The notes below the pieces were generated by a model that did not search any database, was not told where the DNA came from, and was given only the letters and a program-made list of their open reading frames with translations. Positions 1 to 64,000 of a DNA stretch of 64,000 nt are shown one piece after another; positions within the stretch are counted from its first letter, which is position 1, and every line of letters begins with the position of its first letter. The translations under genes and the position numbers were made by a program. The stretch spans positions 1 through 64,000 of the forward strand of contig CANMTR010000004.1 of NCBI GenBank assembly GCA_947500825.1, given 5' to 3'. Origin of the DNA: an uncultured Paracoccaceae bacterium (GTDB taxonomy: Bacteria; Pseudomonadota; Alphaproteobacteria; Rhodobacterales; Rhodobacteraceae).

Positions 1-390
1 CGCGGCGGTTCTGCCGCTGATCATCGCGCTGGTGGCGGCGCGCCCCACCTACGGCTACCGGCGCATCACGGCGCTCCCGAACCGCCAGCTCCGGTCGGAC
101 GGTGCCGCGCCCATCAATACATCGCCAGGGACACGCGCATCTTCGCCAGCCAGCTCGGCCTGAAGCCCTGCTTCACGCCGGTGAAGAGCCCGCAGAGCAA
201 TGGCATCTCGGAAGCGTTCGTGAAGACGCTGAAGCGGGACTACGTCCATGTAACGCCACTCCGAGATGCCGCCACAGTCCTCGAATTGATTGCCGGGTGG
301 TTCGAGGACTACAACGACAACCACCCGCACTCAGGGCTGAAGATGCGCTCGCCTCGCGAGTTCATCGCAGCTCAAACCGCAACCGCCTGA
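1..390 (+). pseudogene. IS3-family transposase OrfB (rve integrase core) remnant, 5'-truncated by the window and internally deleted
   Basis: Frame 2 reads ...ARPTYGYRRITALPNRQLRSDGAAPIN then breaks; another frame continues YIARDTRIFASQLGLKPCFTPVKSPQSNGISEAFVKTLKRDYV...WFEDYNDNHPHSGLKMRSPREF, typical of IS3 OrfB C-terminus. The middle, with part of the DDE core, is missing. Confidence 0.85.
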
Positions 391-426
391 GTGTCCGGTA
401 AAACGGGGGCAAGACCAATCCGACCG

Positions 427-1236
427 TCAATTCGTTCGTGAAACGGAAGCGGACGCTTCGCTTGTCGCCGAGTCGGCAGGGGTTTCACCCGGCTCCACGT
501 CGAAATGGCCCACATCGGGCTTGGCGTTACGCAAGCGCACGTACCCCAGCACGCGATTGTCGCGCTTGGGATCCAGCACGAGGATCTCGCCCTCGTAGAC
601 CGAGAACTCCGTCAGCTCCTGTATATTGGTGAAATGGGTCACGACGAGGAGCGGGCCTTTCCCATCCCCTCCGTCCCAGGAGGAGACGAGGTCTTCGAGA
701 CCTGAGACCGTGCGCGCTCCCTGGAGAGAGAGAAGAAGGTTGAGGTTGTCGCGTGTCTTCACGGCAAGATTCCCCCAGACACCTGGCTCGAGGCGTTCGT
801 AGCCCTCGCCCAGGGCCGAGACCGTCTGCTGGTTCCGGCACCATTCGCTGACGACGACCTGTCCGAACCCGATGTCGTTGTGCGCGAGAAGCGACCCCAG
901 ATCGCGCATGTCCGCGCGCCCTTCGTCAGACAGGATGCGCTGATTCTCGCAATCGTCGGGAGCCACGTCCTTCTCGTCCAGCTTCGACCAGTCGGTGGGG
1001 CCGTGGCGCATGAGGAAGACGACATCGTCACGCAGGAACATCTCGCCGAAGTTCTGGATGGGCTCGAACCGGATGGCGTTGTCGATCTCGCTCCGCCCTA
1101 TTTCGGGGTCGCCCAAGGCGGTCGACATCTCGCCGACCGAGTCGGAGATCTCGGTGACGTCGTCACGGTCGGGCGCGGCGAAAGACGCCGTCGTCATGAG
1201 GCCCAGGAGGGCCGCGGTCGCGGTGATGCGCAACAT
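427..1236 (-). CDS. histidine phosphatase family protein, probably secreted
   Basis: Signal-like MLRITATAALLGLMTTASFA; FLMRHGPTDW (RHG motif) and VVSEWCRNQQT. Start reset from 1335 to 1236. Confidence 0.75.
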   Translation of the reverse strand: MLRITATAALLGLMTTASFAAPDRDDVTEISDSVGEMSTALGDPEIGRSEIDNAIRFEPIQNFGEMFLRDDVVFLMRHGPTDWSKLDEKDVAPDDCENQRILSDEGRADMRDLGSLLAHNDIGFGQVVVSEWCRNQQTVSALGEGYERLEPGVWGNLAVKTRDNLNLLLSLQGARTVSGLEDLVSSWDGGDGKGPLLVVTHFTNIQELTEFSVYEGEILVLDPKRDNRVLGYVRLRNAKPDVGHFDVEPGETPADSATSEASASVSRTN

Positions 1237-1483
1237 GTCGTTCCTTTCGCGGACGCGCGCTCGCGCGCGGCCAACTGTCGTTGTCGGGGGCGGACAGGCG
1301 ATGCCGGCCCCGCGCACGGTCCAGATAACGCCCATTCGATTAGGAAGGATTTAAGGACGTCCCATTGCCGCACAAAGGAGCACCGCAAGAGAGAGATCCC
1401 TGCAGTTGCGCACAAAACGGTGACGCTTTACCTCCGGCTCCACCGGTCACATGGTCGAGATGTCCCGCATACGGAGCCCGGAC

Positions 1484-2068
1484 ATGCTGATTCTCTTCGC
1501 AATTCTCTCGTTCCTTCTGGGATCGATCCCGTTCGGGCTGGTCATCACAAGGGCCATGGGGCTGGGAGACCTGCGCAAGATCGGGTCGGGCAATATCGGG
1601 GCGACCAACGTGTTGCGGACGGGGTCGAAGCCGGCGGCGTTCGCCACGCTGATCTGCGACGTGGGAAAGGGCGCGTTCGCGGTGCTGGTGGCGCGTGCCG
1701 TACTGGGAGAACTCGCCGCGCAGGTCGCGGGTGTTGCCGCCTTCGCGGGCCATTGCTACCCGATCTACCTGAAGTTCCGCGGGGGCAAGGGCGTCGCGAC
1801 ATTCCTCGGCACGGTGCTGGCGCTGGTCTGGCCCGTTGGACTCGGGGTATGCGCTACATGGCTCGCGGTGGCCGCGATGAGCCGGTTGTCGTCGCTCGCG
1901 GCCCTCGTGGCGGCCATGTCGGCACCGGTCTATGCGCTTCTGTTCGGCGGCGGCAGCGCGCTGGCCGCGGGATTGGCCGCGATGGCAGCAGTCATATTCC
2001 TGCGCCACAAGGCGAACATCGCCCGCATCGCCGCGGGGACGGAGCCGCGAATCGGTGCAGGGAAATGA
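1484..2068 (+). CDS. plsY: glycerol-3-phosphate acyltransferase PlsY
   Basis: LLGSIPFGLVITR, GSGNIGATNVLRTGSK, FAGHCYPIYLKFRGGKGVAT motifs of the PlsY family. Confidence 0.93.
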   Translation: MLILFAILSFLLGSIPFGLVITRAMGLGDLRKIGSGNIGATNVLRTGSKPAAFATLICDVGKGAFAVLVARAVLGELAAQVAGVAAFAGHCYPIYLKFRGGKGVATFLGTVLALVWPVGLGVCATWLAVAAMSRLSSLAALVAAMSAPVYALLFGGGSALAAGLAAMAAVIFLRHKANIARIAAGTEPRIGAGK

Positions 2069-2280
2069 TGGCTGGTTCGACGCGCCACCGAAGGGCGTGT
2101 TCCGCACGGTCTGCGAGATGGTGAAGTCGCTGCACCCGGGCGACAGGGCTTGAAGAATCCCCGCCCGCGAAGGTGGCGGGACGGACCAGCGCCAAAGTCT
2201 ACCAAATGTCGGGGAGGGAGGGCCTGCCCAAGCCCTGCGAGGTGTCGGCAGACAGGGTGAGACGCTTCGTCCCCAAGGCA

Positions 2281-2310
2281 CGGGCCGCCGGGACGGATCC
2301 CGACGGCCCG
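2281..2310. terminator. strong inverted repeat (candidate bidirectional terminator)
   Basis: cgggccgccggga-cgga-tcccgacggcccg, 13-bp arms with one mismatch, between the end of plsY and the 3' end of the minus-strand lipoprotein gene; no clear T-tract. Confidence 0.4.
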
Positions 2311-2321
2311 AAGAGGTCTTC

Positions 2322-2591
2322 TTACGGGCAGGCGGCGGTGTAGCGCTCGCCGTACTGGTTCTCGTAGACGCAGTTGCCACGCTGGGTCTGGCCGACGTAG
2401 TTGCCGGCCGCGGCACCCACGGCACCGCCGATCAGCGCACCCGCCACGCGATCGTCGTCGCCCGACACGGCCGCGCCCGTGGCGGCGCCCAGCGCGGCGC
2501 CGGTCAGGGCACCCTGGTTATTGCCACCACCGGTCGCCTGGCAGCCCGCGAGGAGCGCGACGAGCGGAACGGCGGTCAGAAGCTTCTTCAT
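2322..2591 (-). CDS. small glycine-zipper lipoprotein
   Basis: MKKLLTAVPLVALLAGCQATGGG lipobox; GAALGAATGAAVSG...GALIGGAVGAAAGNYVG glycine zippers. Confidence 0.75.
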   Translation of the reverse strand: MKKLLTAVPLVALLAGCQATGGGNNQGALTGAALGAATGAAVSGDDDRVAGALIGGAVGAAAGNYVGQTQRGNCVYENQYGERYTAACP

Positions 2592-2698
2592 CGTTTCATA
2601 CCTCCTGAAAACGCTGTCCCGAAACTACTCGCTTCACCGCATGGGTCCAGATCGAATAGGTAAATTTGGCTCTATTCCGCCACTTTCCCCGAAAGAGG

Positions 2699-4069
2699 TC
2701 AGTAGGAATACTCGTCGAAGACCGACGTGACATCGCCGTTCCACTCGCCATGGTAGCGGGCGATGAGGTCGTCGGCAGGGACCTGCCCGCTCTCGACGCT
2801 CTCGGTCAGGGCGTTGAGGAAATGGGTTTCGTCGGGGATCATGCCGCCCGCGCCCATCCGAGACCGCGCCTTCAGGCCGGCGCCGGCGATCTCGACGCAT
2901 TCGGCCGCGATCTCCTCCATCCTGAGGCCGGCCACCTTGGCCTGGAGCCCGTCGACGGATGCCGCCACCCGCAGTGCCTCGCGCGTCTCGGCATCCCATG
3001 TGCGGCATACATCCCACGCGGCGTCGAGCGCCGTCTGGTCGTAGGTCAGCCCGACCCAGAAGGCCGGAAGGGCACAAAGCCGCCGCCAGGGGCCGCCATC
3101 GGCGCCGCGCATCTCGATGAACTTCTTGATGCGGGCTTCGGGGAAGATCGTGGTGAGATGGTCTGCCCAGTCCGACAGGGTCGGCCTCTCGCCCGGCAGG
3201 GCCGGCAGCTCGCCCTTCAGAAAATCCCGGAAGGACTGGCCGAGCGCATCGATGTAGCGCCCGTCGCGATAGACGAAGTACATGGGCACGTCGAGCGCGT
3301 AGTCCACCCACCGCTCGAAACCGAACCCGTCCTCGAAGACGAAGGGCAGCATGCCCGTGCGGTCCGCGTCCAGGTCACGCCAGACGCGGCTGCGCCACGA
3401 CTTGTGGCCGTTGAGCTTGCCGTCGAGGAACGGAGAATTGGCAAAGAGCGCCGTGGCCACGGGCTGCAGGGCGATGGCCACGCGCAGCTTCTTGACCATG
3501 TCGGCCTCGGACGCGAAGTCGAGGTTCACCTGAACGGTGCAGGTGCGGCGCATCATGTCGACACCCATGGTGCCCACCTTCCGCATGTAGCCGTCCATCA
3601 GCTTGTAGCGGCCCTTGGGCATCAGCGGCATCTGGTCGTGGGACCAGTGCGGCGCGGCCCCGAGGCCGATGAAGCCCACGCCGATCCGGTCGGCCACGGC
3701 CTTCACCTGGGCCAGGTGGTCGTTCACCTCGTCGCAGGTCTCGTGGATCGTCTCCAGCGGCGCGCCGGAGAGTTCGAGTTGGCCTCCGGGTTCGAGGGAG
3801 ACGTTGGCGCCGTCCTTCTCCAGCCCGATCAGGTGGCCGCTCTCCTCCACCGGGGCCCAGCCGAACTGGTCCCGCAGCCCCGACAGGACGGCGTGGATCG
3901 AGCGCTCGCCCTCGTAGGGGAGCGGTGCGAGCGTATCCTTGCAGTAGCCGAACTTCTCGTGCTCGGTGCCGATCCGCCACTGGTCCTTCGGCTTGCAGCC
4001 AGCGGCGAGGTATTCCGCCATCTGCTCGTGGCGCTCGATCGGGCCGCCGCCGCTTTGTGGAATGGACAT
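2699..4069 (-). CDS. gshA: glutamate--cysteine ligase (plant/alphaproteobacterial type)
   Basis: WRIGTEHEKFGY, GAPLETIHETCDEVNDHL, GLGAAPHW, CTVQVNLDFASEADMVKK; start reset to MSIPQSGGGPIERHEQ. Confidence 0.9.
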   Translation of the reverse strand: MSIPQSGGGPIERHEQMAEYLAAGCKPKDQWRIGTEHEKFGYCKDTLAPLPYEGERSIHAVLSGLRDQFGWAPVEESGHLIGLEKDGANVSLEPGGQLELSGAPLETIHETCDEVNDHLAQVKAVADRIGVGFIGLGAAPHWSHDQMPLMPKGRYKLMDGYMRKVGTMGVDMMRRTCTVQVNLDFASEADMVKKLRVAIALQPVATALFANSPFLDGKLNGHKSWRSRVWRDLDADRTGMLPFVFEDGFGFERWVDYALDVPMYFVYRDGRYIDALGQSFRDFLKGELPALPGERPTLSDWADHLTTIFPEARIKKFIEMRGADGGPWRRLCALPAFWVGLTYDQTALDAAWDVCRTWDAETREALRVAASVDGLQAKVAGLRMEEIAAECVEIAGAGLKARSRMGAGGMIPDETHFLNALTESVESGQVPADDLIARYHGEWNGDVTSVFDEYSY

Positions 4070-4121
4070 GCGTCCCCCGTCATTTCCGCACGCGTCGAAG
4101 TGGGGGGACGGCAGGAGGAAG

Positions 4122-4643
4122 TCAACCGAGCCGTTCCGGGGTGGCGCGCCACAACACGCGCCGCCCCGGGGCGGTCTCGCGCACGGCGCGCACGAGATGA
4201 TCCTGGCCCAGGCCGGGCAGAGCCCCAAGCGCATCGTAGAGGGCGCCGGCGTTCTCGGCGTCAGCCGGGATGGCGACGCTGTTGCCCTCCCTGTCGCCCA
4301 GCATCCAGACGGGCGCGCCGGTGCCGTGCCGCTCGATGGCCACCAGCGCCAGGCTGTCGGCGGAAACGACCCCGCCCCCCGGGCCGGAAAGATAGGTGAT
4401 CTGCCGCTCGGTCACTGACACCACGCCCGCGCCGCCGCCATCCTTCGGGCGCCTGAGGCGCAGCACCCCCTCGCGCAGGATGCCGACGCCGCCCAGGGCG
4501 AGCACGACGCCGACCCAGCGCATGATCCCGGTGGCGCCAAACCCCCACCAAAGGCCGAGCGCGACCGCACCGGCGCCGATCGCGGCTTCGCGCCAGGCCA
4601 GGAGGCGCCCCAGGGCCTCGGGCCGCAGGAAGCCCCGGCTCAC
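4122..4643 (-). CDS. hypothetical membrane protein
   Basis: GTG start overlapping the rsmE stop (GTGA); two hydrophobic segments then a soluble domain. Confidence 0.65.
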   Translation of the reverse strand: MSRGFLRPEALGRLLAWREAAIGAGAVALGLWWGFGATGIMRWVGVVLALGGVGILREGVLRLRRPKDGGGAGVVSVTERQITYLSGPGGGVVSADSLALVAIERHGTGAPVWMLGDREGNSVAIPADAENAGALYDALGALPGLGQDHLVRAVRETAPGRRVLWRATPERLG

Positions 4644-5365
4644 GACCAGTCCCCGAGGGCGCTCTGCCACAGGGCGAGGGCCGCCACCGCCGCGGTGTCG
4701 GCGCGCAGGATGCGCGGACCGAGGCTCACCGCGCGCGCCGCGTCCATCGCGGCCAGGCGGGCGCGTTCGGCCTGCGAAAAGCCCCCCTCCGGGCCGATCA
4801 GGATCGCCCACGGTCCGCCGCGCTCGGCCGGGTCCAATGCGGTGGCCGGACCCGCCAGCCCCTCGTCGCAGAACATGAGCCTCCGAGTGCCTTCCCAACC
4901 GTCGAGGATCCGGCTCAGAGGCGTAAGTTCGTCGACCGTAGGCACGTAGGTGCCGCCGCATTGCTCGGCCGCCTCGACCGCGTGGGCCTGCAAACGGTCG
5001 CGTCGGATTCGTTCGGAGTTGGTGAAGTCGGTCTGGACGGGGCAGATCCGCGCCGCGCCGAGCTCGGCCGCCTTCTCGACGATGAAGTCGGTTCTGGCCT
5101 TCTTGATCGGTGCGAAGAGCAGGTGCAGATCCGGCGGCTTGCGCTGCGGCGCCACCTGCGCGCGGCATTGAAGCACGCCCGCCTTCTTGCGTGCCTCGAC
5201 CACCTCGGCCGACCAGGCCCCGTCGCGGCCGTCGAACACCTCCACCACGTCGCCCGGGCCCCGCCGCATGACCCCGAAGAGGTAATGCGCCTGAGCCGCG
5301 GTGAGCGGGACGGTTTGCCCCGCCCCCAGACGATGCTCTACATGAAGCCGGATCGTCGAGCCCAT
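4640..5365 (-). CDS. rsmE: 16S rRNA (uracil1498-N3)-methyltransferase RsmE
   Basis: AQAHYLFGVMR, FAPIKKARTDFIVEKAAELG, LIGPEGGFSQAE, LGPRILRADTAAVAAL. Confidence 0.93.
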   Translation of the reverse strand: MGSTIRLHVEHRLGAGQTVPLTAAQAHYLFGVMRRGPGDVVEVFDGRDGAWSAEVVEARKKAGVLQCRAQVAPQRKPPDLHLLFAPIKKARTDFIVEKAAELGAARICPVQTDFTNSERIRRDRLQAHAVEAAEQCGGTYVPTVDELTPLSRILDGWEGTRRLMFCDEGLAGPATALDPAERGGPWAILIGPEGGFSQAERARLAAMDAARAVSLGPRILRADTAAVAALALWQSALGDWS

Positions 5366-5383
5366 GGAGAAGGAAGACCTCCC

Positions 5384-6340
5384 GTGTCTGACCGAGAGGC
5401 GACGAAAGGCCAGGTAGCCGATGCCGTCAAGGGCAACTGGGTCGACCGGCGCGCGCCGGAGCCCACCCGCCCCTTCCTGCGGCTGTCGCGCGCGGACCGG
5501 CCCATAGGCACCTGGCTGCTGCTGCTGCCGTGCTGGTGGGGGCTGTTGCTGGCGTCCCTGGCCACCGACCGGTTCGGCTGGCAGGGGGCCTGGATCGCCA
5601 TCGGATGCGGGCTCGGCGCGATCCTGATGCGGGGCGCGGGATGCACCTGGAACGACATCACCGACCGCCACATCGATTCGGGAGTGACCCGCACCCGTTC
5701 GCGGCCGATCCCGTCGGGACAGGTGACGGTAGGGGGGGCGATGGCGTGGCTGGTCGCGCAATCGCTCGTCGCGTTGTGCATCCTGCTGACGTTCAACCTC
5801 AACGCCATCCTGATGGGGGTCCTGTCGCTGGCCACGGTCGCGGTCTATCCCTTCGCCAAGCGGTTCACCTGGTGGCCCCAGGTCTTCCTCGGGCTCGCGT
5901 TCAACTGGGGCGCCCTCCTGGCCTTTACCGCGCAGGCGGGCGCGCTCGGATGGCCGGCCGTGATCCTCTACCTCGCGGGGATATGCTGGACGCTGTTCTA
6001 CGATACCGTCTACGCCTACCAGGACGCGGAGGACGACGCCCTGATCGGGGTGAAGTCCACCGCGCGGCTCTTCGGAGAGCGGCCCCATCGGTGGCTGGGC
6101 GCCTTCGCCGCCGGCTGTGCGGGGCTGATGGCCCTGGCGATCCTAGCGGCGATGGGGACCGGCGATCCGATCGCCCTGTTGCTGGCGCTGATCGCGCCCC
6201 TGGCGATCGGCGGTCACATGGCCCGTCAGCTCCGGGCGTTCGACCCTGCAGACACAGAGACCTGCCTCGGGCTCTTCCGATCCAACCGCGACGCTGGCCT
6301 CCTGGCTGCGCTGTTTCTCGCCATCGCGCTCTTGGTGTGA
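5384..6340 (+). CDS. ubiA: 4-hydroxybenzoate polyprenyltransferase UbiA
   Basis: RADRPIGTWLLLLPCWWGL, GAGCTWNDITDRHIDSGVTRTRSRPIPSG, YDTVYAYQDAEDDALIGVKSTA; GTG start assumed. Confidence 0.93.
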   Translation: MSDREATKGQVADAVKGNWVDRRAPEPTRPFLRLSRADRPIGTWLLLLPCWWGLLLASLATDRFGWQGAWIAIGCGLGAILMRGAGCTWNDITDRHIDSGVTRTRSRPIPSGQVTVGGAMAWLVAQSLVALCILLTFNLNAILMGVLSLATVAVYPFAKRFTWWPQVFLGLAFNWGALLAFTAQAGALGWPAVILYLAGICWTLFYDTVYAYQDAEDDALIGVKSTARLFGERPHRWLGAFAAGCAGLMALAILAAMGTGDPIALLLALIAPLAIGGHMARQLRAFDPADTETCLGLFRSNRDAGLLAALFLAIALLV

Positions 6341-6397
6341 TGGATTCCCCCCAGATCAGCACCTAGACCCGCGCAACCCATTCGAGGCGGCCCTCCC

Positions 6398-8242
6398 ATG
6401 CGAAAGAAACCGCTCCTTCCCGTGCTCGTGGCCTTCGTCATCGCCGGCGCCGTTTCGGTGGCCGCGGCGACGGTGGCCGTCGACCGGATCGAAACGCGCT
6501 CCATCGAGGCGATCGAGGGCGAGCTCGGTTCCCACGGGCTCGACTGGGCGTCGGTTGCCGCCGACGGGCTGCGGGTCGAGCTGACCGGGACCGCCCCTGA
6601 CGAGGCGACGCGGTTCCGCGCCCTGAGCGCCACGGGCGCGGTGGTGGACGGCTCTCGCGTGATCGACCGGATGGAGGTGGTGCAGGCCGACCCGATTGCC
6701 GCGCCCCGATTCGCAATCGAGATCCTGCGCGCCGACGACAACGTGATGCTCATCGGCCTCGTCCCGGAAGCGACCGACCGCGCCGAGCTGGCCGATGACA
6801 TCTCCCAGAGTGCAGACAGGCTCCCGGTCACCGACCTGATGGAGGTCGCGCGCCATCCGGCGCCCGCCACCTGGGACGCGGCGCTGGCGTTCGGGCTGGA
6901 GGCGCTGTCGCGCAGCGAAAAGGCGAAAGTGTCCATCGCCGCCGACCGGGTCTCCCTCACCACCATGGCCCCCGATTCCGACGCGCGCGCGACCCTGGAG
7001 CGCGACCTGCGCCGAGCCGCGCCCGAAGGGGTGGAAATCGCGCTTGATATCAGCGCGCCGCGGCCCGTGATCGCGCCGTTCGTCCTGCGCCTTACCCGCG
7101 AGGAGGGGGCGACGTCGCTGGTAGCCTGTTCTGCCGGCGACGAGGTCGGCCGCGACCGTATCATCGCGGCGGCGACAGAGCTCGGCGTCGAGGAGGCCCG
7201 CTGCCGCATCGGCCTGGGCGCCCCCTCGACCGAGTGGAGCGCCGCGGCCAGCCGGGCGCTCGAGGCGATGCGCGGAGTGGACACGGGAACCCTCAGCCTT
7301 TCGAACCTCGACCTGCGGATCGAGGCCGGGCCGGACGTGCGCGACTTCGGCGCGACGGTGAGCGCGCTGGAGCGGCATCTGCCCGCGGAGTTCACCCTGA
7401 CCGCGGCACAGGCCGACGCCGAGCAGGTCGCGGCACAGGCAGGCCCGGCCGAGTTCATCGCCACCCGCAGCCCCGAAGGGCTGGTGCAGATGCGCGGGCG
7501 CATGGGCACCGACCGGGCGCGCGGCGTGGTCACGAGCTTCGGGCGGGCGCTGTTCGGCGGCGCACAGATGGACACCGCCATTGATGTATCGCCAGGGGTC
7601 CCCGACGGCTGGTCGCTCCGGGTACTGGCCGCGCTCGACGGGCTGTCGATCCTCAACAACGGCGCGGCGACGGTGCGCGAGGACGGCATCAGGATCTCGG
7701 GACTTTCGGGCAACCGCGAAGCCGCCAACGACCTCGCGCAATTGATGAGCGGGCGGTTGGGCGAGGACGTGGCCTACGACATCGACGTGCGCTACGACGA
7801 GCGCCTGGACCGGGAGCTGGACATGCCGACACCCGAGGAATGCGTGGGACGGGTCAATGCGATCCTGGCGGAGCGCCAGATCACGTTCGATCCCGGCTCC
7901 AGCACCATCGACGGCGCGTCGCGCGACAGCGTCGAGGCGATCGCGGCGATCCTGCGCACATGCGACGGCGTCTCCATGGAGGTGGGTGGATACACCGACA
8001 GCCAGGGCCGCGAGGAAATGAACCGCGAACTGAGTCAATCCAGGGCCGAAGCCGTTCTGACCGCCCTTCTGTCGCGTCGGATTCCCGTCGGAAACCTGTC
8101 GGCGGTCGGCTACGGGGAGGTCGATCCGGTGGCCGACAACGCGACCGCCGCAGGGCGTGAGGCCAATCGCAGGATCGAGTTCAGCCTCGTAGAGGAGCCA
8201 GGGGCGCAGGGCGAGAACGAGACGGCGGAGGGCGCGGAATGA
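6398..8242 (+). CDS. OmpA family protein with N-terminal TM/signal and BON-like repeats
   Basis: C-terminal ITFDPGSSTIDGASRDSVEAIAAIL...VEVGGYTDSQGREEMNRELSQSRAEAVLTALLSRRI...GYGEVDPVADNATAAGREANRRIEF. Confidence 0.88.
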   Translation: MRKKPLLPVLVAFVIAGAVSVAAATVAVDRIETRSIEAIEGELGSHGLDWASVAADGLRVELTGTAPDEATRFRALSATGAVVDGSRVIDRMEVVQADPIAAPRFAIEILRADDNVMLIGLVPEATDRAELADDISQSADRLPVTDLMEVARHPAPATWDAALAFGLEALSRSEKAKVSIAADRVSLTTMAPDSDARATLERDLRRAAPEGVEIALDISAPRPVIAPFVLRLTREEGATSLVACSAGDEVGRDRIIAAATELGVEEARCRIGLGAPSTEWSAAASRALEAMRGVDTGTLSLSNLDLRIEAGPDVRDFGATVSALERHLPAEFTLTAAQADAEQVAAQAGPAEFIATRSPEGLVQMRGRMGTDRARGVVTSFGRALFGGAQMDTAIDVSPGVPDGWSLRVLAALDGLSILNNGAATVREDGIRISGLSGNREAANDLAQLMSGRLGEDVAYDIDVRYDERLDRELDMPTPEECVGRVNAILAERQITFDPGSSTIDGASRDSVEAIAAILRTCDGVSMEVGGYTDSQGREEMNRELSQSRAEAVLTALLSRRIPVGNLSAVGYGEVDPVADNATAAGREANRRIEFSLVEEPGAQGENETAEGAE

Positions 8243-8571
8243 ACAGGTCGGAATTCGTCGTCGCCACGGCCGCGATCCTGTTCGTCGCCTTCATGCTGGG
8301 CTGGTTCGCCAATTGGCTGGTCCACCGCCTGACCCGGGTGAGCCAGGCCGATCTGGGCGAACTGGACCGGATGGCGCAGATGGTCCACGACGCCGAGGAG
8401 CAGCGCGACGAGGCGATCGCCTATGTCCACCAGCGCGAGGCGCAGCTCAAGGATCGCGTCCGCACGGCCGAGGAGGATCACCGCGCGGCGGTGGAGGCCC
8501 TTCAGGAAGTCCAGTCCGAAAACGCGGAACTCCGCGATTACATCGACCGGATGGACGCGCGGCGCACCTGA
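8239..8571 (+). CDS. single-TM coiled-coil membrane protein
   Basis: ATGA overlap with upstream stop; N-terminal TM then Glu/Gln/Arg-rich helix. Confidence 0.75.
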   Translation: MNRSEFVVATAAILFVAFMLGWFANWLVHRLTRVSQADLGELDRMAQMVHDAEEQRDEAIAYVHQREAQLKDRVRTAEEDHRAAVEALQEVQSENAELRDYIDRMDARRT

Positions 8572-8578
8572 CGCGGGC

Positions 8579-9022
8579 CTACCAGCGGTCGAGCGCCGCT
8601 TCATCGGCTTGGGTGGCCGCGACCCAGGACTCTCCGCGCGAGGTCGCCTCCTTCTTCCAGAAGGGGGCGCGGGACTTGAGGTAGTCCATCAGGAACTCGG
8701 CCGCGGCGAAGGCATCGCCGCGATGGGCGGCGGCGGTCGCGACCATCATGATCGTCTCGCCGGGGGCCATGCGTCCGAATCGATGGATCACGAGGACACC
8801 GCCCAGGGACCAGCGATCGCGAGCCTCCGAGGCTATGGCCTCGATCGCCGACGTGGTCATGCCCGGATAATGCTCGATCTCCATGTGGCGCAGGTCGCCC
8901 TCGGCGCTGTCGCGCACGAGGCCGGTGAAGGTGACGACCGCGCCGAGGTCGCGCCGACCGGCCGTGAACCGGGTCAGCTCGGCACCGGGATCGAAGGCCT
9001 CCGACTGGACGCGGACCTCCAT
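8579..9022 (-). CDS. moaE: molybdopterin synthase catalytic subunit MoaE
   Basis: GAVVTFTGLVRD, LRHMEIEHYPGMT, VLVIHRFGRMAPGE, APFWKKE. Confidence 0.93.
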   Translation of the reverse strand: MEVRVQSEAFDPGAELTRFTAGRRDLGAVVTFTGLVRDSAEGDLRHMEIEHYPGMTTSAIEAIASEARDRWSLGGVLVIHRFGRMAPGETIMMVATAAAHRGDAFAAAEFLMDYLKSRAPFWKKEATSRGESWVAATQADEAALDRW

Positions 9023-9273
9023 CAGCCGCCCGTCATCGGCGGGAAGAAGGCGACCTCGCGCGCCTCGGACAGGGCGGCATCGAAATCTGTGAGCTGCTGG
9101 TCCACCGCGACGCGGAGCGCGGAGATGTCGGAGAAGGCCACGTCGTAGCGATCCTCACGTGCGCGAAGCTCGTCGACGAGATCGCGCACGGTGCGCGCCG
9201 TCGTCTCCACCCGCTCGCGGGGCAGGCCGACACGTTCGCGCAGCCAGGCGAAATAGAGAACGTCGAGCGTCAT
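9022..9273 (-). CDS. moaD: molybdopterin synthase sulfur-carrier subunit MoaD
   Basis: LYFAWLRERVG...VAFFPPMTGG C-terminal GG; directly upstream of moaE. Confidence 0.92.
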   Translation of the reverse strand: MTLDVLYFAWLRERVGLPRERVETTARTVRDLVDELRAREDRYDVAFSDISALRVAVDQQLTDFDAALSEAREVAFFPPMTGG

Positions 9274-9935
9274 GACGGGTCTTTCAGGAAGGGGATCGCC
9301 TTGCGGAAGTAGTCCCATCCGCTGATCAGCGTCAGCGCCGCGGCGATCCACAGGAGCGTCACGCCGAGGACACCCGCCACGTCGCGCAACTGGCCCAGCC
9401 AGACGATGCCGGCGGTGTCCGGCACGACGCCCGAGAGAACGGCATCGACGCTGGCGCCGCCCGAACCCTCCATCCGTTCGACCATGTGGTAGAGGAAGAT
9501 GTCGCGCGAGAAGAGAACCGCGATGGCGACCATCTGCGCCGTCGTCTTCCACTTGGCGATCTTGGTCACGGAAAGGAGCTTCGCCTGGGAGCCCAGGAAC
9601 TCCCTGAGCCCGGAGACGAAGACCTCGCGGAACACGATCACCGTGGCGGGAAGGACCAGCCAGGGCGACATGGACGAGTAGCCGACGATCACCAGGAGCG
9701 CGATGATGACCATGGCCTTGTCGGCGATGGGATCGAGCATGGCGCCGAAGCGGCTCTCGAGCTTCCAGGTGCGGGCGATATGGCCGTCGAACCAATCCGT
9801 CAGCGCGGCGCTGAGGAACAGCACCAGCGCGAACCAGTCCGCCCAGGGGCGCGTGAAGTAGAGGAACGCAATCGCGACCCCCGGCGCCGCAAGCAGCCGG
9901 AGGACGGTCAGAATGTTGGGAAGGGTCCATCGCAT
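9270..9935 (-). CDS. pgsA: CDP-diacylglycerol--glycerol-3-phosphate 3-phosphatidyltransferase
   Basis: LPNILTVLRLLAAP and DWFDGHIARTWKLESRFGAMLDPIADK (CDP-alcohol phosphotransferase motif). Confidence 0.93.
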   Translation of the reverse strand: MRWTLPNILTVLRLLAAPGVAIAFLYFTRPWADWFALVLFLSAALTDWFDGHIARTWKLESRFGAMLDPIADKAMVIIALLVIVGYSSMSPWLVLPATVIVFREVFVSGLREFLGSQAKLLSVTKIAKWKTTAQMVAIAVLFSRDIFLYHMVERMEGSGGASVDAVLSGVVPDTAGIVWLGQLRDVAGVLGVTLLWIAAALTLISGWDYFRKAIPFLKDPS

Positions 9936-9996
9936 GGGGGCACACATAGGCTGCCAGCGGGGCCGGGGAAAGAGCGCACCTGCGGGGAGACGCCCA

Positions 9997-12900
9997 TCAC
10001 CCCCCCGCGGCCCGCTCGCCGCCGTCCTCGCTGTTGTCCTCGCCACTGTCCTCGTCGTCCCTCTCGCGGCCCCACAGGACGCCGCGCTTGCCCTCGCCCA
10101 GCCGCTCGAGGACCGCGTAGATCGCCGGAATGATCAGGATGCCGAGGAAGGTCGCGGCGATCATGCCCCCCATCGCGGCGGTGCCGATGGCGTTGCGCGC
10201 CGCCGCACCCGCGCCCGAGGCGAGGACGAGCGGAAGCATCCCGAACACGAAGGCGAGCGCCGTCATCAGAACGGCGCGATACCTCTGCCGGGCGCCCATC
10301 GTCGCGGCGTCGGTGATCGACATGCCCTCTTCGTGGCGGTTCTTGGCGAACTCCACGATTAGGATCGCGTTCTTGGCCGCCAGCCCGATGAGCATGACGA
10401 GGCCGATCTGGGCATAGACGCTGGCCGTGAAGCCGAAGAACGCCAGGCTGAGGGCCGCGCCCGCCCCCGCGATCAGGACCGACAGCATGATCGCCAGCGG
10501 CTGGAGCCAGCTTTCGAACTGGCCCACGAGGAACAGGAAGGCGAAGACGAACGCCAGCCCGAAAGCGATGAAGGTGACGTTGCCCGCCGCCTGCTGCTGG
10601 TAGGAGGCGCCCGAAAGCGCCAGCTCGTAGCCCTCGGGCAGGTTCTCGCCGGCCACGCGCTGCAGGGCCTCCAGCGCCTCGCCCGACGAGAAACCCTGCG
10701 CCGGCTGGCCCGAGATCTCGGCGGCCGTGAACAGGTTGAACCGCGGCAGGATGTAGGGGCCGAAGGTGGTCTCCACGTCCGCGGTCGCCGACAGGGGCAC
10801 GACGCCGCCGGTGCGGTTCTTGACGTAGATCGAGGTGATGTCGTCCGGTTGGGACCGGAACTGCGAGTCGCTCTGCTGGCGGACCTGGTAGACACGGCCC
10901 TCGTACAGGAACTGGTTGACGAACCCGGCCCCCAGGGTGCTGCCGAGGCTGTCGTAGATCGAGGCGACGGAGAGGCCCAACTGCTCGGCGCGCTCCCGAT
11001 CGACGTTCACGAAGAGGCGAGGCACGTCGGCCGAGAAGGTCGTGCGCGCGCCGCCCACTGCCGCCTCCTGGTTGAGCGCCGCGACGTAGCCGCGCGCGAC
11101 CTGCGCGACTTCGACCGCGTCCTGCCCCTGGGTCGCCAGGATCTGGGCGGAAAAGCCGCCGACGGAGCCCGTGCCGGGAATGGAGGGCGGCGGGAATGCC
11201 TGGATCTGCAGGCCCGGCAGGGTCGCGAACTGGCCGTTGAGCTGGCCCAGGATGGTGAACAGGTCCCGCCGCTCGCCCCATGGCTGCAACGTCGCGATGG
11301 CGATGCCCACGGAGGATCGCGATCCGCCCAGAAAAGAGAAGCCGGCGACGGCGATGGTGTTCTCGACCCCGTCGGTGTTCTGGATGATGTCGCTGATCTC
11401 CTGCATCGCCTCGGTCGTCCGCTGGAGCGAGGCTCCGTCGGGCAGGCCCACGTCGACGAGGATCGCACCCTGGTCCTCGGCCGGGACGAGCTCGGTCGGC
11501 AGCTTGAGATAGGTCGAGGCGGCGAGGAAGATGCCCAAGCCCAGCACCGCCATGGCCAGGATGCCGCGGGTGACGAAGAAGCTCACGACCTTGCCGTAGA
11601 CGTCGCGGCTCCAGTAGAGGAGGCCGTTGAACTTGCGGAAGATCCAGGCGGGCTTGTCGGTGCGCTGCAGCATGACCCCGCACAGGGCGGGCGTCAGCGT
11701 CAGCGCCACGAGCGAACTGAGCAGGATCGAGATCGACAGCGACAGGCCGAACTGGCGGTAGAGTTGGCCCGAGATGCCGGGCAGGAACGCCGTGGGCAGG
11801 AAAACCGCCAGCAACACCAGCGTGGTCGAGATGATCGGCCCCGTGATCTCGCCCATGGCTTGGGTGACGGCCGTGCGCCGCTCCATCTCGGGGTTCTCCT
11901 CCATCACCCGGCGCGCGTTCTCGACCACCAGGATCGCGTCGTCGACGACGATGCCGATGGCCAGGATCAGCGCGAGAAGCGTGATCACGTTGATGGAGAA
12001 GCCGATGGCGAGAAGGGCCGCGAAGGTCCCGATCAGGGAGACGGGAATCGCGATGAGGGGAATGATCGTCGCCCGGAAACCCTGCAGGAACGTGAAGACG
12101 ACGACGACGATGATGCCGGCCGTCAACAGGAGCGTCTTGACGATCTCCTCGATGGTGACGCGAACATAGGCCGTGGTGTCGTAGACCACGTCGTAGCTCA
12201 GCCCCTCGGGGAAGCTGCCAGCGCGCTCCTCCAGATCGGCGCGGATCTCGTTCACGGTGGCGATGGCATTCGCGCCGGGAGCCTGATTGACCTGCATCGT
12301 CAGGCTGGGCCTGTCGCCCAGGAACGAGTTGGTGGCGTAGTCCTGGGCCCCCAGCTCCACCCGCGCCACGTCGCTCACCCGGATCAGGCCGCCGTTCTCG
12401 CCCGTGCGGATCACGATCCGCTCGAACTCCTCGGGCTCCGAGAGGCGGCCCTGGCCGGTGACGGTATAGACGACGGACTGCCCCTCGACGGCCGGGGCGC
12501 CGCCGATCTGGCCCAGGGCCGCGGCGAGGTTCTGGCTGCGGATCGCGTCTGCCACGTCCGAGGGCGAGAGGCTGAATTGCGCCAGCTTCTCGGGGTCTGT
12601 CCAGATGCGCATGGCGTAGTTCGACGGGCCCAGGACCTGGGCGTTGCCGACCCCGTCGATCCGTTGCACCGCGGTGGTGAGGTTGGTCGACACGTAGCTC
12701 GCCGCGTCGACCGGGCTGAGATCGCTGTCGGGGTCGATGGGAAAGGCCACCGCCATCAGGAAGTTCGGCGACTGGGTGCGGATGGTCACCCCCTGGTCGA
12801 CCACCGAAGTGGGAAGCTGGGGCGTGGCGAGCTGCACCCGGTTCGATACGTTGACCTGGGCGATATCGGGGTCGGTGCCGATCGCGAAGGTGATCGTGAG

Positions 12901-13170
12901 CGAATACGTCCCCTGGTTGGACGATGACGAGGACATGTAGAGCATCCCCTCGACCCCATTGATCGCCCGCTCGAGAGGCGCGCCGACGGTCTCGGCCAGA
13001 GCGGTCGAGTCGGCGCCCGGATAGCTCGCCGAGACCTGGACCGTGGGGGGGGAAATGTTCGGGTACTGGGTTACCGGCATCACGAAGATCGCCAGGAACC
13101 CCGCGATCACGATGACGATGGAGACGACCGAGGCCAGACGCGGCCGCTCGATGAAGATCTTGGAGATCAT
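9997..13170 (-). CDS. RND efflux transporter permease subunit (AcrB/MexB, HAE1 type)
   Basis: [28 protein letters not shown]...[37 protein letters not shown]; 1057 aa. Confidence 0.94.
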
Positions 13171-14546
13171 TCCGACGATCCTTCCGATCCGCCGGAGGAT
13201 TGCTCGCCGCTATCGCCGCCGCCGCCCCCGGAGGCGGGAGCACCGGCATTGCCGGTATCGCCCGCCCGGCGGGGATCGACCGTCTGCCCGTCCTCGAGGC
13301 TCAGCGCGCCGCGCACGACGACCCGCTCGCCGCCCGAAAGGCCCCGCGTGATCGACACGGTCCCGGGCCGCGGGCCGGAGGCCGTCTCCACGGGCACGCG
13401 GGAAGCGGCGTCGCCCTCGCCCACGACCCATACGGCGCTGCCGTCGCGGCCGAGCTGCACGGCGGCTTGCGGCACGACCGGACGCACCGGCGGGTCGGAC
13501 TCCGCCACCCGCAACGTGACGTTCTGGTTCGGAAGCAAGAGCCCGTCCGGGTTTTCGAACCGGACCCGCACCGCGACCGTGCCGGTCTGCGGATCGACGC
13601 TGTTGCCGATGAAGTCGAAGGTGCCGTCTCGGGTATAGACGGACCCGTCGGGCAGAACGAGGCTCAGCGTATAACCGTCGGCCGAAATCCTGTCGCTCTC
13701 GGTCGACCCGTCCGTGCCGGTGCCGCCCATGCCGATCTGGCGCCACGTGGCGAGGCGGTTCTCTCCCAGCGCGAAGACGCCCCAGATGGGGTCGAGCTGG
13801 ACAAGTTCGGCCAGCTCCCCCGACTGGGCGGAGACGTAATTGCCCCGCGTGATGTCGGGCGCGGACATTTGACCGTCGATCGCGGCCTCGATGGAGGTGT
13901 AGCTGAGATCGAGCTCGGCCTGGGTGACGGCGGCCTCGGCCTGGAGCCGCTGCGCGCGTGCCGATTCCAGCGAGGCGAGTGCGTCCTCGAGGTTGGCCTG
14001 GCTGACGGTGCCGGATTCGCGCAGCTCGCGCTGGCGCTCCGCCTGCCGCTGCGTTTCGCGGAAGGCCGCATCGGCCCCGGCGAGCTGGGCCTGCGCGGCT
14101 TCGAGCGCGGCCTCGTACTGGGCACGCTGGATCTGGAAAAGAAGGTCGCCCGATTCCACGTTGTCGCCGCCTTCGAACTCCACCGATTCGATGAACCCGG
14201 AGATCCGCGCCTGCACCGCGACCCGCTCGATCGGGGTGATCCGGCCGAGGAAGCGGTAGGCATCGCCCACCGGTTCCTCCTCCGCCACCTCGAACACCAC
14301 CGCCGGCAGATTGGCCTGCCCCCCCGAAGACCCCTCCGAACCCCCGGACTGGCCGGCCTGGGCGTCGTTGCCCTCCAGCCCCAGAAGGCCGGCGATAAAG
14401 CCGGGCACCGGCACCTCGCCCACGATCGGCAGCTCGACCCTCGCTCCGGCGGACCCCCCAGACGGGCCGCCGCCGCTCTCCTGCGCAAGCGACGGCGTGG
14501 CGCTCGCTGCGAGGGCGGCAACGAGCAGGAAGGCACGAATGTCCAT
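13167..14546 (-). CDS. RND efflux periplasmic adaptor (membrane fusion) subunit
   Basis: [32 protein letters not shown] biotinyl-lipoyl-like motif; signal peptide; 4-bp overlap with the RND gene. Confidence 0.93.
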
Positions 14547-14704
14547 GAAGTAGCTCCTGAAGGTCGCGGGTCAGTTAGGTCACATACCGCCGAAGGCGAA
14601 GGGAGGGACAGATTGGCGCATCCTCCACATCGCCGCGCGGAGCGTTGCGGGCGCCGCGACCTCGGCGCGCGGTCGCGTAGGACGCCCTAAACGTCGTCCG
14701 GGGA

Positions 14705-14935
14705 GTGTGGAAGCAGGTTTTGAGGGAAGGGGACGGCTCGGCTTCGATGTGTGCAGACCGCAAGATAACGGGCCCGCGCAAGGACGACCCGGCACGCGGC
14801 GAACCCCGCGGGCCAGGGGAAGAGCCGGAAGACGTCGGCACCGCGGCGGCGCGCAACGACCATGCCCACGACGAACTGCTCCTCGCCCTCGGAAAGATGC
14901 TCGCTCACACGACCTCGAAGGAGGATCAGAAATGA
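14705..14935 (+). CDS. small hypothetical protein (start may be 14747)
   Basis: ORF ends AARNDHAHDELLLALGKMLAHTTSKEDQK* with ATGA overlap onto the next CDS. Confidence 0.45.
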   Translation: MWKQVLREGDGSASMCADRKITGPRKDDPARGEPRGPGEEPEDVGTAAARNDHAHDELLLALGKMLAHTTSKEDQK

Positions 14936-15342
14936 ATGCCTGGGACGCTTACACGGCAGCCCACACCGTCACGCCGTATCTCGTCGCGGTTATGACGGCC
15001 CTCGTCTCCCTGGGATTTCTGCAGGTGGTCTTTCTCGCCGGGGGGATGGTCAAATACCTGACGCTGGGGTTTCTGCTCCTCTATCTGAAGGTCTTCCTGC
15101 GCACGGCCTACTGGGACATCCTGCCGAACTGGGTTCCGCCGGAGACATGGTCGGCCTGGCGGGAGGCAAGCGGCGGCGTGGCGGTCAACGTGTTCTTCAA
15201 CCTTGCGGCGATCGTGGCGTGCTATTTCAGCCTGAAGGCGGTCTACCTCGCGATCCCGGAGGAGGACCGGGCGCGCTACACGATCCTCACCGCGCCGTTC
15301 TACCGCGTGGTCACGGCGATGCGCGGCGCACGGCGCGAGTGA
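14932..15342 (+). CDS. hypothetical membrane protein
   Basis: Several hydrophobic segments (TPYLVAVMTALVSLGFLQVVFLAGGMV; YLTLGFLLLYLKVFL; VAVNVFFNLAAIVACYFSLKAVYLAI). Confidence 0.75.
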   Translation: MNAWDAYTAAHTVTPYLVAVMTALVSLGFLQVVFLAGGMVKYLTLGFLLLYLKVFLRTAYWDILPNWVPPETWSAWREASGGVAVNVFFNLAAIVACYFSLKAVYLAIPEEDRARYTILTAPFYRVVTAMRGARRE

Positions 15343-15352
15343 TCCCCGCAGA

Positions 15353-16048
15353 TCAATCGACCGCGACCCGGTGGGTAGCCAGGGCATCGTAGTAGGCCAT
15401 CGCATCGACGCAGAGATCCGCGTCGTGCCCCGTGAGGTCGGGCATGTCGCCCTCGGCGCCCGCGAAACAGGTCGTGGCGTCGACGCTCCCGTATCGGTGT
15501 CTCGCCCAGACACCGTCGGCCGGGTGACCGCCACGCGGCCAGCTCAACATCCGGGCCATGAAGTCGATCCCCAATCCCTCGCAGATCCGGCGCAACATCG
15601 CTTCGGGATGGGCGCGGATATCGGAGCTGAGCGCCACGAGGCCGCCGAACCGCTCGAAAATCTCGAGCTGGCGCGGATAACCCAGATCCTCCAGCGTGGG
15701 GGACTCGCTCCGCGCCGTGTAGCTGGCGATGACACGGGCCGGGTGGCGTACCAGGTGCAGGTGGGAGAAGTCCGCCGCCCAGTCCAGGTCGATCCCCTCG
15801 ACCATGTGATGGGCCATCAGCTTGAGATAGAGATGCGGCGAAGAGCCCGTCAATCCGGCAATCACCGCGCAGGGATCGGCCAGGCGATGGGCGAGGATCC
15901 GGTCCCGCCCCGGATGTTCGATCCCCGTCATGGCGAGATAGGGAGCGTAGAACGGCTCGTCCCGCACGTCGGTGTCGCCACGCGCGGCGAAGGAGTACAT
16001 CAGCGCCGTCGAGACGTTGCGGGGACCTGACCAGGCTGCGATCTTCAT
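15353..16048 (-). CDS. sulfotransferase-like protein
   Basis: MKIAAWSGPRNVSTALMYSFAARGDTDVRDEPFYAPYL (5'-PSB-like), HLVRHPARVIASY (3'-PB-like). Confidence 0.8.
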   Translation of the reverse strand: MKIAAWSGPRNVSTALMYSFAARGDTDVRDEPFYAPYLAMTGIEHPGRDRILAHRLADPCAVIAGLTGSSPHLYLKLMAHHMVEGIDLDWAADFSHLHLVRHPARVIASYTARSESPTLEDLGYPRQLEIFERFGGLVALSSDIRAHPEAMLRRICEGLGIDFMARMLSWPRGGHPADGVWARHRYGSVDATTCFAGAEGDMPDLTGHDADLCVDAMAYYDALATHRVAVD

Positions 16049-16272
16049 CGGGCGCGTCCTCTAGAGTCTCTCTGGCGCGGCCGGTTCGGATCCGAAAAGC
16101 GGAACTGTTGCCGCAACCTGCGCGCGATACCGGTGCAAGAACGCCTATCCGACCTTCCCGCGGAGAGAAAGTCCGTCAGGCTGCGGGGCGTCACCGGGCC
16201 GTGACATCACGGCGGGGTGACTTGATCCCGCCCCGGAGCGCGCCGACCCTCCGGCCAAACGGAGGATGACGA

Positions 16273-16926
16273 ATGAGAACGGCAACGAACCGAACCCTGA
16301 TCGCCCTGACCGCGGCGACGGGCCTCTCGGCGCCCGGGATCGCGGCGGCGGACCAGCAGACCGCCTATCTCTCGGGGGGCTGCTTCTGGTGCGTGGAGGC
16401 GGACTTCGAGAAGGTCGGCGGCGTGGGAGACGTGATCTCGGGCTTCGCAGGCGGCACCACGCCCGACCCGACCTACGGTGCCTCGGGAGATCATATCGAG
16501 GCGGCGAAGGTGCCCTTCGACGACAGCGAGGTGAGCTACCGCCAGATCTACGACATGTTCCTGCGCTCGATCGACCCGTTCGACTCGGGCGGACAGTTCT
16601 GCGACCGGGGCCTGGAATATACCACGGCGATCTACGTCGAGAGCGCGGCGCAGCGCGAGGCCGCCGAGGCGGCCATCGCCGCCGCGGAGCAGGAGCTGGG
16701 ACGCGAGGTCGTCACGCCGGTGCGCGACTTCGACCGGTTCTATCCCGTGGGCGCGTACCACCAGGACTACTACAAGTCCCAGGACCGGATCGCGTTCTCG
16801 TCCGTGGGCCTCGCCGTGCCCAAGGAGGTCGCCTACGAGCGCTACCGCGAGGGATGCGGCCGCGACCAGCGGGTCCGCCAGATCTGGGGCGACGACGCGC
16901 CGTTCGTCGGCGAGGCCGGAAGCTGA
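16273..16926 (+). CDS. msrA: peptide-methionine (S)-S-oxide reductase MsrA, exported
   Basis: YLSGGCFWCVEADFEKVGGV GFxGG-type motif, AYHQDYYK; N-terminal signal sequence. Confidence 0.92.
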   Translation: MRTATNRTLIALTAATGLSAPGIAAADQQTAYLSGGCFWCVEADFEKVGGVGDVISGFAGGTTPDPTYGASGDHIEAAKVPFDDSEVSYRQIYDMFLRSIDPFDSGGQFCDRGLEYTTAIYVESAAQREAAEAAIAAAEQELGREVVTPVRDFDRFYPVGAYHQDYYKSQDRIAFSSVGLAVPKEVAYERYREGCGRDQRVRQIWGDDAPFVGEAGS

Positions 16927-16930
16927 CGCC

Positions 16931-19183
16931 TCAGGCCATGTCGCAGGCGGCGATGGCGGCGAGGTTGAGAATGTCGACCACGCCCGCCCCCGTCGAGGCG
17001 ATCTGGACCGGGCGACCCAGCCCCGTCAGGATCGGACCCAGCACGGTGGCTCCGCCCATCTCCTGCATGAGCTTGACGGAGATGGAGGCGGAGTGCCGGG
17101 CCGGCACCACCAGAACGTTCGCCGGCCCGGTCAGGCGGCAGAACGGGTATGCGCGCATGGCGTCGGGGTTCATCGCCACGTCCACGGTCATCTCGCCGTC
17201 GTATTCGAAATCCACCCCGCGGGCGTCCAGGATCTCGGGCGCGTGGTGCATCTTGGCGGCGCGCTCCGAGACCGGGTAACCGAAAGTCGAGAAACTGACG
17301 AACGCCACCCGGGGCACGAGGCCCAGGGCGCGCGCAACGTCGGCGCCGCGCTCGGCGATGTTGGCAAGGTCGTTCCCGTCTGGCCATTCGTGGACAAGCG
17401 TGTCGGCGATCAGGACCACCCGGTTCTGTCGCAGGAGCGCGGTGATCCCCACCGCCCCGTCCTCGGCGCGCGCGTCGAAGACCATGTTGATCTGGTCGAG
17501 CACGTGGGCGGACTTGCGCGTGGCCCCGGTGACCATCGCGTCGCCGTGGCCTGCCGCCAGCATGCACGCCGAGAAGATGTGCCGGTCGCGCGCGGCCATG
17601 CGGTGGATGTCGGAGCGGTCGTAGCCCTTGCGCTGGAGCCGGGCGTAGAGGAAGTCCTTGTAGCTCTCCAGGTGCTCGGTCGTGGCGGCGTTCACGACCT
17701 CGATCCCCTCGAAGGTGTCGAGGATGCCCTCCGCCTCCAGGCGGCGGCGGATGTCGACCTCGCGACCCACGACGACCGGGTGGCCCAGTCCCTCGCGCCT
17801 GTAGGCGATGGCGGCGCGCAGCACGCGGATGTCGTCGCCCTCGGCGAAGATCATCCGCGCCTGGGCCGCCCGCGCGCGCGCATAGATCCCCTGCAGGATC
17901 GAGGCGGTGGGGTCCATCCGTGCCTTGAGCGCCTGCTCGTAGCCTTCCATGTCGACGATGGGGCGACGCGCGACGCCCGTATCCATTCCCGCGCGGGCCA
18001 CCGCCGGGGGGATGCGCCAGATCAGGCGCGGGTCGAACGGCGTGGGGATGATGTAGTCGCGCCCGAATTTCAGCGCCCGTCCGTAGGCGAGGGCGACCTC
18101 GTCGGGAACGTCCTCGCGCGCGAGCGCGGCCAGCGCCTGGGCGCAGGCGATCTTCATCCGGTCGTCGATGGCGCGCGAATGGATATCGAGCGCCCCGCGA
18201 AACAGATAGGGAAAACCAAGGACATTGTTGACCTGGTTGGGATAGTCAGATCGCCCCGTGGCCACGATCACGTCGGCGCGAACCTCATGGACTTCCTCCG
18301 GCGTGATCTCGGGGTCGGGGTTGGCCATGGCGAAGATCACCGCGTCGCGGGCCATGCTCTCCACCATCCCCTGGGTCACCGCGCCCTTTACGCTGACGCC
18401 CAGGAACACGTCGGCCCCGTCCATCGCCTGTTCCAGCGTGCGCAAGTCGGTCCGGGCGGCATGGGCCGACTTCCACTGGTTCATCCCTTCGGCGCGGCCG
18501 TGGTAGATGACGCCCTTGGTGTCGCACATGATGCAGTTGTCGGGCCCTGCGCCCATCGACTTGAGCAGGTCGAGACAGGCGATCCCGGCCGCCCCGGCCC
18601 CGTTCAGCACGATGCGCACATCCTCGATGCGCTTGCCCGAAAGGTGCAGCGCGTTGATGAGGCCGGCGGCGCAGATCACCGCCGTTCCGTGCTGGTCGTC
18701 GTGGAAGACGGGAATATCCATCTCGTCCTTCAGGCGGCTCTCGATCTGAAAGCACTCTGGCGCCTTGATGTCCTCGAGATTGATGCCACCGAAGGTCGGC
18801 TCCATCAGCCGCACGGCGTTGCAGAATGCGTCCACGTCGGTGGTGTCGAGCTCGATATCGATGGAGTTCACGTCGGCGAAGCGCTTGAACAGGACGGACT
18901 TGCCTTCCATCACCGGCTTCGAGGCGAGCGCGCCGAGGTTGCCCAGACCGAGGACGGCCGTGCCGTTGGAGATCACGGCCACCAGGTTGCCCTTGTTCGT
19001 GTAGTCGTAGGCCTGGCCGGGATCGTCGGCGATGCGCGCGCAGGGCACCGCCACGCCCGGGCTGTAGGCGAGGCTCAGGTCGCGCTGGGTGGACATCGGC
19101 ACGCTGGCGGCAATGTCGAACTTGCCGGGACGCGGGCTCATGTGGAACGCAAGCGCCTCGTCGTCGGTGAATTTATTGCTCAT
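16931..19183 (-). CDS. maeB: NADP-dependent malic enzyme with C-terminal phosphotransacetylase-like domain
   Basis: [49 protein letters not shown]-terminal PTA-like domain. Confidence 0.93.
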
Positions 19184-19263
19184 GCTTCCCCCCGTCACGC
19201 ATCCCTGGACTAGGTGACACGCAACGGCGCCGCGTCGCCACCCTAAAAGGAAGGACCCGCCCC

Positions 19264-19791
19264 ATGTTCGCCGAGGCCCTGAAATCCGTCCCGTCCCGCA
19301 CCGACAAAGGCTCGGTCAACGTCTTCGTCGAGACGCCGAAGGGAAGCCGACACAAGTACGACATCGACGATAGCGGCCTGTTCCGCATCGCGCTGGAGCT
19401 GCCGGAGGGCGTGTCTTTTCCCTGCTCCTTCGGTTTCGTGCCCAACACGAAGGCCCCCGACGGCGACGCGCTCGATATCGTGATGCTGACCGCCGGCTCG
19501 GTGCCCTCGGGCGCCCTGATAGAGTGCCGCCTGATCGGGGTGCTCAAGATGGAGAACCAGGAAGCCGACGGGATGCGGCGCAACGACCGGGTGGTCGCGG
19601 TGGCCAACATGTCGCGCATCTTCGGCCGGGTGGAGACCCTCAGCGACATGCGCAACGGCTTCGCCTGGGACATCGAGGAGTTCTTCGAGACCTACAACGA
19701 CATGATCGAACGGCCATTCCGCATCGTCGGACGGGGCGAGAGCGACGAGGCCATGCGGATGCTGGAGGAGGCCGAAGCGGCCGCGCGCTGA
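19264..19791 (+). CDS. inorganic diphosphatase family protein
   Basis: [45 protein letters not shown]. Confidence 0.85.
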
Positions 19792-19847
19792 CTTCCCCGT
19801 ACCGGGCGGCTTTGCTAGACGGGCGCGACCGGGCCCGGGAGAGCGGA

Positions 19848-22481
19848 ATGGCCGACGCGACCACGCCGATGATGGCGCAGTATCTGGAGATCAAGGAGGC
19901 GCATCCCGACGCGCTCCTGTTCTATCGGATGGGCGATTTTTACGAGCTGTTCTTCGACGATGCGGCCGCTGCCGCCGGGGCGCTCGACATCGCCCTGACG
20001 AAGCGCGGCAAGCATCTGGGAGAGGACATCCCGATGTGCGGCGTGCCGGTCCATTCCGCCGAAGGGTACCTGCTGACGCTGATCCGCAAGGGATTCCGCG
20101 TGGCCGTCTGCGAGCAGATGGAGGACCCCGCGACGGCGAAGCGGCGCGGCTCCAAGTCGGTCGTGCGGCGCGAGGTCGTGCGCCTCGTCACCCCCGGCAC
20201 GCTGACCGAGGAAAGCCTGCTCGACGCGCGGCGCCACAACTATCTCGCCGCCTGGGCGGACGTCCGCGGCGAGGGCGCGATGGCCTGGGTGGACATCTCC
20301 ACCGGAGAGATGCGCGTCTCGCCCTGCCCGCGGGTCCGGATCGGGCCGGAACTCGCCCGCCTCGCCCCCCGAGAGGTTCTTCTGTCCGAGGCCTCGGACG
20401 CGGAGCTGGAGCCGCTTGTGCGCGACCTGGGCGGGTCGGTCACCGCGCTGTCGCGCGCCTCCTTCGACAGCGTCGCGGGCGAGAAACGGCTGTGCCGCAT
20501 CTTTCGCGTCGGGTCGCTCGACGCCTTCGGTGCCTTCGAGCGGGCCGAGGTGGCGGCCATGGCGGCGCTGGTCGATTACCTGGAGATCACCCAGCGCGGC
20601 AAGCTGCCGCTCCTGCGCGCGCCCCTGCGGGAGGACGCGGGCGCGGTCCTGCAGATCGACGCGGCCACGCGGCGCAACCTGGAACTGACACACGCCCTGT
20701 CGGGCGGGCGGGCCGGATCGCTGCTCCACGCCGTCGACCGGACGGTCACCGCCGCCGGGGGCCGGCTTCTGGAGCGGCGCCTGACCTCGCCCTCGCGCGA
20801 CCTTGGCACGATCCGGCTGCGGCAGGCCGCCGTCGCCCGTCTGGTCGACGAGGCGGCGCTGGCCGAGCGCGTGCGCGAGGAGCTGCGCCGTGTGGGCGAC
20901 ATGGACCGCGCCCTGTCGCGGCTGGCGCTGGAACGCGGCGGCCCGCGCGATCTGGCCGCGATCCGCGACGGGCTGATCCGGGCGGGCGAACTGTCGGAGA
21001 TGCTGTCGCGCGCCGAACTGCCCGAACTCCTGCGCGACGCCACCGCCGCGCTGGTGGGCCACGAGGCGCTGGTGGACCGGCTCGACGCCGCGCTGGTGGC
21101 CGAGCCGCCGCTGCTCGCCCGCGACGGCGGCTTCATCGCCCCCGACCTGGACACCGACCTCGACGAGGCGCGCACCCTGCGCGACGAGGGGCGCGGCGTG
21201 ATCGCCTCGATGCAGGCCGATTTCGCCTCCGAGACCGGGATCGGGTCGCTGAAGGTCAAGCACAACAACGTGCTGGGCTACTTCGTCGAGGTCACGGCCA
21301 CCCATGCCGAGCGCATGATGTCGCCGCCCCTGTCGGAACGGTTCATCCACCGCCAGACCACCGCGAGCGCGGTGCGGTTCACCACCGTCGAACTGGCGGA
21401 CCTGGAGACGCGCATCCTCAACGCCGGGTCCCGCGCGCTGGAGATCGAGAAGACCCTGTTCCGGTCCCTCTCCGAGGAGGTGGTCGCGGCCGCCGCCGAT
21501 ATCGGCGAGGCGGCCCGCGCGCTGGCCGAGCTGGACCTGCAGACCGCCTTCGCAGACCTCGCCCGATCCGAGGACTGGGTGCGCCCCGAGGTCGAGGACA
21601 CGCGCGCGTTCCACGTGGAGGCGGGCCGCCATCCGGTGGTAGAACGGGCGCTCAAGGCCCAGGGCGCGGGGCCGTTCGTCGCCAACGACTGCGATCTGTC
21701 GGACGGCGAGGGGGCGGCTCTTTGGCTGCTGACGGGCCCCAACATGGCCGGCAAGTCCACGTTCCTGCGCCAGAACGCGGTGATCGCGATCCTGGCGCAG
21801 ACGGGCGCCTTCGTGCCCGCCGACGCGGCCCGGATCGGGCTGGTGAGCCAGCTTTTCAGCCGCGTGGGCGCCGCCGACGACCTTGCGCGGGGGCGCTCGA
21901 CCTTCATGGTGGAAATGGTCGAGACGGCGGCGATCCTGAACCAGGCCGACGACCGCGCGCTGGTGATCCTGGACGAGATCGGCCGCGGTACGGCGACCTA
22001 CGACGGCCTGTCGATCGCCTGGGCCACCCTGGAACACCTGCACGACGTGAATCGCAGCCGCGCCCTCTTCGCGACCCATTACCACGAGCTCACGCGTCTC
22101 GCCGACCGGCTCGACGGCGTGCGCAATGCCACCGTGGCGGTGAAGGAATGGGAGGGGGAGGTCGTGTTCCTCCACGAGGTCCGCAAGGGCTCCGCGGATC
22201 GCTCCTACGGGGTCCAGGTCGCCCGCCTGGCGGGACTGCCCGGGCCGGTGGTCGAACGGGCGCAGACTGTCCTGTCGGCTCTGGAAAGCGGCGAGGCCGA
22301 GGGGCGCAAGGCCGCCCTGATCGACGACCTGCCGCTGTTCTCGGCGCGCCCTGCCCCGGAGGCACCCGCGCCCGCCCCATCGGGCTGCGACGCGCGCCTG
22401 CGATCCGTCCGGCCCGACGAACTGAGCCCCCGGGCCGCGCTCGACCTGATCTACGAGCTGAAGGAGCTGGCGGCCGAGTAG
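19848..22481 (+). CDS. mutS: DNA mismatch repair protein MutS
   Basis: [74 protein letters not shown]. Confidence 0.97.
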
Positions 22482-22491
22482 CCGCCCGCCA

Positions 22492-23160
22492 TCACGATTT
22501 CGGCGTGGAGCTGACGCCCACCTGGGCGGCCCTGAGCAGCCGGTCGTGTAGCATGAAGCCCACGGTCATCACCTGAATGATATCGCCTGCCTTGGTGTCG
22601 GGCACGGGCGCCTCGAACATGGCCTCGTGGATCTTGGGGTCGAACCGCTCGCCGATGGCGGGCTCGAGCACCTCGACGCCGTGCTTGCGGAAGACGTTCT
22701 CCAGCTCCCGCAACGTCAACTCCATGCCCTCGATCAGGGCGGAGTTGGCTTCCCTGTTCTCCTCGGGGATCGCGGCGACGGCGCGCTGCAGGTTGTCGTA
22801 GACCGGCAGCATGTCGCGCGACATCTTCGAGCCGCCGTACATCTCGGCCTCGCGCCGCTCCCGATCCGCGCGCTTGCGCGCGTTCTCGGCGTCGGCCAGG
22901 GCACGGGTGAAGCGGTTTTTCAACTCGTCACGCTCGGCCTTTAGGGCCTCCACCTCGGCGGCGATGCCGTCGTCCTGTTCCACGACGGGCGGCTCCTCCC
23001 CGGCGAGCGCGTCGAGGTCCATGGGCTCGCCACTGTCCTTGGGTTGCGACTTGCGCTTCACCTTGTCCGCCTCGGACGGGCCGCTCTCGGCGTCCGTTTC
23101 GCCCTTCAGCATCTCCTCGATGGCGGCCTCGATGTCGTCGCGTTCGTTCTCGTTCGCCAT
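22492..23160 (-). CDS. grpE: nucleotide exchange factor GrpE
   Basis: GMELTLRELENVFRKHGVEVLEPAIGERFDPKIHEAMFEAP; VMTVGFMLHDRLLRAAQVGVS. Confidence 0.95.
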   Translation of the reverse strand: MANENERDDIEAAIEEMLKGETDAESGPSEADKVKRKSQPKDSGEPMDLDALAGEEPPVVEQDDGIAAEVEALKAERDELKNRFTRALADAENARKRADRERREAEMYGGSKMSRDMLPVYDNLQRAVAAIPEENREANSALIEGMELTLRELENVFRKHGVEVLEPAIGERFDPKIHEAMFEAPVPDTKAGDIIQVMTVGFMLHDRLLRAAQVGVSSTPKS

Positions 23161-23172
23161 GTATCCATCCGT

Positions 23173-24243
23173 TCAGCTCCGGCCAGACAGCAGCTTTCCC
23201 ACCAGCTGGGCCGTGTAATCCACGATCGGCACGATGCGTCCGTAATTCAGACGGGTGGGCCCGATCACCCCCACCGCGCCAATGATCTTCCGGTCTGCGT
23301 TCATATATGGAGAGACCACCAAAGATGAACCCGAAAGTGAGAAGAGCTTGTTTTCGGAGCCGATGAAGATCCGCACCCCCTGCCCTTCGTCCGCGAGTTC
23401 GAGGAACTCGGCGATGTCGCGCTTGCGTTCCAGGTCGTCGAACAGCGTGCGGATCTGGACCAGATCCTCTTCGCTCGTCTGGCCGAGGAGGTTGGCGCGG
23501 CCCCGCACGATGAGCCGCTCGTAGGGCTCGCCCTCGTGCTCCCACACGGCAAGGCCGGCATCGACCATGACCTGCGCCAGCGCGTCGAGCTCCTGCCGGC
23601 GGCGCGTGATCTCATGGATCATGTGCTCGCGCAGCTCCGTCAGGGTGCGCCCCTCGGCCATGGCGTTGAGGAAGTTGGCCGCCTCGCGCATGGACGAGGG
23701 CGTCTGGCCGGGCGGCGGCGCGAAGACGCGGTTCTCCACATGCCCGTCGGCGAAAACGAGGACGACGAGCGCCCGCTCCGCTCCGAGGGACACGAAATCG
23801 ATATGACGGATCGGCGCCTCGTGCTTGGGCGTCAGGACCAGGCTCGCCCCCGACGTGATCCCCGACAGCGCCGAGCCGACGCGGTCGAGCATGGTGCCCA
23901 GGTCGCGTTCGTTCGAACCCAGCGTCTCGTCCAGGGTGCGGCGGTCGCCCGCGTCCAGATCGCCGATCTCCAGCAAGCCGTCGACGAACAGCCGCAGACC
24001 CATCTGGGTGGGCACGCGCCCAGCGGAAATATGAGGCGAGTCGAGCAGGCCCAGGTATTCCAGGTCCTGCATGACGTTGCGGATCGTCGCGGCGGAGACC
24101 TTCTGCGACATCGCGCGCGTGAGGGTTCGCGACCCCACCGGCCCGCCGGTTTCGAGATAGCCCTCGACCACGCGACGGAAGACCTCCCGCGTGCGGTCGT
24201 TCATCTCCTCGATGAGGCTTTGGGTCTCGTGGGGCTCCGTCAT
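23173..24243 (-). CDS. hrcA: heat-inducible transcriptional repressor HrcA
   Basis: REVFRRVVEGYLETGGPVGSRTLTR...SAATIRNVMQDLEYLGLL; VIGPTRLNYGRIVPIVDYTAQ. Confidence 0.95.
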   Translation of the reverse strand: MTEPHETQSLIEEMNDRTREVFRRVVEGYLETGGPVGSRTLTRAMSQKVSAATIRNVMQDLEYLGLLDSPHISAGRVPTQMGLRLFVDGLLEIGDLDAGDRRTLDETLGSNERDLGTMLDRVGSALSGITSGASLVLTPKHEAPIRHIDFVSLGAERALVVLVFADGHVENRVFAPPPGQTPSSMREAANFLNAMAEGRTLTELREHMIHEITRRRQELDALAQVMVDAGLAVWEHEGEPYERLIVRGRANLLGQTSEEDLVQIRTLFDDLERKRDIAEFLELADEGQGVRIFIGSENKLFSLSGSSLVVSPYMNADRKIIGAVGVIGPTRLNYGRIVPIVDYTAQLVGKLLSGRS

Positions 24244-24318
24244 CCGCTCACAGGCTTCGGGGTTGCGCCCCGGATCGGCAGAGGCATATCAGGCGCAGGA
24301 GTCATTTAGAGGTGTTTC

Positions 24319-25029
24319 ATGCGTCCGTCCGGTCGAAAACTAAGCGAAATGCGCCCGATTTCAATCGAGACCGACGTGACCCGTCACGCGGAAGGCTCCT
24401 GCATGGTGCGCGTGGGTGACACCCATGTCCTGTGTACCGCCAGCCTGGAGGAGCGCGTGCCGCCCTTCCTGCGCAATTCCGGGCAAGGGTGGGTCACCGC
24501 CGAGTACGGGATGCTGCCGCGCGCCACCCATACCCGCGGCCGGCGCGAGGCCAAGAATGGCCAGTCGGGCCGCACGCAGGAGATCCAGCGCCTGATCGGC
24601 CGGTCCCTGCGCGCCGCAATCGACCGCAATGCCCTGGGCGAGCGCCAGATCACCATCGACTGCGACGTGATCCAGGCCGACGGGGGCACCCGCTGCGCCT
24701 CGATCACCGGCGGCTGGGTGGCCTTGAAGCTCGCCGTCGACAAGCTCCTCAAGACCGGCGACGTGACGAGCGACCCTGTCGTGGACCACGTGGCGGCCGT
24801 CTCCTGCGGGGTCTATGCGGGCCAGACCGTGCTTGACCTCGACTATCCCGAGGACAGCGAGGCGGGCGTGGACGGCAATTTCGTCCTCACCGGGTCGGGT
24901 CGTCTGATCGAGGTGCAGATGTCGGGAGAAGGCGCCACCTTCGACCGCTCCCAGATGACCGACCTGCTGGACCTGGCCGAGGCCGGCGTGGCCGATCTCG
25001 TGGCCGCGCAGAAACGGGCGGTGTCATGA
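24319..25029 (+). CDS. rph: ribonuclease PH
   Basis: [67 protein letters not shown]. Confidence 0.96.
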
Positions 25030-25637
25030 CCCGCCGGTTCGACGGCGACCGCCTCGTCGTGGCGACCCACAACCACGGCAAGCTCGAGGAGATCCGCGCG
25101 CTGCTGGCGCCCTACGGTCTCGAGGTCACGTCGAACGCCGATCACGGCCTTCCCGAACCCGAGGAGACGGGCACCACCTTCGAAGAGAACGCCCGTATCA
25201 AGGCCCGCGCGGCGGTGGCCGCCACGGGCCTGCCGTCCCTGGCCGACGATTCGGGGATCGAGATCGACGCCCTGGGCGGTCGGCCGGGCGTGCGCACAGC
25301 CGACTGGGCCGAAACGGAGGCGGGGCGCGACTTCGTCCTCGCCATGCGGCGCGCCCACGACGAACTCACCGAGATCGGCGCGCCCGAGCCGTGGCGGGCA
25401 AGGTTCCGCTGCACCCTGGTCCTGGCCTGGCCGGACGGCCACGACGAGGTGTTCCCCGGGGCGATCGAGGGCCGGATCGTCTGGCCGATGCGCGGCGATG
25501 GCGGGCATGGCTACGACCCGATCTTCCGTCCCGACGGGTACGACGAGACCTTCGCCGAGATGGATCGCTGGGCCAAGAACCGGATCTCGCACCGCGCCGA
25601 CGCCTTCGCGCGGCTGATCGCGGGGTCCTTTGCGTAG
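25026..25637 (+). CDS. rdgB: RdgB/HAM1 family non-canonical purine NTP pyrophosphatase
   Basis: [60 protein letters not shown]. Confidence 0.95.
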
Positions 25638-26748
25638 GATCGGCCTCTACGTTCACTGGCCTTTCTGCCAGGCCAAGTGCCCCTATTGCGACTTCAACTC
25701 CCATGTCGTCGCCGCGATCGACCACGCCCGCTGGCGGGAGGCCTACGGCGCCGAGATCGCGCGCTACGGGCAGATCCTTCCCGACGTCGAGATCGGCTCG
25801 ATCTTCTTCGGGGGCGGCACACCCAGTCTGATGGAGAGCCGAACCGTCGCGCAGGTGATCGACAGCGTGCAACGGACGTGGCGGATGGCCAACGATGTGG
25901 AGATCACGCTCGAGGCCAACCCCACCTCGGTGGAGGCAGGCCGGTTCCGCGACTACCGCATGGCGGGGGTGAACCGCGTGTCGGTCGGCATCCAGGCCCT
26001 GAACGACGCCGATCTGCGCCGGCTCGGCCGGCTCCATGACGTGGACGAGGCGCGCCGGGCCTATGCCACCGCCCGCGAAACGTTCGAGCGGGTGAGCTTC
26101 GACCTCATATATGCTCGCCAGCACCAGGACGCCGAGAACTGGCATGCGGAACTGTCGGAAGCTCTCTCGATGGCCGCGGATCACCTGTCCCTTTATCAGT
26201 TGACGGTGGAGGACGGCACGGCCTTCGGCGACAGGCTCGCCGCCGGCCGCCTGCGCGGCCTGCCGGACGAGGATCGCGGTGCGGATCTCTGGGAGATCAC
26301 CCAAGGGTTGACCCACGCGGCGGGGCTCCCCGCCTACGAAATTTCGAACCACGCGCGGCCGGGTTCGGAATCGCGCCACAACATGATCTACTGGACGGGC
26401 GGCGATTACGTGGGCATCGGTCCGGGCGCCCATGGACGCGTCACGCTGGGGGCCACGCGCCACGAGACGGAGGCTCCGTCGGCACCGCTTGCCTGGCTCT
26501 CCGCAGTTCTTGCTGGGAAGGACGTGGATACGTGGCGAGCGATGACCCCCGCCCACGTGGCCGAAGAACGGCTCATGATGGGTCTGCGCGTGGATGAGGG
26601 TGTTCCACTCGAAGCGGTCGACGTGGCCGCGCCGCGCGTGTTCGCGCTTGAGGAACTGGGACTGGTGGAGCGGACGGCGGGCCGACTGCGCCTCACCCCG
26701 TCAGGCCGGCCGCTCCTCAACGCGATCCTGCGCGACCTCGTCGCCTAG
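25630..26748 (+). CDS. hemW: radical SAM family heme chaperone HemW
   Basis: GLYVHWPFCQAKCPYCDFNSH (CxxxCxxC), IFFGGGTPSLM; TTG start overlapping rdgB. Confidence 0.93.
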   Translation: MRRIGLYVHWPFCQAKCPYCDFNSHVVAAIDHARWREAYGAEIARYGQILPDVEIGSIFFGGGTPSLMESRTVAQVIDSVQRTWRMANDVEITLEANPTSVEAGRFRDYRMAGVNRVSVGIQALNDADLRRLGRLHDVDEARRAYATARETFERVSFDLIYARQHQDAENWHAELSEALSMAADHLSLYQLTVEDGTAFGDRLAAGRLRGLPDEDRGADLWEITQGLTHAAGLPAYEISNHARPGSESRHNMIYWTGGDYVGIGPGAHGRVTLGATRHETEAPSAPLAWLSAVLAGKDVDTWRAMTPAHVAEERLMMGLRVDEGVPLEAVDVAAPRVFALEELGLVERTAGRLRLTPSGRPLLNAILRDLVA

Positions 26749-27629
26749 CCGCCGGCAAGCTGGCGGCAAAGCTCGTCGAGCTGGTCGAGGGAGCGGTAGC
26801 TGATCGTCATCCGGCCCCCTGCCCCGTCGCTGCGATGGTCCACGCTGACGCGCAGGCCGAGCGCGGCGCTCAACTCATTCTCGAGAGCGCGCGTATCGGC
26901 GTCCTTCTCCGTGGCAGAGGATTTGCGCGCCTTCTGCTTCTCGGGCTTTCGGGCCAGCGTTTCCGTCTCCCGCACGGACAGGCCGCGGCGGATGATCTGC
27001 TGCGCCAGCTCCGAGGCGTTGTCCGTCGCGACAAGGGCCCTCGCATGGCCTGCCGAGAGTCGACCTTCCGCGAGATGCCCCTGGACGTCCTGCGGCAGGT
27101 TCAGGAGCCGCAGCGCATTGGCGATATGCGACCGGCTCTTGCCGAGCGCTTCCGCCATCTTCTCCTGAGTATGGCCGAACCTGTCCATCAACTGCCTGTA
27201 GCCTGCCGCTTCGTCAACGGGGTTCAGGTCAGCCCTCTGGATGTTCTCGATGATCGCAACCTCAAGAACCTCGATATCGTCGAAGGCCCGTACGATCGCA
27301 GGTACTTCGTGAAGCTGCGCCATCTGCGCCGCACGCCAACGACGCTCACCCGCAACTATCTGAAAATAATCTTCTTTTTCAGGGTGACGCCGAAGTATGA
27401 GGGGCTGAATGATCCCCCTTTGCGCAATCGAACCAGCCAGTTCCTCCAGGCTCTCGACGCCAAAGCTTCGACGCGGCTGATCGGGATTGGCTTCGATCCG
27501 CTCGATCGGAACCATCGCTTCGGGGCGGCGTGATGCTTCCGCACCTTCCTCCTCGGGCCCTGCGTCAATATCGGCCATCAGGGCCGACAAACCTCGCCCT
27601 AATCCCCGGCGCTCCTTGCGTTCTGACAT
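26745..27629 (-). CDS. parB: chromosome partitioning protein ParB
   Basis: RRGLGRGLSALMAD, IEANPDQPRRSF, QIVAGERRWRAAQMA, NIQRADLNPVDEAAGYRQLM. Confidence 0.96.
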   Translation of the reverse strand: MSERKERRGLGRGLSALMADIDAGPEEEGAEASRRPEAMVPIERIEANPDQPRRSFGVESLEELAGSIAQRGIIQPLILRRHPEKEDYFQIVAGERRWRAAQMAQLHEVPAIVRAFDDIEVLEVAIIENIQRADLNPVDEAAGYRQLMDRFGHTQEKMAEALGKSRSHIANALRLLNLPQDVQGHLAEGRLSAGHARALVATDNASELAQQIIRRGLSVRETETLARKPEKQKARKSSATEKDADTRALENELSAALGLRVSVDHRSDGAGGRMTISYRSLDQLDELCRQLAGG

Positions 27630-27638
27630 GGTTCCTCC

Positions 27639-28436
27639 TCAGGCTCGATGTCGTGCCACGAATTCGTCGGCAAGCGCGCGGTAGGCGATGCTTCCTTTCG
27701 AAACGGGGTCATACTCCGTCACCGGCTGAGCGTAGGACGGAGCCTCGCTCACGCGAACGTTACGCGGAATGATCGTCTGGAACACGAGTTCACCCAAGGT
27801 ATCGCGCGCGTCCGCCTGCACACCTTGGGCGAGCTTGTTCCGGCCATCGTACATCGTCAAGACGATGCCCTCTATTCCTAGTTTCGGGTTGGCCGACTGT
27901 CTCACTTCACGAACGGTCACCATGAGTTGCGACAACCCCTCGAGAGCAAAAAATTCACTTTGAAGTGGAACAAGAACGGAATCCGCTGCGACCATGGCGT
28001 TAATCGTCAAAAGAGACAGCGATGGCGGGCAATCTATGAAAATGAAGTCGAGCCCTATCGCGTCGATTTTTTCGGGATCCAGCGCCTCTTTCAAGAGAGC
28101 CGTTCGATGACCTTTGGACAGCATTTCAACGTCGGCGGAACTCAGATCCGCGGTCGCGGGAACCACAAAGAGGTTCGGGATCCGCGTTCCTTGCAGAACA
28201 TCGATCAGATCCATTCCCTCGAGGATGAGGTCGTAGGTCGTTCGGTCGCGATCCTCGGCTTCGATGCCGAGCCCGGTGGATGCGTTCCCCTGAGGATCGA
28301 GGTCGATCACCGCGACTTTCTTGCCAGCTTCGGCAAGTGCCGCCCCGAGATTGATCGCGGTTGTGGTCTTACCCACACCGCCTTTCTGATTGACGATAGC
28401 GACGATCCGCGGCCGCCCGATGGATCCGTCAGACAC
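27639..28436 (-). CDS. parA: chromosome partitioning ATPase ParA
   Basis: RIVAIVNQKGGVGKTTTAINLGAALA deviant Walker A; VIDLDPQGNASTGLG. Confidence 0.96.
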   Translation of the reverse strand: MSDGSIGRPRIVAIVNQKGGVGKTTTAINLGAALAEAGKKVAVIDLDPQGNASTGLGIEAEDRDRTTYDLILEGMDLIDVLQGTRIPNLFVVPATADLSSADVEMLSKGHRTALLKEALDPEKIDAIGLDFIFIDCPPSLSLLTINAMVAADSVLVPLQSEFFALEGLSQLMVTVREVRQSANPKLGIEGIVLTMYDGRNKLAQGVQADARDTLGELVFQTIIPRNVRVSEAPSYAQPVTEYDPVSKGSIAYRALADEFVARHRA

Positions 28437-29010
28437 GTTCCAAGTTCTCCAAGATCAGGATAACGGCTTCCTTGTCCGTTTTACTTGGATGAACGTCAAC
28501 GTCGAAACGCCACGTCCTGCCCAAATCCTCTAGCTCTTCCTGGTATTGCCGTCCTTTCGGGAAAACATACACCGTGCTGGGTTTTCCGTGGCGTTCGGCC
28601 AAGGGGATCAGCTTCGGCAAGGAAGCCAATGCTCGCGCCGATACGACGTCCGCCGCCTGTGGCACCGCAGTCTCAATCCTCTCCGCGAGCACCTTGGAGC
28701 CGAGCGCCAACTCCCGTGACATACTTCTAAGGAACGTCGCCTTGCGAAGATCAGACTCGATCATCGTCATTTGCACGTCTCTCCGAAGAATGGCCACTGG
28801 GATCGCGGGAAAGCCGCCACCACTTCCGAGATCGCACCACGTTCGTGCGCTAGGCGCGAACGGAGACAGCTGTATGGCGTCGCAGAGGTGGCGAGTCTCG
28901 AGTTCGTCAACGTCCCGTCTAGCGACAAGGTTTATCCGTCGAGTCCACTTCCTAACACCGAGAACGAAAAGCTCGAGCATGTGCTCTGTTTCACGTGAAA
29001 CATCGCTCAT
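28429..29010 (-). CDS. rsmG: 16S rRNA (guanine527-N7)-methyltransferase RsmG
   Basis: [44 protein letters not shown]; between parA and mnmG. Confidence 0.94.
28987..29002. promoter_or_regulatory. parS centromere site
   Basis: Perfect 16-bp palindrome TGTTTCACGTGAAACA, identical to the canonical parS core; inside the rsmG 5' coding end. Confidence 0.95.
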
Positions 29011-30875
29011 GCGGATTTTTGACTTGATTCCGTTGTCCTCAAGGCGAGAAGCACGGCATTTAAAGCAGCCGGCGTCATGCCTTCGATACGCCCAGCTGAC
29101 GCGATAGACGCGGGTCGGATACGCGCCAACTTCTCCCGAAGCTCGGACGACAAACCAGAGATACAGTCATAGTCGAAGTCCCCGGGTATGACACGCGACT
29201 CCTCCTTTTGAAGCCGTTCGACATCCCGAGCCTGGCGCTCAAGGTAATTACTATACACCGCCTCACGTTCAAGTTGAGCTCTAATAGCAACAGGGAATCT
29301 TCGCATTTCGGGGACGAGGATATCGATCTCCTCCATGCTTGTCTTTGCGATGGCAAGTAGGGCCTTACCTGATCGCTTCGCACCATCCTTGGCTACGTCG
29401 ATCCCAGCGTCGCTCGCTTGCCATGCGGCAAACACGCGGCTCGACAGAAGAGCTTCTGCGTCGGACAAAAGGTTCGTTTTCCCAAGGAAGGCACGCTCCC
29501 GATCCTCGGAAACGATACCCAACTCCATCGCCATGGGTGTCAGCCGCTGATCCGCATTATCGGCCCTCAGCGATAGCCGAAATTCCGCGCGAGACGTGAA
29601 CATGCGGTAGGGTTCCGTCACACCGCGAGTGGTCAAGTCATCAATCAAGACACCGATATACGATGTCGACCGTGAAAACTGGGGAACTCCACGAGCCGTC
29701 GCGGCACCCGCAGCGTTGAGGCCAGCGACGAGGCCTTGGGCGGCAGCCTCCTCGTACCCCGTCGTTCCGTTGATCTGCCCTGCAAGCCACAAGCCGGGAA
29801 GGTCGATGAGCTGCAAGGTCGCATCCAAGGCCCGTGGATCGACGTAATCGTACTCGATCGCGTATCCTGGCTGGACGATCTGCGCCTCTTCGAGTCCGCG
29901 GATGGTGCGAACGTACTGTTCCTGGACCTCGACCGGGAGGGAGGTCGATATTCCGTTTGGATATATCGTATCGTCCTCGATACCTTCAGGCTCCAAGAAG
30001 ATCTGGTGAGAATCCTTGTCGCCAAACCGCCCGATCTTGTCTTCGATCGAAGGACAGTATCGCGGTCCTTTTCCGGAGATATTACCGGAATACATCGCCG
30101 AACGCTCCAGATTGGCCCGGATGAGATCATGCGTTCTTGGATTTGTATGGGTAATCGCGCAAGAGACCTGCTTCGCTGAAGGACGCTCGGACAGGAACGA
30201 TAACATGGTCGGATCAAGATCGCCCGGTTGCGCGTCCAGGCAGCTCCAATCTATTGTTTTGCCGTCCAGCCGCGGTGGCGTGCCGGTTTTCAGCCGTCCC
30301 ATCGAAAGGCCCATGTCGTAGAGACGCCGTGACAACGCCACCGACGAAGCCTCTCCCGTACGGCCTCCGGGATACCGATGTTCTCCGACGTGGATGATCC
30401 CATCGAGGAAGGTGCCCGTGGTAAGCACCACGGCGTCTCCCTCTATGACACCGTGCTCGTCGGTCACGACGCCTGCGGCACGTCCACGCCGTACCACCAG
30501 ATCGGCGACTTGAGCTTCGACAACGTCGATCCCCATTCTCCGAATCTCTGACTGAACGGCATCCCGGTACAGCCCACGATCCATCTGGGCTCGCGGTCCT
30601 TGAACGGCAGGTCCCTTGCTACGGTTCAGCAGACGAAACTGTATACCGGCGGCATCGGCGGCCAAGCCCATGATCCCGCCGAGCGCGTCTATTTCGCGAA
30701 CCAAGTGCCCTTTACCGAGCCCGCCTATGGCCGGATTGCACGACATGCTGCCGATGACCGACGCCGTCATCGTCACAATGGAAACGTCTGCTCCCATGCG
30801 TTTGGCGGCACTCGCCGCCTCGACGCCCGCATGTCCGCCTCCCACGACGATGACCCGATGTTTCACGTGAAACAC
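29007..30875 (-). CDS. mnmG: tRNA uridine-5-carboxymethylaminomethyl modification enzyme MnmG (GidA)
   Basis: [66 protein letters not shown]. Confidence 0.97.
30859..30874. promoter_or_regulatory. parS centromere site
   Basis: Perfect TGTTTCACGTGAAACA; read on the minus strand it encodes the MnmG N-terminus M-F-H-V-K-H. Confidence 0.95.
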
Positions 30876-30877
30876 TC

Positions 30878-32146
30878 CTACTTACCTATGCAGAACCGGG
30901 AGAAGATGCTCTCCAGCAAATCTTCCACCCCAACGACACCGATCATTTCCGCCAGAACGTCGGACGCGCGTCGGACCTCTTCTGCAACCAGCTCCGTTTC
31001 CATGTTCATACTAATCATACTACGAGCTTCTGTCAGCAACGCGGTCGCGTCTTCCATGCCCAAGCGATAGCGGTCTCGAATCGCCAGGCGTCCGGGGGGG
31101 ACTCGTTCGACCAGGCGCGATCGTATATCCCCAAGGAGTTCCCTGACCCCTTGACCCGTTCGGCCGGAAATACCGCACCAGACCCCATCATCATCCTGAG
31201 CGCACAAGACTATATCCGCGTTGCCCGGGACGGCCTCGCTCCCCATGTCCAGCCACACGCGAAGATCGGCCGCGTCCGACCGTTCCCGCGCAAGGTCTAT
31301 GCCCGCGGCCTCCAATGGGTCGACGGTGTCTCGCAAACCCGCCGTGTCGAGCAGGGTGACAGGAAGTCCATCGAGGTCCACGCGTACTTCCAGAACATCG
31401 CGTGTGGTCCCCGCGATATCCGACGTCAAGGCAACCTTGCGTTGCGCTATTGCATTGAGAAGCGTTGACTTTCCTGCGTTCGGTGGTCCCATGATCGCAA
31501 CTTCGAACCCGTCACGGATACGTTCGGCTGCACCGGCCCCGGCTATCTGGGCTCGAAGGTCAGCCTCCACGCGGCCAAGGAAGGTCAGAACATCCGGCAT
31601 CACGTCGACCGGGACATCTTCGTCCGCAAAGTCGAGCGTAGCTTCCAAAAGAGCCGCAGCATCGATCAGATCCTGCCGCCAGGCCTGGACCCGCTGGGAC
31701 AGTTCGCCACTCATCACGGCCCGCGCCTGTTCGAGCTGCAGGTTCGTCTCTGCCTCGATCAGATCGGCAAGCCCCTCGACCTGGGTCAGGTCAAGGCGTT
31801 CGTTCTCAAGGGCGCGACGCGTGAACTCCCCCGGAGCCGCGGGGCGGAAATTGTCCAGCATTTCGAGAGATTTGAGTGCCGCGCGAATGACGGCGACCGA
31901 GCCGTGAAGCTGAAACTCGACAACTTCCTGCCCGGTGAAGCTCGCCCCGGCCGGGAAAGAAATGACGAGACCGGTATCGAGAACCCGCCCCTCCAAATCC
32001 CGGATCGTCCGGATCGCGGCACGGTGCGGCGACGGAAGAGTCCCCGTCAGCCGCGTGCAACCTGCAAACGCGTCAGGCCCCGAGATGCGGATGATCGCGA
32101 CGCCCGCCTTCCCGAGCGCCGTGGCCTGGGCAAAGATGGTTTCCAT
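30878..32146 (-). CDS. mnmE: tRNA modification GTPase MnmE (TrmE)
   Basis: [55 protein letters not shown]-terminal FCIGK. Confidence 0.97.
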
Positions 32147-32162
32147 GGCGAGCGTGGCATCC

Positions 32163-33434
32163 TCAGGTGTTCATCGAGTCGAAGAATTCGGAATTCGTCT
32201 TTGTCTGCTTGAGCTTGGAGAGAAGGAACTCCACCGCATCCGTCGTCCCCATCGGGTTGAGAATCCGCCGCAGCACATAGGTCTTCTGCAGGTCCACCTT
32301 GTCCACCAGCAGGTCTTCCTTGCGCGTTCCGGACTTGAGGATGTCTATCGCCGGATAGACCCGCTTGTCGGCCACCTTCCGGTCGAGCACGATCTCGCTG
32401 TTGCCGGTGCCCTTGAACTCCTCGAAGATGACTTCATCCATACGGCTGCCGGTGTCGATCAGCGCCGTCGCGATGATCGTCAGCGACCCGCCCTCCTCGA
32501 TGTTCCGCGCCGCCCCGAAGAAACGCTTCGGCCTTTGCAGGGCGTTGGCGTCCACACCGCCGGTCAGCACCTTGCCCGAGGACGGGACTGTCGTGTTGAA
32601 TGCCCTACCGAGTCTTGTGATCGAGTCGAGCAAGATAACCACATCTCGCTTATGCTCCACGAGGCGCTTGGCTTTCTCGATCACCATGTCGGACACGGCC
32701 ACGTGCCGCGAGGCCGGCTCGTCGAAGGTGGAGCTGACGACCTCGCCCTTTACCGAGCGCTGCATGTCGGTGACCTCCTCGGGCCGCTCGTCGATGAGCA
32801 GCACAATCAGGTAGCACTCGGGATGATTCTGCTCGATCGAATGCGCGATATTTTGCAGCAGCACCGTCTTGCCCGTCCGCGGCGGTGCCACGATCAGCGA
32901 CCTCTGACCCTTGCCGATGGGCGAGACCAAGTCGATTACACGGGCCGAGCGATCCTTGATCGTCGGGTCCTCGGTTTCCATGCTCAGGCGCTCGTCGGGA
33001 TAGAGCGGCGTGAGGTTGTCGAAGGCGACCTTGTGGCGCGCCCTGCTCGGCTCTTCGAAGTTGATGCTCTCCACGTCCGTGAGGGCGAAGTAGCGCTCGT
33101 TCTCGTCGGGGCCCCGGATCACCCCCGAAACGGTGTCCCCGGTCCGTAGCGCGTAGCGACGGATCATCTCGGGGCTGACATAAATATCGTCCGGCCCGGG
33201 CAGGTAATTTGCCTCCGTGGACCGCAGGAAGCCGAATCCGTCCTGCAGGACCTCCAGCACACCGTCCCCGCCGATCGTCCAGTCCTCGTCCGCGCGCTCC
33301 TTCAGGATCGAGAACATCATCTCGCCCTTGCGCATGGTCGAAGCGTTCTCGATCTCCAGGTCCTCCGCCAGGGCCAGCAGGTCCTTGGGGCTCTGTGCCT
33401 TGAGATCGGAGAGGTTCACGCGGTCTTCGGTCAT
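32163..33434 (-). CDS. rho: transcription termination factor Rho
   Basis: [61 protein letters not shown]; start reset to MTEDRVNLS. Confidence 0.97.
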
Positions 33435-33547
33435 GAGGCCCTTTCGCACCCCGCGTACGGGGCCGTTCTACATTCGCTCGGGGAAATGGTCGGCCGGACG
33501 GCCAAGCGGGTGCCTAGCCGCCCTCAGACGCCGAGTCAACGCAGGGA

Positions 33548-33997
33548 TCAGAACGGCCGCGCGATCACCGACACCACGATCAGCACCAGAAGCACCGTGG
33601 GGACCTCGTTCATGACCCGGTAGCGGCGCCCCGTTTGCCCGGGTTCACCTGCTGCGAGCAGGCGCCTCTGGCGCGCGCACCACATGTGAAACGCCGTCAT
33701 CCCCAGCACGCCCGCCGCCTTGGTGTAGGGCCAGACCTGGCCCCAGTTCACGACGCCCGAGCTCACCAGCAGAAGGCCAAAGACCCACGTCGCGATCATC
33801 GCGGGGTTCATGATCGCCTTCAGAAGACGCCGTTCCATGGTGCGGAACAACTCTTCCGTGCCCGACCCCCGATCCACGCTTTCCACGTGATAAACAAAGA
33901 GTCTCGGCAGATAGAACAGGCCGGCCATCCAGGCAACAAAAGAGATCACGTGGAGGGATGTCAGCCAGGGAACGAGGCTGAGAAGCGTATCGGACAT
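33548..33997 (-). CDS. hemJ: protoporphyrinogen oxidase HemJ (UPF0093 family)
   Basis: LVPWLTSLHVISFVAWMAGLFYLPRLFVYHVES and VWPYTKAAGVLGMTAFHMWCAR; next to rho. Confidence 0.88.
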   Translation of the reverse strand: MSDTLLSLVPWLTSLHVISFVAWMAGLFYLPRLFVYHVESVDRGSGTEELFRTMERRLLKAIMNPAMIATWVFGLLLVSSGVVNWGQVWPYTKAAGVLGMTAFHMWCARQRRLLAAGEPGQTGRRYRVMNEVPTVLLVLIVVSVIARPF

Positions 33998-34375
33998 GGC
34001 GCCTCTTACTTCATAACTTAAGGGAAAAAAGAGTGTGGTGGTAGTGAAGGCTGGGGACAACTGGACGACTCGGTTTATCCACCGATCCATACAGTGCATG
34101 CGGGTGTGTGTAATGCACACCGATTGATTATCCCCCGGAGAACAAAAACATTTAAGATATCAGCGCTTTAATCTCTGGAAAACTTATCCCCGGCTTGTGG
34201 ATAACCGTGTGGATACGCCGATCTTGACTCGTACTCGTCCCATTTGCTCCACGGTGTCGATGTCCACGGGGATGGATCGGGTGTGGAACCGGGAAACAGG
34301 TGGAGTTATCCCTGCCATTCCCGGGACGGCGAACTTGTCGGACCGCCATTGCCGCGCTTGTCCACAGGTTTGTCC
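33998..34375. other. putative chromosomal replication origin oriC
   Basis: Intergenic gap with a perfect DnaA box TGTGGATAA (34196-34204), near-matches TGTGGATAC (34208-34216), TTATCCACC (34075-34083), TTGTCCACA (34358-34366), weaker TTATCCCC-type sites, an A+T-richer stretch (34140-34190), and divergent flanking genes. Confidence 0.85.
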
Positions 34376-34969
34376 ATGAAGATCGTCCTCGCCTCCGGCT
34401 CCACCACGCGGGCCGATCTGTTTCGCGCCGCGGGGATCTCGTTCGAGGTGGACCGTCCGCGCCTCGACGAGGAGGCGATCAAGGAGTCCCTCCTCGCGGA
34501 GGGCGCTTCGCCGCGCGACATCGCCGACGCCCTCGCCGAGGCTAAGGCGCGCAAAATCGCCGGCCGACATCCCGGCGCGGTGGTTCTGGGATGCGACCAG
34601 GTGCTCGACCTCGACGGCGACCTTCTCTCCAAGCCCGCCGATCCGGCCGATGCGGAGGCGCAGATCCTGCGCCTGTCGGGCAGGCGCCATCGTCTTCATT
34701 CCGCGGTGGTGGCCTACGAGGATGGAGAGCCGGTCTGGCGACACGTTTCTTTGTCCCGTCTGACCATGCGCCAACTTACAAATGATTATGTTAAATCTTA
34801 TATCGACCGAAACTGGCCTGCCATAGGCAGCTCCGTCGGCGCCTACCGGCTGGAGGAGGAGGGCATGCGTCTGTTTCTTTCGGTCGAGGGAGATGTCTTC
34901 TCGGTGCAGGGTATTCCGATGCTTCCGCTCTTGTCGTGGATGATCGAGCGCGGTTACCTCCCCGCATGA
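34376..34969 (+). CDS. maf: Maf family nucleoside triphosphate pyrophosphatase
   Basis: KIVLASGSTTRADLFRAAGISFEV, LAEAKARKIAGRHPGAVVLGCDQVL. Confidence 0.93.
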   Translation: MKIVLASGSTTRADLFRAAGISFEVDRPRLDEEAIKESLLAEGASPRDIADALAEAKARKIAGRHPGAVVLGCDQVLDLDGDLLSKPADPADAEAQILRLSGRRHRLHSAVVAYEDGEPVWRHVSLSRLTMRQLTNDYVKSYIDRNWPAIGSSVGAYRLEEEGMRLFLSVEGDVFSVQGIPMLPLLSWMIERGYLPA

Positions 34970-35796
34970 GCGGTCGCATCCCCCTCGCCGGTGTCGTCGG
35001 ACATCCCGTCGCCCATAGCAGGTCACCCGCCCTGCATGGCCATTGGCTGCGTCGCTACGGTCTGGCAGGCCATTACGTGCCGCTCGACGTGGCACCGGGC
35101 GATCTGGCGGAGGCGATGGCGGCCTTGCCACGACTTGGCTTCGTCGGGTGCAACGTCACGATCCCCCACAAGGTCGCGGTCCTCGACCTTGCTGATACCG
35201 TCTCCGATCGGGCCCGCGCGATCGGGGCGGCCAATACGCTGGTCTTCGGCCCCGATGGTCTTGCGGCGGACAATACCGACGGCGAGGGCTTCATCGAGAA
35301 CCTGCGCCGGAACGCCCCCGGATGGTCCGCAACGGACGGCCCCGCCGTGGTCCTGGGCGCGGGCGGGGCTTCGCGCGCGGTGGTGACGGCGCTTCTTGCG
35401 GCCGGAGCGCCCGAGATCCGCGTCGCCAACCGCACCGCCGCCCGCGCCGAGGCCCTGCGCGACGCGTTCGGCGCCCGCGTCACCGTCCACGACTGGAACT
35501 GCGCGGGCGACATCGTGTCCGACACCGGCCTTGTGGCGAATACCACCTCGCTGGGCATGACCGGCCAGCCGCCCTTCGACGTCCCGCTCGACCGCCTGTC
35601 GCCGGGCGCGGTGGCGACCGACCTCGTCTATACCCCCCTGGACACGACGTTCCTGTCCCGGGCGCGGGCCGCCGGGTGTCGTACGGTGGATGGGCTCGGA
35701 ATGCTGCTCTATCAGGCGGTCCCCGGTTTCGAGGCATGGTTCGGCCTGCGCCCCGAGGTGGACGAGGATCTGCGCCGCGCGGTGCTCCCGGCGTGA
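34966..35796 (+). CDS. aroE: shikimate dehydrogenase
   Basis: LAGVVGHPVAHSRSPALHGHWLR, GFVGCNVTIPHK, GAANTLVF, NTDGEGF, GAGGASRAVV. Confidence 0.95.
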   Translation: MSGRIPLAGVVGHPVAHSRSPALHGHWLRRYGLAGHYVPLDVAPGDLAEAMAALPRLGFVGCNVTIPHKVAVLDLADTVSDRARAIGAANTLVFGPDGLAADNTDGEGFIENLRRNAPGWSATDGPAVVLGAGGASRAVVTALLAAGAPEIRVANRTAARAEALRDAFGARVTVHDWNCAGDIVSDTGLVANTTSLGMTGQPPFDVPLDRLSPGAVATDLVYTPLDTTFLSRARAAGCRTVDGLGMLLYQAVPGFEAWFGLRPEVDEDLRRAVLPA

Positions 35797-36386
35797 GCCG
35801 GGCGTTCCGGATCGGGCTCACCGGCTCCATCGGCATGGGCAAGTCCACCGTCGCGTCGCTCTTTCGCGAACACGGCGTGCCGGTCTGGGATGCGGACGCG
35901 GCCGTGCGCCGCCTCTACGCCCCCGGTGGCGACGCGGTCGATGCGATCGCGCGCCTGCGCCCCGACGCGGTGTCGGAAGGCGGCGTGGACCGCGCGGCGT
36001 TGAAGCGCTGGATCGCCGAAGAGCCCGACGCCCTGTCCCGGATCGAGGCGGTGGTCCATCCGCTCGTGGCCCGCGACAGGGAACGTTTCGCCGAACGGGC
36101 GGGCGACGGGCCGGTGGTGTTCGACATCCCGCTCCTGTTCGAGACCGGCGGCGCGGCAAAGATGGACATGGTCGTGGTCGTCTCCGCCCCGGCGGAGGTG
36201 CAGCGCGAGCGGGTCCTCTCGCGCGGCTCGATGACCGAGGCCGAGTTCGAGGCGATCCTGGCCAAGCAGGTGCCCGACGCCGAAAAGCGCGCCCGCGCCG
36301 ACTTGGTTGTGCCCTCGGTCACTATGGAGGAGACCCGGACCCATGTGGATCGACTTGTTCGGAAACTGAGGTGCAGCCATGCGTGA
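35793..36386 (+). CDS. coaE: dephospho-CoA kinase
   Basis: [48 protein letters not shown] start. Confidence 0.94.
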
Positions 36387-37065
36387 GATCGTCCTCGATA
36401 CGGAAACGACCGGGTTCGAGCCGGAGACCGGCGACCGCCTCGTTGAGATCGGCGCCGTCGAGCTGATCGGCCATATGCCCACGGGGCGGACCTTCCACGA
36501 ATACGTCAACCCCGAGCGCTCCATGCCCCAGGGCGCGTTCGAGGTGCATGGCCTGGGAGACGATTTCCTGCGCGACAAGCCGCTCTTCCGCGACGTGGCG
36601 CAGGCCTTCCTCGATTTCGTGGGCGACGCCAAGATGGTGATCCACAATGCCGCCTTCGACATGAAATTCCTCAACGCCGAGCTGGGCCGGCTGAAGATGG
36701 GGCCGCTGCCCATGGAGCAGGCCGTCGACACCCTGGCCATCGCCCGGCGCCGTTTTCCGGGCGCGCCCTCGTCGCTCGACGCGCTGTGCCGTCGCTTCGG
36801 GATCGACAATTCCAGCCGCACCCTCCACGGCGCGCTCCTCGACTCGGAGATCCTGGCCGAGGTCTACCTGGAGCTCATCGGCGGCCGGCAGCCCGATTTC
36901 GCCCTGGGGTCGCAAGACAAGGAGGCGGGTGCCGAGATGCCCGGGCGCGACTGGCGCCCGGCGCCGCGCCCCGCGCCCCTGCCGCCCCGGATCACCGCCG
37001 AGGAGGAGGCCGCCCACGCGGCGCTCGTGGAGGCGCTGGGCGCCGAGAGCCTGTGGCGCGCCTGA
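36379..37065 (+). CDS. dnaQ: DNA polymerase III subunit epsilon
   Basis: [56 protein letters not shown]. Confidence 0.96.
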   Translation: MREIVLDTETTGFEPETGDRLVEIGAVELIGHMPTGRTFHEYVNPERSMPQGAFEVHGLGDDFLRDKPLFRDVAQAFLDFVGDAKMVIHNAAFDMKFLNAELGRLKMGPLPMEQAVDTLAIARRRFPGAPSSLDALCRRFGIDNSSRTLHGALLDSEILAEVYLELIGGRQPDFALGSQDKEAGAEMPGRDWRPAPRPAPLPPRITAEEEAAHAALVEALGAESLWRA

Positions 37066-37127
37066 GCGGCGGTCTTTAAATCCGTGCGCGGCCCCTCTAC
37101 GTGCCTCGGCACCACCGAGAGGACGCC

Positions 37128-38432
37128 ATGACCGACCTGACCCCCCGCGAGATCGTCTCCGAGCTCGACCGTTTCATCATCGGCCAGAAGGACGCCAAGC
37201 GCGCGGTGTCCGTGGCGCTCCGCAACCGCTGGCGCCGCCGCCAGCTCGCCCCCGAGCTGCAGGACGAGGTCTATCCCAAGAACATCCTGATGATCGGCCC
37301 CACCGGCGTCGGCAAGACCGAGATTTCCCGCCGCCTGGCCAAGCTCGCCCGCGCACCCTTCCTCAAGGTCGAGGCCACCAAGTTCACCGAGGTGGGCTAT
37401 GTCGGCCGCGACGTGGAGCAGATCATCCGCGATCTGGTGGAACAGTCGATCACCATGACCCGCGACTACATGCGCGAGGACGTGAAATCCCGCGCCGAGG
37501 CCAATGCCGAGGAACGCGTGATCGACGCCATCGCCGGGGAGAATGCCCGCGAGGGCACCCGCGAGATGTTCCGCAAGAAGCTCCACGCCGGCGAGCTCGA
37601 CGCGACCGAGGTGACGCTGGAGGTGGCCGATACCTCCAACCCCATGGGCAACATGGAGCTGCCGGGCATGCAGCCGGGGCAGGGGGGCATGAACCTTGGG
37701 GATCTGTTCGGCAAGGCGTTCCAGGGCCGCAAGGTCCGCAAGACCATGACCGTCGCCGACAGCTACGCGATCCTTCTGAGCGAAGAGGCCGACAAGCTCC
37801 TCGACGACGAGGCGGTCAACAAGGAGGCGCTGCGCGCCGTGGAGGAGAACGGCATCGTCTTCCTCGACGAGATCGACAAGGTCTGCGCCCGCCAGGACGC
37901 CCGCGGCGGAGAGGTCAGCCGCGAGGGGGTGCAGCGCGACCTGCTGCCCCTTGTCGAGGGAACGGTCGTCTCCACCAAGTACGGCACGATCAAGACCGAC
38001 CATATCCTGTTCATCGCGTCGGGCGCCTTCCACGTGGCCAAGCCGTCGGACCTTCTGCCCGAACTGCAGGGCCGACTGCCGATCCGGGTGGAGCTGCGCG
38101 CCCTGACCGAGGCCGATTTCGTCCGCATCCTGACGGAGACCGACAATGCGCTCACCCGGCAGTATACCGCGCTGCTCGGCACCGAGGACGTGACCGTCAC
38201 CTTCACCGAGGACGGCATCGCCGCACTGGCGCGCATCGCCGCGGAGGTGAACCAGTCGGTGGAGAACATCGGCGCGCGGCGGCTCTACACGGTGATGGAG
38301 CGCGTCTTCGAGGAGCTGTCCTTCGAGGCGCCCGACAAGTCGGGCCAGACCGTCACGGTCGACGACGCCTTCGTCGAGCATCACCTGGGCGAGCTCAGCC
38401 GGTCGGTGGACATCAGCCGCTACGTGCTCTGA
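37128..38432 (+). CDS. hslU: ATP-dependent protease ATPase subunit HslU
   Basis: [67 protein letters not shown]. Confidence 0.97.
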
Positions 38433-38481
38433 GCGGACGGGTGGGTCTTCCCTTCGTTGCCGTTTGGCGCGAAGGGAGCCC

Positions 38482-39720
38482 ATGCCCATCGTGACCTTCC
38501 TGCGCACAAATGCCCCGTTCCTCGCAGCCGGGGTCCTGCTGACCTTCTGCTCGTCCTTCGGGCAGACCTTCTTCATATCGATCTTCGCCGGCGAGATCCG
38601 CGCGGCGTTCGACCTCAGCAACGGCGACTGGGGCTTTCTCTATTCCGTGAGCACGACCGCCTCGGCGGCGGTGATGGTGTGGACGGGCATCCTGACGGAC
38701 ACGTTCCGCGTGCGCGTCCTGGGCCCGGTGGTGCTGGCCTGCCTGGCGGGGGCGTGCCTGCTGATGGCCACCGCCCAGGGATGGTGGTCCCTCGCCATCG
38801 CGATCTTCGCGCTGCGCTTCTTCGGCCAGGGGATGGCGACGCTGGTGGCCACCGTCGCCATGGCGCGCTGGTTCGTGGCCTCGCGCGGCACGGCCCTGTC
38901 GATCAGCCGCATCGGTATCGGGCTCGGCGAGGCGTTCCTGCCGCTGATCTTCGTCGCCGCCCTGACCGGGGGCGACTGGCACATCCTGTGGTTCGTCGCG
39001 GCCGGGATCGTGTGCCTGTTCGTGCCGTTGCTCTGGCCGCTGCTGAGGCTCGAGCGCACGCCCCGCAGCATCGCGAAGGAGGATCAGGGAGCGGGAATGG
39101 GCGGCCGTCACTGGACCCGGGGCGCGATGCTGCGCCACCCGCTTTACTGGCTGCTGACGCCGATGCTGATGGCGCCGCCGGCCTTCTCCACCGCGTTTTT
39201 CTTCCACCAGGTGCACCTGGCCGAGACCAAGGGCTGGGCGCATCTGGGCCTCGTCTCCATCTTCCCCATCTTCACAGCGGCGGCGTTCATCGCGATGTTC
39301 GTCTCCGGACCGATCATTGACAGGACGGGCACGTCGCGGCTGATGCCGCTCGTCATCCTGCCCATGGCCGCGGGCTTCGCGGGGTTCGCGTTCGCCCCCA
39401 CGCTCTGGGCCGCGGGGGGCTGCATCGCGCTCCTCGGACTGACCCAGGGCCTCAACAACACCGTGCCGCCGGCTTTCTGGGCGGAGTTCTACGGCACCCG
39501 GAACCTGGGCGGGATCAAGGCGCTGGCCGCCGCGGTCATGGTCTTCGGCACCGCGATCGGCCCGGCGCTGACCGGCGCGCTGATAGACCTCGGCGTCCCG
39601 TTCGAGCGTCAGCTCCTCGGGATCGCGGCCTACTTCGTCGCCGCCGCGCTCCTGGTCAGGGTTGGGATCGCCCGCTCGCGCGGATCACTTCCGCCGCAGG
39701 TAGACGTAGAACGCGCCTGA
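38482..39720 (+). CDS. MFS transporter
   Basis: About 12 hydrophobic segments; FSSFGQTFFISIFAGEIRAAF-type MFS N-terminus. Confidence 0.85.
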   Translation: MPIVTFLRTNAPFLAAGVLLTFCSSFGQTFFISIFAGEIRAAFDLSNGDWGFLYSVSTTASAAVMVWTGILTDTFRVRVLGPVVLACLAGACLLMATAQGWWSLAIAIFALRFFGQGMATLVATVAMARWFVASRGTALSISRIGIGLGEAFLPLIFVAALTGGDWHILWFVAAGIVCLFVPLLWPLLRLERTPRSIAKEDQGAGMGGRHWTRGAMLRHPLYWLLTPMLMAPPAFSTAFFFHQVHLAETKGWAHLGLVSIFPIFTAAAFIAMFVSGPIIDRTGTSRLMPLVILPMAAGFAGFAFAPTLWAAGGCIALLGLTQGLNNTVPPAFWAEFYGTRNLGGIKALAAAVMVFGTAIGPALTGALIDLGVPFERQLLGIAAYFVAAALLVRVGIARSRGSLPPQVDVERA

Positions 39721-40290
39721 CCCGCCGTGGCGCCTGTGCGCTTCGCTCACCTGGAGCACGCAGGCCCGCAACTGCCCCGACCCGAGCCATTGCGGCACCT
39801 GGTGGCGCAGGATGCCCCGTCGCAACGGGATCGGGTCGCCGGTGTCCTGGTCTCGCCCCTTGCCGGTGATCACCAGCACCAGCCGCCGCCCGGCCGCGTG
39901 CGACGCCAGCACGAAGGAGATCAATCGCGGCTGCGCCTCGGCCAGTGTCAGGCCGTGCAGGTCGATCCGTCCCTCCACCGGCAGCTTGCCCCGCCGCATC
40001 CGGCCGTAGGACTTGTTGTCCATCCGCACCGCTTGCCGGCTCAGCCTCTCCGAGAGGGGCGGCTGCACCCGGTGCGCGGGCGCAGCCGCCGCGCTGCGTC
40101 CGCCGAGGGAGAGCTTCGACAGGTCCGCCGCCTGCGCCCGGGGCGGGGCAGGGGCTGTCGCGGCCTTCGTCTCGGGCGCAGGGGCGACCGCCTGATCGCG
40201 CCGTTCCGGATGGAGCGGCGCGGCGGTGCGCTTCACGCGCCCCCAGAGCTCTGCCTCATCGGGCGTCAGGTCGCGGCGCTTGCGGGCCAC
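39685..40290 (-). CDS. Smr/MutS domain protein
   Basis: RIDLHGLTLAEAQPRLISFVLASHAAGRRLVLVITGKG; overlaps the MFS 3' end by 36 bp. Confidence 0.9.
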   Translation of the reverse strand: MARKRRDLTPDEAELWGRVKRTAAPLHPERRDQAVAPAPETKAATAPAPPRAQAADLSKLSLGGRSAAAAPAHRVQPPLSERLSRQAVRMDNKSYGRMRRGKLPVEGRIDLHGLTLAEAQPRLISFVLASHAAGRRLVLVITGKGRDQDTGDPIPLRRGILRHQVPQWLGSGQLRACVLQVSEAHRRHGGSGAFYVYLRRK

Positions 40291-40294
40291 CGGC

Positions 40295-41320
40295 TCACAG
40301 GGCCTCGGACAGGGCGTAGGCGCGGGCGATGGGCATCAGCACCACCAGCCGGCCCCCGTCGCGGACCCTTCCGGCCGCATCCCCCGCCGCGTCGCCGGTG
40401 CCGAAGTATATGTCGGCGCGCTGCGGCCCGTTGACCGCCGCGCCGGTATCCTGGGCCACGGTAAGACGCCGCAGCGGCGACCGTCCCGTGGTCTCGATCC
40501 AGACGGGCGCGCCCAGGGGCACGAAGGCGGGGTCTATCGCCACCGAGCGCCACGCGGTCAGCGAGCGATTCATCGCACCGAGCGGTCCGCGGTCGGCGGG
40601 GACGTGGCTCACCTCCCGGAAGAACACGTAGGAGGGGTTGTGGTGAAGCGCCTCGCGTCCCTCGGCTCCGTTATCGGCCACCCAGTCGCGAATCCGGTCG
40701 ATGCTGACCTCGTGCTCATCCATGTCGCCGCGCCGGATCAGCTCCTTGCCCACGGAGCGATAGGAATGGCCGTTCTTGCCGGCATATCCCACCCGGATCG
40801 CGCTGCCGTCCTCCAGCCGGACGCGCCCCGACCCCTGTACCTGCAGGAAATAGGCATCGACGGGGTCGGCGAGCCACGCGATTTCCAGCCCGCGCCCGGC
40901 AAGGGCGTCCGTCTCCTCGATCTGGGCGCGGGTCAGCCAGGCGCCGTCCTCGGCCTCCTCGGGCAGGGCATAGATTGGATACCGGTAGCGCCCGCCGCGA
41001 TACCGCGCGCCCTCCAACTCGGGCTCGTAATAGCCGGTGAAGAGTGTCGGCACGCCGTCCTCGACCAGCGTGGGCGCGAAATGAATCTCGAAGAAGCGGC
41101 GCGGATCTGGCGTCTCTGCCCCGATCCGGCACAGCGCCGCCCAGTCGGGGTCGTCCATGTCGCGGCAGGTGGACAGGAACACGTCGAGCGCGGCACGGTG
41201 GTCGTCTTCGGCCCAACCCTGCAGATCGGCGTATTCGAGAACGGTGTGGGACGCGGCCGGCGCCTGTCCGGTCCAGGCGGCGGCCGCCAGGCAGATGGCC
41301 AGCACCCGCCCCCGCATCAC
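40295..41320 (-). CDS. mltA: murein transglycosylase A (MltA)
   Basis: LFTGYYEPELEGAR; YFLQVQGSGRVRLEDG; VAQDTGAAVNGPQRADIYFGTGDAAG. Confidence 0.93.
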   Translation of the reverse strand: MMRGRVLAICLAAAAWTGQAPAASHTVLEYADLQGWAEDDHRAALDVFLSTCRDMDDPDWAALCRIGAETPDPRRFFEIHFAPTLVEDGVPTLFTGYYEPELEGARYRGGRYRYPIYALPEEAEDGAWLTRAQIEETDALAGRGLEIAWLADPVDAYFLQVQGSGRVRLEDGSAIRVGYAGKNGHSYRSVGKELIRRGDMDEHEVSIDRIRDWVADNGAEGREALHHNPSYVFFREVSHVPADRGPLGAMNRSLTAWRSVAIDPAFVPLGAPVWIETTGRSPLRRLTVAQDTGAAVNGPQRADIYFGTGDAAGDAAGRVRDGGRLVVLMPIARAYALSEAL

Positions 41321-41982
41321 TCCCCCGTGGCGATAAGCTGCCAGTTGGGATCGTCGACGCCCATGCGCCGACCGAAGGTCCAGCTATCGCGCTGCCGCCG
41401 GATCTCGTTCGGATCGCCCTCGATCACCTCGCCCTCGGCGTTCTTCACCACCGTCGTGACCTCTGCCAGGAACCGCACGGTGATCTCGGCCTCGGACGTG
41501 TCGCGGTCGTATGTGGCACGGTAGAGTTCCACGTCGCGCACGCCGACGATCTGGCTCTCTACGGTCAGGCCCTTCTCCTCGCGGTCCGCGATGACCTGAT
41601 CGAAGGCATCCGCCACCTCGGGATGAAGGAAACCGCGGACCTCGGAAATGTCGCCGTGCTCGAACGCGGTCAGGATCATCTCGTAGGCCTGGCGCGCGCC
41701 CCCGAGGAACTCTCCGACCGAGAACCCGGGCTCGGCCATCTTCATCGCCGCCAGCGCCTTGGCACTGTCCGATCCGTCCTCGACGTGATCGACGATGTCG
41801 CGGTCCGGGCCACCTTCGATGACCTCGAACTCCGGCCGCTGCTGGGTGCGGCGGGGCTTGTCGTCGCCGGCGACGGGCGACTTCTCGAAGCCGTCCCGGG
41901 TCCCGAGGACGTTCCTGAGCCGAAGGATCAGGAATATCGCGATCCCGGCGAGGACGAGAAGTTGAATGACGGCAGAGCTCAT
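41317..41982 (-). CDS. Tim44/TimA family protein
   Basis: N-terminal TM; FSVGEFLGGARQAYEMILTAFEHGDISEVRGFLHPEVADAF Tim44-like domain. Confidence 0.88.
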   Translation of the reverse strand: MSSAVIQLLVLAGIAIFLILRLRNVLGTRDGFEKSPVAGDDKPRRTQQRPEFEVIEGGPDRDIVDHVEDGSDSAKALAAMKMAEPGFSVGEFLGGARQAYEMILTAFEHGDISEVRGFLHPEVADAFDQVIADREEKGLTVESQIVGVRDVELYRATYDRDTSEAEITVRFLAEVTTVVKNAEGEVIEGDPNEIRRQRDSWTFGRRMGVDDPNWQLIATGE

Positions 41983-42089
41983 GAGACCTCGGGCAACGGT
42001 TGGATTATGGCAACGTCCACGCTCCATCCCTATTTAGGAAGGGGTGCCAGCCAAGTCCACCGCCCTGCTCGCGACAAAGAGGACCCCCA

Positions 42090-42644
42090 ATGTGGATACT
42101 CGCGGCCTTCATCGCCGTCCCGCTGATCGAGATCGCCCTTTTCATCCAGGTCGGAGGGCTGATCGGCCTGTGGCCGACGCTCCTGATCGTGGTGGTGACC
42201 GCGATCGCGGGCACGGCCATGGTGCGCTCGCGCGGCGCCCATGCGCTGGCCGAACTGAAGGGGTCGCTCCGTGACCTGCGCGACCCGGCAGAGCCCCTGG
42301 CGAAGGGGGCCATGGTCCTCTTCTCGGGCGCGCTTTTGCTGACCCCTGGTTTCTTTACCGACGCGGTGGGCTTCGCGCTCCTCGTCCCGGCGGTGCAGAA
42401 GCGGGTGTTCAAGGAATTGCGCGCCCGGGTCCGGGTCGAGACGATGACCTACGGCGATCCCCGCCGCCCCCAGGGCCCCGATGGTCCGGGAGGGGTCAGG
42501 ACACGCCGCGATCCCGGACGGCCGGGTCCGGACGGCGTGATCGAGGGCGAGGCGCAGGAGGTCGACATTCCCGAGCCCGATCCGAACCGCGCGCCCTCCG
42601 GCTGGACCAGGCGCGACGGCAGTGCTAGGCCCCGGCGCGACTGA
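42090..42644 (+). CDS. fxsA: FxsA family membrane protein
   Basis: FIAVPLIEIALFIQVGGLIGLWPTLLIVVVTAIAGTAMVRSRG; LLLTPGFFTDAVGF. Confidence 0.9.
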   Translation: MWILAAFIAVPLIEIALFIQVGGLIGLWPTLLIVVVTAIAGTAMVRSRGAHALAELKGSLRDLRDPAEPLAKGAMVLFSGALLLTPGFFTDAVGFALLVPAVQKRVFKELRARVRVETMTYGDPRRPQGPDGPGGVRTRRDPGRPGPDGVIEGEAQEVDIPEPDPNRAPSGWTRRDGSARPRRD

Positions 42645-42667
42645 AAGTCCCCCGGGAGAGACACGCC

Positions 42668-43201
42668 ATGGCCGACGAGACAGACACCCAGCAACCCGCG
42701 CAAAACGGGGCGCAGAACGGCAGCCAGCAGCCGCAGATGCCGCAGATCCGCCCGATGGCGCAGTATATTCGCGACATGTCGTTCGAGAACGTGCTGGCGC
42801 AGAAGGGCATGAAGGGTCAGGCACAGCCCGACGTTTCGGTGCAGGTGAGCCTGGATGCCAAGAAGCGCGAGCAGGAAGGGCAGTACGAGGTGATCGGCAA
42901 GTTCACCGTCCGCTCCAAGAACAAGGACAGCGAGGACATGCTGTTCCTCCTCGAGTTGGAATACGGCGGGATCTTCCAGGTTTCCAACGTCAGCGACGAG
43001 CAATTGCACCCGTTTCTGCTGATCGAGGCGCCGCGCCTGATGTTCCCCTATATCCGGCGGATCGTGTCGGACGTGACCCATGACGGGGGCTTCCCGCCGC
43101 TGAACCTGGAGCCGATCGACTTCGTCAAGCTCTACCGCCAGGGCCTGGCGCAGCGCCAGAAGGCCCAGGCCGAGCAGGCCGGGCCGACCGGCGAGGCGTG
43201 A
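42668..43201 (+). CDS. secB: protein-export chaperone SecB
   Basis: YIRDMSFENVLA, LELEYGGIFQVSNV, LLIEAPRLMFPYIRRIVSDVTHDGGFPPLNLEPIDF. Confidence 0.96.
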   Translation: MADETDTQQPAQNGAQNGSQQPQMPQIRPMAQYIRDMSFENVLAQKGMKGQAQPDVSVQVSLDAKKREQEGQYEVIGKFTVRSKNKDSEDMLFLLELEYGGIFQVSNVSDEQLHPFLLIEAPRLMFPYIRRIVSDVTHDGGFPPLNLEPIDFVKLYRQGLAQRQKAQAEQAGPTGEA

Positions 43202-43226
43202 TCCGCCCCCGCGTCGCAAGGATACC

Positions 43227-43254
43227 AAAAGCCGGCCCGAGGGCCGGCTTTTTC
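43227..43254 (+). terminator. Rho-independent terminator of secB
   Basis: aaaa-gccggccc-ga-gggccggc-tttttc: perfect 8-bp stem followed by T-tract. Confidence 0.9.
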
Positions 43255-43304
43255 GTCTGTCGGACTTGCGTCGGAGTCCCGTCGGATTTCCGGAGCAGCG
43301 CCGT

Positions 43305-43862
43305 TCAGGCCCCCAGCGTCTCGATGGTGAGGTTGCCGTTGGTGTAGACGCAGATGTCGGAGGCGATCTCCATGGCGCGCCGGGCGATGCCCTCGGCGTC
43401 CAGGTCGGTGTCGTAGAGACCCCGGGCCGCCGCCAGCGCGTAGTTGCCCCCCGACCCGATGGCCGCGATCTCGTGCTCGGGTTCGAGCACGTCGCCCGCG
43501 CCCGTGATCACGTAGAGGTCGTGCCCGTCCGAGATGATCAGCATCGCCTCCAGCTTCTGGAGGTACTTGTCGGTGCGCCAGTCCTTGGCCAGCTCCACCG
43601 CGGCGCGCTGCAACTGGCCCGGCGTCGCCTCCAGCTTCGTCTCCAGCCGCTCCAGAAGGGCGAAGGCGTCGGCGGTGGAGCCGGCGAAACCGGCGATCAC
43701 GTCCGACCCGCCCGGAGAGAGGCGGCGCACCTTGCGCGCGGTGCCCTTGATCACGGTGTCGCCCAGGCTGACCTGCCCATCGCCCGCGATCACCACCCGG
43801 CCACCCTTGCGGATGCCCACGATCGTCGTTCCGTGCCAGCCCGGAAACCTGTCCTCGGCCAT
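43305..43862 (-). CDS. hslV: ATP-dependent protease subunit HslV
   Basis: [63 protein letters not shown]. Confidence 0.97.
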
Positions 43863-44043
43863 GGTTGCGTCGTCCTTTCCTCATGCGTCGGGCCCGATAT
43901 GGCGGCGCGGGGGCCGATTGCCAACCGACCGGGCCGCCGTCGCGCCCCGGGCCCGGCCGATCGTTCCGTGCAGACGCGCTATCGCAATCCGGGCCTTGCG
44001 GGACTAGGTTCGGGACGCGGAAAAGATCCGGGAGAAGCCTCCG

Positions 44044-45849
44044 ATGAAACGATTGCGCCGGCTCGTTCTGGGCTGGATCGGGTCCGATCCGGAACGCGTC
44101 GACATGCTGAGCCGGCTGTTCGCCGACCAGGCCGCGTCGCAGAAGAAATGGTACATCCTCGCGGGGTGCGCGATGGTGGTGGTCGCGGCCACGACGGCGA
44201 TGACCGCCCTGCTGATGGAGTTCATCGTCGACGCGATGACTGCCTACGACGACCGGCGCATCGCGCTTCTGGTCGCGGCAGCGGTGGCGGCGACCTTCGC
44301 CATCAAGGGCGGGGCCAACTACGTCCAGACGGTGGCCATGTCGCGGGCGGGAAACCGGATCGTGGCCAACCAGCAGGAGGACCTCTACCGCAAGCTGGTG
44401 GCCAACGGCGTGTCCTTCTTCAACATGCAGGAATCGTCGAACATCCTGATGCGCCTGACCCGGGGCGCGGCGGCGGCCTCGCAGGTGATCGAGCTGATCG
44501 TGGCCTCGTTCACCCGCGACGCGCTGATGCTGGTCGGCCTTCTGGCGGTGATGATCTTCCAGGCGCCGTTCCTGTCGATGTTCGCGCTCCTGGTGGGGCC
44601 GGCCGCGATCCTGGGGGTCCGGCGCCTGTTGCAGGAAGTGCGGGAGATCATGCGCTCGGAGGCGTCCTCGTCGGCCGAGATCATGAAAGTGGTGCAGGAG
44701 ACCTCCAAGGGTATCCACGTGGTCAAGGTGTTCTCGCTCGAGGACCAGATGCAGGGGCGGATGGGCACGGCGGTGCGCAACGTCGAGCGGCGGCGCAACG
44801 CCATCGCCCGGATCGGCGCGGTGACCTCGCCGCTGATGGAGACCCTGGCGGGATTCGCCATCGCCGGGATCGTGGCGGTCAGCGCGTTCAACATCTTCGG
44901 CGGCGAGCCCACCACGCCGGGCGAGCTGATGTCGTTCATCACCGCCTTCATGATGGCCTACGAGCCGGCCAAGCGCCTGTCGAAGGTGCGGGTGAAGCTC
45001 GAGTCGTCGATGGTCGGCGTGCGGATGATGTTCGAGCTGCTCGACTACGAGGAGCTGCTGGTGGAGGCGCCGGACGCGGTGGACCTGAAGCCGGGGCCGG
45101 GGGAGGTCGCGTTCCGAAAGGTCAAGTTCGGCTACGGCAAGCGCAAGAATGTCCTCAACGACCTGGAGATGACCTTTCCGGCGAAGAAGACCACCGCGCT
45201 GGTCGGCCCCTCGGGCGGCGGCAAGTCCACGATCCTGAACCTGATGATGCGGCTCTACGACCCCAGCTCGGGCAAGGTGACCATCGACGGGCAGGACATC
45301 TCCCAGGCGACGTTCGCCTCGCTCCGGGAGCGGATCTCCTTCGTGGGGCAGGACACGTTCCTGTTCTCGACCACCGTGCGCGAGAACATCCGCTTCTCGC
45401 GCCCCGACGCGACGGACGAGGAGGTCGAGCAGGCCGCCCGCGACGCCAACGCGCACGACTTCATCTCGGGCCTCGACGAGGGCTACGAGACCGAGGTGGG
45501 CGAGAACGGGCTGTTCCTGTCGGGCGGGCAGCGCCAGCGGGTGGCGATCGCGCGCGCGATCCTGCGCCGCAGCGAGATCCTGCTCCTCGACGAGGCCACC
45601 AGCGCGCTCGACTCGACTTCGGAGGCGCAGGTCAAGGAGGCTCTGGCGCGGCTCACGTCCGACACCACGACCATCGTGATCGCCCACCGCCTGTCCACCA
45701 TCCTGGAGGCGGACCGCGTTCACGTCATCGACGCGGGCGAGGTGGTCGAGAGCGGGGCCGTGCAGGAGCTGCTGGACAAGCGCGGCAGGTTCCGGACCCT
45801 GTTCGACCAGCAGTTCGAGGGGTTCCACGATTACGCCACCACCGGATGA
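44044..45849 (+). CDS. ABC transporter, fused permease/ATP-binding protein (MsbA-like)
   Basis: Walker A GPSGGGKSTILNLMMRLYDP; LSGGQRQRVAIARAIL; LLLDEATSALD; N-terminal TMD. Confidence 0.93.
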   Translation: MKRLRRLVLGWIGSDPERVDMLSRLFADQAASQKKWYILAGCAMVVVAATTAMTALLMEFIVDAMTAYDDRRIALLVAAAVAATFAIKGGANYVQTVAMSRAGNRIVANQQEDLYRKLVANGVSFFNMQESSNILMRLTRGAAAASQVIELIVASFTRDALMLVGLLAVMIFQAPFLSMFALLVGPAAILGVRRLLQEVREIMRSEASSSAEIMKVVQETSKGIHVVKVFSLEDQMQGRMGTAVRNVERRRNAIARIGAVTSPLMETLAGFAIAGIVAVSAFNIFGGEPTTPGELMSFITAFMMAYEPAKRLSKVRVKLESSMVGVRMMFELLDYEELLVEAPDAVDLKPGPGEVAFRKVKFGYGKRKNVLNDLEMTFPAKKTTALVGPSGGGKSTILNLMMRLYDPSSGKVTIDGQDISQATFASLRERISFVGQDTFLFSTTVRENIRFSRPDATDEEVEQAARDANAHDFISGLDEGYETEVGENGLFLSGGQRQRVAIARAILRRSEILLLDEATSALDSTSEAQVKEALARLTSDTTTIVIAHRLSTILEADRVHVIDAGEVVESGAVQELLDKRGRFRTLFDQQFEGFHDYATTG

Positions 45850-45853
45850 GCGG

Positions 45854-46780
45854 ATGATCGACGCGGTCGTCACCTGGGTGGACGGCGCCGACCCGGCCCA
45901 CCGCGCGGCGCGCGCCCGCTTCGGCGACGGCGCGGCGGAGGCGGCCTCGGCCGAGACCCGCTTCGCCAGCTCGGGGGAGATCTACTACGCGGTGCGCTCG
46001 CTGCTGGCGTTCTGCCCCTTCGTGCGGCGCATCCACGTGGTCACCGACGGCCAGCATCCCGCGCCGCTCGACCCGATCCTGGCGACCCCGGAGGCGGCGC
46101 GGCGCGTCCGGGTCGTGGATCACCGGGAGATCTTCGCGGAGCACGCCGATCTGCTGCCGGTGTTCTCGTCGCGCTCGATCGAGACGATGATGCACCGCAT
46201 TCCGGGCCTTGCGGAGCGGTTCGTCTATCTCAACGACGACATCTTCGTCGGGCGGCCCATGGGGCAGGAGGACTTCTTCGACGGGGACTGCCCCGTCCTG
46301 CGGGGGCGGATGACGCGGCTTCCCGGCCCGGGACTCGCGCGCGTCAAGCGGTGGCTGCGCCGGGACCGGCCCGGATACGCCCTGGCGCAGCGCGAGGCGG
46401 CGCGGGCGGTCGGCCGGCGGGACACCTACCTGATGCTGGAGCACACCCCCCACGCCCTGCGGCGCGACACGCTGGAGCGGTTCTTCGCCGGGCGCCCCGA
46501 GGCGCTGCGCGCGCAGGCCGGGCACCGGTTCCGCGCCGCCGGGCAGCTCTCCCCGGTGGGGCTGGCGATGCATCTGGAACTGGCAAAGGGGGCGTGTGTC
46601 GCAGCACCCGACGCCGCGGGCTATGTCCGGCCCGGACGGCCCACGGGGGCGGCGCTGGAGCGGACGATGGCCGCGCTGGAGCGTGGCGACTGGGCCTCGC
46701 TCTGCGTGCAGAGCCTGGACCTGATGGGGCCGGAGGATCGCCGCACGGTCCTGTCCGCGCTCGCGGCGCGCTACGGGTAG
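45854..46780 (+). CDS. Stealth-family sugar-phosphotransferase (capsular/exopolysaccharide type)
   Basis: IDAVVTWVDGADPAH (CR1), RFASSGEIYYAVRSLLAFCPFVRRIHVVTDGQHPAPL (CR2), FSSRSIETMMHRIPGLAERFVYLNDDIFVGRP (CR3). Confidence 0.9.
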   Translation: MIDAVVTWVDGADPAHRAARARFGDGAAEAASAETRFASSGEIYYAVRSLLAFCPFVRRIHVVTDGQHPAPLDPILATPEAARRVRVVDHREIFAEHADLLPVFSSRSIETMMHRIPGLAERFVYLNDDIFVGRPMGQEDFFDGDCPVLRGRMTRLPGPGLARVKRWLRRDRPGYALAQREAARAVGRRDTYLMLEHTPHALRRDTLERFFAGRPEALRAQAGHRFRAAGQLSPVGLAMHLELAKGACVAAPDAAGYVRPGRPTGAALERTMAALERGDWASLCVQSLDLMGPEDRRTVLSALAARYG

Positions 46781-46811
46781 GGGAGCGCGGCGCCGCGCCC
46801 CCCGGAGGCGA

Positions 46812-47132
46812 TCAGATCTCGCCCTTGATCCAGCTTTCCAGCGACGCCTTGGGCGCGGCGCCGGTCTTGTTGGACACGACCTGCCCGTCCTTGAACAGGA
46901 ACAGCGCGGGGATGCCGCGGACGCCGAGCTGAGCGGGCGAGTTGGGGTTCTCGTCGACGTTGACCTTGGCGATCTTCACCTGGCCGTCCATCTCGGTGGA
47001 GAGTTCCTCCAGCGCGGGGCCGATCTGCTTGCAGGGACCGCACCACTCGGCCCAGAAATCCACCACGACGGGGATGTCCGACTGGCGGACCTCGGCGTCG
47101 AAGGTATCGTCGGTGACGGCAACGGTGGCCAT
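46812..47132 (-). CDS. trxA: thioredoxin
   Basis: [37 protein letters not shown]. Confidence 0.97.
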
Positions 47133-47188
47133 GGCGTGTCTCCTTGGATGCGCTTGAAGGGGGTAGGTAAGGAGGGGCCCTGACTCCG

Positions 47189-50100
47189 TCAAGCGGGCAT
47201 GCCCCGGGGCAGCGCGGCCTCGAAGGCGGCGAGCGCGGCGTCGGTGTCGAGGGGCATGAGCCGCGGCCCGGCCGTCCACAGCAGCGCCAGGTCGATCCGG
47301 CGACCGGGATAGATCGCCCCCAGGGCGAAGGCGTAGGCGCCCATCTGGCGCAGGAGGCCCTCGGGCACCTGCTCGGGGGAGGACGGCAGGGTGCGGTTGG
47401 ACTTGTAGTCCACCGCCAGAACCCGCTCGGGGCCTATCTCCAGCCGGTCGACGGTGCCCGCCACGCGGACGCCCGACGGGTGCGGCGCGGCCAGCGCCAC
47501 CTCGGTCAGGGCGGGCGCGGCCAGGAGCGGGCCGGTCTCGGGGTCGTCGAGGACCGCGCGTGCCTCCGTCAGGAGCGCGCCCGCCAGCGGCGCGAGGGCC
47601 GGCTCGGCGGCCAGGATGCGGGGGGCGGCCTCCGCCCAGCCGTCGCGGGGCAGGGCGGGCAGGTGCTCGAGCAGCAGGTGCAGGCCGGTGCCGCGCAAGG
47701 TCGCGGTGGCCTCGTCGTCCCCGGCCGCGCCGGGCAGCGCCTTGGCCCCCCCGAGGTCCGAGGGCGACAGGATCGCGGGCGGCTCCGGCGCCTCGGGCGG
47801 GGCGGCGGCGAACCAGCGGGGCAGGGCCGCGTCGTCGGGGTCCTCCTCCGCCTGCGGCTCGGGTCTTGCGAGAAGATCCAGCGCATCGATGTCGCCGATC
47901 CGGTGGCGCAGGCCCGGCCCCTCGGGCGTGTCGATGGCCTCCGTCTCCAGCGGCGAGAGGCCGGCGGAGACCTGGCCGTACCAGGCGCCGTCCGCGTCCT
48001 TCGCCCGGCCGGCGCCGCAGACCACGAGCCAGGTCTCGGCGCGGGTCATCGCCACGTAGAGGAGGCGGTCGCGCTCGGCGCGGCGGGCGGCGGCGCGGGC
48101 CTCCTCCTCCGGGGCCAGGGCGGGGGGCCGGTCGGTGGCGGGGGGGCGCCACAGGAGGGGGCCGTCCGGGGGCGCGATCAGGCGGTCGTCGTCGCGGGCG
48201 CGGGTCTGCATCGTGTCGGGCAGGATCACCACCGGCGCCTCGAGCCCCTTGGCGCCGTGCACGGTCATCACCCGCAGGTGGCGCCCGCCCGCGCCCGCCT
48301 GGCGCTTCACCGTCACGTCGTCGCGGGCGAACCACGCCAGGAACCCGGTGAGCGAGGGCGCTTCGGTGCGCTCGTAGCTCAGGGCCTCGGCCAGGAGCGC
48401 GTCGATGGCGTCGATCGATTCGGGCCCCAGCCGGCCCACCAGCCGCGCCCGCCCGCCGTGGCGCAGCAGGATGCGGTCGATCAGCTCGAAGGGGCGCAGG
48501 TAGTCGGCCTGGGCCATCAGGTCGTCGAGAACATCCATCACGGCGGGGAAGGCTTCGCGCGCGCCGCGCAGGACCTGCCAGAGGTGCCGCCCCCCGCGGT
48601 CGTGGGCGAGGGCGTAGAGGTCGCCCTCTGACAGGCCGAAGAGCGGCGACCGCAGGGCGCAGGCCAGTGACAGGTCGTCCTCGGGCAGGGCGAGGACGCG
48701 CAGGAGCGCCAGGATGTCCTTGACCGCGAGATCGTCCTCCAGCCGCAGGACGTCGGCCCCGGCGATGTCGATCCCCGCCGCCTTGCAGGCCCGGATCAGG
48801 GGGTGGAAGATGCCGCCCCGCCCGCGCACCAGCACCAGGATGTCGCCCGCGTGGACGGGGCGGCGGATCCATTTCTCGGTCTTTTTATCGAATTCTGGAA
48901 TTGTCTCTTTCGACGCGATCAGCGTGGCGACCCACCGGGCGATGGAATCGGCCAGCCGGACCTGGGCGCCGCGCGGCTCTGGGCGGTCCACGGGGTCGTC
49001 CCAGGCGGCGGGTTCAGGCGTCTCGTCCGGCTCCACCAGGGGCCAGATGTCAACCTTGCCGGGCAAGCGGTCATTGTAAGCTAGATGGGCCACCTCCTCG
49101 TCCATGGCGCCGGCGAAGGTGGCGTCCACCGCCGAGAGGATCGCGGGCGCGGAGCGGAACGAGTGGCGCAGCTCCAGCCGGGCCAGCGCGCCCTCGCCCG
49201 CCCGGGCGGCGAAGCGGTCGTGCATGCGCTCGAACCCGGCCGGGTCGGCGCCCTGGAAGGAATAGATCGACTGTTTGCGGTCGCCCACGACGAACAGGGT
49301 GCGGGTGGCCGCCCGCGCGCCCCAGCCGGCGGCGAACTCGCGGGTCAGCGCCTCGATCACGTCCCACTGGGCGGGGCTGGTGTCCTGCGCCTCGTCCACG
49401 AGGATGTGGTCGAGCCCGCCGTCGAGGCGGTAGAGGACCCAGGTCGCCACGTCGCCGCGGGTGAGCAGGTCGCGGGCGCGCAGGATCAGGTCGTCGAAGT
49501 CGAGCCAGCCGCGCGCCGCCTTGGCCCGGCCATAGAGGTCGAGGAAACGGGCGGCGAAGCGGCCGAGCACCTCGGACCGCTCCGCCAGCGCCAGGGCCAC
49601 CCGGCGCGGGCGCGCCTTGGCCACGCGCTCCATCAGCCTGTCGAGCGCGTCGCAGGCATCGCCCAGGGCCGCGCGGGTATCCTTGGTGGGAAAGGTGCCG
49701 GTCTTGGCGCCGAAGGGGACATTGGGTGCTTTGACGGTCGCGCCGAACAGGAACGGGCCCTCCAGCGCGGCGACCGCGTCGAGGCCGAAGGGCGGCCGCA
49801 GTTCCGCCAGCAGGCCGGCGGCCTTGCGGTCGTTGGGCTTGCCCGCCTCCAGCGCGGTGCGGACCGTGGCCAGGAGGTCGGCCTCGTCCCCGAGGAAGGT
49901 GTCGGCCACGATCCGGCCGGCGCTCTCGTCGGGGGCCAGGCCGAGCGCGGTGCGGATGGTGGCCCCGTCCCCGGAGGCGAGGGTGCCGCGCCGGCGGGCG
50001 ATCTCGGCCACGAGCGGGTCGAGCGCGCCCGCGGGCAGGAGGGCCGCCATCTCGGCGAAGAGGTCCGGCGCGTCCTCGGCCAGCCGCTCCAGGCAGTCGG

Positions 50101-50563
50101 CGCGGAGCTGGGCGGCGGAGGTGTCGTCCATCTCCGTGAAGCGGGGCCCCACGCCGGCCTCCAGCGGGAAGCGGCGCAGGAGGCTGGCGCAGAACGAGTG
50201 GATCGTCTGGATCCTGAGGCCCCCCGGCGTCTCGATCGCCTGGGCGAAGAGGCGCCGGGCCTGGGCCATGCGCGGGGCGGAGCGATCCGCCTCGCCCAGG
50301 CGCGACAGGGTCGCGGCCAGCTCGTCCTCTGGCATCATGGCCCACTGGCCGAGGCGGCCGAACAGGCGGTTCTGCATCTCCGAGGCGGCGGCCTTGGTAT
50401 AGGTCAGGCACAGGATGTTCTGGGGGTCCGCGCCGTGCAGCAGGAGCCGGGCCACCCGGTCGGTGAGGACCCGCGTCTTGCCCGAGCCGGCATTGGCCGA
50501 CAGCCACGTGGAGCGGTCGGGCCGGGCGGCGGCGATCTGGCGGGTGGAGGCGTCGTCGGTCAT
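47189..50563 (-). CDS. addA: double-strand break repair helicase/nuclease AddA
   Basis: [80 protein letters not shown]-terminal nuclease VDYKSNR. Confidence 0.96.
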
Positions 50564-53490
50564 CCGACCTCCTCCGGGCGGGGGGCGTCGTCCAGCGACC
50601 ATTCGCCGAAGCGCGCGAGGTGGGCATAGTCGCCCTGGGCGGCCATGGAATGCACCGCCCGCAGCGCGGTATAGCCCCGATCGCGCCGCGCCCAGCCCTC
50701 GATCAGGCGGCGCAGCTCCAGCAGCGTGGCGTCGGGGTCGAGCATGGCGTCGCCCTCCGTCGCGCGCAAGGTCAGGGGCGCGTCGGAGGGCTTGGCGCCC
50801 ACCCCGATATGGCACACCTGCGCCACGGTGGCGCGGGGCACGCCCGCGAACGCCCCGGCCTCGGCCATCGCGGCCTCCAGCAGGAGCTGGCGGTCGAAGT
50901 GGCGGATCGTCTTGTCGGTGGGGGGCGTGCCGGTCTTGTAGTCGTAGACCACGAGCCGCCCGTCGGTGCGCTGGTCGATCCGGTCGGCGGTGCCGGTGAG
51001 CGCGAAGTCGGTCCCCGGCACCGTGAACTCGCCGCGCCGCTCGGTGACCGTCTCCGCGACCTCGGCGCGGCGGCGCATCTCGCCCGCGACGAACCAGTCG
51101 GCGATGCGGTCCACCTGCGCCTGCCACATGGCGCGCGCGGCCCGCCAGGGGATCTTCGCCAGCTCGTCGGCGGCGATGGCGCGCAAGGCCTCGGCGGCGG
51201 CGGGGTCGTCCGGGGCGGGCCCGTGGGTGACGAACCGCTCGAGGATGCGGTGGACGGTGATCCCGCGCAGGGGCGCGTCCGGCTCGGGGCGCAGCGGGTC
51301 GAGGGGCCGCAGGCGCAGGATGCGCTCGGCGTAGATGGCGTAGGGGTCGCGGATCAGCGTCTGGATGCGGGTGACCGACAGCCCCCGGGGCCGCGCCGCG
51401 ACCGGCGGGCAGGGCGCGGGGCGCGGCGCCGGGGGGGCCGCGAGGCGGTGGGCGGCGGCGGCGCGGGCGTAGCCGATCCAGACGTCGCCGCGGTTCCGCA
51501 TCCGCTCCAGCGCCTGTTTCCCGCCGGTCTCGGGCAGGCCGCCCAGGAGGTTCGTCAGGCGGTTGAGCCAGCGCGCGGCGACCGTCTCGGCCTCGGCGTC
51601 GCGGCGCGCGCGGCTCAAGACGACGCGCGGCGCGCAGGCGGCCTGCTGGAAGTCGTGGGCGCTCAGGCCCACCTGCCGCTCGGGCAGCAGCAGGCCCGCC
51701 GCGCGCCGCATGGGGCGGTTGAGCCAGGGGTCGGGCGGGGGGGCCTCGGGCCAGGTGCCTTCCGACAGGCCGGCGAGGATCACCAGGTCGGCGCCCTGCA
51801 CCCGGGCCTCCAGCGTGCCCCAGATCGCCACGTCGGCGCGGCCCTCGTCGGGGCGGCGCGATTCGCGCGCGCCGAGGAGCGCGCCCGCGAGCTCGGCGTA
51901 GTCCCGCGCGGCCATCGCGCCGCCCGCGCCCGCCTCGGCGGCGAGCTCGTCCATCAGCTCGCGCGCGGCCCGGCCCGGCGCCTCGGCCCACAGCTCCGCC
52001 GCCGTGCCGTCCGGCCCGGCGGCGAGCGCCTCGGCCAGGTCCCGGTGGGCGGAGACGAAGGCCGCCAGCGGCGCCTCGGCCGGGGAGCGGGGCAGCAGGG
52101 CCGCGACCCAGCGCGCCCAGGGGGCGGCCTCGGGGCGGGCCTCGGCGAAGGCGGCGAGGGTGGCCGGGCCGATCTCGGGCGGGGGGTCGCGGCGCAGCCA
52201 CAGGTCGAACTCCCGCGTTTCCAGCAGGTGCCGGGCGCGGTCCGCCCCGCTATGGGCGAGCGGGTGCTTCAGGAGCGCCAGAAGCTCCTCCGCGCCCGGT
52301 GGCTCGGACATGAGCGCCGCCACCTGGCGCAGGAGCCGGCCCGGCGCGGTCTGCTGGAGCGGCACGCCCGCGCTGTCGTCGGCGGCGATGCCCCAGCGGT
52401 CGAGCGCGGCCTCCACCCGCCGGGTCAGCATCCGGTCGGGGGTGACGAGGGCGGCGCGGGTGCCGTCCTCCACCGCGCGGCGCAGGCGGATGGCGATGGC
52501 GTCCGCCTCCTCGGCCGGATCGTCGGCCTCGATCAGGTCGATCTCGCGGGTGGCGGCGTCCAGGTCGCCCAGGGCGGGGCCGTCGCGCATCCAGCGGTCG
52601 GTCACCGGGGCGGGCCTGAGCGCCATCGACAGGAGTGCCGCGCGCGCCGGGGCCGGGTCGGCGTCGGACCAGGGCCGGATCTCCGTCGGGTGCAGGCCCA
52701 GCCGGCGGCTGAGATCGGCGTAGCGGTACTGGGGGTGGTCCTCGCCGCCGCCCGCCTCGTCGAGCCCGTCCCAGATGTCGGCGGGCATGTGCGCGTCCAC
52801 CCCGGGCAGCACGACCGCCCCCTGGGGCAGCCGCGCGACCGCCTCCATCAGCAGGCGCACCGGCCCGCGCGAGCCGGTGGAGCCGGCGACGATCACCGGG
52901 TGGTCGGGCGGGTCGGTGCGCCAGCGCTCGGTCAGCGCCTCGGCGGCCATCCGCAGGCGCCCGGCCGCCGGGGGCAGGGCATCGGCCCCGGTCACGCCGC
53001 CCGCCAGCGTCAGGAAGCGCAAGGCCCGGGCCCAGTGCTCGGACAGGCCCGCCACGTCGAGCCCTTCCAGCGTCTCGGCCGGGACGCCCTCGGAGGCCAT
53101 CTCGTCGAAGATGCCCGCCAGGCTGTCGGCCAGGTCGAAGGCGGCGCTGGGCGGGGCGAGGTCCTGCTGGGCCGCGATCAGACCGCGCACGAGCTGCGCC
53201 AGCTCCAGGGTGCGGCGCAGGCCGGGCAGGGCGGGGGGCAGGCTGAGGACGGGGTCGTCGGCGATCCGCGTCAGCAGGCGGATGCGGGGCACCAGCCGGG
53301 CCGGCCCCTCGGCGAAGAGGCGCGTCAGGCGGCGCTGCATCCGCGCGGTGTTGACCAGGATCTCCACCCGCGCCCAGGCCTCGGGCGGCTGCCCGGCGAG
53401 CCGATGCTCCAACCCCCGGATCAGCTCGGCGGGGAAGTCCGCGCCGGGCGGCAGGCCGTAGAGCCGGGGCGGGGGGGCCGCGTCATCCAT
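50560..53490 (-). CDS. addB: double-strand break repair protein AddB
   Basis: VEILVNTARMQRRLTRLFAEG; LSVTRIQTLIRDPYAIYAERILRLRPLDPL; YDYKTGTPP nuclease motif; overlaps addA start. Confidence 0.95.
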   Translation of the reverse strand: MDDAAPPPRLYGLPPGADFPAELIRGLEHRLAGQPPEAWARVEILVNTARMQRRLTRLFAEGPARLVPRIRLLTRIADDPVLSLPPALPGLRRTLELAQLVRGLIAAQQDLAPPSAAFDLADSLAGIFDEMASEGVPAETLEGLDVAGLSEHWARALRFLTLAGGVTGADALPPAAGRLRMAAEALTERWRTDPPDHPVIVAGSTGSRGPVRLLMEAVARLPQGAVVLPGVDAHMPADIWDGLDEAGGGEDHPQYRYADLSRRLGLHPTEIRPWSDADPAPARAALLSMALRPAPVTDRWMRDGPALGDLDAATREIDLIEADDPAEEADAIAIRLRRAVEDGTRAALVTPDRMLTRRVEAALDRWGIAADDSAGVPLQQTAPGRLLRQVAALMSEPPGAEELLALLKHPLAHSGADRARHLLETREFDLWLRRDPPPEIGPATLAAFAEARPEAAPWARWVAALLPRSPAEAPLAAFVSAHRDLAEALAAGPDGTAAELWAEAPGRAARELMDELAAEAGAGGAMAARDYAELAGALLGARESRRPDEGRADVAIWGTLEARVQGADLVILAGLSEGTWPEAPPPDPWLNRPMRRAAGLLLPERQVGLSAHDFQQAACAPRVVLSRARRDAEAETVAARWLNRLTNLLGGLPETGGKQALERMRNRGDVWIGYARAAAAHRLAAPPAPRPAPCPPVAARPRGLSVTRIQTLIRDPYAIYAERILRLRPLDPLRPEPDAPLRGITVHRILERFVTHGPAPDDPAAAEALRAIAADELAKIPWRAARAMWQAQVDRIADWFVAGEMRRRAEVAETVTERRGEFTVPGTDFALTGTADRIDQRTDGRLVVYDYKTGTPPTDKTIRHFDRQLLLEAAMAEAGAFAGVPRATVAQVCHIGVGAKPSDAPLTLRATEGDAMLDPDATLLELRRLIEGWARRDRGYTALRAVHSMAAQGDYAHLARFGEWSLDDAPRPEEVG

Positions 53491-54154
53491 GGGCGAGCAT
53501 CGCTTCCGCCGCGGTTATGCCCTGCGGGTGGCCCACATCGGCCCAGCCGCCCCCGTGCACGACGCCGCGCAGGCGCCCCTCGGCCGCCAGCCGCGACCAG
53601 ACGCGCGACAGGGAGAAGACCTCCCCGGTCTCCTGCGCCAGCACGGCGGGGTCGAGGATCTGCGCGCCGGTATAGACGAGGTCCCCGCCGCGCGTCAGGC
53701 AACCGCGGTCGTCCATGGCGAAATCGCCGGGCCCCTCGCGCCCCGTGGCCCGGCAGGCGGGCACGCAGAGGAGGAGGGCCGCGCCCCCGTCCCAGGCGGC
53801 ATCGAGCGTGGCGAGGGGGTTCGGCCCGGTCCAGACCGCGTCGGAATTGAGGGTGAAGACGGGCCCGGCGCCCAGACGGGGCAGGGCGTGGCGCAACCCG
53901 CCCCCGGTGTCGAGGATGCGGCCCGGCTCGGGCGAGGCGACGACGCCGCGCCGGGCCAGGTGCGGCTCGATCCGCGTCCGCAGGTAATGCGTGTTGGCCA
54001 CGATCGGGTCGGCGCCCGCTGCGCGGCCGATGTCGATGGCGTGGTCGACCAGCGGGCGGCCCGCGACCTCGACCATGGGCTTGGGCCGGTCGGCGGTCAG
54101 CGCGCCCATGCGGGTGCCGAACCCCGCGGCGAAGATCAGGAGCGGCCGGGTCAT
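53483..54154 (-). CDS. murU: nucleotidyltransferase family protein (MurU-like)
   Basis: LIFAAGFGTRMGALTADRPKPMVEVAGRPLVDHAID; TLNSDAVW; next to an AmgK-like kinase. Confidence 0.85.
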   Translation of the reverse strand: MTRPLLIFAAGFGTRMGALTADRPKPMVEVAGRPLVDHAIDIGRAAGADPIVANTHYLRTRIEPHLARRGVVASPEPGRILDTGGGLRHALPRLGAGPVFTLNSDAVWTGPNPLATLDAAWDGGAALLLCVPACRATGREGPGDFAMDDRGCLTRGGDLVYTGAQILDPAVLAQETGEVFSLSRVWSRLAAEGRLRGVVHGGGWADVGHPQGITAAEAMLAHG

Positions 54155-55095
54155 CGCGCCCCCTCGTCCAGGAGCGGGGCCAGGTCGGGGGCCAGCGGCC
54201 GGGCGGCGGGGTGCGACAGGCACCGCCGGGCCTGGGCGCGCACCCGGGGTACCAGCGCGAGGTAGCCCGGGCGGCCGTCGCGCGCCGCGAGGCGGGAGAA
54301 GATGCCCAGGATGCGCAGGTGCCGCTGCAGCGCCTGGAGCGCGTAGGCGGCCCCGAGCCGGGCCGCGTCGCGCCCGGTGGCGGCGGCGTAGCGTGCGATC
54401 ATCCGCGCCTCCAGGTCGGGGGCCACGTCCCGGCGCGCGTCCTGCATGAGCGACGCCAGGTCGTAGGCGGGGTGGCCCGCGCAGGCATCCTGGAAATCGA
54501 GCAGGCCCAGCCGCGCCACGCCCGCCCGGCCCTCCAGCAGGAGGAGGTTGCGCGCGTGGTAGTCGCGGTGCAGCAGGACCGGCGCCTCGGCATGGGCGGC
54601 GAGCCCCTCGCCCAGGGCGGCCTCGACCGTCGCGCGCCGCTCCGGCGCGGCATGGGGGGCGTGGTGGGCCCAGAACGGCTCCAGCGCCGCGACCATGGCG
54701 GGGGCGTCGTAGGGCGCGGCCCAGCCGGGGGCCGGGTGGCGGTGGAGCGCGGCCAGCGCGTCGGTGGCCAGGGCGTAGAGGTCCTCCTCCCGCGCGGGGT
54801 CCTCCGCGAGGTCGGCCAGGAGGGCGTCGCCCAGATCCTCCATCAGCACGCGCTCGCCCTCGGCGCCGAGGATCGCGGGGGCGGAGAAGCCCAGCTCGCC
54901 CAGGTGGCGGGCCACGCGCAGGAAGGGCGCGGTGTCGCCGCCCTCCTCCATCAGAACCGCCGTCGCCCCGTCGCCGCGTCGCAGCCGCAGGTAGCGCCGC
55001 CCCGAGGCGTCGCCCGCCAGCGGCCTGGTTTCGGTCCCCGCCCAGCCGGTGCGCGCCAGCAGGTCGCGGTCCGCCGCCCCGGGGGCCTCAGCCAT
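54151..55095 (-). CDS. amgK: aminoglycoside phosphotransferase-like amino-sugar kinase (AmgK-like)
   Basis: GDASGRRYLRLRRGDGATAVLM; VLLHRDYHARNLLLLEGRAGVARLGLLDFQDACAGHPAYDLASLMQDARRDV. Confidence 0.85.
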   Translation of the reverse strand: MAEAPGAADRDLLARTGWAGTETRPLAGDASGRRYLRLRRGDGATAVLMEEGGDTAPFLRVARHLGELGFSAPAILGAEGERVLMEDLGDALLADLAEDPAREEDLYALATDALAALHRHPAPGWAAPYDAPAMVAALEPFWAHHAPHAAPERRATVEAALGEGLAAHAEAPVLLHRDYHARNLLLLEGRAGVARLGLLDFQDACAGHPAYDLASLMQDARRDVAPDLEARMIARYAAATGRDAARLGAAYALQALQRHLRILGIFSRLAARDGRPGYLALVPRVRAQARRCLSHPAARPLAPDLAPLLDEGAR

Positions 55096-55570
55096 GGGCG
55101 GCCTCCACCGGATCGGCCAGCCCGGCCAGGCGGTCCGCCCAGCCCGACCCGGACAGCTCGGCGCGCCGGCCCGCCCCGTCGGTCGAGAGGTGCAGCGACA
55201 GCGCGCCCGCGGGCGTCTCCTCCAGCCGGTCGGGCCATTCGATCAGGCACAGGGCGTGGCCCAGCGCCTCCGACAGGCCGAGCTCGTCGAGCTCGGACGG
55301 GTCGCCTAGGCGGTAGAGGTCGGCGTGGAGGACCTCCACGTCGCCGGCGCGGTAGGTCTGGACCAGGGTGTAGGTGGGCGAGGGCACGTCCTCCACCGGG
55401 CCGTGGCGGGCCTGCATCGACTGGATCACGGCGCGGGCCAGGTGGCTCTTGCCCGCGCCCAGGTCGCCTGAAAGCAGCACCGTGTCGCCGCCCCGCAGGC
55501 GGAGCGCGAGGGCCGCGCCCAGCCGCTCGGTCGCGCGGGCGTCGGAAAGGTGCAGGGACAGGCCGGACAT
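55088..55570 (-). CDS. tsaE: tRNA threonylcarbamoyladenosine biosynthesis ATPase TsaE
   Basis: VLLSGDLGAGKSHLARAVIQ; DVPSPTYTLVQTY; LHADLYRLGDPSELDELGL. Confidence 0.95.
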   Translation of the reverse strand: MSGLSLHLSDARATERLGAALALRLRGGDTVLLSGDLGAGKSHLARAVIQSMQARHGPVEDVPSPTYTLVQTYRAGDVEVLHADLYRLGDPSELDELGLSEALGHALCLIEWPDRLEETPAGALSLHLSTDGAGRRAELSGSGWADRLAGLADPVEAAHG

Positions 55571-55628
55571 GCGCCGGAGCATGGTCACTGGGCGCGCCGG
55601 CATCAAGTCGATTGCGCGCGCCGCGAAC

Positions 55629-57170
55629 TCAGGGGGTCTGGGCCGCGGGGCCGGGGCGCCGGCGGCGCCGGCTGGCGGGCAGGAGCGGGCTGACCTCGGC
55701 CGAGTGCGGCAGGAAGCGCACCATCGAGGCGCCCCGCGCCAGCGGCTCGCGGATCACCCGCACCAGGCGGCCGTCGAGCAGGCGCACGCAGTCCTCGGGC
55801 GGGTTCTGGGCGGGGTCGGCGGGGCGCGTCAGCCGGTCCCAGAACGGGGTCGGGTGGGCGCGCGACGACCAGCAGCGGATCGCGTCGGCCAGGGTGAGCT
55901 GGGTCATGCTCTCGCGCTGGTCGATCTGCCACAGCTCGTCGTAGGCCTCGTTCGAGACGACCAGCGTGCCGGCCTCGTCGAACACCGCGATCGCCTCGGT
56001 CAGGGCGTCGAGCACGGCGTGGCCGGTCTCGATCTGGTTGCGGAACCTGCGCGTCAGGCCCAGCTCGGCGGAGATGTCCTCCATCAGCAGCGCGAAGGCG
56101 CCGTCCGGCTGGGGCCGGCCGGTGAAGCGGTAGGTGCGCCCGCCGGGCAGGTGCCACATCTCGGAATAGGTGCCCTCCTGGGCGGCGCGCTCCATGTCGA
56201 CCACCCGCTCGCGCCAGGTGCCGTAGTCGCGCGGCTCCGGCATCATGTGCCGCGCCCTGAGCGCGTCGAGGAAGCCCTCGAGCGTCGGCCGGCCCGAGAG
56301 CACCTCGACGGGAAGGGTCGTCATCTCGGTCAGGGCGGGGTTGAACACCGACAGCCGCCGCTCCTCGTCGAAGACGGCGAGCCCCACGGTCAGGTTCGAG
56401 AAGGTGCGCGACATCGCCTGGCGGAACGAGTCGAGTGCCGTCTCGGCACGTACCAGCGCGTCGACGGGAAGGGCCGAGACCAGAGTCTCCTGCCCCGCGG
56501 AAATGGCGTGGCACTCGAACCAGCGGCCCCCCGCCTGGAGGCGCTTGGTGACGCCGGGGATCAGGATCTCGTCGTCGAACAGGTGTTGCGGCGGCCACGC
56601 GGTCGCCTCCTCGCCGGTGATCTCGGCCACCATGTCGAGATAGGCGGCATTGGCCCAGCGCACGCGGCCCTCGCGGTCCTCGCGCCAGACCGGGTAGGGC
56701 AGGCCGCTGCCGATGGCGCGCAGCGATTCGAGCTCGGTCTCCACGGCGGTCTGGCAGACGCGGTCGACCTCCACCCGGGCGTTCTCGTCGTCGCCGAGGG
56801 TCAGGCGCAGCCGGCCCCGCTCGCGGTCCAGCGTCACCCGGCCGATCCCGTCGCGCGCGACTAGCGAGCGCTCGGCGATCTCGGGCAGGGCCCGGATCGC
56901 GCCCGCAAGCCCCGGGAAGGCGTCGGAGAGGTAGCGGATCAGGACGTCGGCGTGGTCGCTCCCCTCGCCCAGCCCGTCGAGGATCGCGCGGCCCGAGCGG
57001 GTGGCGTCGACGACGCGGCCGTGCTCGATCAGGAAGGCGGTCTCGTTCCGGGTGGGGCGCAGGATGATCGGCGGCCCGCTCCGGGAGGTGATCCACAACG
57101 CCGCGAGCGTGGCGCTGGCCGCCGCGGCGGCCACCACGAGGGCGCTCAACCAGATGATCTCGTAGCTCAC
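55629..57170 (-). CDS. PAS-domain membrane protein without a histidine-kinase domain (possibly DivL-like)
   Basis: N-terminal TM; LPYPVWREDREGRVRWANAAYLDMVAEI, FSNLTVGLAVFDEERRLSVFNPALTEM, LDALTEAIAVFDEAGTLVVSNEAYDELW PAS repeats; no H-box or HATPase motif before the stop. Confidence 0.85.
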   Translation of the reverse strand: MSYEIIWLSALVVAAAAASATLAALWITSRSGPPIILRPTRNETAFLIEHGRVVDATRSGRAILDGLGEGSDHADVLIRYLSDAFPGLAGAIRALPEIAERSLVARDGIGRVTLDRERGRLRLTLGDDENARVEVDRVCQTAVETELESLRAIGSGLPYPVWREDREGRVRWANAAYLDMVAEITGEEATAWPPQHLFDDEILIPGVTKRLQAGGRWFECHAISAGQETLVSALPVDALVRAETALDSFRQAMSRTFSNLTVGLAVFDEERRLSVFNPALTEMTTLPVEVLSGRPTLEGFLDALRARHMMPEPRDYGTWRERVVDMERAAQEGTYSEMWHLPGGRTYRFTGRPQPDGAFALLMEDISAELGLTRRFRNQIETGHAVLDALTEAIAVFDEAGTLVVSNEAYDELWQIDQRESMTQLTLADAIRCWSSRAHPTPFWDRLTRPADPAQNPPEDCVRLLDGRLVRVIREPLARGASMVRFLPHSAEVSPLLPASRRRRRPGPAAQTP

Positions 57171-57215
57171 GGGGCGTCCCCTCCGGAAACCTTTCCTAAA
57201 GCTAACCCGATTCCA

Positions 57216-57230
57216 TTAATTCGCCGTTAA
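57216..57230. promoter_or_regulatory. candidate CtrA-binding box TTAA-N7-TTAA
   Basis: ttaa-ttcgccg-ttaa, 46-60 bp before the PAS-protein start codon, overlapping the last codons of regB. Confidence 0.55.
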
Positions 57231-58628
57231 ATCGTTCTCGCCGAGCGCGTCGCGATCGGAGGCGACGGCGATCTGGGCGCGCGACCACGTCAGCGTGACC
57301 AGCGCGCCGCACCGCGCCCGGTCCTCGGTGGCGGGGCCGAACCCGTCCTGGCCGTTGGCGAAGGCGACCTCGGCGCCCGAGCGTTCCAGCAGGGTCTTGG
57401 CGATGAACAGGCCCAGCCCCATCCCCTCGTATCCGGGGCGCTCGGCGTCGGGCCCGGTCTCGCGGCGGCGGCGCAGGAACGGGTCGCCCAGCCGCGACAG
57501 GGTGTCGGACGGATAGCCCGGCCCGTCGTCGGCGATGCGCACGGCGACCACGTGCTCGTTCCAGCGCAGGTCGATCCAGACGGTGGTGCGGGCGAAGTCG
57601 ACGCCGTTCTGCACCAGGTTCCTGAGCCCGTGGATCAGCTCGGGGCGGCGCGCGACGCTGGGGGCGCGGGCGACGCTATCGGGTTCGGGGCGGCTGGTGA
57701 CGCGCAGGTCGATGCCGCGGTCGGCATGGGGCTCGGCCGCCTCCTCGATCACGCTCGACAGGGGGGCGACGCGCACGTGGCGGTCCTGCTTGCCCGCCCG
57801 CCCCATGCCGCGCAGGATCTCGCGGCAGCGCTCGGCCTGGTCGCGGATGAGCTGCGCGTCGGCGCGCGTGTCGTCGTCTCCGGCCTCCTCCACCAGTTCG
57901 GCCGAGACGAGCGCGATGGTGGCCAGGGGCGTTCCCAGCTCGTGGGCGGCCGCGGCCACCACGCCGCCCAGGTCCGTGAGCTTCTGCTCGCGGGCCAGCG
58001 CCATCTGGGTGGCCGCCAGCGCGTCGCCCATGGCCGTCACCTCGGCCGTGACCCGCCGCGCGTAGGAGGCCTGGAACACGATCCCGATCAGGATCGCGGC
58101 CCAGAAGCCCAGCAGGAACAGGTCGGGCAGGCGCAGCACCTCGCCCCTGCTGTTGGTCAGCGGCAGGTGCACGAACAGGAGCGCCGTGATCAGCCCGGCG
58201 GCGATGGTGCAGATGATCCGCGTCTGCCGCCGCCCCAGCGCCGCGGCCGAGATCGCCACCTGCGCCAGGATCAGCAGCGCGAAGGGGTTGTGCAGCCCCC
58301 CCGTCAACGCCAGCAGCGCCGAGAGCTGGACCATGTCGAACACCAGCGTGCCGGCCAGCTCGGTTTCCGACAGGCGGCGCGTGTTGGGCCAGATGGTGAT
58401 CGCCATCAGGTTGGTGATCGCCGCCGCCCCGATCGCGGCGAAGACCGGCCCGTACCAGATGGTCAGCCCGAAGACGTAATGGCCGACGAGCACCGCCGCG
58501 ATCTGGCCCGAGACCGCGATCCATCGCAGCAGCGCCATGGTGCGCACGCGCACCCAGTTCGCCCGCCGGTCGAAGGCGTAGCGGGGATCGAGCGCATCTG
58601 TCGCGGGGATGAATCCCGGTTCCGTCAT
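57216..58628 (-). CDS. regB: ActS/PrrB/RegB family redox-sensing histidine kinase
   Basis: GGLHNPFALLILAQVAISA (ubiquinone-site-type motif), AAHELGTPLATIALVSAEL (H-box), DDGPGYP, GMGLGLFIAKTLLERSG. Confidence 0.95.
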   Translation of the reverse strand: MTEPGFIPATDALDPRYAFDRRANWVRVRTMALLRWIAVSGQIAAVLVGHYVFGLTIWYGPVFAAIGAAAITNLMAITIWPNTRRLSETELAGTLVFDMVQLSALLALTGGLHNPFALLILAQVAISAAALGRRQTRIICTIAAGLITALLFVHLPLTNSRGEVLRLPDLFLLGFWAAILIGIVFQASYARRVTAEVTAMGDALAATQMALAREQKLTDLGGVVAAAAHELGTPLATIALVSAELVEEAGDDDTRADAQLIRDQAERCREILRGMGRAGKQDRHVRVAPLSSVIEEAAEPHADRGIDLRVTSRPEPDSVARAPSVARRPELIHGLRNLVQNGVDFARTTVWIDLRWNEHVVAVRIADDGPGYPSDTLSRLGDPFLRRRRETGPDAERPGYEGMGLGLFIAKTLLERSGAEVAFANGQDGFGPATEDRARCGALVTLTWSRAQIAVASDRDALGENDLTAN

Positions 58629-58698
58629 GGAGCGCCTTGTAGTGCGCGGCCCATGGCGCGATCAATGCGACCGAACCCCCTTTCGGTCCGGAGTGCCC

Positions 58699-59337
58699 AT
58701 GATCCGCCCCGCCGCTCTTCTCGCCGCCGGTGTCGCGGCGCTCCTCCTGGCCGGAACGGCCCTCTGGACGTGGCTCGCCCCGGGGGGCGAGGACTTCGCC
58801 TCCTGCACCGGCGGCACCGTGACCGGCGAGGCCCAGATCGGCGGCCCCTTCACCCTCGTCTCAGAGACCGGCGAGGAGGTCACGGAGGCGCAGGTGCTCG
58901 ACCGCCCCGCCCTGGTCTATTTCGGCTACACGTTCTGCCCCGACGTCTGCCCGTTCGACGCGGCGCGCAACGCCCGCGCGGTTGACCTGCTGGCCGAGCG
59001 GGGCCTCGACGTCACCCCCGTCTTCGTCACCATCGACCCCGAGCGCGACACGCCCGAGGTCCTGGCCGAGTACACCGACTACATGCATCCCGACATGCTG
59101 GGCCTGACCGGCAGCCCCGAGCAGGTGCGCGCGGCCGCCCAGGCCTACCGCGTGTTCTACTCCCGCCGCGGCGACGACCCCGAGACCTACCTGATGGACC
59201 ACTCGGTGTTCAGCTACCTGATGATGCCCGAGCGCGGCTTCGCCACCCTGTTCCGGGGCGCGCCCGGCGCCTCGGGGGAGGGCGTCACCGCCAAGGAGGT
59301 GGCCGACCGCGCCGCCTGCTACCTCGAAAACGCGTGA
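58699..59337 (+). CDS. senC: SCO1/SenC/PrrC family protein
   Basis: LVYFGYTFCPDVCPFD CxxxC; FVTIDPERDTPEVLAEYTDYMHPDMLGLTGS. Confidence 0.94.
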   Translation: MIRPAALLAAGVAALLLAGTALWTWLAPGGEDFASCTGGTVTGEAQIGGPFTLVSETGEEVTEAQVLDRPALVYFGYTFCPDVCPFDAARNARAVDLLAERGLDVTPVFVTIDPERDTPEVLAEYTDYMHPDMLGLTGSPEQVRAAAQAYRVFYSRRGDDPETYLMDHSVFSYLMMPERGFATLFRGAPGASGEGVTAKEVADRAACYLENA

Positions 59338-59398
59338 TCCGGTTGCCGATTGACCCCCCGGCCCGCGCCCCTACCTCCTTGACGAGAAGAGGACGCCC

Positions 59399-59953
59399 AT
59401 GGACGTGATCGAGACACCCGGCATCGGGCCGGACAAGACGCTGCTTCTGGTCGACGACGACGAGGCGTTCGTCCGGCGACTGGCGCGAGCCATGGAGAAA
59501 CGCGGCTTCGCCGTGGAGGTCGCCGACAGCGTCGCCGTCGGCCGGTCCATGGCACTCCAGCGGCCGCCCGCCTACGCCGTGGTCGACCTGCGGCTGGGGG
59601 ACGGCAACGGGCTCGACGTGGTCGAGACGATCCGCGAAAAGCGGGCCGACGCGCGCATCGTCGTCCTGACGGGATACGGCGCCATCGCCACCGCGGTCGC
59701 GGCGGTCAAGATCGGGGCGACGGACTACCTCTCGAAGCCCGCCGACGCGAACCAGATCACCGCCGCGCTGGTCGCCGACGGAGAGGACCTTCCTCCGCCG
59801 CCGGAGAACCCGATGTCGGCCGACCGGGTGCGCTGGGAGCATATCCAGCGCATCTACGAGCAATGCGACCGCAACGTGTCCGAGACGGCGCGGCGCCTCT
59901 CCATGCACCGCCGCACCCTGCAACGCATCCTGGCCAAGCGCAGCCCGCGCTGA
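59399..59953 (+). CDS. regA: ActR/PrrA/RegA response regulator
   Basis: LLLVDDDEAFVRRLARAMEKRGF; AVVDLRLGDGNGLDVVE; C-terminal Fis-type HTH CDRNVSETARRLSMHRRTLQRILAKRSPR. Confidence 0.96.
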   Translation: MDVIETPGIGPDKTLLLVDDDEAFVRRLARAMEKRGFAVEVADSVAVGRSMALQRPPAYAVVDLRLGDGNGLDVVETIREKRADARIVVLTGYGAIATAVAAVKIGATDYLSKPADANQITAALVADGEDLPPPPENPMSADRVRWEHIQRIYEQCDRNVSETARRLSMHRRTLQRILAKRSPR

Positions 59954-60823
59954 TCAGGCGGCCTGCCGCCTGAGCCAGCCCATCAGGGCCTTGAGCGTCG
60001 GCGACACCCGGTCCTCCCGCGTCAGCATGTGGTAGGCGAGGTCGCTGTCGGCCTCCTCGAAGAGAACCTCGACCTGGCCGCGGTCGATGTCGGCCTGGGC
60101 GATGACGCGGGGCAGGATGCCGACGCCGTATCCCGAGCGCACCGCCTCCAGCGCCATGGTGATGGTGGGAAAGCTTCGGATCGACACCGTGTCCACGTCG
60201 AGCCCGTTCTGCGCCGCCCACAGGATGTCCTCGGTGTTCATCTGCTCGGTCAGCCAGTCGTAGTCGGCCAGTTCCGACAGGTCGGTGGCGCGGGTCGGGA
60301 TCAGCCCGGTGCGGGCCACCACCGCGTGGCCTGCGTCCATCAGCCGCTCGCAGGCCAGCCCCGGCCAGGGCCCGCGCCCGTAGCGCAGCGCGATGTCGAA
60401 GGTCTGGGCGCGCAGGTCCACCAGCTCGGGCGAGGGGACGAGCTCCAGCTCGATGCCCGGATGGCGCGCCCAGAAGTCGCCGATCCGGGGCATCAGCCAG
60501 TTGGCCGCCAGGGAGGGCGTCAGCGAGATCCTGAGCGGCTTGGCCACGTCGCGCTCCACCAGGTCGGCGGCGGCGGTGGCGATCACGCCGAACCCCTCGG
60601 TCAGGGCCGAGGCCAGGCGCCGGCCCTCCTCGGTGGGGCGCATCCCCGCGCCCTCGCGCACCATCAGCACGCAGCCGAAATGGGTCTCCAGCCGGCGGAC
60701 ATGCTGGGCGATGGCGGCATGGGTGACGTTGAGTTCGCGCGCGGCGGCCGAGTAGGCGCCGCAGCGCGCCGCCGCCTCGAAACCGCGCAGCGCCTGGAGG
60801 GAGGGGACGTGGTGCCAGTCCAT
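59954..60823 (-). CDS. hvrB: LysR family transcriptional regulator, HvrB-like by context
   Basis: LysR HTH LQALRGFEAAARCGAYSAAARELNVTHAAIAQHVRRLE; next to regA and upstream of ahcY. Confidence 0.85.
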   Translation of the reverse strand: MDWHHVPSLQALRGFEAAARCGAYSAAARELNVTHAAIAQHVRRLETHFGCVLMVREGAGMRPTEEGRRLASALTEGFGVIATAAADLVERDVAKPLRISLTPSLAANWLMPRIGDFWARHPGIELELVPSPELVDLRAQTFDIALRYGRGPWPGLACERLMDAGHAVVARTGLIPTRATDLSELADYDWLTEQMNTEDILWAAQNGLDVDTVSIRSFPTITMALEAVRSGYGVGILPRVIAQADIDRGQVEVLFEEADSDLAYHMLTREDRVSPTLKALMGWLRRQAA

Positions 60824-60999
60824 GCCCGTCAAGCTAGCGGGGAGGGGCCCGCCGCGCCAGCGGGCGGATGATTGCGGGGGGCGGCGTGCGCCGTTCCCCG
60901 CGCATGAAAGCTGAGCTTACAACCTGCAAATCTTCCTGACTCGCGACGCGGTACGCCGGACCCTATATCCAAGATGCAAGCGGAGAAAAGGAGATAGCC

Positions 61000-61092
61000 G
61001 TGCTTACGTCCCTGGCTAACCGTATCGTCGCCACATTCCGCCCTCAAGGGACCACGCGCAAGCCCGGCCTGTCCCTCTGGGCCCAACGTTGA
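61000..61092 (+). CDS. short ORF 1, 30 aa (GTG start)
   Basis: aaggagatagcc-GTG; (M)LTSLANRIVATFRPQGTTRKPGLSLWAQR*. Confidence 0.6.
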   Translation: MLTSLANRIVATFRPQGTTRKPGLSLWAQR

Positions 61093-61109
61093 AAGAAGGA
61101 GATACCGCC

Positions 61110-61235
61110 ATGCTGACGATCCTCGCGAACAGCTTCGCCACCGCCACCCGTCGCGACGAGAAGGCGCCCTCCGCCAACCCGCTCAGCCGGGTGCGCGCCA
61201 ACGGCCTGCAGCTGCCCCAGCGCAAGACCCGCTGA
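61110..61235 (+). CDS. short ORF 2, 41 aa
   Basis: aagaaggagataccgcc-ATG; MLTILANSFATATRRDEKAPSANPLSRVRANGLQLPQRKTR*; N-terminus resembles ORF 1. Confidence 0.65.
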   Translation: MLTILANSFATATRRDEKAPSANPLSRVRANGLQLPQRKTR

Positions 61236-61826
61236 TCAACACCGCGCGATCAGCTCCGCGTGCCGCCTCGTGAAGGCGGCGCGCACGTCCCGCGGGGGGC
61301 GGAGCACGATATCGAGCCCCGCCGAAAGCTCCGGGTCGGGACGACCGAAGAACCGCGTCGCCTCGGCCTCGGAGAACCCCGCGATCTGCACCGCCTCCAT
61401 CCGGGCCGATATCCGGTCCGCCCGCTTGATGCGCTGCTTGATCCGCGGCGGCAGCGCCGCCGGCAGGCCGAACCTGATATGGATCGCCGCCGCGAGCCGC
61501 GCATCCAGCGCCTCGTAATCCGGTCCCACCGCCGCCTTCACGGGCGAGATCATGTCCCCGATCACGTATTCCGGCGCGTCGTGCAGGAGCGCGGCCAGGT
61601 GCCAGCGCGGATCGGCCCCCGGCCAGGCGCGCGCGAACAGCGATTCCACCAGCAGCGAGTGCTCGGCCACCGAATAGGGGTGGTCGCCCCGGGTCTGGCC
61701 GTTCCAGCGCGCGACGAAGGCCAGCCCATGGGCGATGTCCTCCACCTCGATGTCCACGGGGGTGGGGTCCAGCAGGTCCAGCCGCCGCCCCGAGAGCATG
61801 CGTTGCCAGGCGCGGGTCTGCGTCAT
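61236..61826 (-). CDS. HD-domain phosphohydrolase (YfbR-like)
   Basis: [38 protein letters not shown] signature. Confidence 0.88.
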
Positions 61827-61963
61827 GTGGCGACATCCAGGTTCCGGGGGCGCCGGTCGGACCGGGATGTAAGGCGGCATGGCGGCGGCCTGCGGAGATC
61901 GCGTTGTCCGGTCATGGCGGCGGTGATAAGGGGCGGACGACCCCGCCGACAAGGATGCATTGC

Positions 61964-63358
61964 ATGGCCGAAAATCATATCGTCAAGGATATCGCCCTCG
62001 CCGGCTACGGCCGCAAGGAGATCGCCATCGCCGAGACCGAGATGCCCGGTCTCATGGCGCTGCGCGAGGAATACGGCGACGCCCAGCCCCTGAAGGGCGC
62101 GCGCATCGCCGGCAGCCTGCACATGACCATCCAGACGGCCGTCCTGATCGAGACGCTGACCGCGCTGGGCGCGGAGGTGCGCTGGGCCTCGTGCAACATC
62201 TTCTCCACCCAGGACCACGCGGCGGCGGCCATCGCGGAGAGCGGCGTGCCCGTCTTCGCCATCAAGGGCGAGACGCTGGAGGAATACTGGGCCTATGCCG
62301 ACCGGATCTTCGATTTCGGCGACCAGCCCGCCAACCTGATCCTCGACGACGGGGGCGACGCCACGCTCTACATCCTTCTCGGCGCGCGGGTCGAGGCGGG
62401 CGAGGAGGAGCTCATCGCCGCTCCCCAGTCCGAGGAGGAGACGGCCCTCTTCGCCCAGATCCGCACCCGCATGAAGGCCAGCCCTGGCTGGTTCGCCCGC
62501 CAGCGCGAGGCCCTCAAGGGCGTGAGCGAGGAGACGACCACGGGCGTCCACCGCCTTTACGAGCTCAAGAAGCAGGGCGGGCTGCCCTTCCCGGCGATCA
62601 ACGTCAACGACAGCGTCACCAAGTCCAAGTTCGACAACAAGTACGGCTGCCGCGAGAGCCTGGTGGACGGTATCCGCCGCGCCACCGACACGATGATGGC
62701 CGGCAAGGTCGCGGTCGTGTGCGGCTACGGCGATGTCGGGAAAGGCTCGGCCGCCTCCCTGCGGGGCGCCGGCGCGCGCGTGAAGGTGACCGAGGTCGAT
62801 CCGATCTGTGCCCTCCAGGCGGCGATGGACGGGTTCGAGGTGGTGCTGCTGGAGGAGGTGGTCGCAAGCGCCGACATCTTCATCACCACCACCGGCAACC
62901 GCGACGTCATCCGCATCGAGCACATGCGCGAGATGAAGGACATGGCGATCGTCGGCAATATCGGCCACTTCGACAACGAGATCCAGGTCGCCAACCTCAA
63001 GAACCACAAGTGGACCAACATCAAGGACCAGGTGGACATGATCGAGATGCCCTCGGGCGCTCGGCTCATCCTCCTGTCCGAGGGGCGGCTTTTGAATCTC
63101 GGCAATGCCACGGGGCATCCGTCGTTCGTGATGTCGGCCTCGTTCACCAACCAGGTGCTTGCCCAGATCGAGCTGCACACCAAGGGCGGGCAGTACGAGA
63201 ACGACGTCTACATCCTGCCCAAGCACCTCGACGAGAAGGTCGCGGCGCTGCACCTGGACCGGATCGGGGCCAAGCTGTCGAAGCTCGCCCCCGAGCAGGC
63301 CGCCTATATCGGCGTGACGCCCGAGGGCCCGTTCAAGCCCGAGCACTACCGCTACTGA
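61964..63358 (+). CDS. ahcY: adenosylhomocysteinase
   Basis: [75 protein letters not shown]-terminal [10 protein letters not shown]. Confidence 0.98.
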
Positions 63359-63409
63359 GCGGTGCGAGCGGCCCTGGGCTTTCCCGTCGGAAGAGCCGGG
63401 GCCCGCCCC

Positions 63410-64000
63410 TCAGGCCGGGTGGGGCGCCCGGCGGTCGACCTCGGCGAGCTGCGGGTCGGCCGCCCGGCGCGCCCGCGCCGCGGCGACGAGCGCGCGGAAG
63501 ATCGCGCGCTGCCGGTGGGCGTAGAACAGGTGCTCGGGGTGCCACTGGACCCCGAGCGCGAAGGGCTCCTCGGTTCGCTCGATGGCCTGGATCATGCCGC
63601 CGCCGTCGCGCGCCGCGACGCGCAGGCCCCGGCCCAGGGTCGACACGGCCTGGGAATGGAGGGCGTTGACCTTCATGGGCACCGTGCCCGCATGGGCCGC
63701 GAGCCGGGTTCCCGGCACGATCTCCACCGTCTTGCGTGGCAGGATCGTGCGGTAATGCTCCGACTTGGCGTAGGTGTGGTAGGCGTCCTGGTCGAGCCGC
63801 CCCCCCAGGGCGACGTTGATCATCTGGCTGCCGCGGCAAATGCCCAGCACCGGCTTGCCCTGCTCCATCGCCGCGCAGACGAGCGCCTCCTCCATCTCGT
63901 CGCGGGCGGGGTCGAGCCGCGAGGAGGCGATCAGGCTGCCCTCGTAGAGGTCCGGGGAGATGTCGTCGCCGCCGCCGATGATGATCCCGTCCACGCCGTC
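63410..64000 (-). CDS. gamma-glutamyl-gamma-aminobutyrate hydrolase / class I glutamine amidotransferase (peptidase C26), 5' end beyond window
   Basis: GIIIGGGDDISPDLY, VLGICRGSQMINVALGG, GVQWHPEHL; open at the right edge. Confidence 0.9.
   Translation of the reverse strand, partial: DGVDGIIIGGGDDISPDLYEGSLIASSRLDPARDEMEEALVCAAMEQGKPVLGICRGSQMINVALGGRLDQDAYHTYAKSEHYRTILPRKTVEIVPGTRLAAHAGTVPMKVNALHSQAVSTLGRGLRVAARDGGGMIQAIERTEEPFALGVQWHPEHLFYAHRQRAIFRALVAAARARRAADPQLAEVDRRAPHPA

Follow-up and report, generated by a model that had tools for sequence, protein, structure and literature searches.

The DNA analysed here (the window, 64,000 nt in length) carries a locus that we read as a divergent pair, in which a LysR regulator of the GcvA/HvrB type faces away from a short operon, ORF1-ORF2, its putative dedicated target; judging from sequence, we put the probability of this reading at roughly two in three. 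By comparison across genomes, ORF2 is demonstrably genuine and ancient, and belongs to a family of protein-coding genes (25-70 aa) that is linked to this LysR across Rhodobacteraceae. This family, apparently undescribed and present in more than 100 genera of marine and photosynthetic bacteria, is a new small-protein family whose LysR regulator is likely dedicated to it.

The divergent locus and its small-protein family

A preliminary description had placed two micro-ORFs between an HvrB-like regulator and ahcY, and both are indeed there, 17 nt apart. The parts of the locus are the following.

59399-59953: response regulator (Pfam Response_reg and HTH)
59954..60823, minus strand: LysR-family regulator, GcvA-type/HvrB-like; ATG at 60823 (MDWHH...), a start chosen because the N-terminus M[DNE]W is conserved
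60905..60921, plus strand: putative LysR operator (recognition site) TGAAAGCTGAGCTTACA, with 11/12 consensus positions of TGTAAG-N5-CTTACA, from the 123-locus profile
60933..60944, plus strand: second conserved block TTCCTGACTCGC, candidate activation site / -35 region, from position-specific conservation in the 123-locus profile
60964..60969, plus strand: predicted -10 element TATATC, aligned with the conserved A at profile position 60
60988..60993, plus strand: Shine-Dalgarno of ORF1, AAGGAG, read from the sequence, 6 nt ahead of the GTG
61000..61092, plus strand: ORF1, GTG start, 30 aa, VLTSLANRIVATFRPQGTTRKPGLSLWAQR, the promoter-proximal cistron
61096..61101, plus strand: Shine-Dalgarno of ORF2, AAGGAG, read from the sequence, 8 nt ahead of the ATG
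61110..61235, plus strand: ORF2, ATG start, 41 aa, MLTILANSFATATRRDEKAPSANPLSRVRANGLQLPQRKTR, member of the LysR-linked small-protein family
61236-61826, minus strand: HD/YfbR-like nucleotidase gene; its stop codon and that of ORF2 abut

Strong Shine-Dalgarno sites had been announced for both starts, and an AAGGAG does precede each ORF. In the LysR protein, Pfam recognises both domains of the GcvA group, HTH_1 (1.1e-17) and LysR_substrate (2.7e-37), and the top NCBIfam model is the GcvA subfamily (8e-62), at 209 bits against a curated cut-off of 288 that is not reached. The order response regulator, LysR, ORFs, antisense gene and ahcY-like ORF (start at 61964, past the antisense HD/YfbR-like gene) sets the regulator between regA and ahcY as expected of HvrB, and resembles the R. 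capsulatus arrangement with regA, hvrB and ahcY. On synteny, the window LysR may be orthologous to R. capsulatus HvrB; the 1994 hvrB study is said to include a small ORF neighbouring hvrB in that species. The segment 57216-59953, which directly adjoins LysR, holds a sensor kinase, a SCO1/SenC-like protein and the response regulator, apparently regB-senC-regA.

Related loci were gathered through the LysR protein from GTDB genomes, from the window's genus (15 genomes) and from about 300 Rhodobacteraceae genomes, nearly all from different genera. Of 131 LysR loci, most of which stand for one Rhodobacteraceae genus each, 118 have an ORF matching the family profile on the strand opposite LysR; among the 131 are a few duplicates of one locus (e.g. 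L031/L047) and a few loci whose LysR is truncated or unrelated. The family ORF is divergent from LysR and usually starts 94-104 nt (about 98 nt) from the LysR start; a diverged short ORF is found at equal distance in several profile-negative loci (L122, L146, L208, L210 and L040). Conversely, when the small-protein profile was used alone, blind to LysR, all 29 of the 29 top-hit loci fetched had LysR next door. Within the window's genus the small ORF is present in 10/10 genomes with LysR and in 0/5 without it. A search of plasmids for the LysR found none.

The members share the N-terminus MLxI[FLY]Axx[FL]xxATR, followed by a variable, Arg-rich tail. ORF2 carries this N-terminus (MLxI[FLY]Axx[FL]xxAT[RG]) and reaches +28 with a profile built on the first 15 residues of the family, a score equalled by 0 of 5000 shuffles; with profile A1 it gives an E of 2.2e-14, A1 itself including ORF2. 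As a single query ORF2 gave matches at E 0.01-1 that were mostly chance, among them L004 and L012, which later proved true members by profile. No Pfam (E up to 1) or NCBIfam family was found for either ORF1 or ORF2.

The codon positions of the family gene vary unequally. Over codons 2-15 of 105 loci, mean nucleotide entropy at positions 1/2/3 is 1.20/0.82/1.69, and the same holds for the tail motifs RWLPxGHW (0.43/0.28/0.95) and WDAPxHW (0.49/0.58/1.01). Furthermore, L058 and L059 form a close pair whose ORFs differ by four substitutions, every one of them synonymous by inspection; their upstream leader has changed more and bears an indel. The reading of dN/dS uses this single pair and the entropy of codon positions only. 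Because of this codon-position bias, the comparison shows, at the level of sequence, that the family gene is selected as protein. Conservation in relatives with synonymous bias was the test that the preliminary description had set for itself, and the bias at wobble positions over the 105 loci and in the tail motifs answers it. The same bias, together with the family-profile score, led us to reject ORF2 as a chance ORF.

Two loci have tandem family copies downstream of one operator, L042 (at +101 and +405) and L039 (at +101 and +382), independently of each other. A separate observation concerns genome G300, in which a 25-aa family copy, MLNIFANTLRVATRNDTANSGTKRK, is found at an ahcY locus without LysR (L057, 2159-2236 of the reversed locus), LysR and a second family copy being located on another contig (G300:C105).

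The neighbourhood of the pair varies between loci: about 50 have ahcY/HD, about 39 have convergent ccoP/ccoO and others an ABC transporter or dapA, and in all these settings the family ORF remains beside LysR. Of the 41 ahcY-type loci that were scored, 40 have an antisense gene between the small ORF and ahcY, and L211 is the only one with ahcY directly downstream; in most ahcY-type loci this position is taken by the HD/YfbR-like gene. Since the gene follows LysR elsewhere, the antisense gene intervenes and the strict operator is unique in the window genome, the small gene is, on this comparative reading, tied to LysR and not to ahcY. The HvrB-type circuit of ahcY plus a small ORF that had been suggested is therefore retained in part: the small ORF does stand beside LysR with an operator, but ahcY is set apart by the antisense gene.

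Operator, promoter and number of targets

A profile of the gap upstream of the small gene over 123 loci displays TG[TA]AAGCC-N-AR-CTTACA, then 15 nt, then TGACTCGC within TTCCTGACTCGC, and an A that is conserved at 60 nt from the operator start. In the 123 loci the operator agrees with the 12-position consensus at 8 positions or more, with a mode of 11, compared to 7 in shuffled gaps. ORF2 is likewise divergent from LysR behind a TGTAAG-N5-CTTACA operator. Transcription of the window genes is predicted to start near 60976, which would put the palindrome centre near -63 and the second block at about -40 to -33; this fits the classical spacing of LysR activation. A generic sigma-70 scan called no promoter in the 60964-60969 region.

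We propose that LysR would bind TGTAAG-N5-CTTACA (~-63) and the TTCCTGACTCGC block near -35, and in this way activate the small gene. In most loci the operator starts a few nt from the LysR ATG, at the very same offset of 1 nt in 63 of the 123, and by abutting the start codon of LysR in most species it may also silence transcription of the regulator itself. The window operator lies 81 nt from the LysR ATG, through a GC-rich insertion, compared to the usual ~1 nt, and autorepression would be less direct there. The suggestion that the small ORFs are likely products of the adjacent LysR's control is thus borne out by a conserved operator and promoter, as far as sequence can indicate.

The site at 60905 is the only match in the window genome at up to 2 mismatches. 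Across the family, the strict pattern (at most 1 mismatch) is found in 78 of 298 genomes, with one match each, all beside LysR: 76 adjoin an already listed LysR and those of G160 and G218 a LysR found on inspection, while a reversed control pattern gave 4 matches in the same scan. Given how strict the pattern is, the 220 of 298 genomes with no match are not to be read as devoid of the system. Because the strict operator was in no family genome seen more than once, and then beside LysR, this old regulator seems to serve chiefly for turning on a single small protein that has been overlooked. The broader model of one regulator and one target across Rhodobacteraceae and other Alphaproteobacteria, in which the only strong site of LysR would control one microprotein carrying the HvrB-like physiology, is advanced tentatively, at somewhat less than even odds. 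LysR boxes can be degenerate, and other places, such as ahcY, may carry weaker sites. R. capsulatus HvrB is indeed reported as an activator of ahcY, according to the title of a 1994 paper (Buggy 1994), reference 80 in PMC8632094; this counts against the one-target model and would have to be explained as indirect or as acting via weak sites.

When the same pattern was scanned class-wide, LysR, operator and small ORF were found together in other families (G505, L276, and G519, L281), with small ORFs beginning MLSILGNSYMNATRQ... and MINILNALVTEATRQ... respectively. In G426 (L279) the LysR type and the operator are kept and the next ORF, read from its translation, is GFA-like (glutathione-dependent formaldehyde-activating). 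Two further matches, L274 and L275, have no such LysR and look like chance.

The first cistron and other readings of the locus

ORF1 starts 95 nt past the operator start, which is the canonical place of the family gene, and given this distance ORF1 and ORF2 are read as one short operon; on sequence they look like a bicistronic target of the window operator. ORF1-like cistrons occur in the sister species L047 and L048, with the common C-terminus [LI]S[LI]WA[QH]R (LSLWAQR in the window), where the changes are mostly at third positions. Over the whole ORF, the differences between the window and L047 at codon positions 1/2/3 number 15/9/12, with no overall wobble bias. A different ORF occupies the place of ORF1 in L054, and no ORF1-like cistron was found in L050 and L051. 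ORF1 is thus probably more than a chance ORF and probably translated, and we regard it as a genus-level extra cistron, promoter-proximal and of uncertain origin.

In the preliminary description the two ORFs were seen as a duplicated family with paralogous N-termini, hence as recent tandem copies of one gene. Six of 13 N-terminal residues are identical between them (p = 0.004 by shuffling, for a comparison picked after the similarity had been seen), tandem copies do occur in L042 and L039, and ORF1 holds the canonical position relative to the operator. However, ORF1 lacks the family N-terminus and scores only -4 against the family N-terminal profile (p = 0.03) compared to +28 for ORF2, and the ORF1 sequences of the sister species, at -11 (L047, MIITMINKLV) and -15.5 (L048, MLDFMTRWRS), do not show the match to ORF2 at all. 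The paralogy is therefore weakly supported, and we consider it rather doubtful that both ORFs are recent copies.

A second alternative leaves the operon as it is but closes the loop, with the small protein acting back on LysR as an antagonist or co-effector. Co-occurrence with LysR in the genus, the close linkage and the lack of any other strict operator in the genome would all agree with such feedback; on the other hand, the stray copy of G300 (L057) persists at the ahcY locus with no LysR beside it, and the kinship with DUF1127 proteins points to other partners, namely the sensor kinase PhoR or RNA (PMC12501420). Hence we hold feedback on LysR to be unlikely.

The short transcript could also act as a small regulatory RNA, the ORF being incidental or secondary. 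In enterobacteria the sRNA GcvB lies beside GcvA, and the layout here, a GcvA-type LysR with a short divergent transcript, is the same. VtlR, another alphaproteobacterial LysR, activates the AbcR small RNAs (PMC7486931, PMC12595884). Against a GcvB-like role, third codon positions are the most variable in both the N- and C-terminal blocks, the predicted 5' leader is unconserved apart from its purine richness, the window transcript folds no better than shuffled sequence does (z = 0.30) and an Rfam search of the window gave 0 matches. What is conserved is consequently the protein and not the RNA, and an sRNA as main product, rejected on the wobble-position bias, seems quite improbable. Leader peptides that control a downstream gene via attenuation or translational coupling are barely credible: the ORFs are short with strong ribosome-binding sites, and ORF1, 17 nt upstream, could couple to ORF2, but the next gene past ORF2 is on the opposite strand, with an antisense gene ahead of ahcY and convergent cco genes leaving neither as a co-oriented target, there is no regulatory codon run and no intrinsic terminator was found 3' of ORF2, for which reasons a leader for ahcY or cco was rejected.

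The dedicated divergent pair thus remains the preferred reading, and features of the protein allow a role to be proposed for it. The preliminary description spoke of short basic peptides with an amphipathic N-terminus; indeed, the hydrophobic moment of the first 14 residues exceeds the shuffled mean in 99% of 105 members (mean z 1.48) and the Arg content of the family is 15.8%. The small protein may be, on weaker grounds, an Arg-rich adaptor related to DUF1127 proteins, whose amphipathic N-terminus might dock on a membrane or protein partner and whose basic tail might bind RNA or a sensor protein; the broad physiological effects of the regulator could then be relayed through it. Such activities have precedents among DUF1127 proteins: those of Agrobacterium and E. 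coli bind PhoR, and CcaF1 of R. sphaeroides binds RNA (PMC12501420).

This kinship is carried by one full member and a short motif. The member is L180 (G135), whose small ORF, at the equivalent position and 93 nt away from the start of LysR, combines the family N-terminus with a full DUF1127 domain (1.3e-10) and has WDAPTW near its end; the motif, of the W[DN]APxHW type, is found in 12 members, and the DUF1127 proteins in L241 and L246 finish with it too. L180 may be an evolutionary link between the family and DUF1127 proteins. It is the sole matching member: DUF1127 (PF06568) was found neither in ORF1 and ORF2 nor in nine other members scanned, and the window ORFs were rejected as direct DUF1127 members given that neither has a Pfam match. 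Apart from the DUF1127-bearing member, no Pfam or NCBIfam model recognised the family, despite its more than 100 genera and near-invariant operator. A literature search, with most subscription journals outside its scope, found no paper describing the small gene. With its identification, a regulator that entered the literature in 1994 gains a concrete candidate target, and the proposed mechanism is directly testable.

Comparison with known systems

R. capsulatus HvrB is, like the window regulator, a LysR between the regA region and ahcY. The hvrB of PMC8632094 is a LysR between ccoP and ccoG, as in the cco-type loci here, and the gene most often inserted there. The passages of that paper on hvrB differ from our account in making no mention of a small gene, and describe hvrB as 'immediately downstream' of a terminator-like motif, HRC-8-4. 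In seven cco-type loci (L142, L149, L156, L160, L162, L163 and L188) the stretch that separates the small ORF from the convergent ccoP holds a hairpin whose loop, AGGAAACGCGCGAACAG, is conserved, within 130 nt past the small ORF stop. This hairpin is probably the published HRC-8-4, matched by its description rather than by consensus; if so, these genes would carry the motif at their 3' ends, and it would not directly precede hvrB.

The family resembles the DUF1127 proteins (PF06568: YjiS, CcaF1 and the Agrobacterium SDPs; PMC12501420) in size, in Arg content (~14% compared to the family value given above), in the WDAPxHW tail motif of some members and in the whole domain of L180. It differs from them by its own N-terminus and by being tied to one LysR.

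With VtlR/LsrB of Rhizobiales (PMC12595884, PMC7486931) the system shares a LysR whose strongest targets encode short Arg-rich proteins, VtlR of Brucella chiefly controlling DUF1127 small proteins and AbcR2 (PMC12595884). The VtlR box, GCAT-N3-TG-N3-T (PMC7486931), is not what the 123 gaps conserve, and since the box differs the LysR here was rejected as VtlR/LsrB. Moreover, VtlR targets are scattered and include sRNAs, most proteins here are without the DUF1127 core, and LsrB reportedly occurs in Rhizobiales only and shares an operon with trxB. The likeness nevertheless hints at a theme that may recur in Alphaproteobacteria, in which a LysR regulator is devoted to short proteins rich in Arg.

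Finally, GcvA-GcvB of enterobacteria is alike in pairing a GcvA-type LysR with a divergent short transcript, and differs in that the transcript here is under selection for its protein, and not its RNA, sequence.
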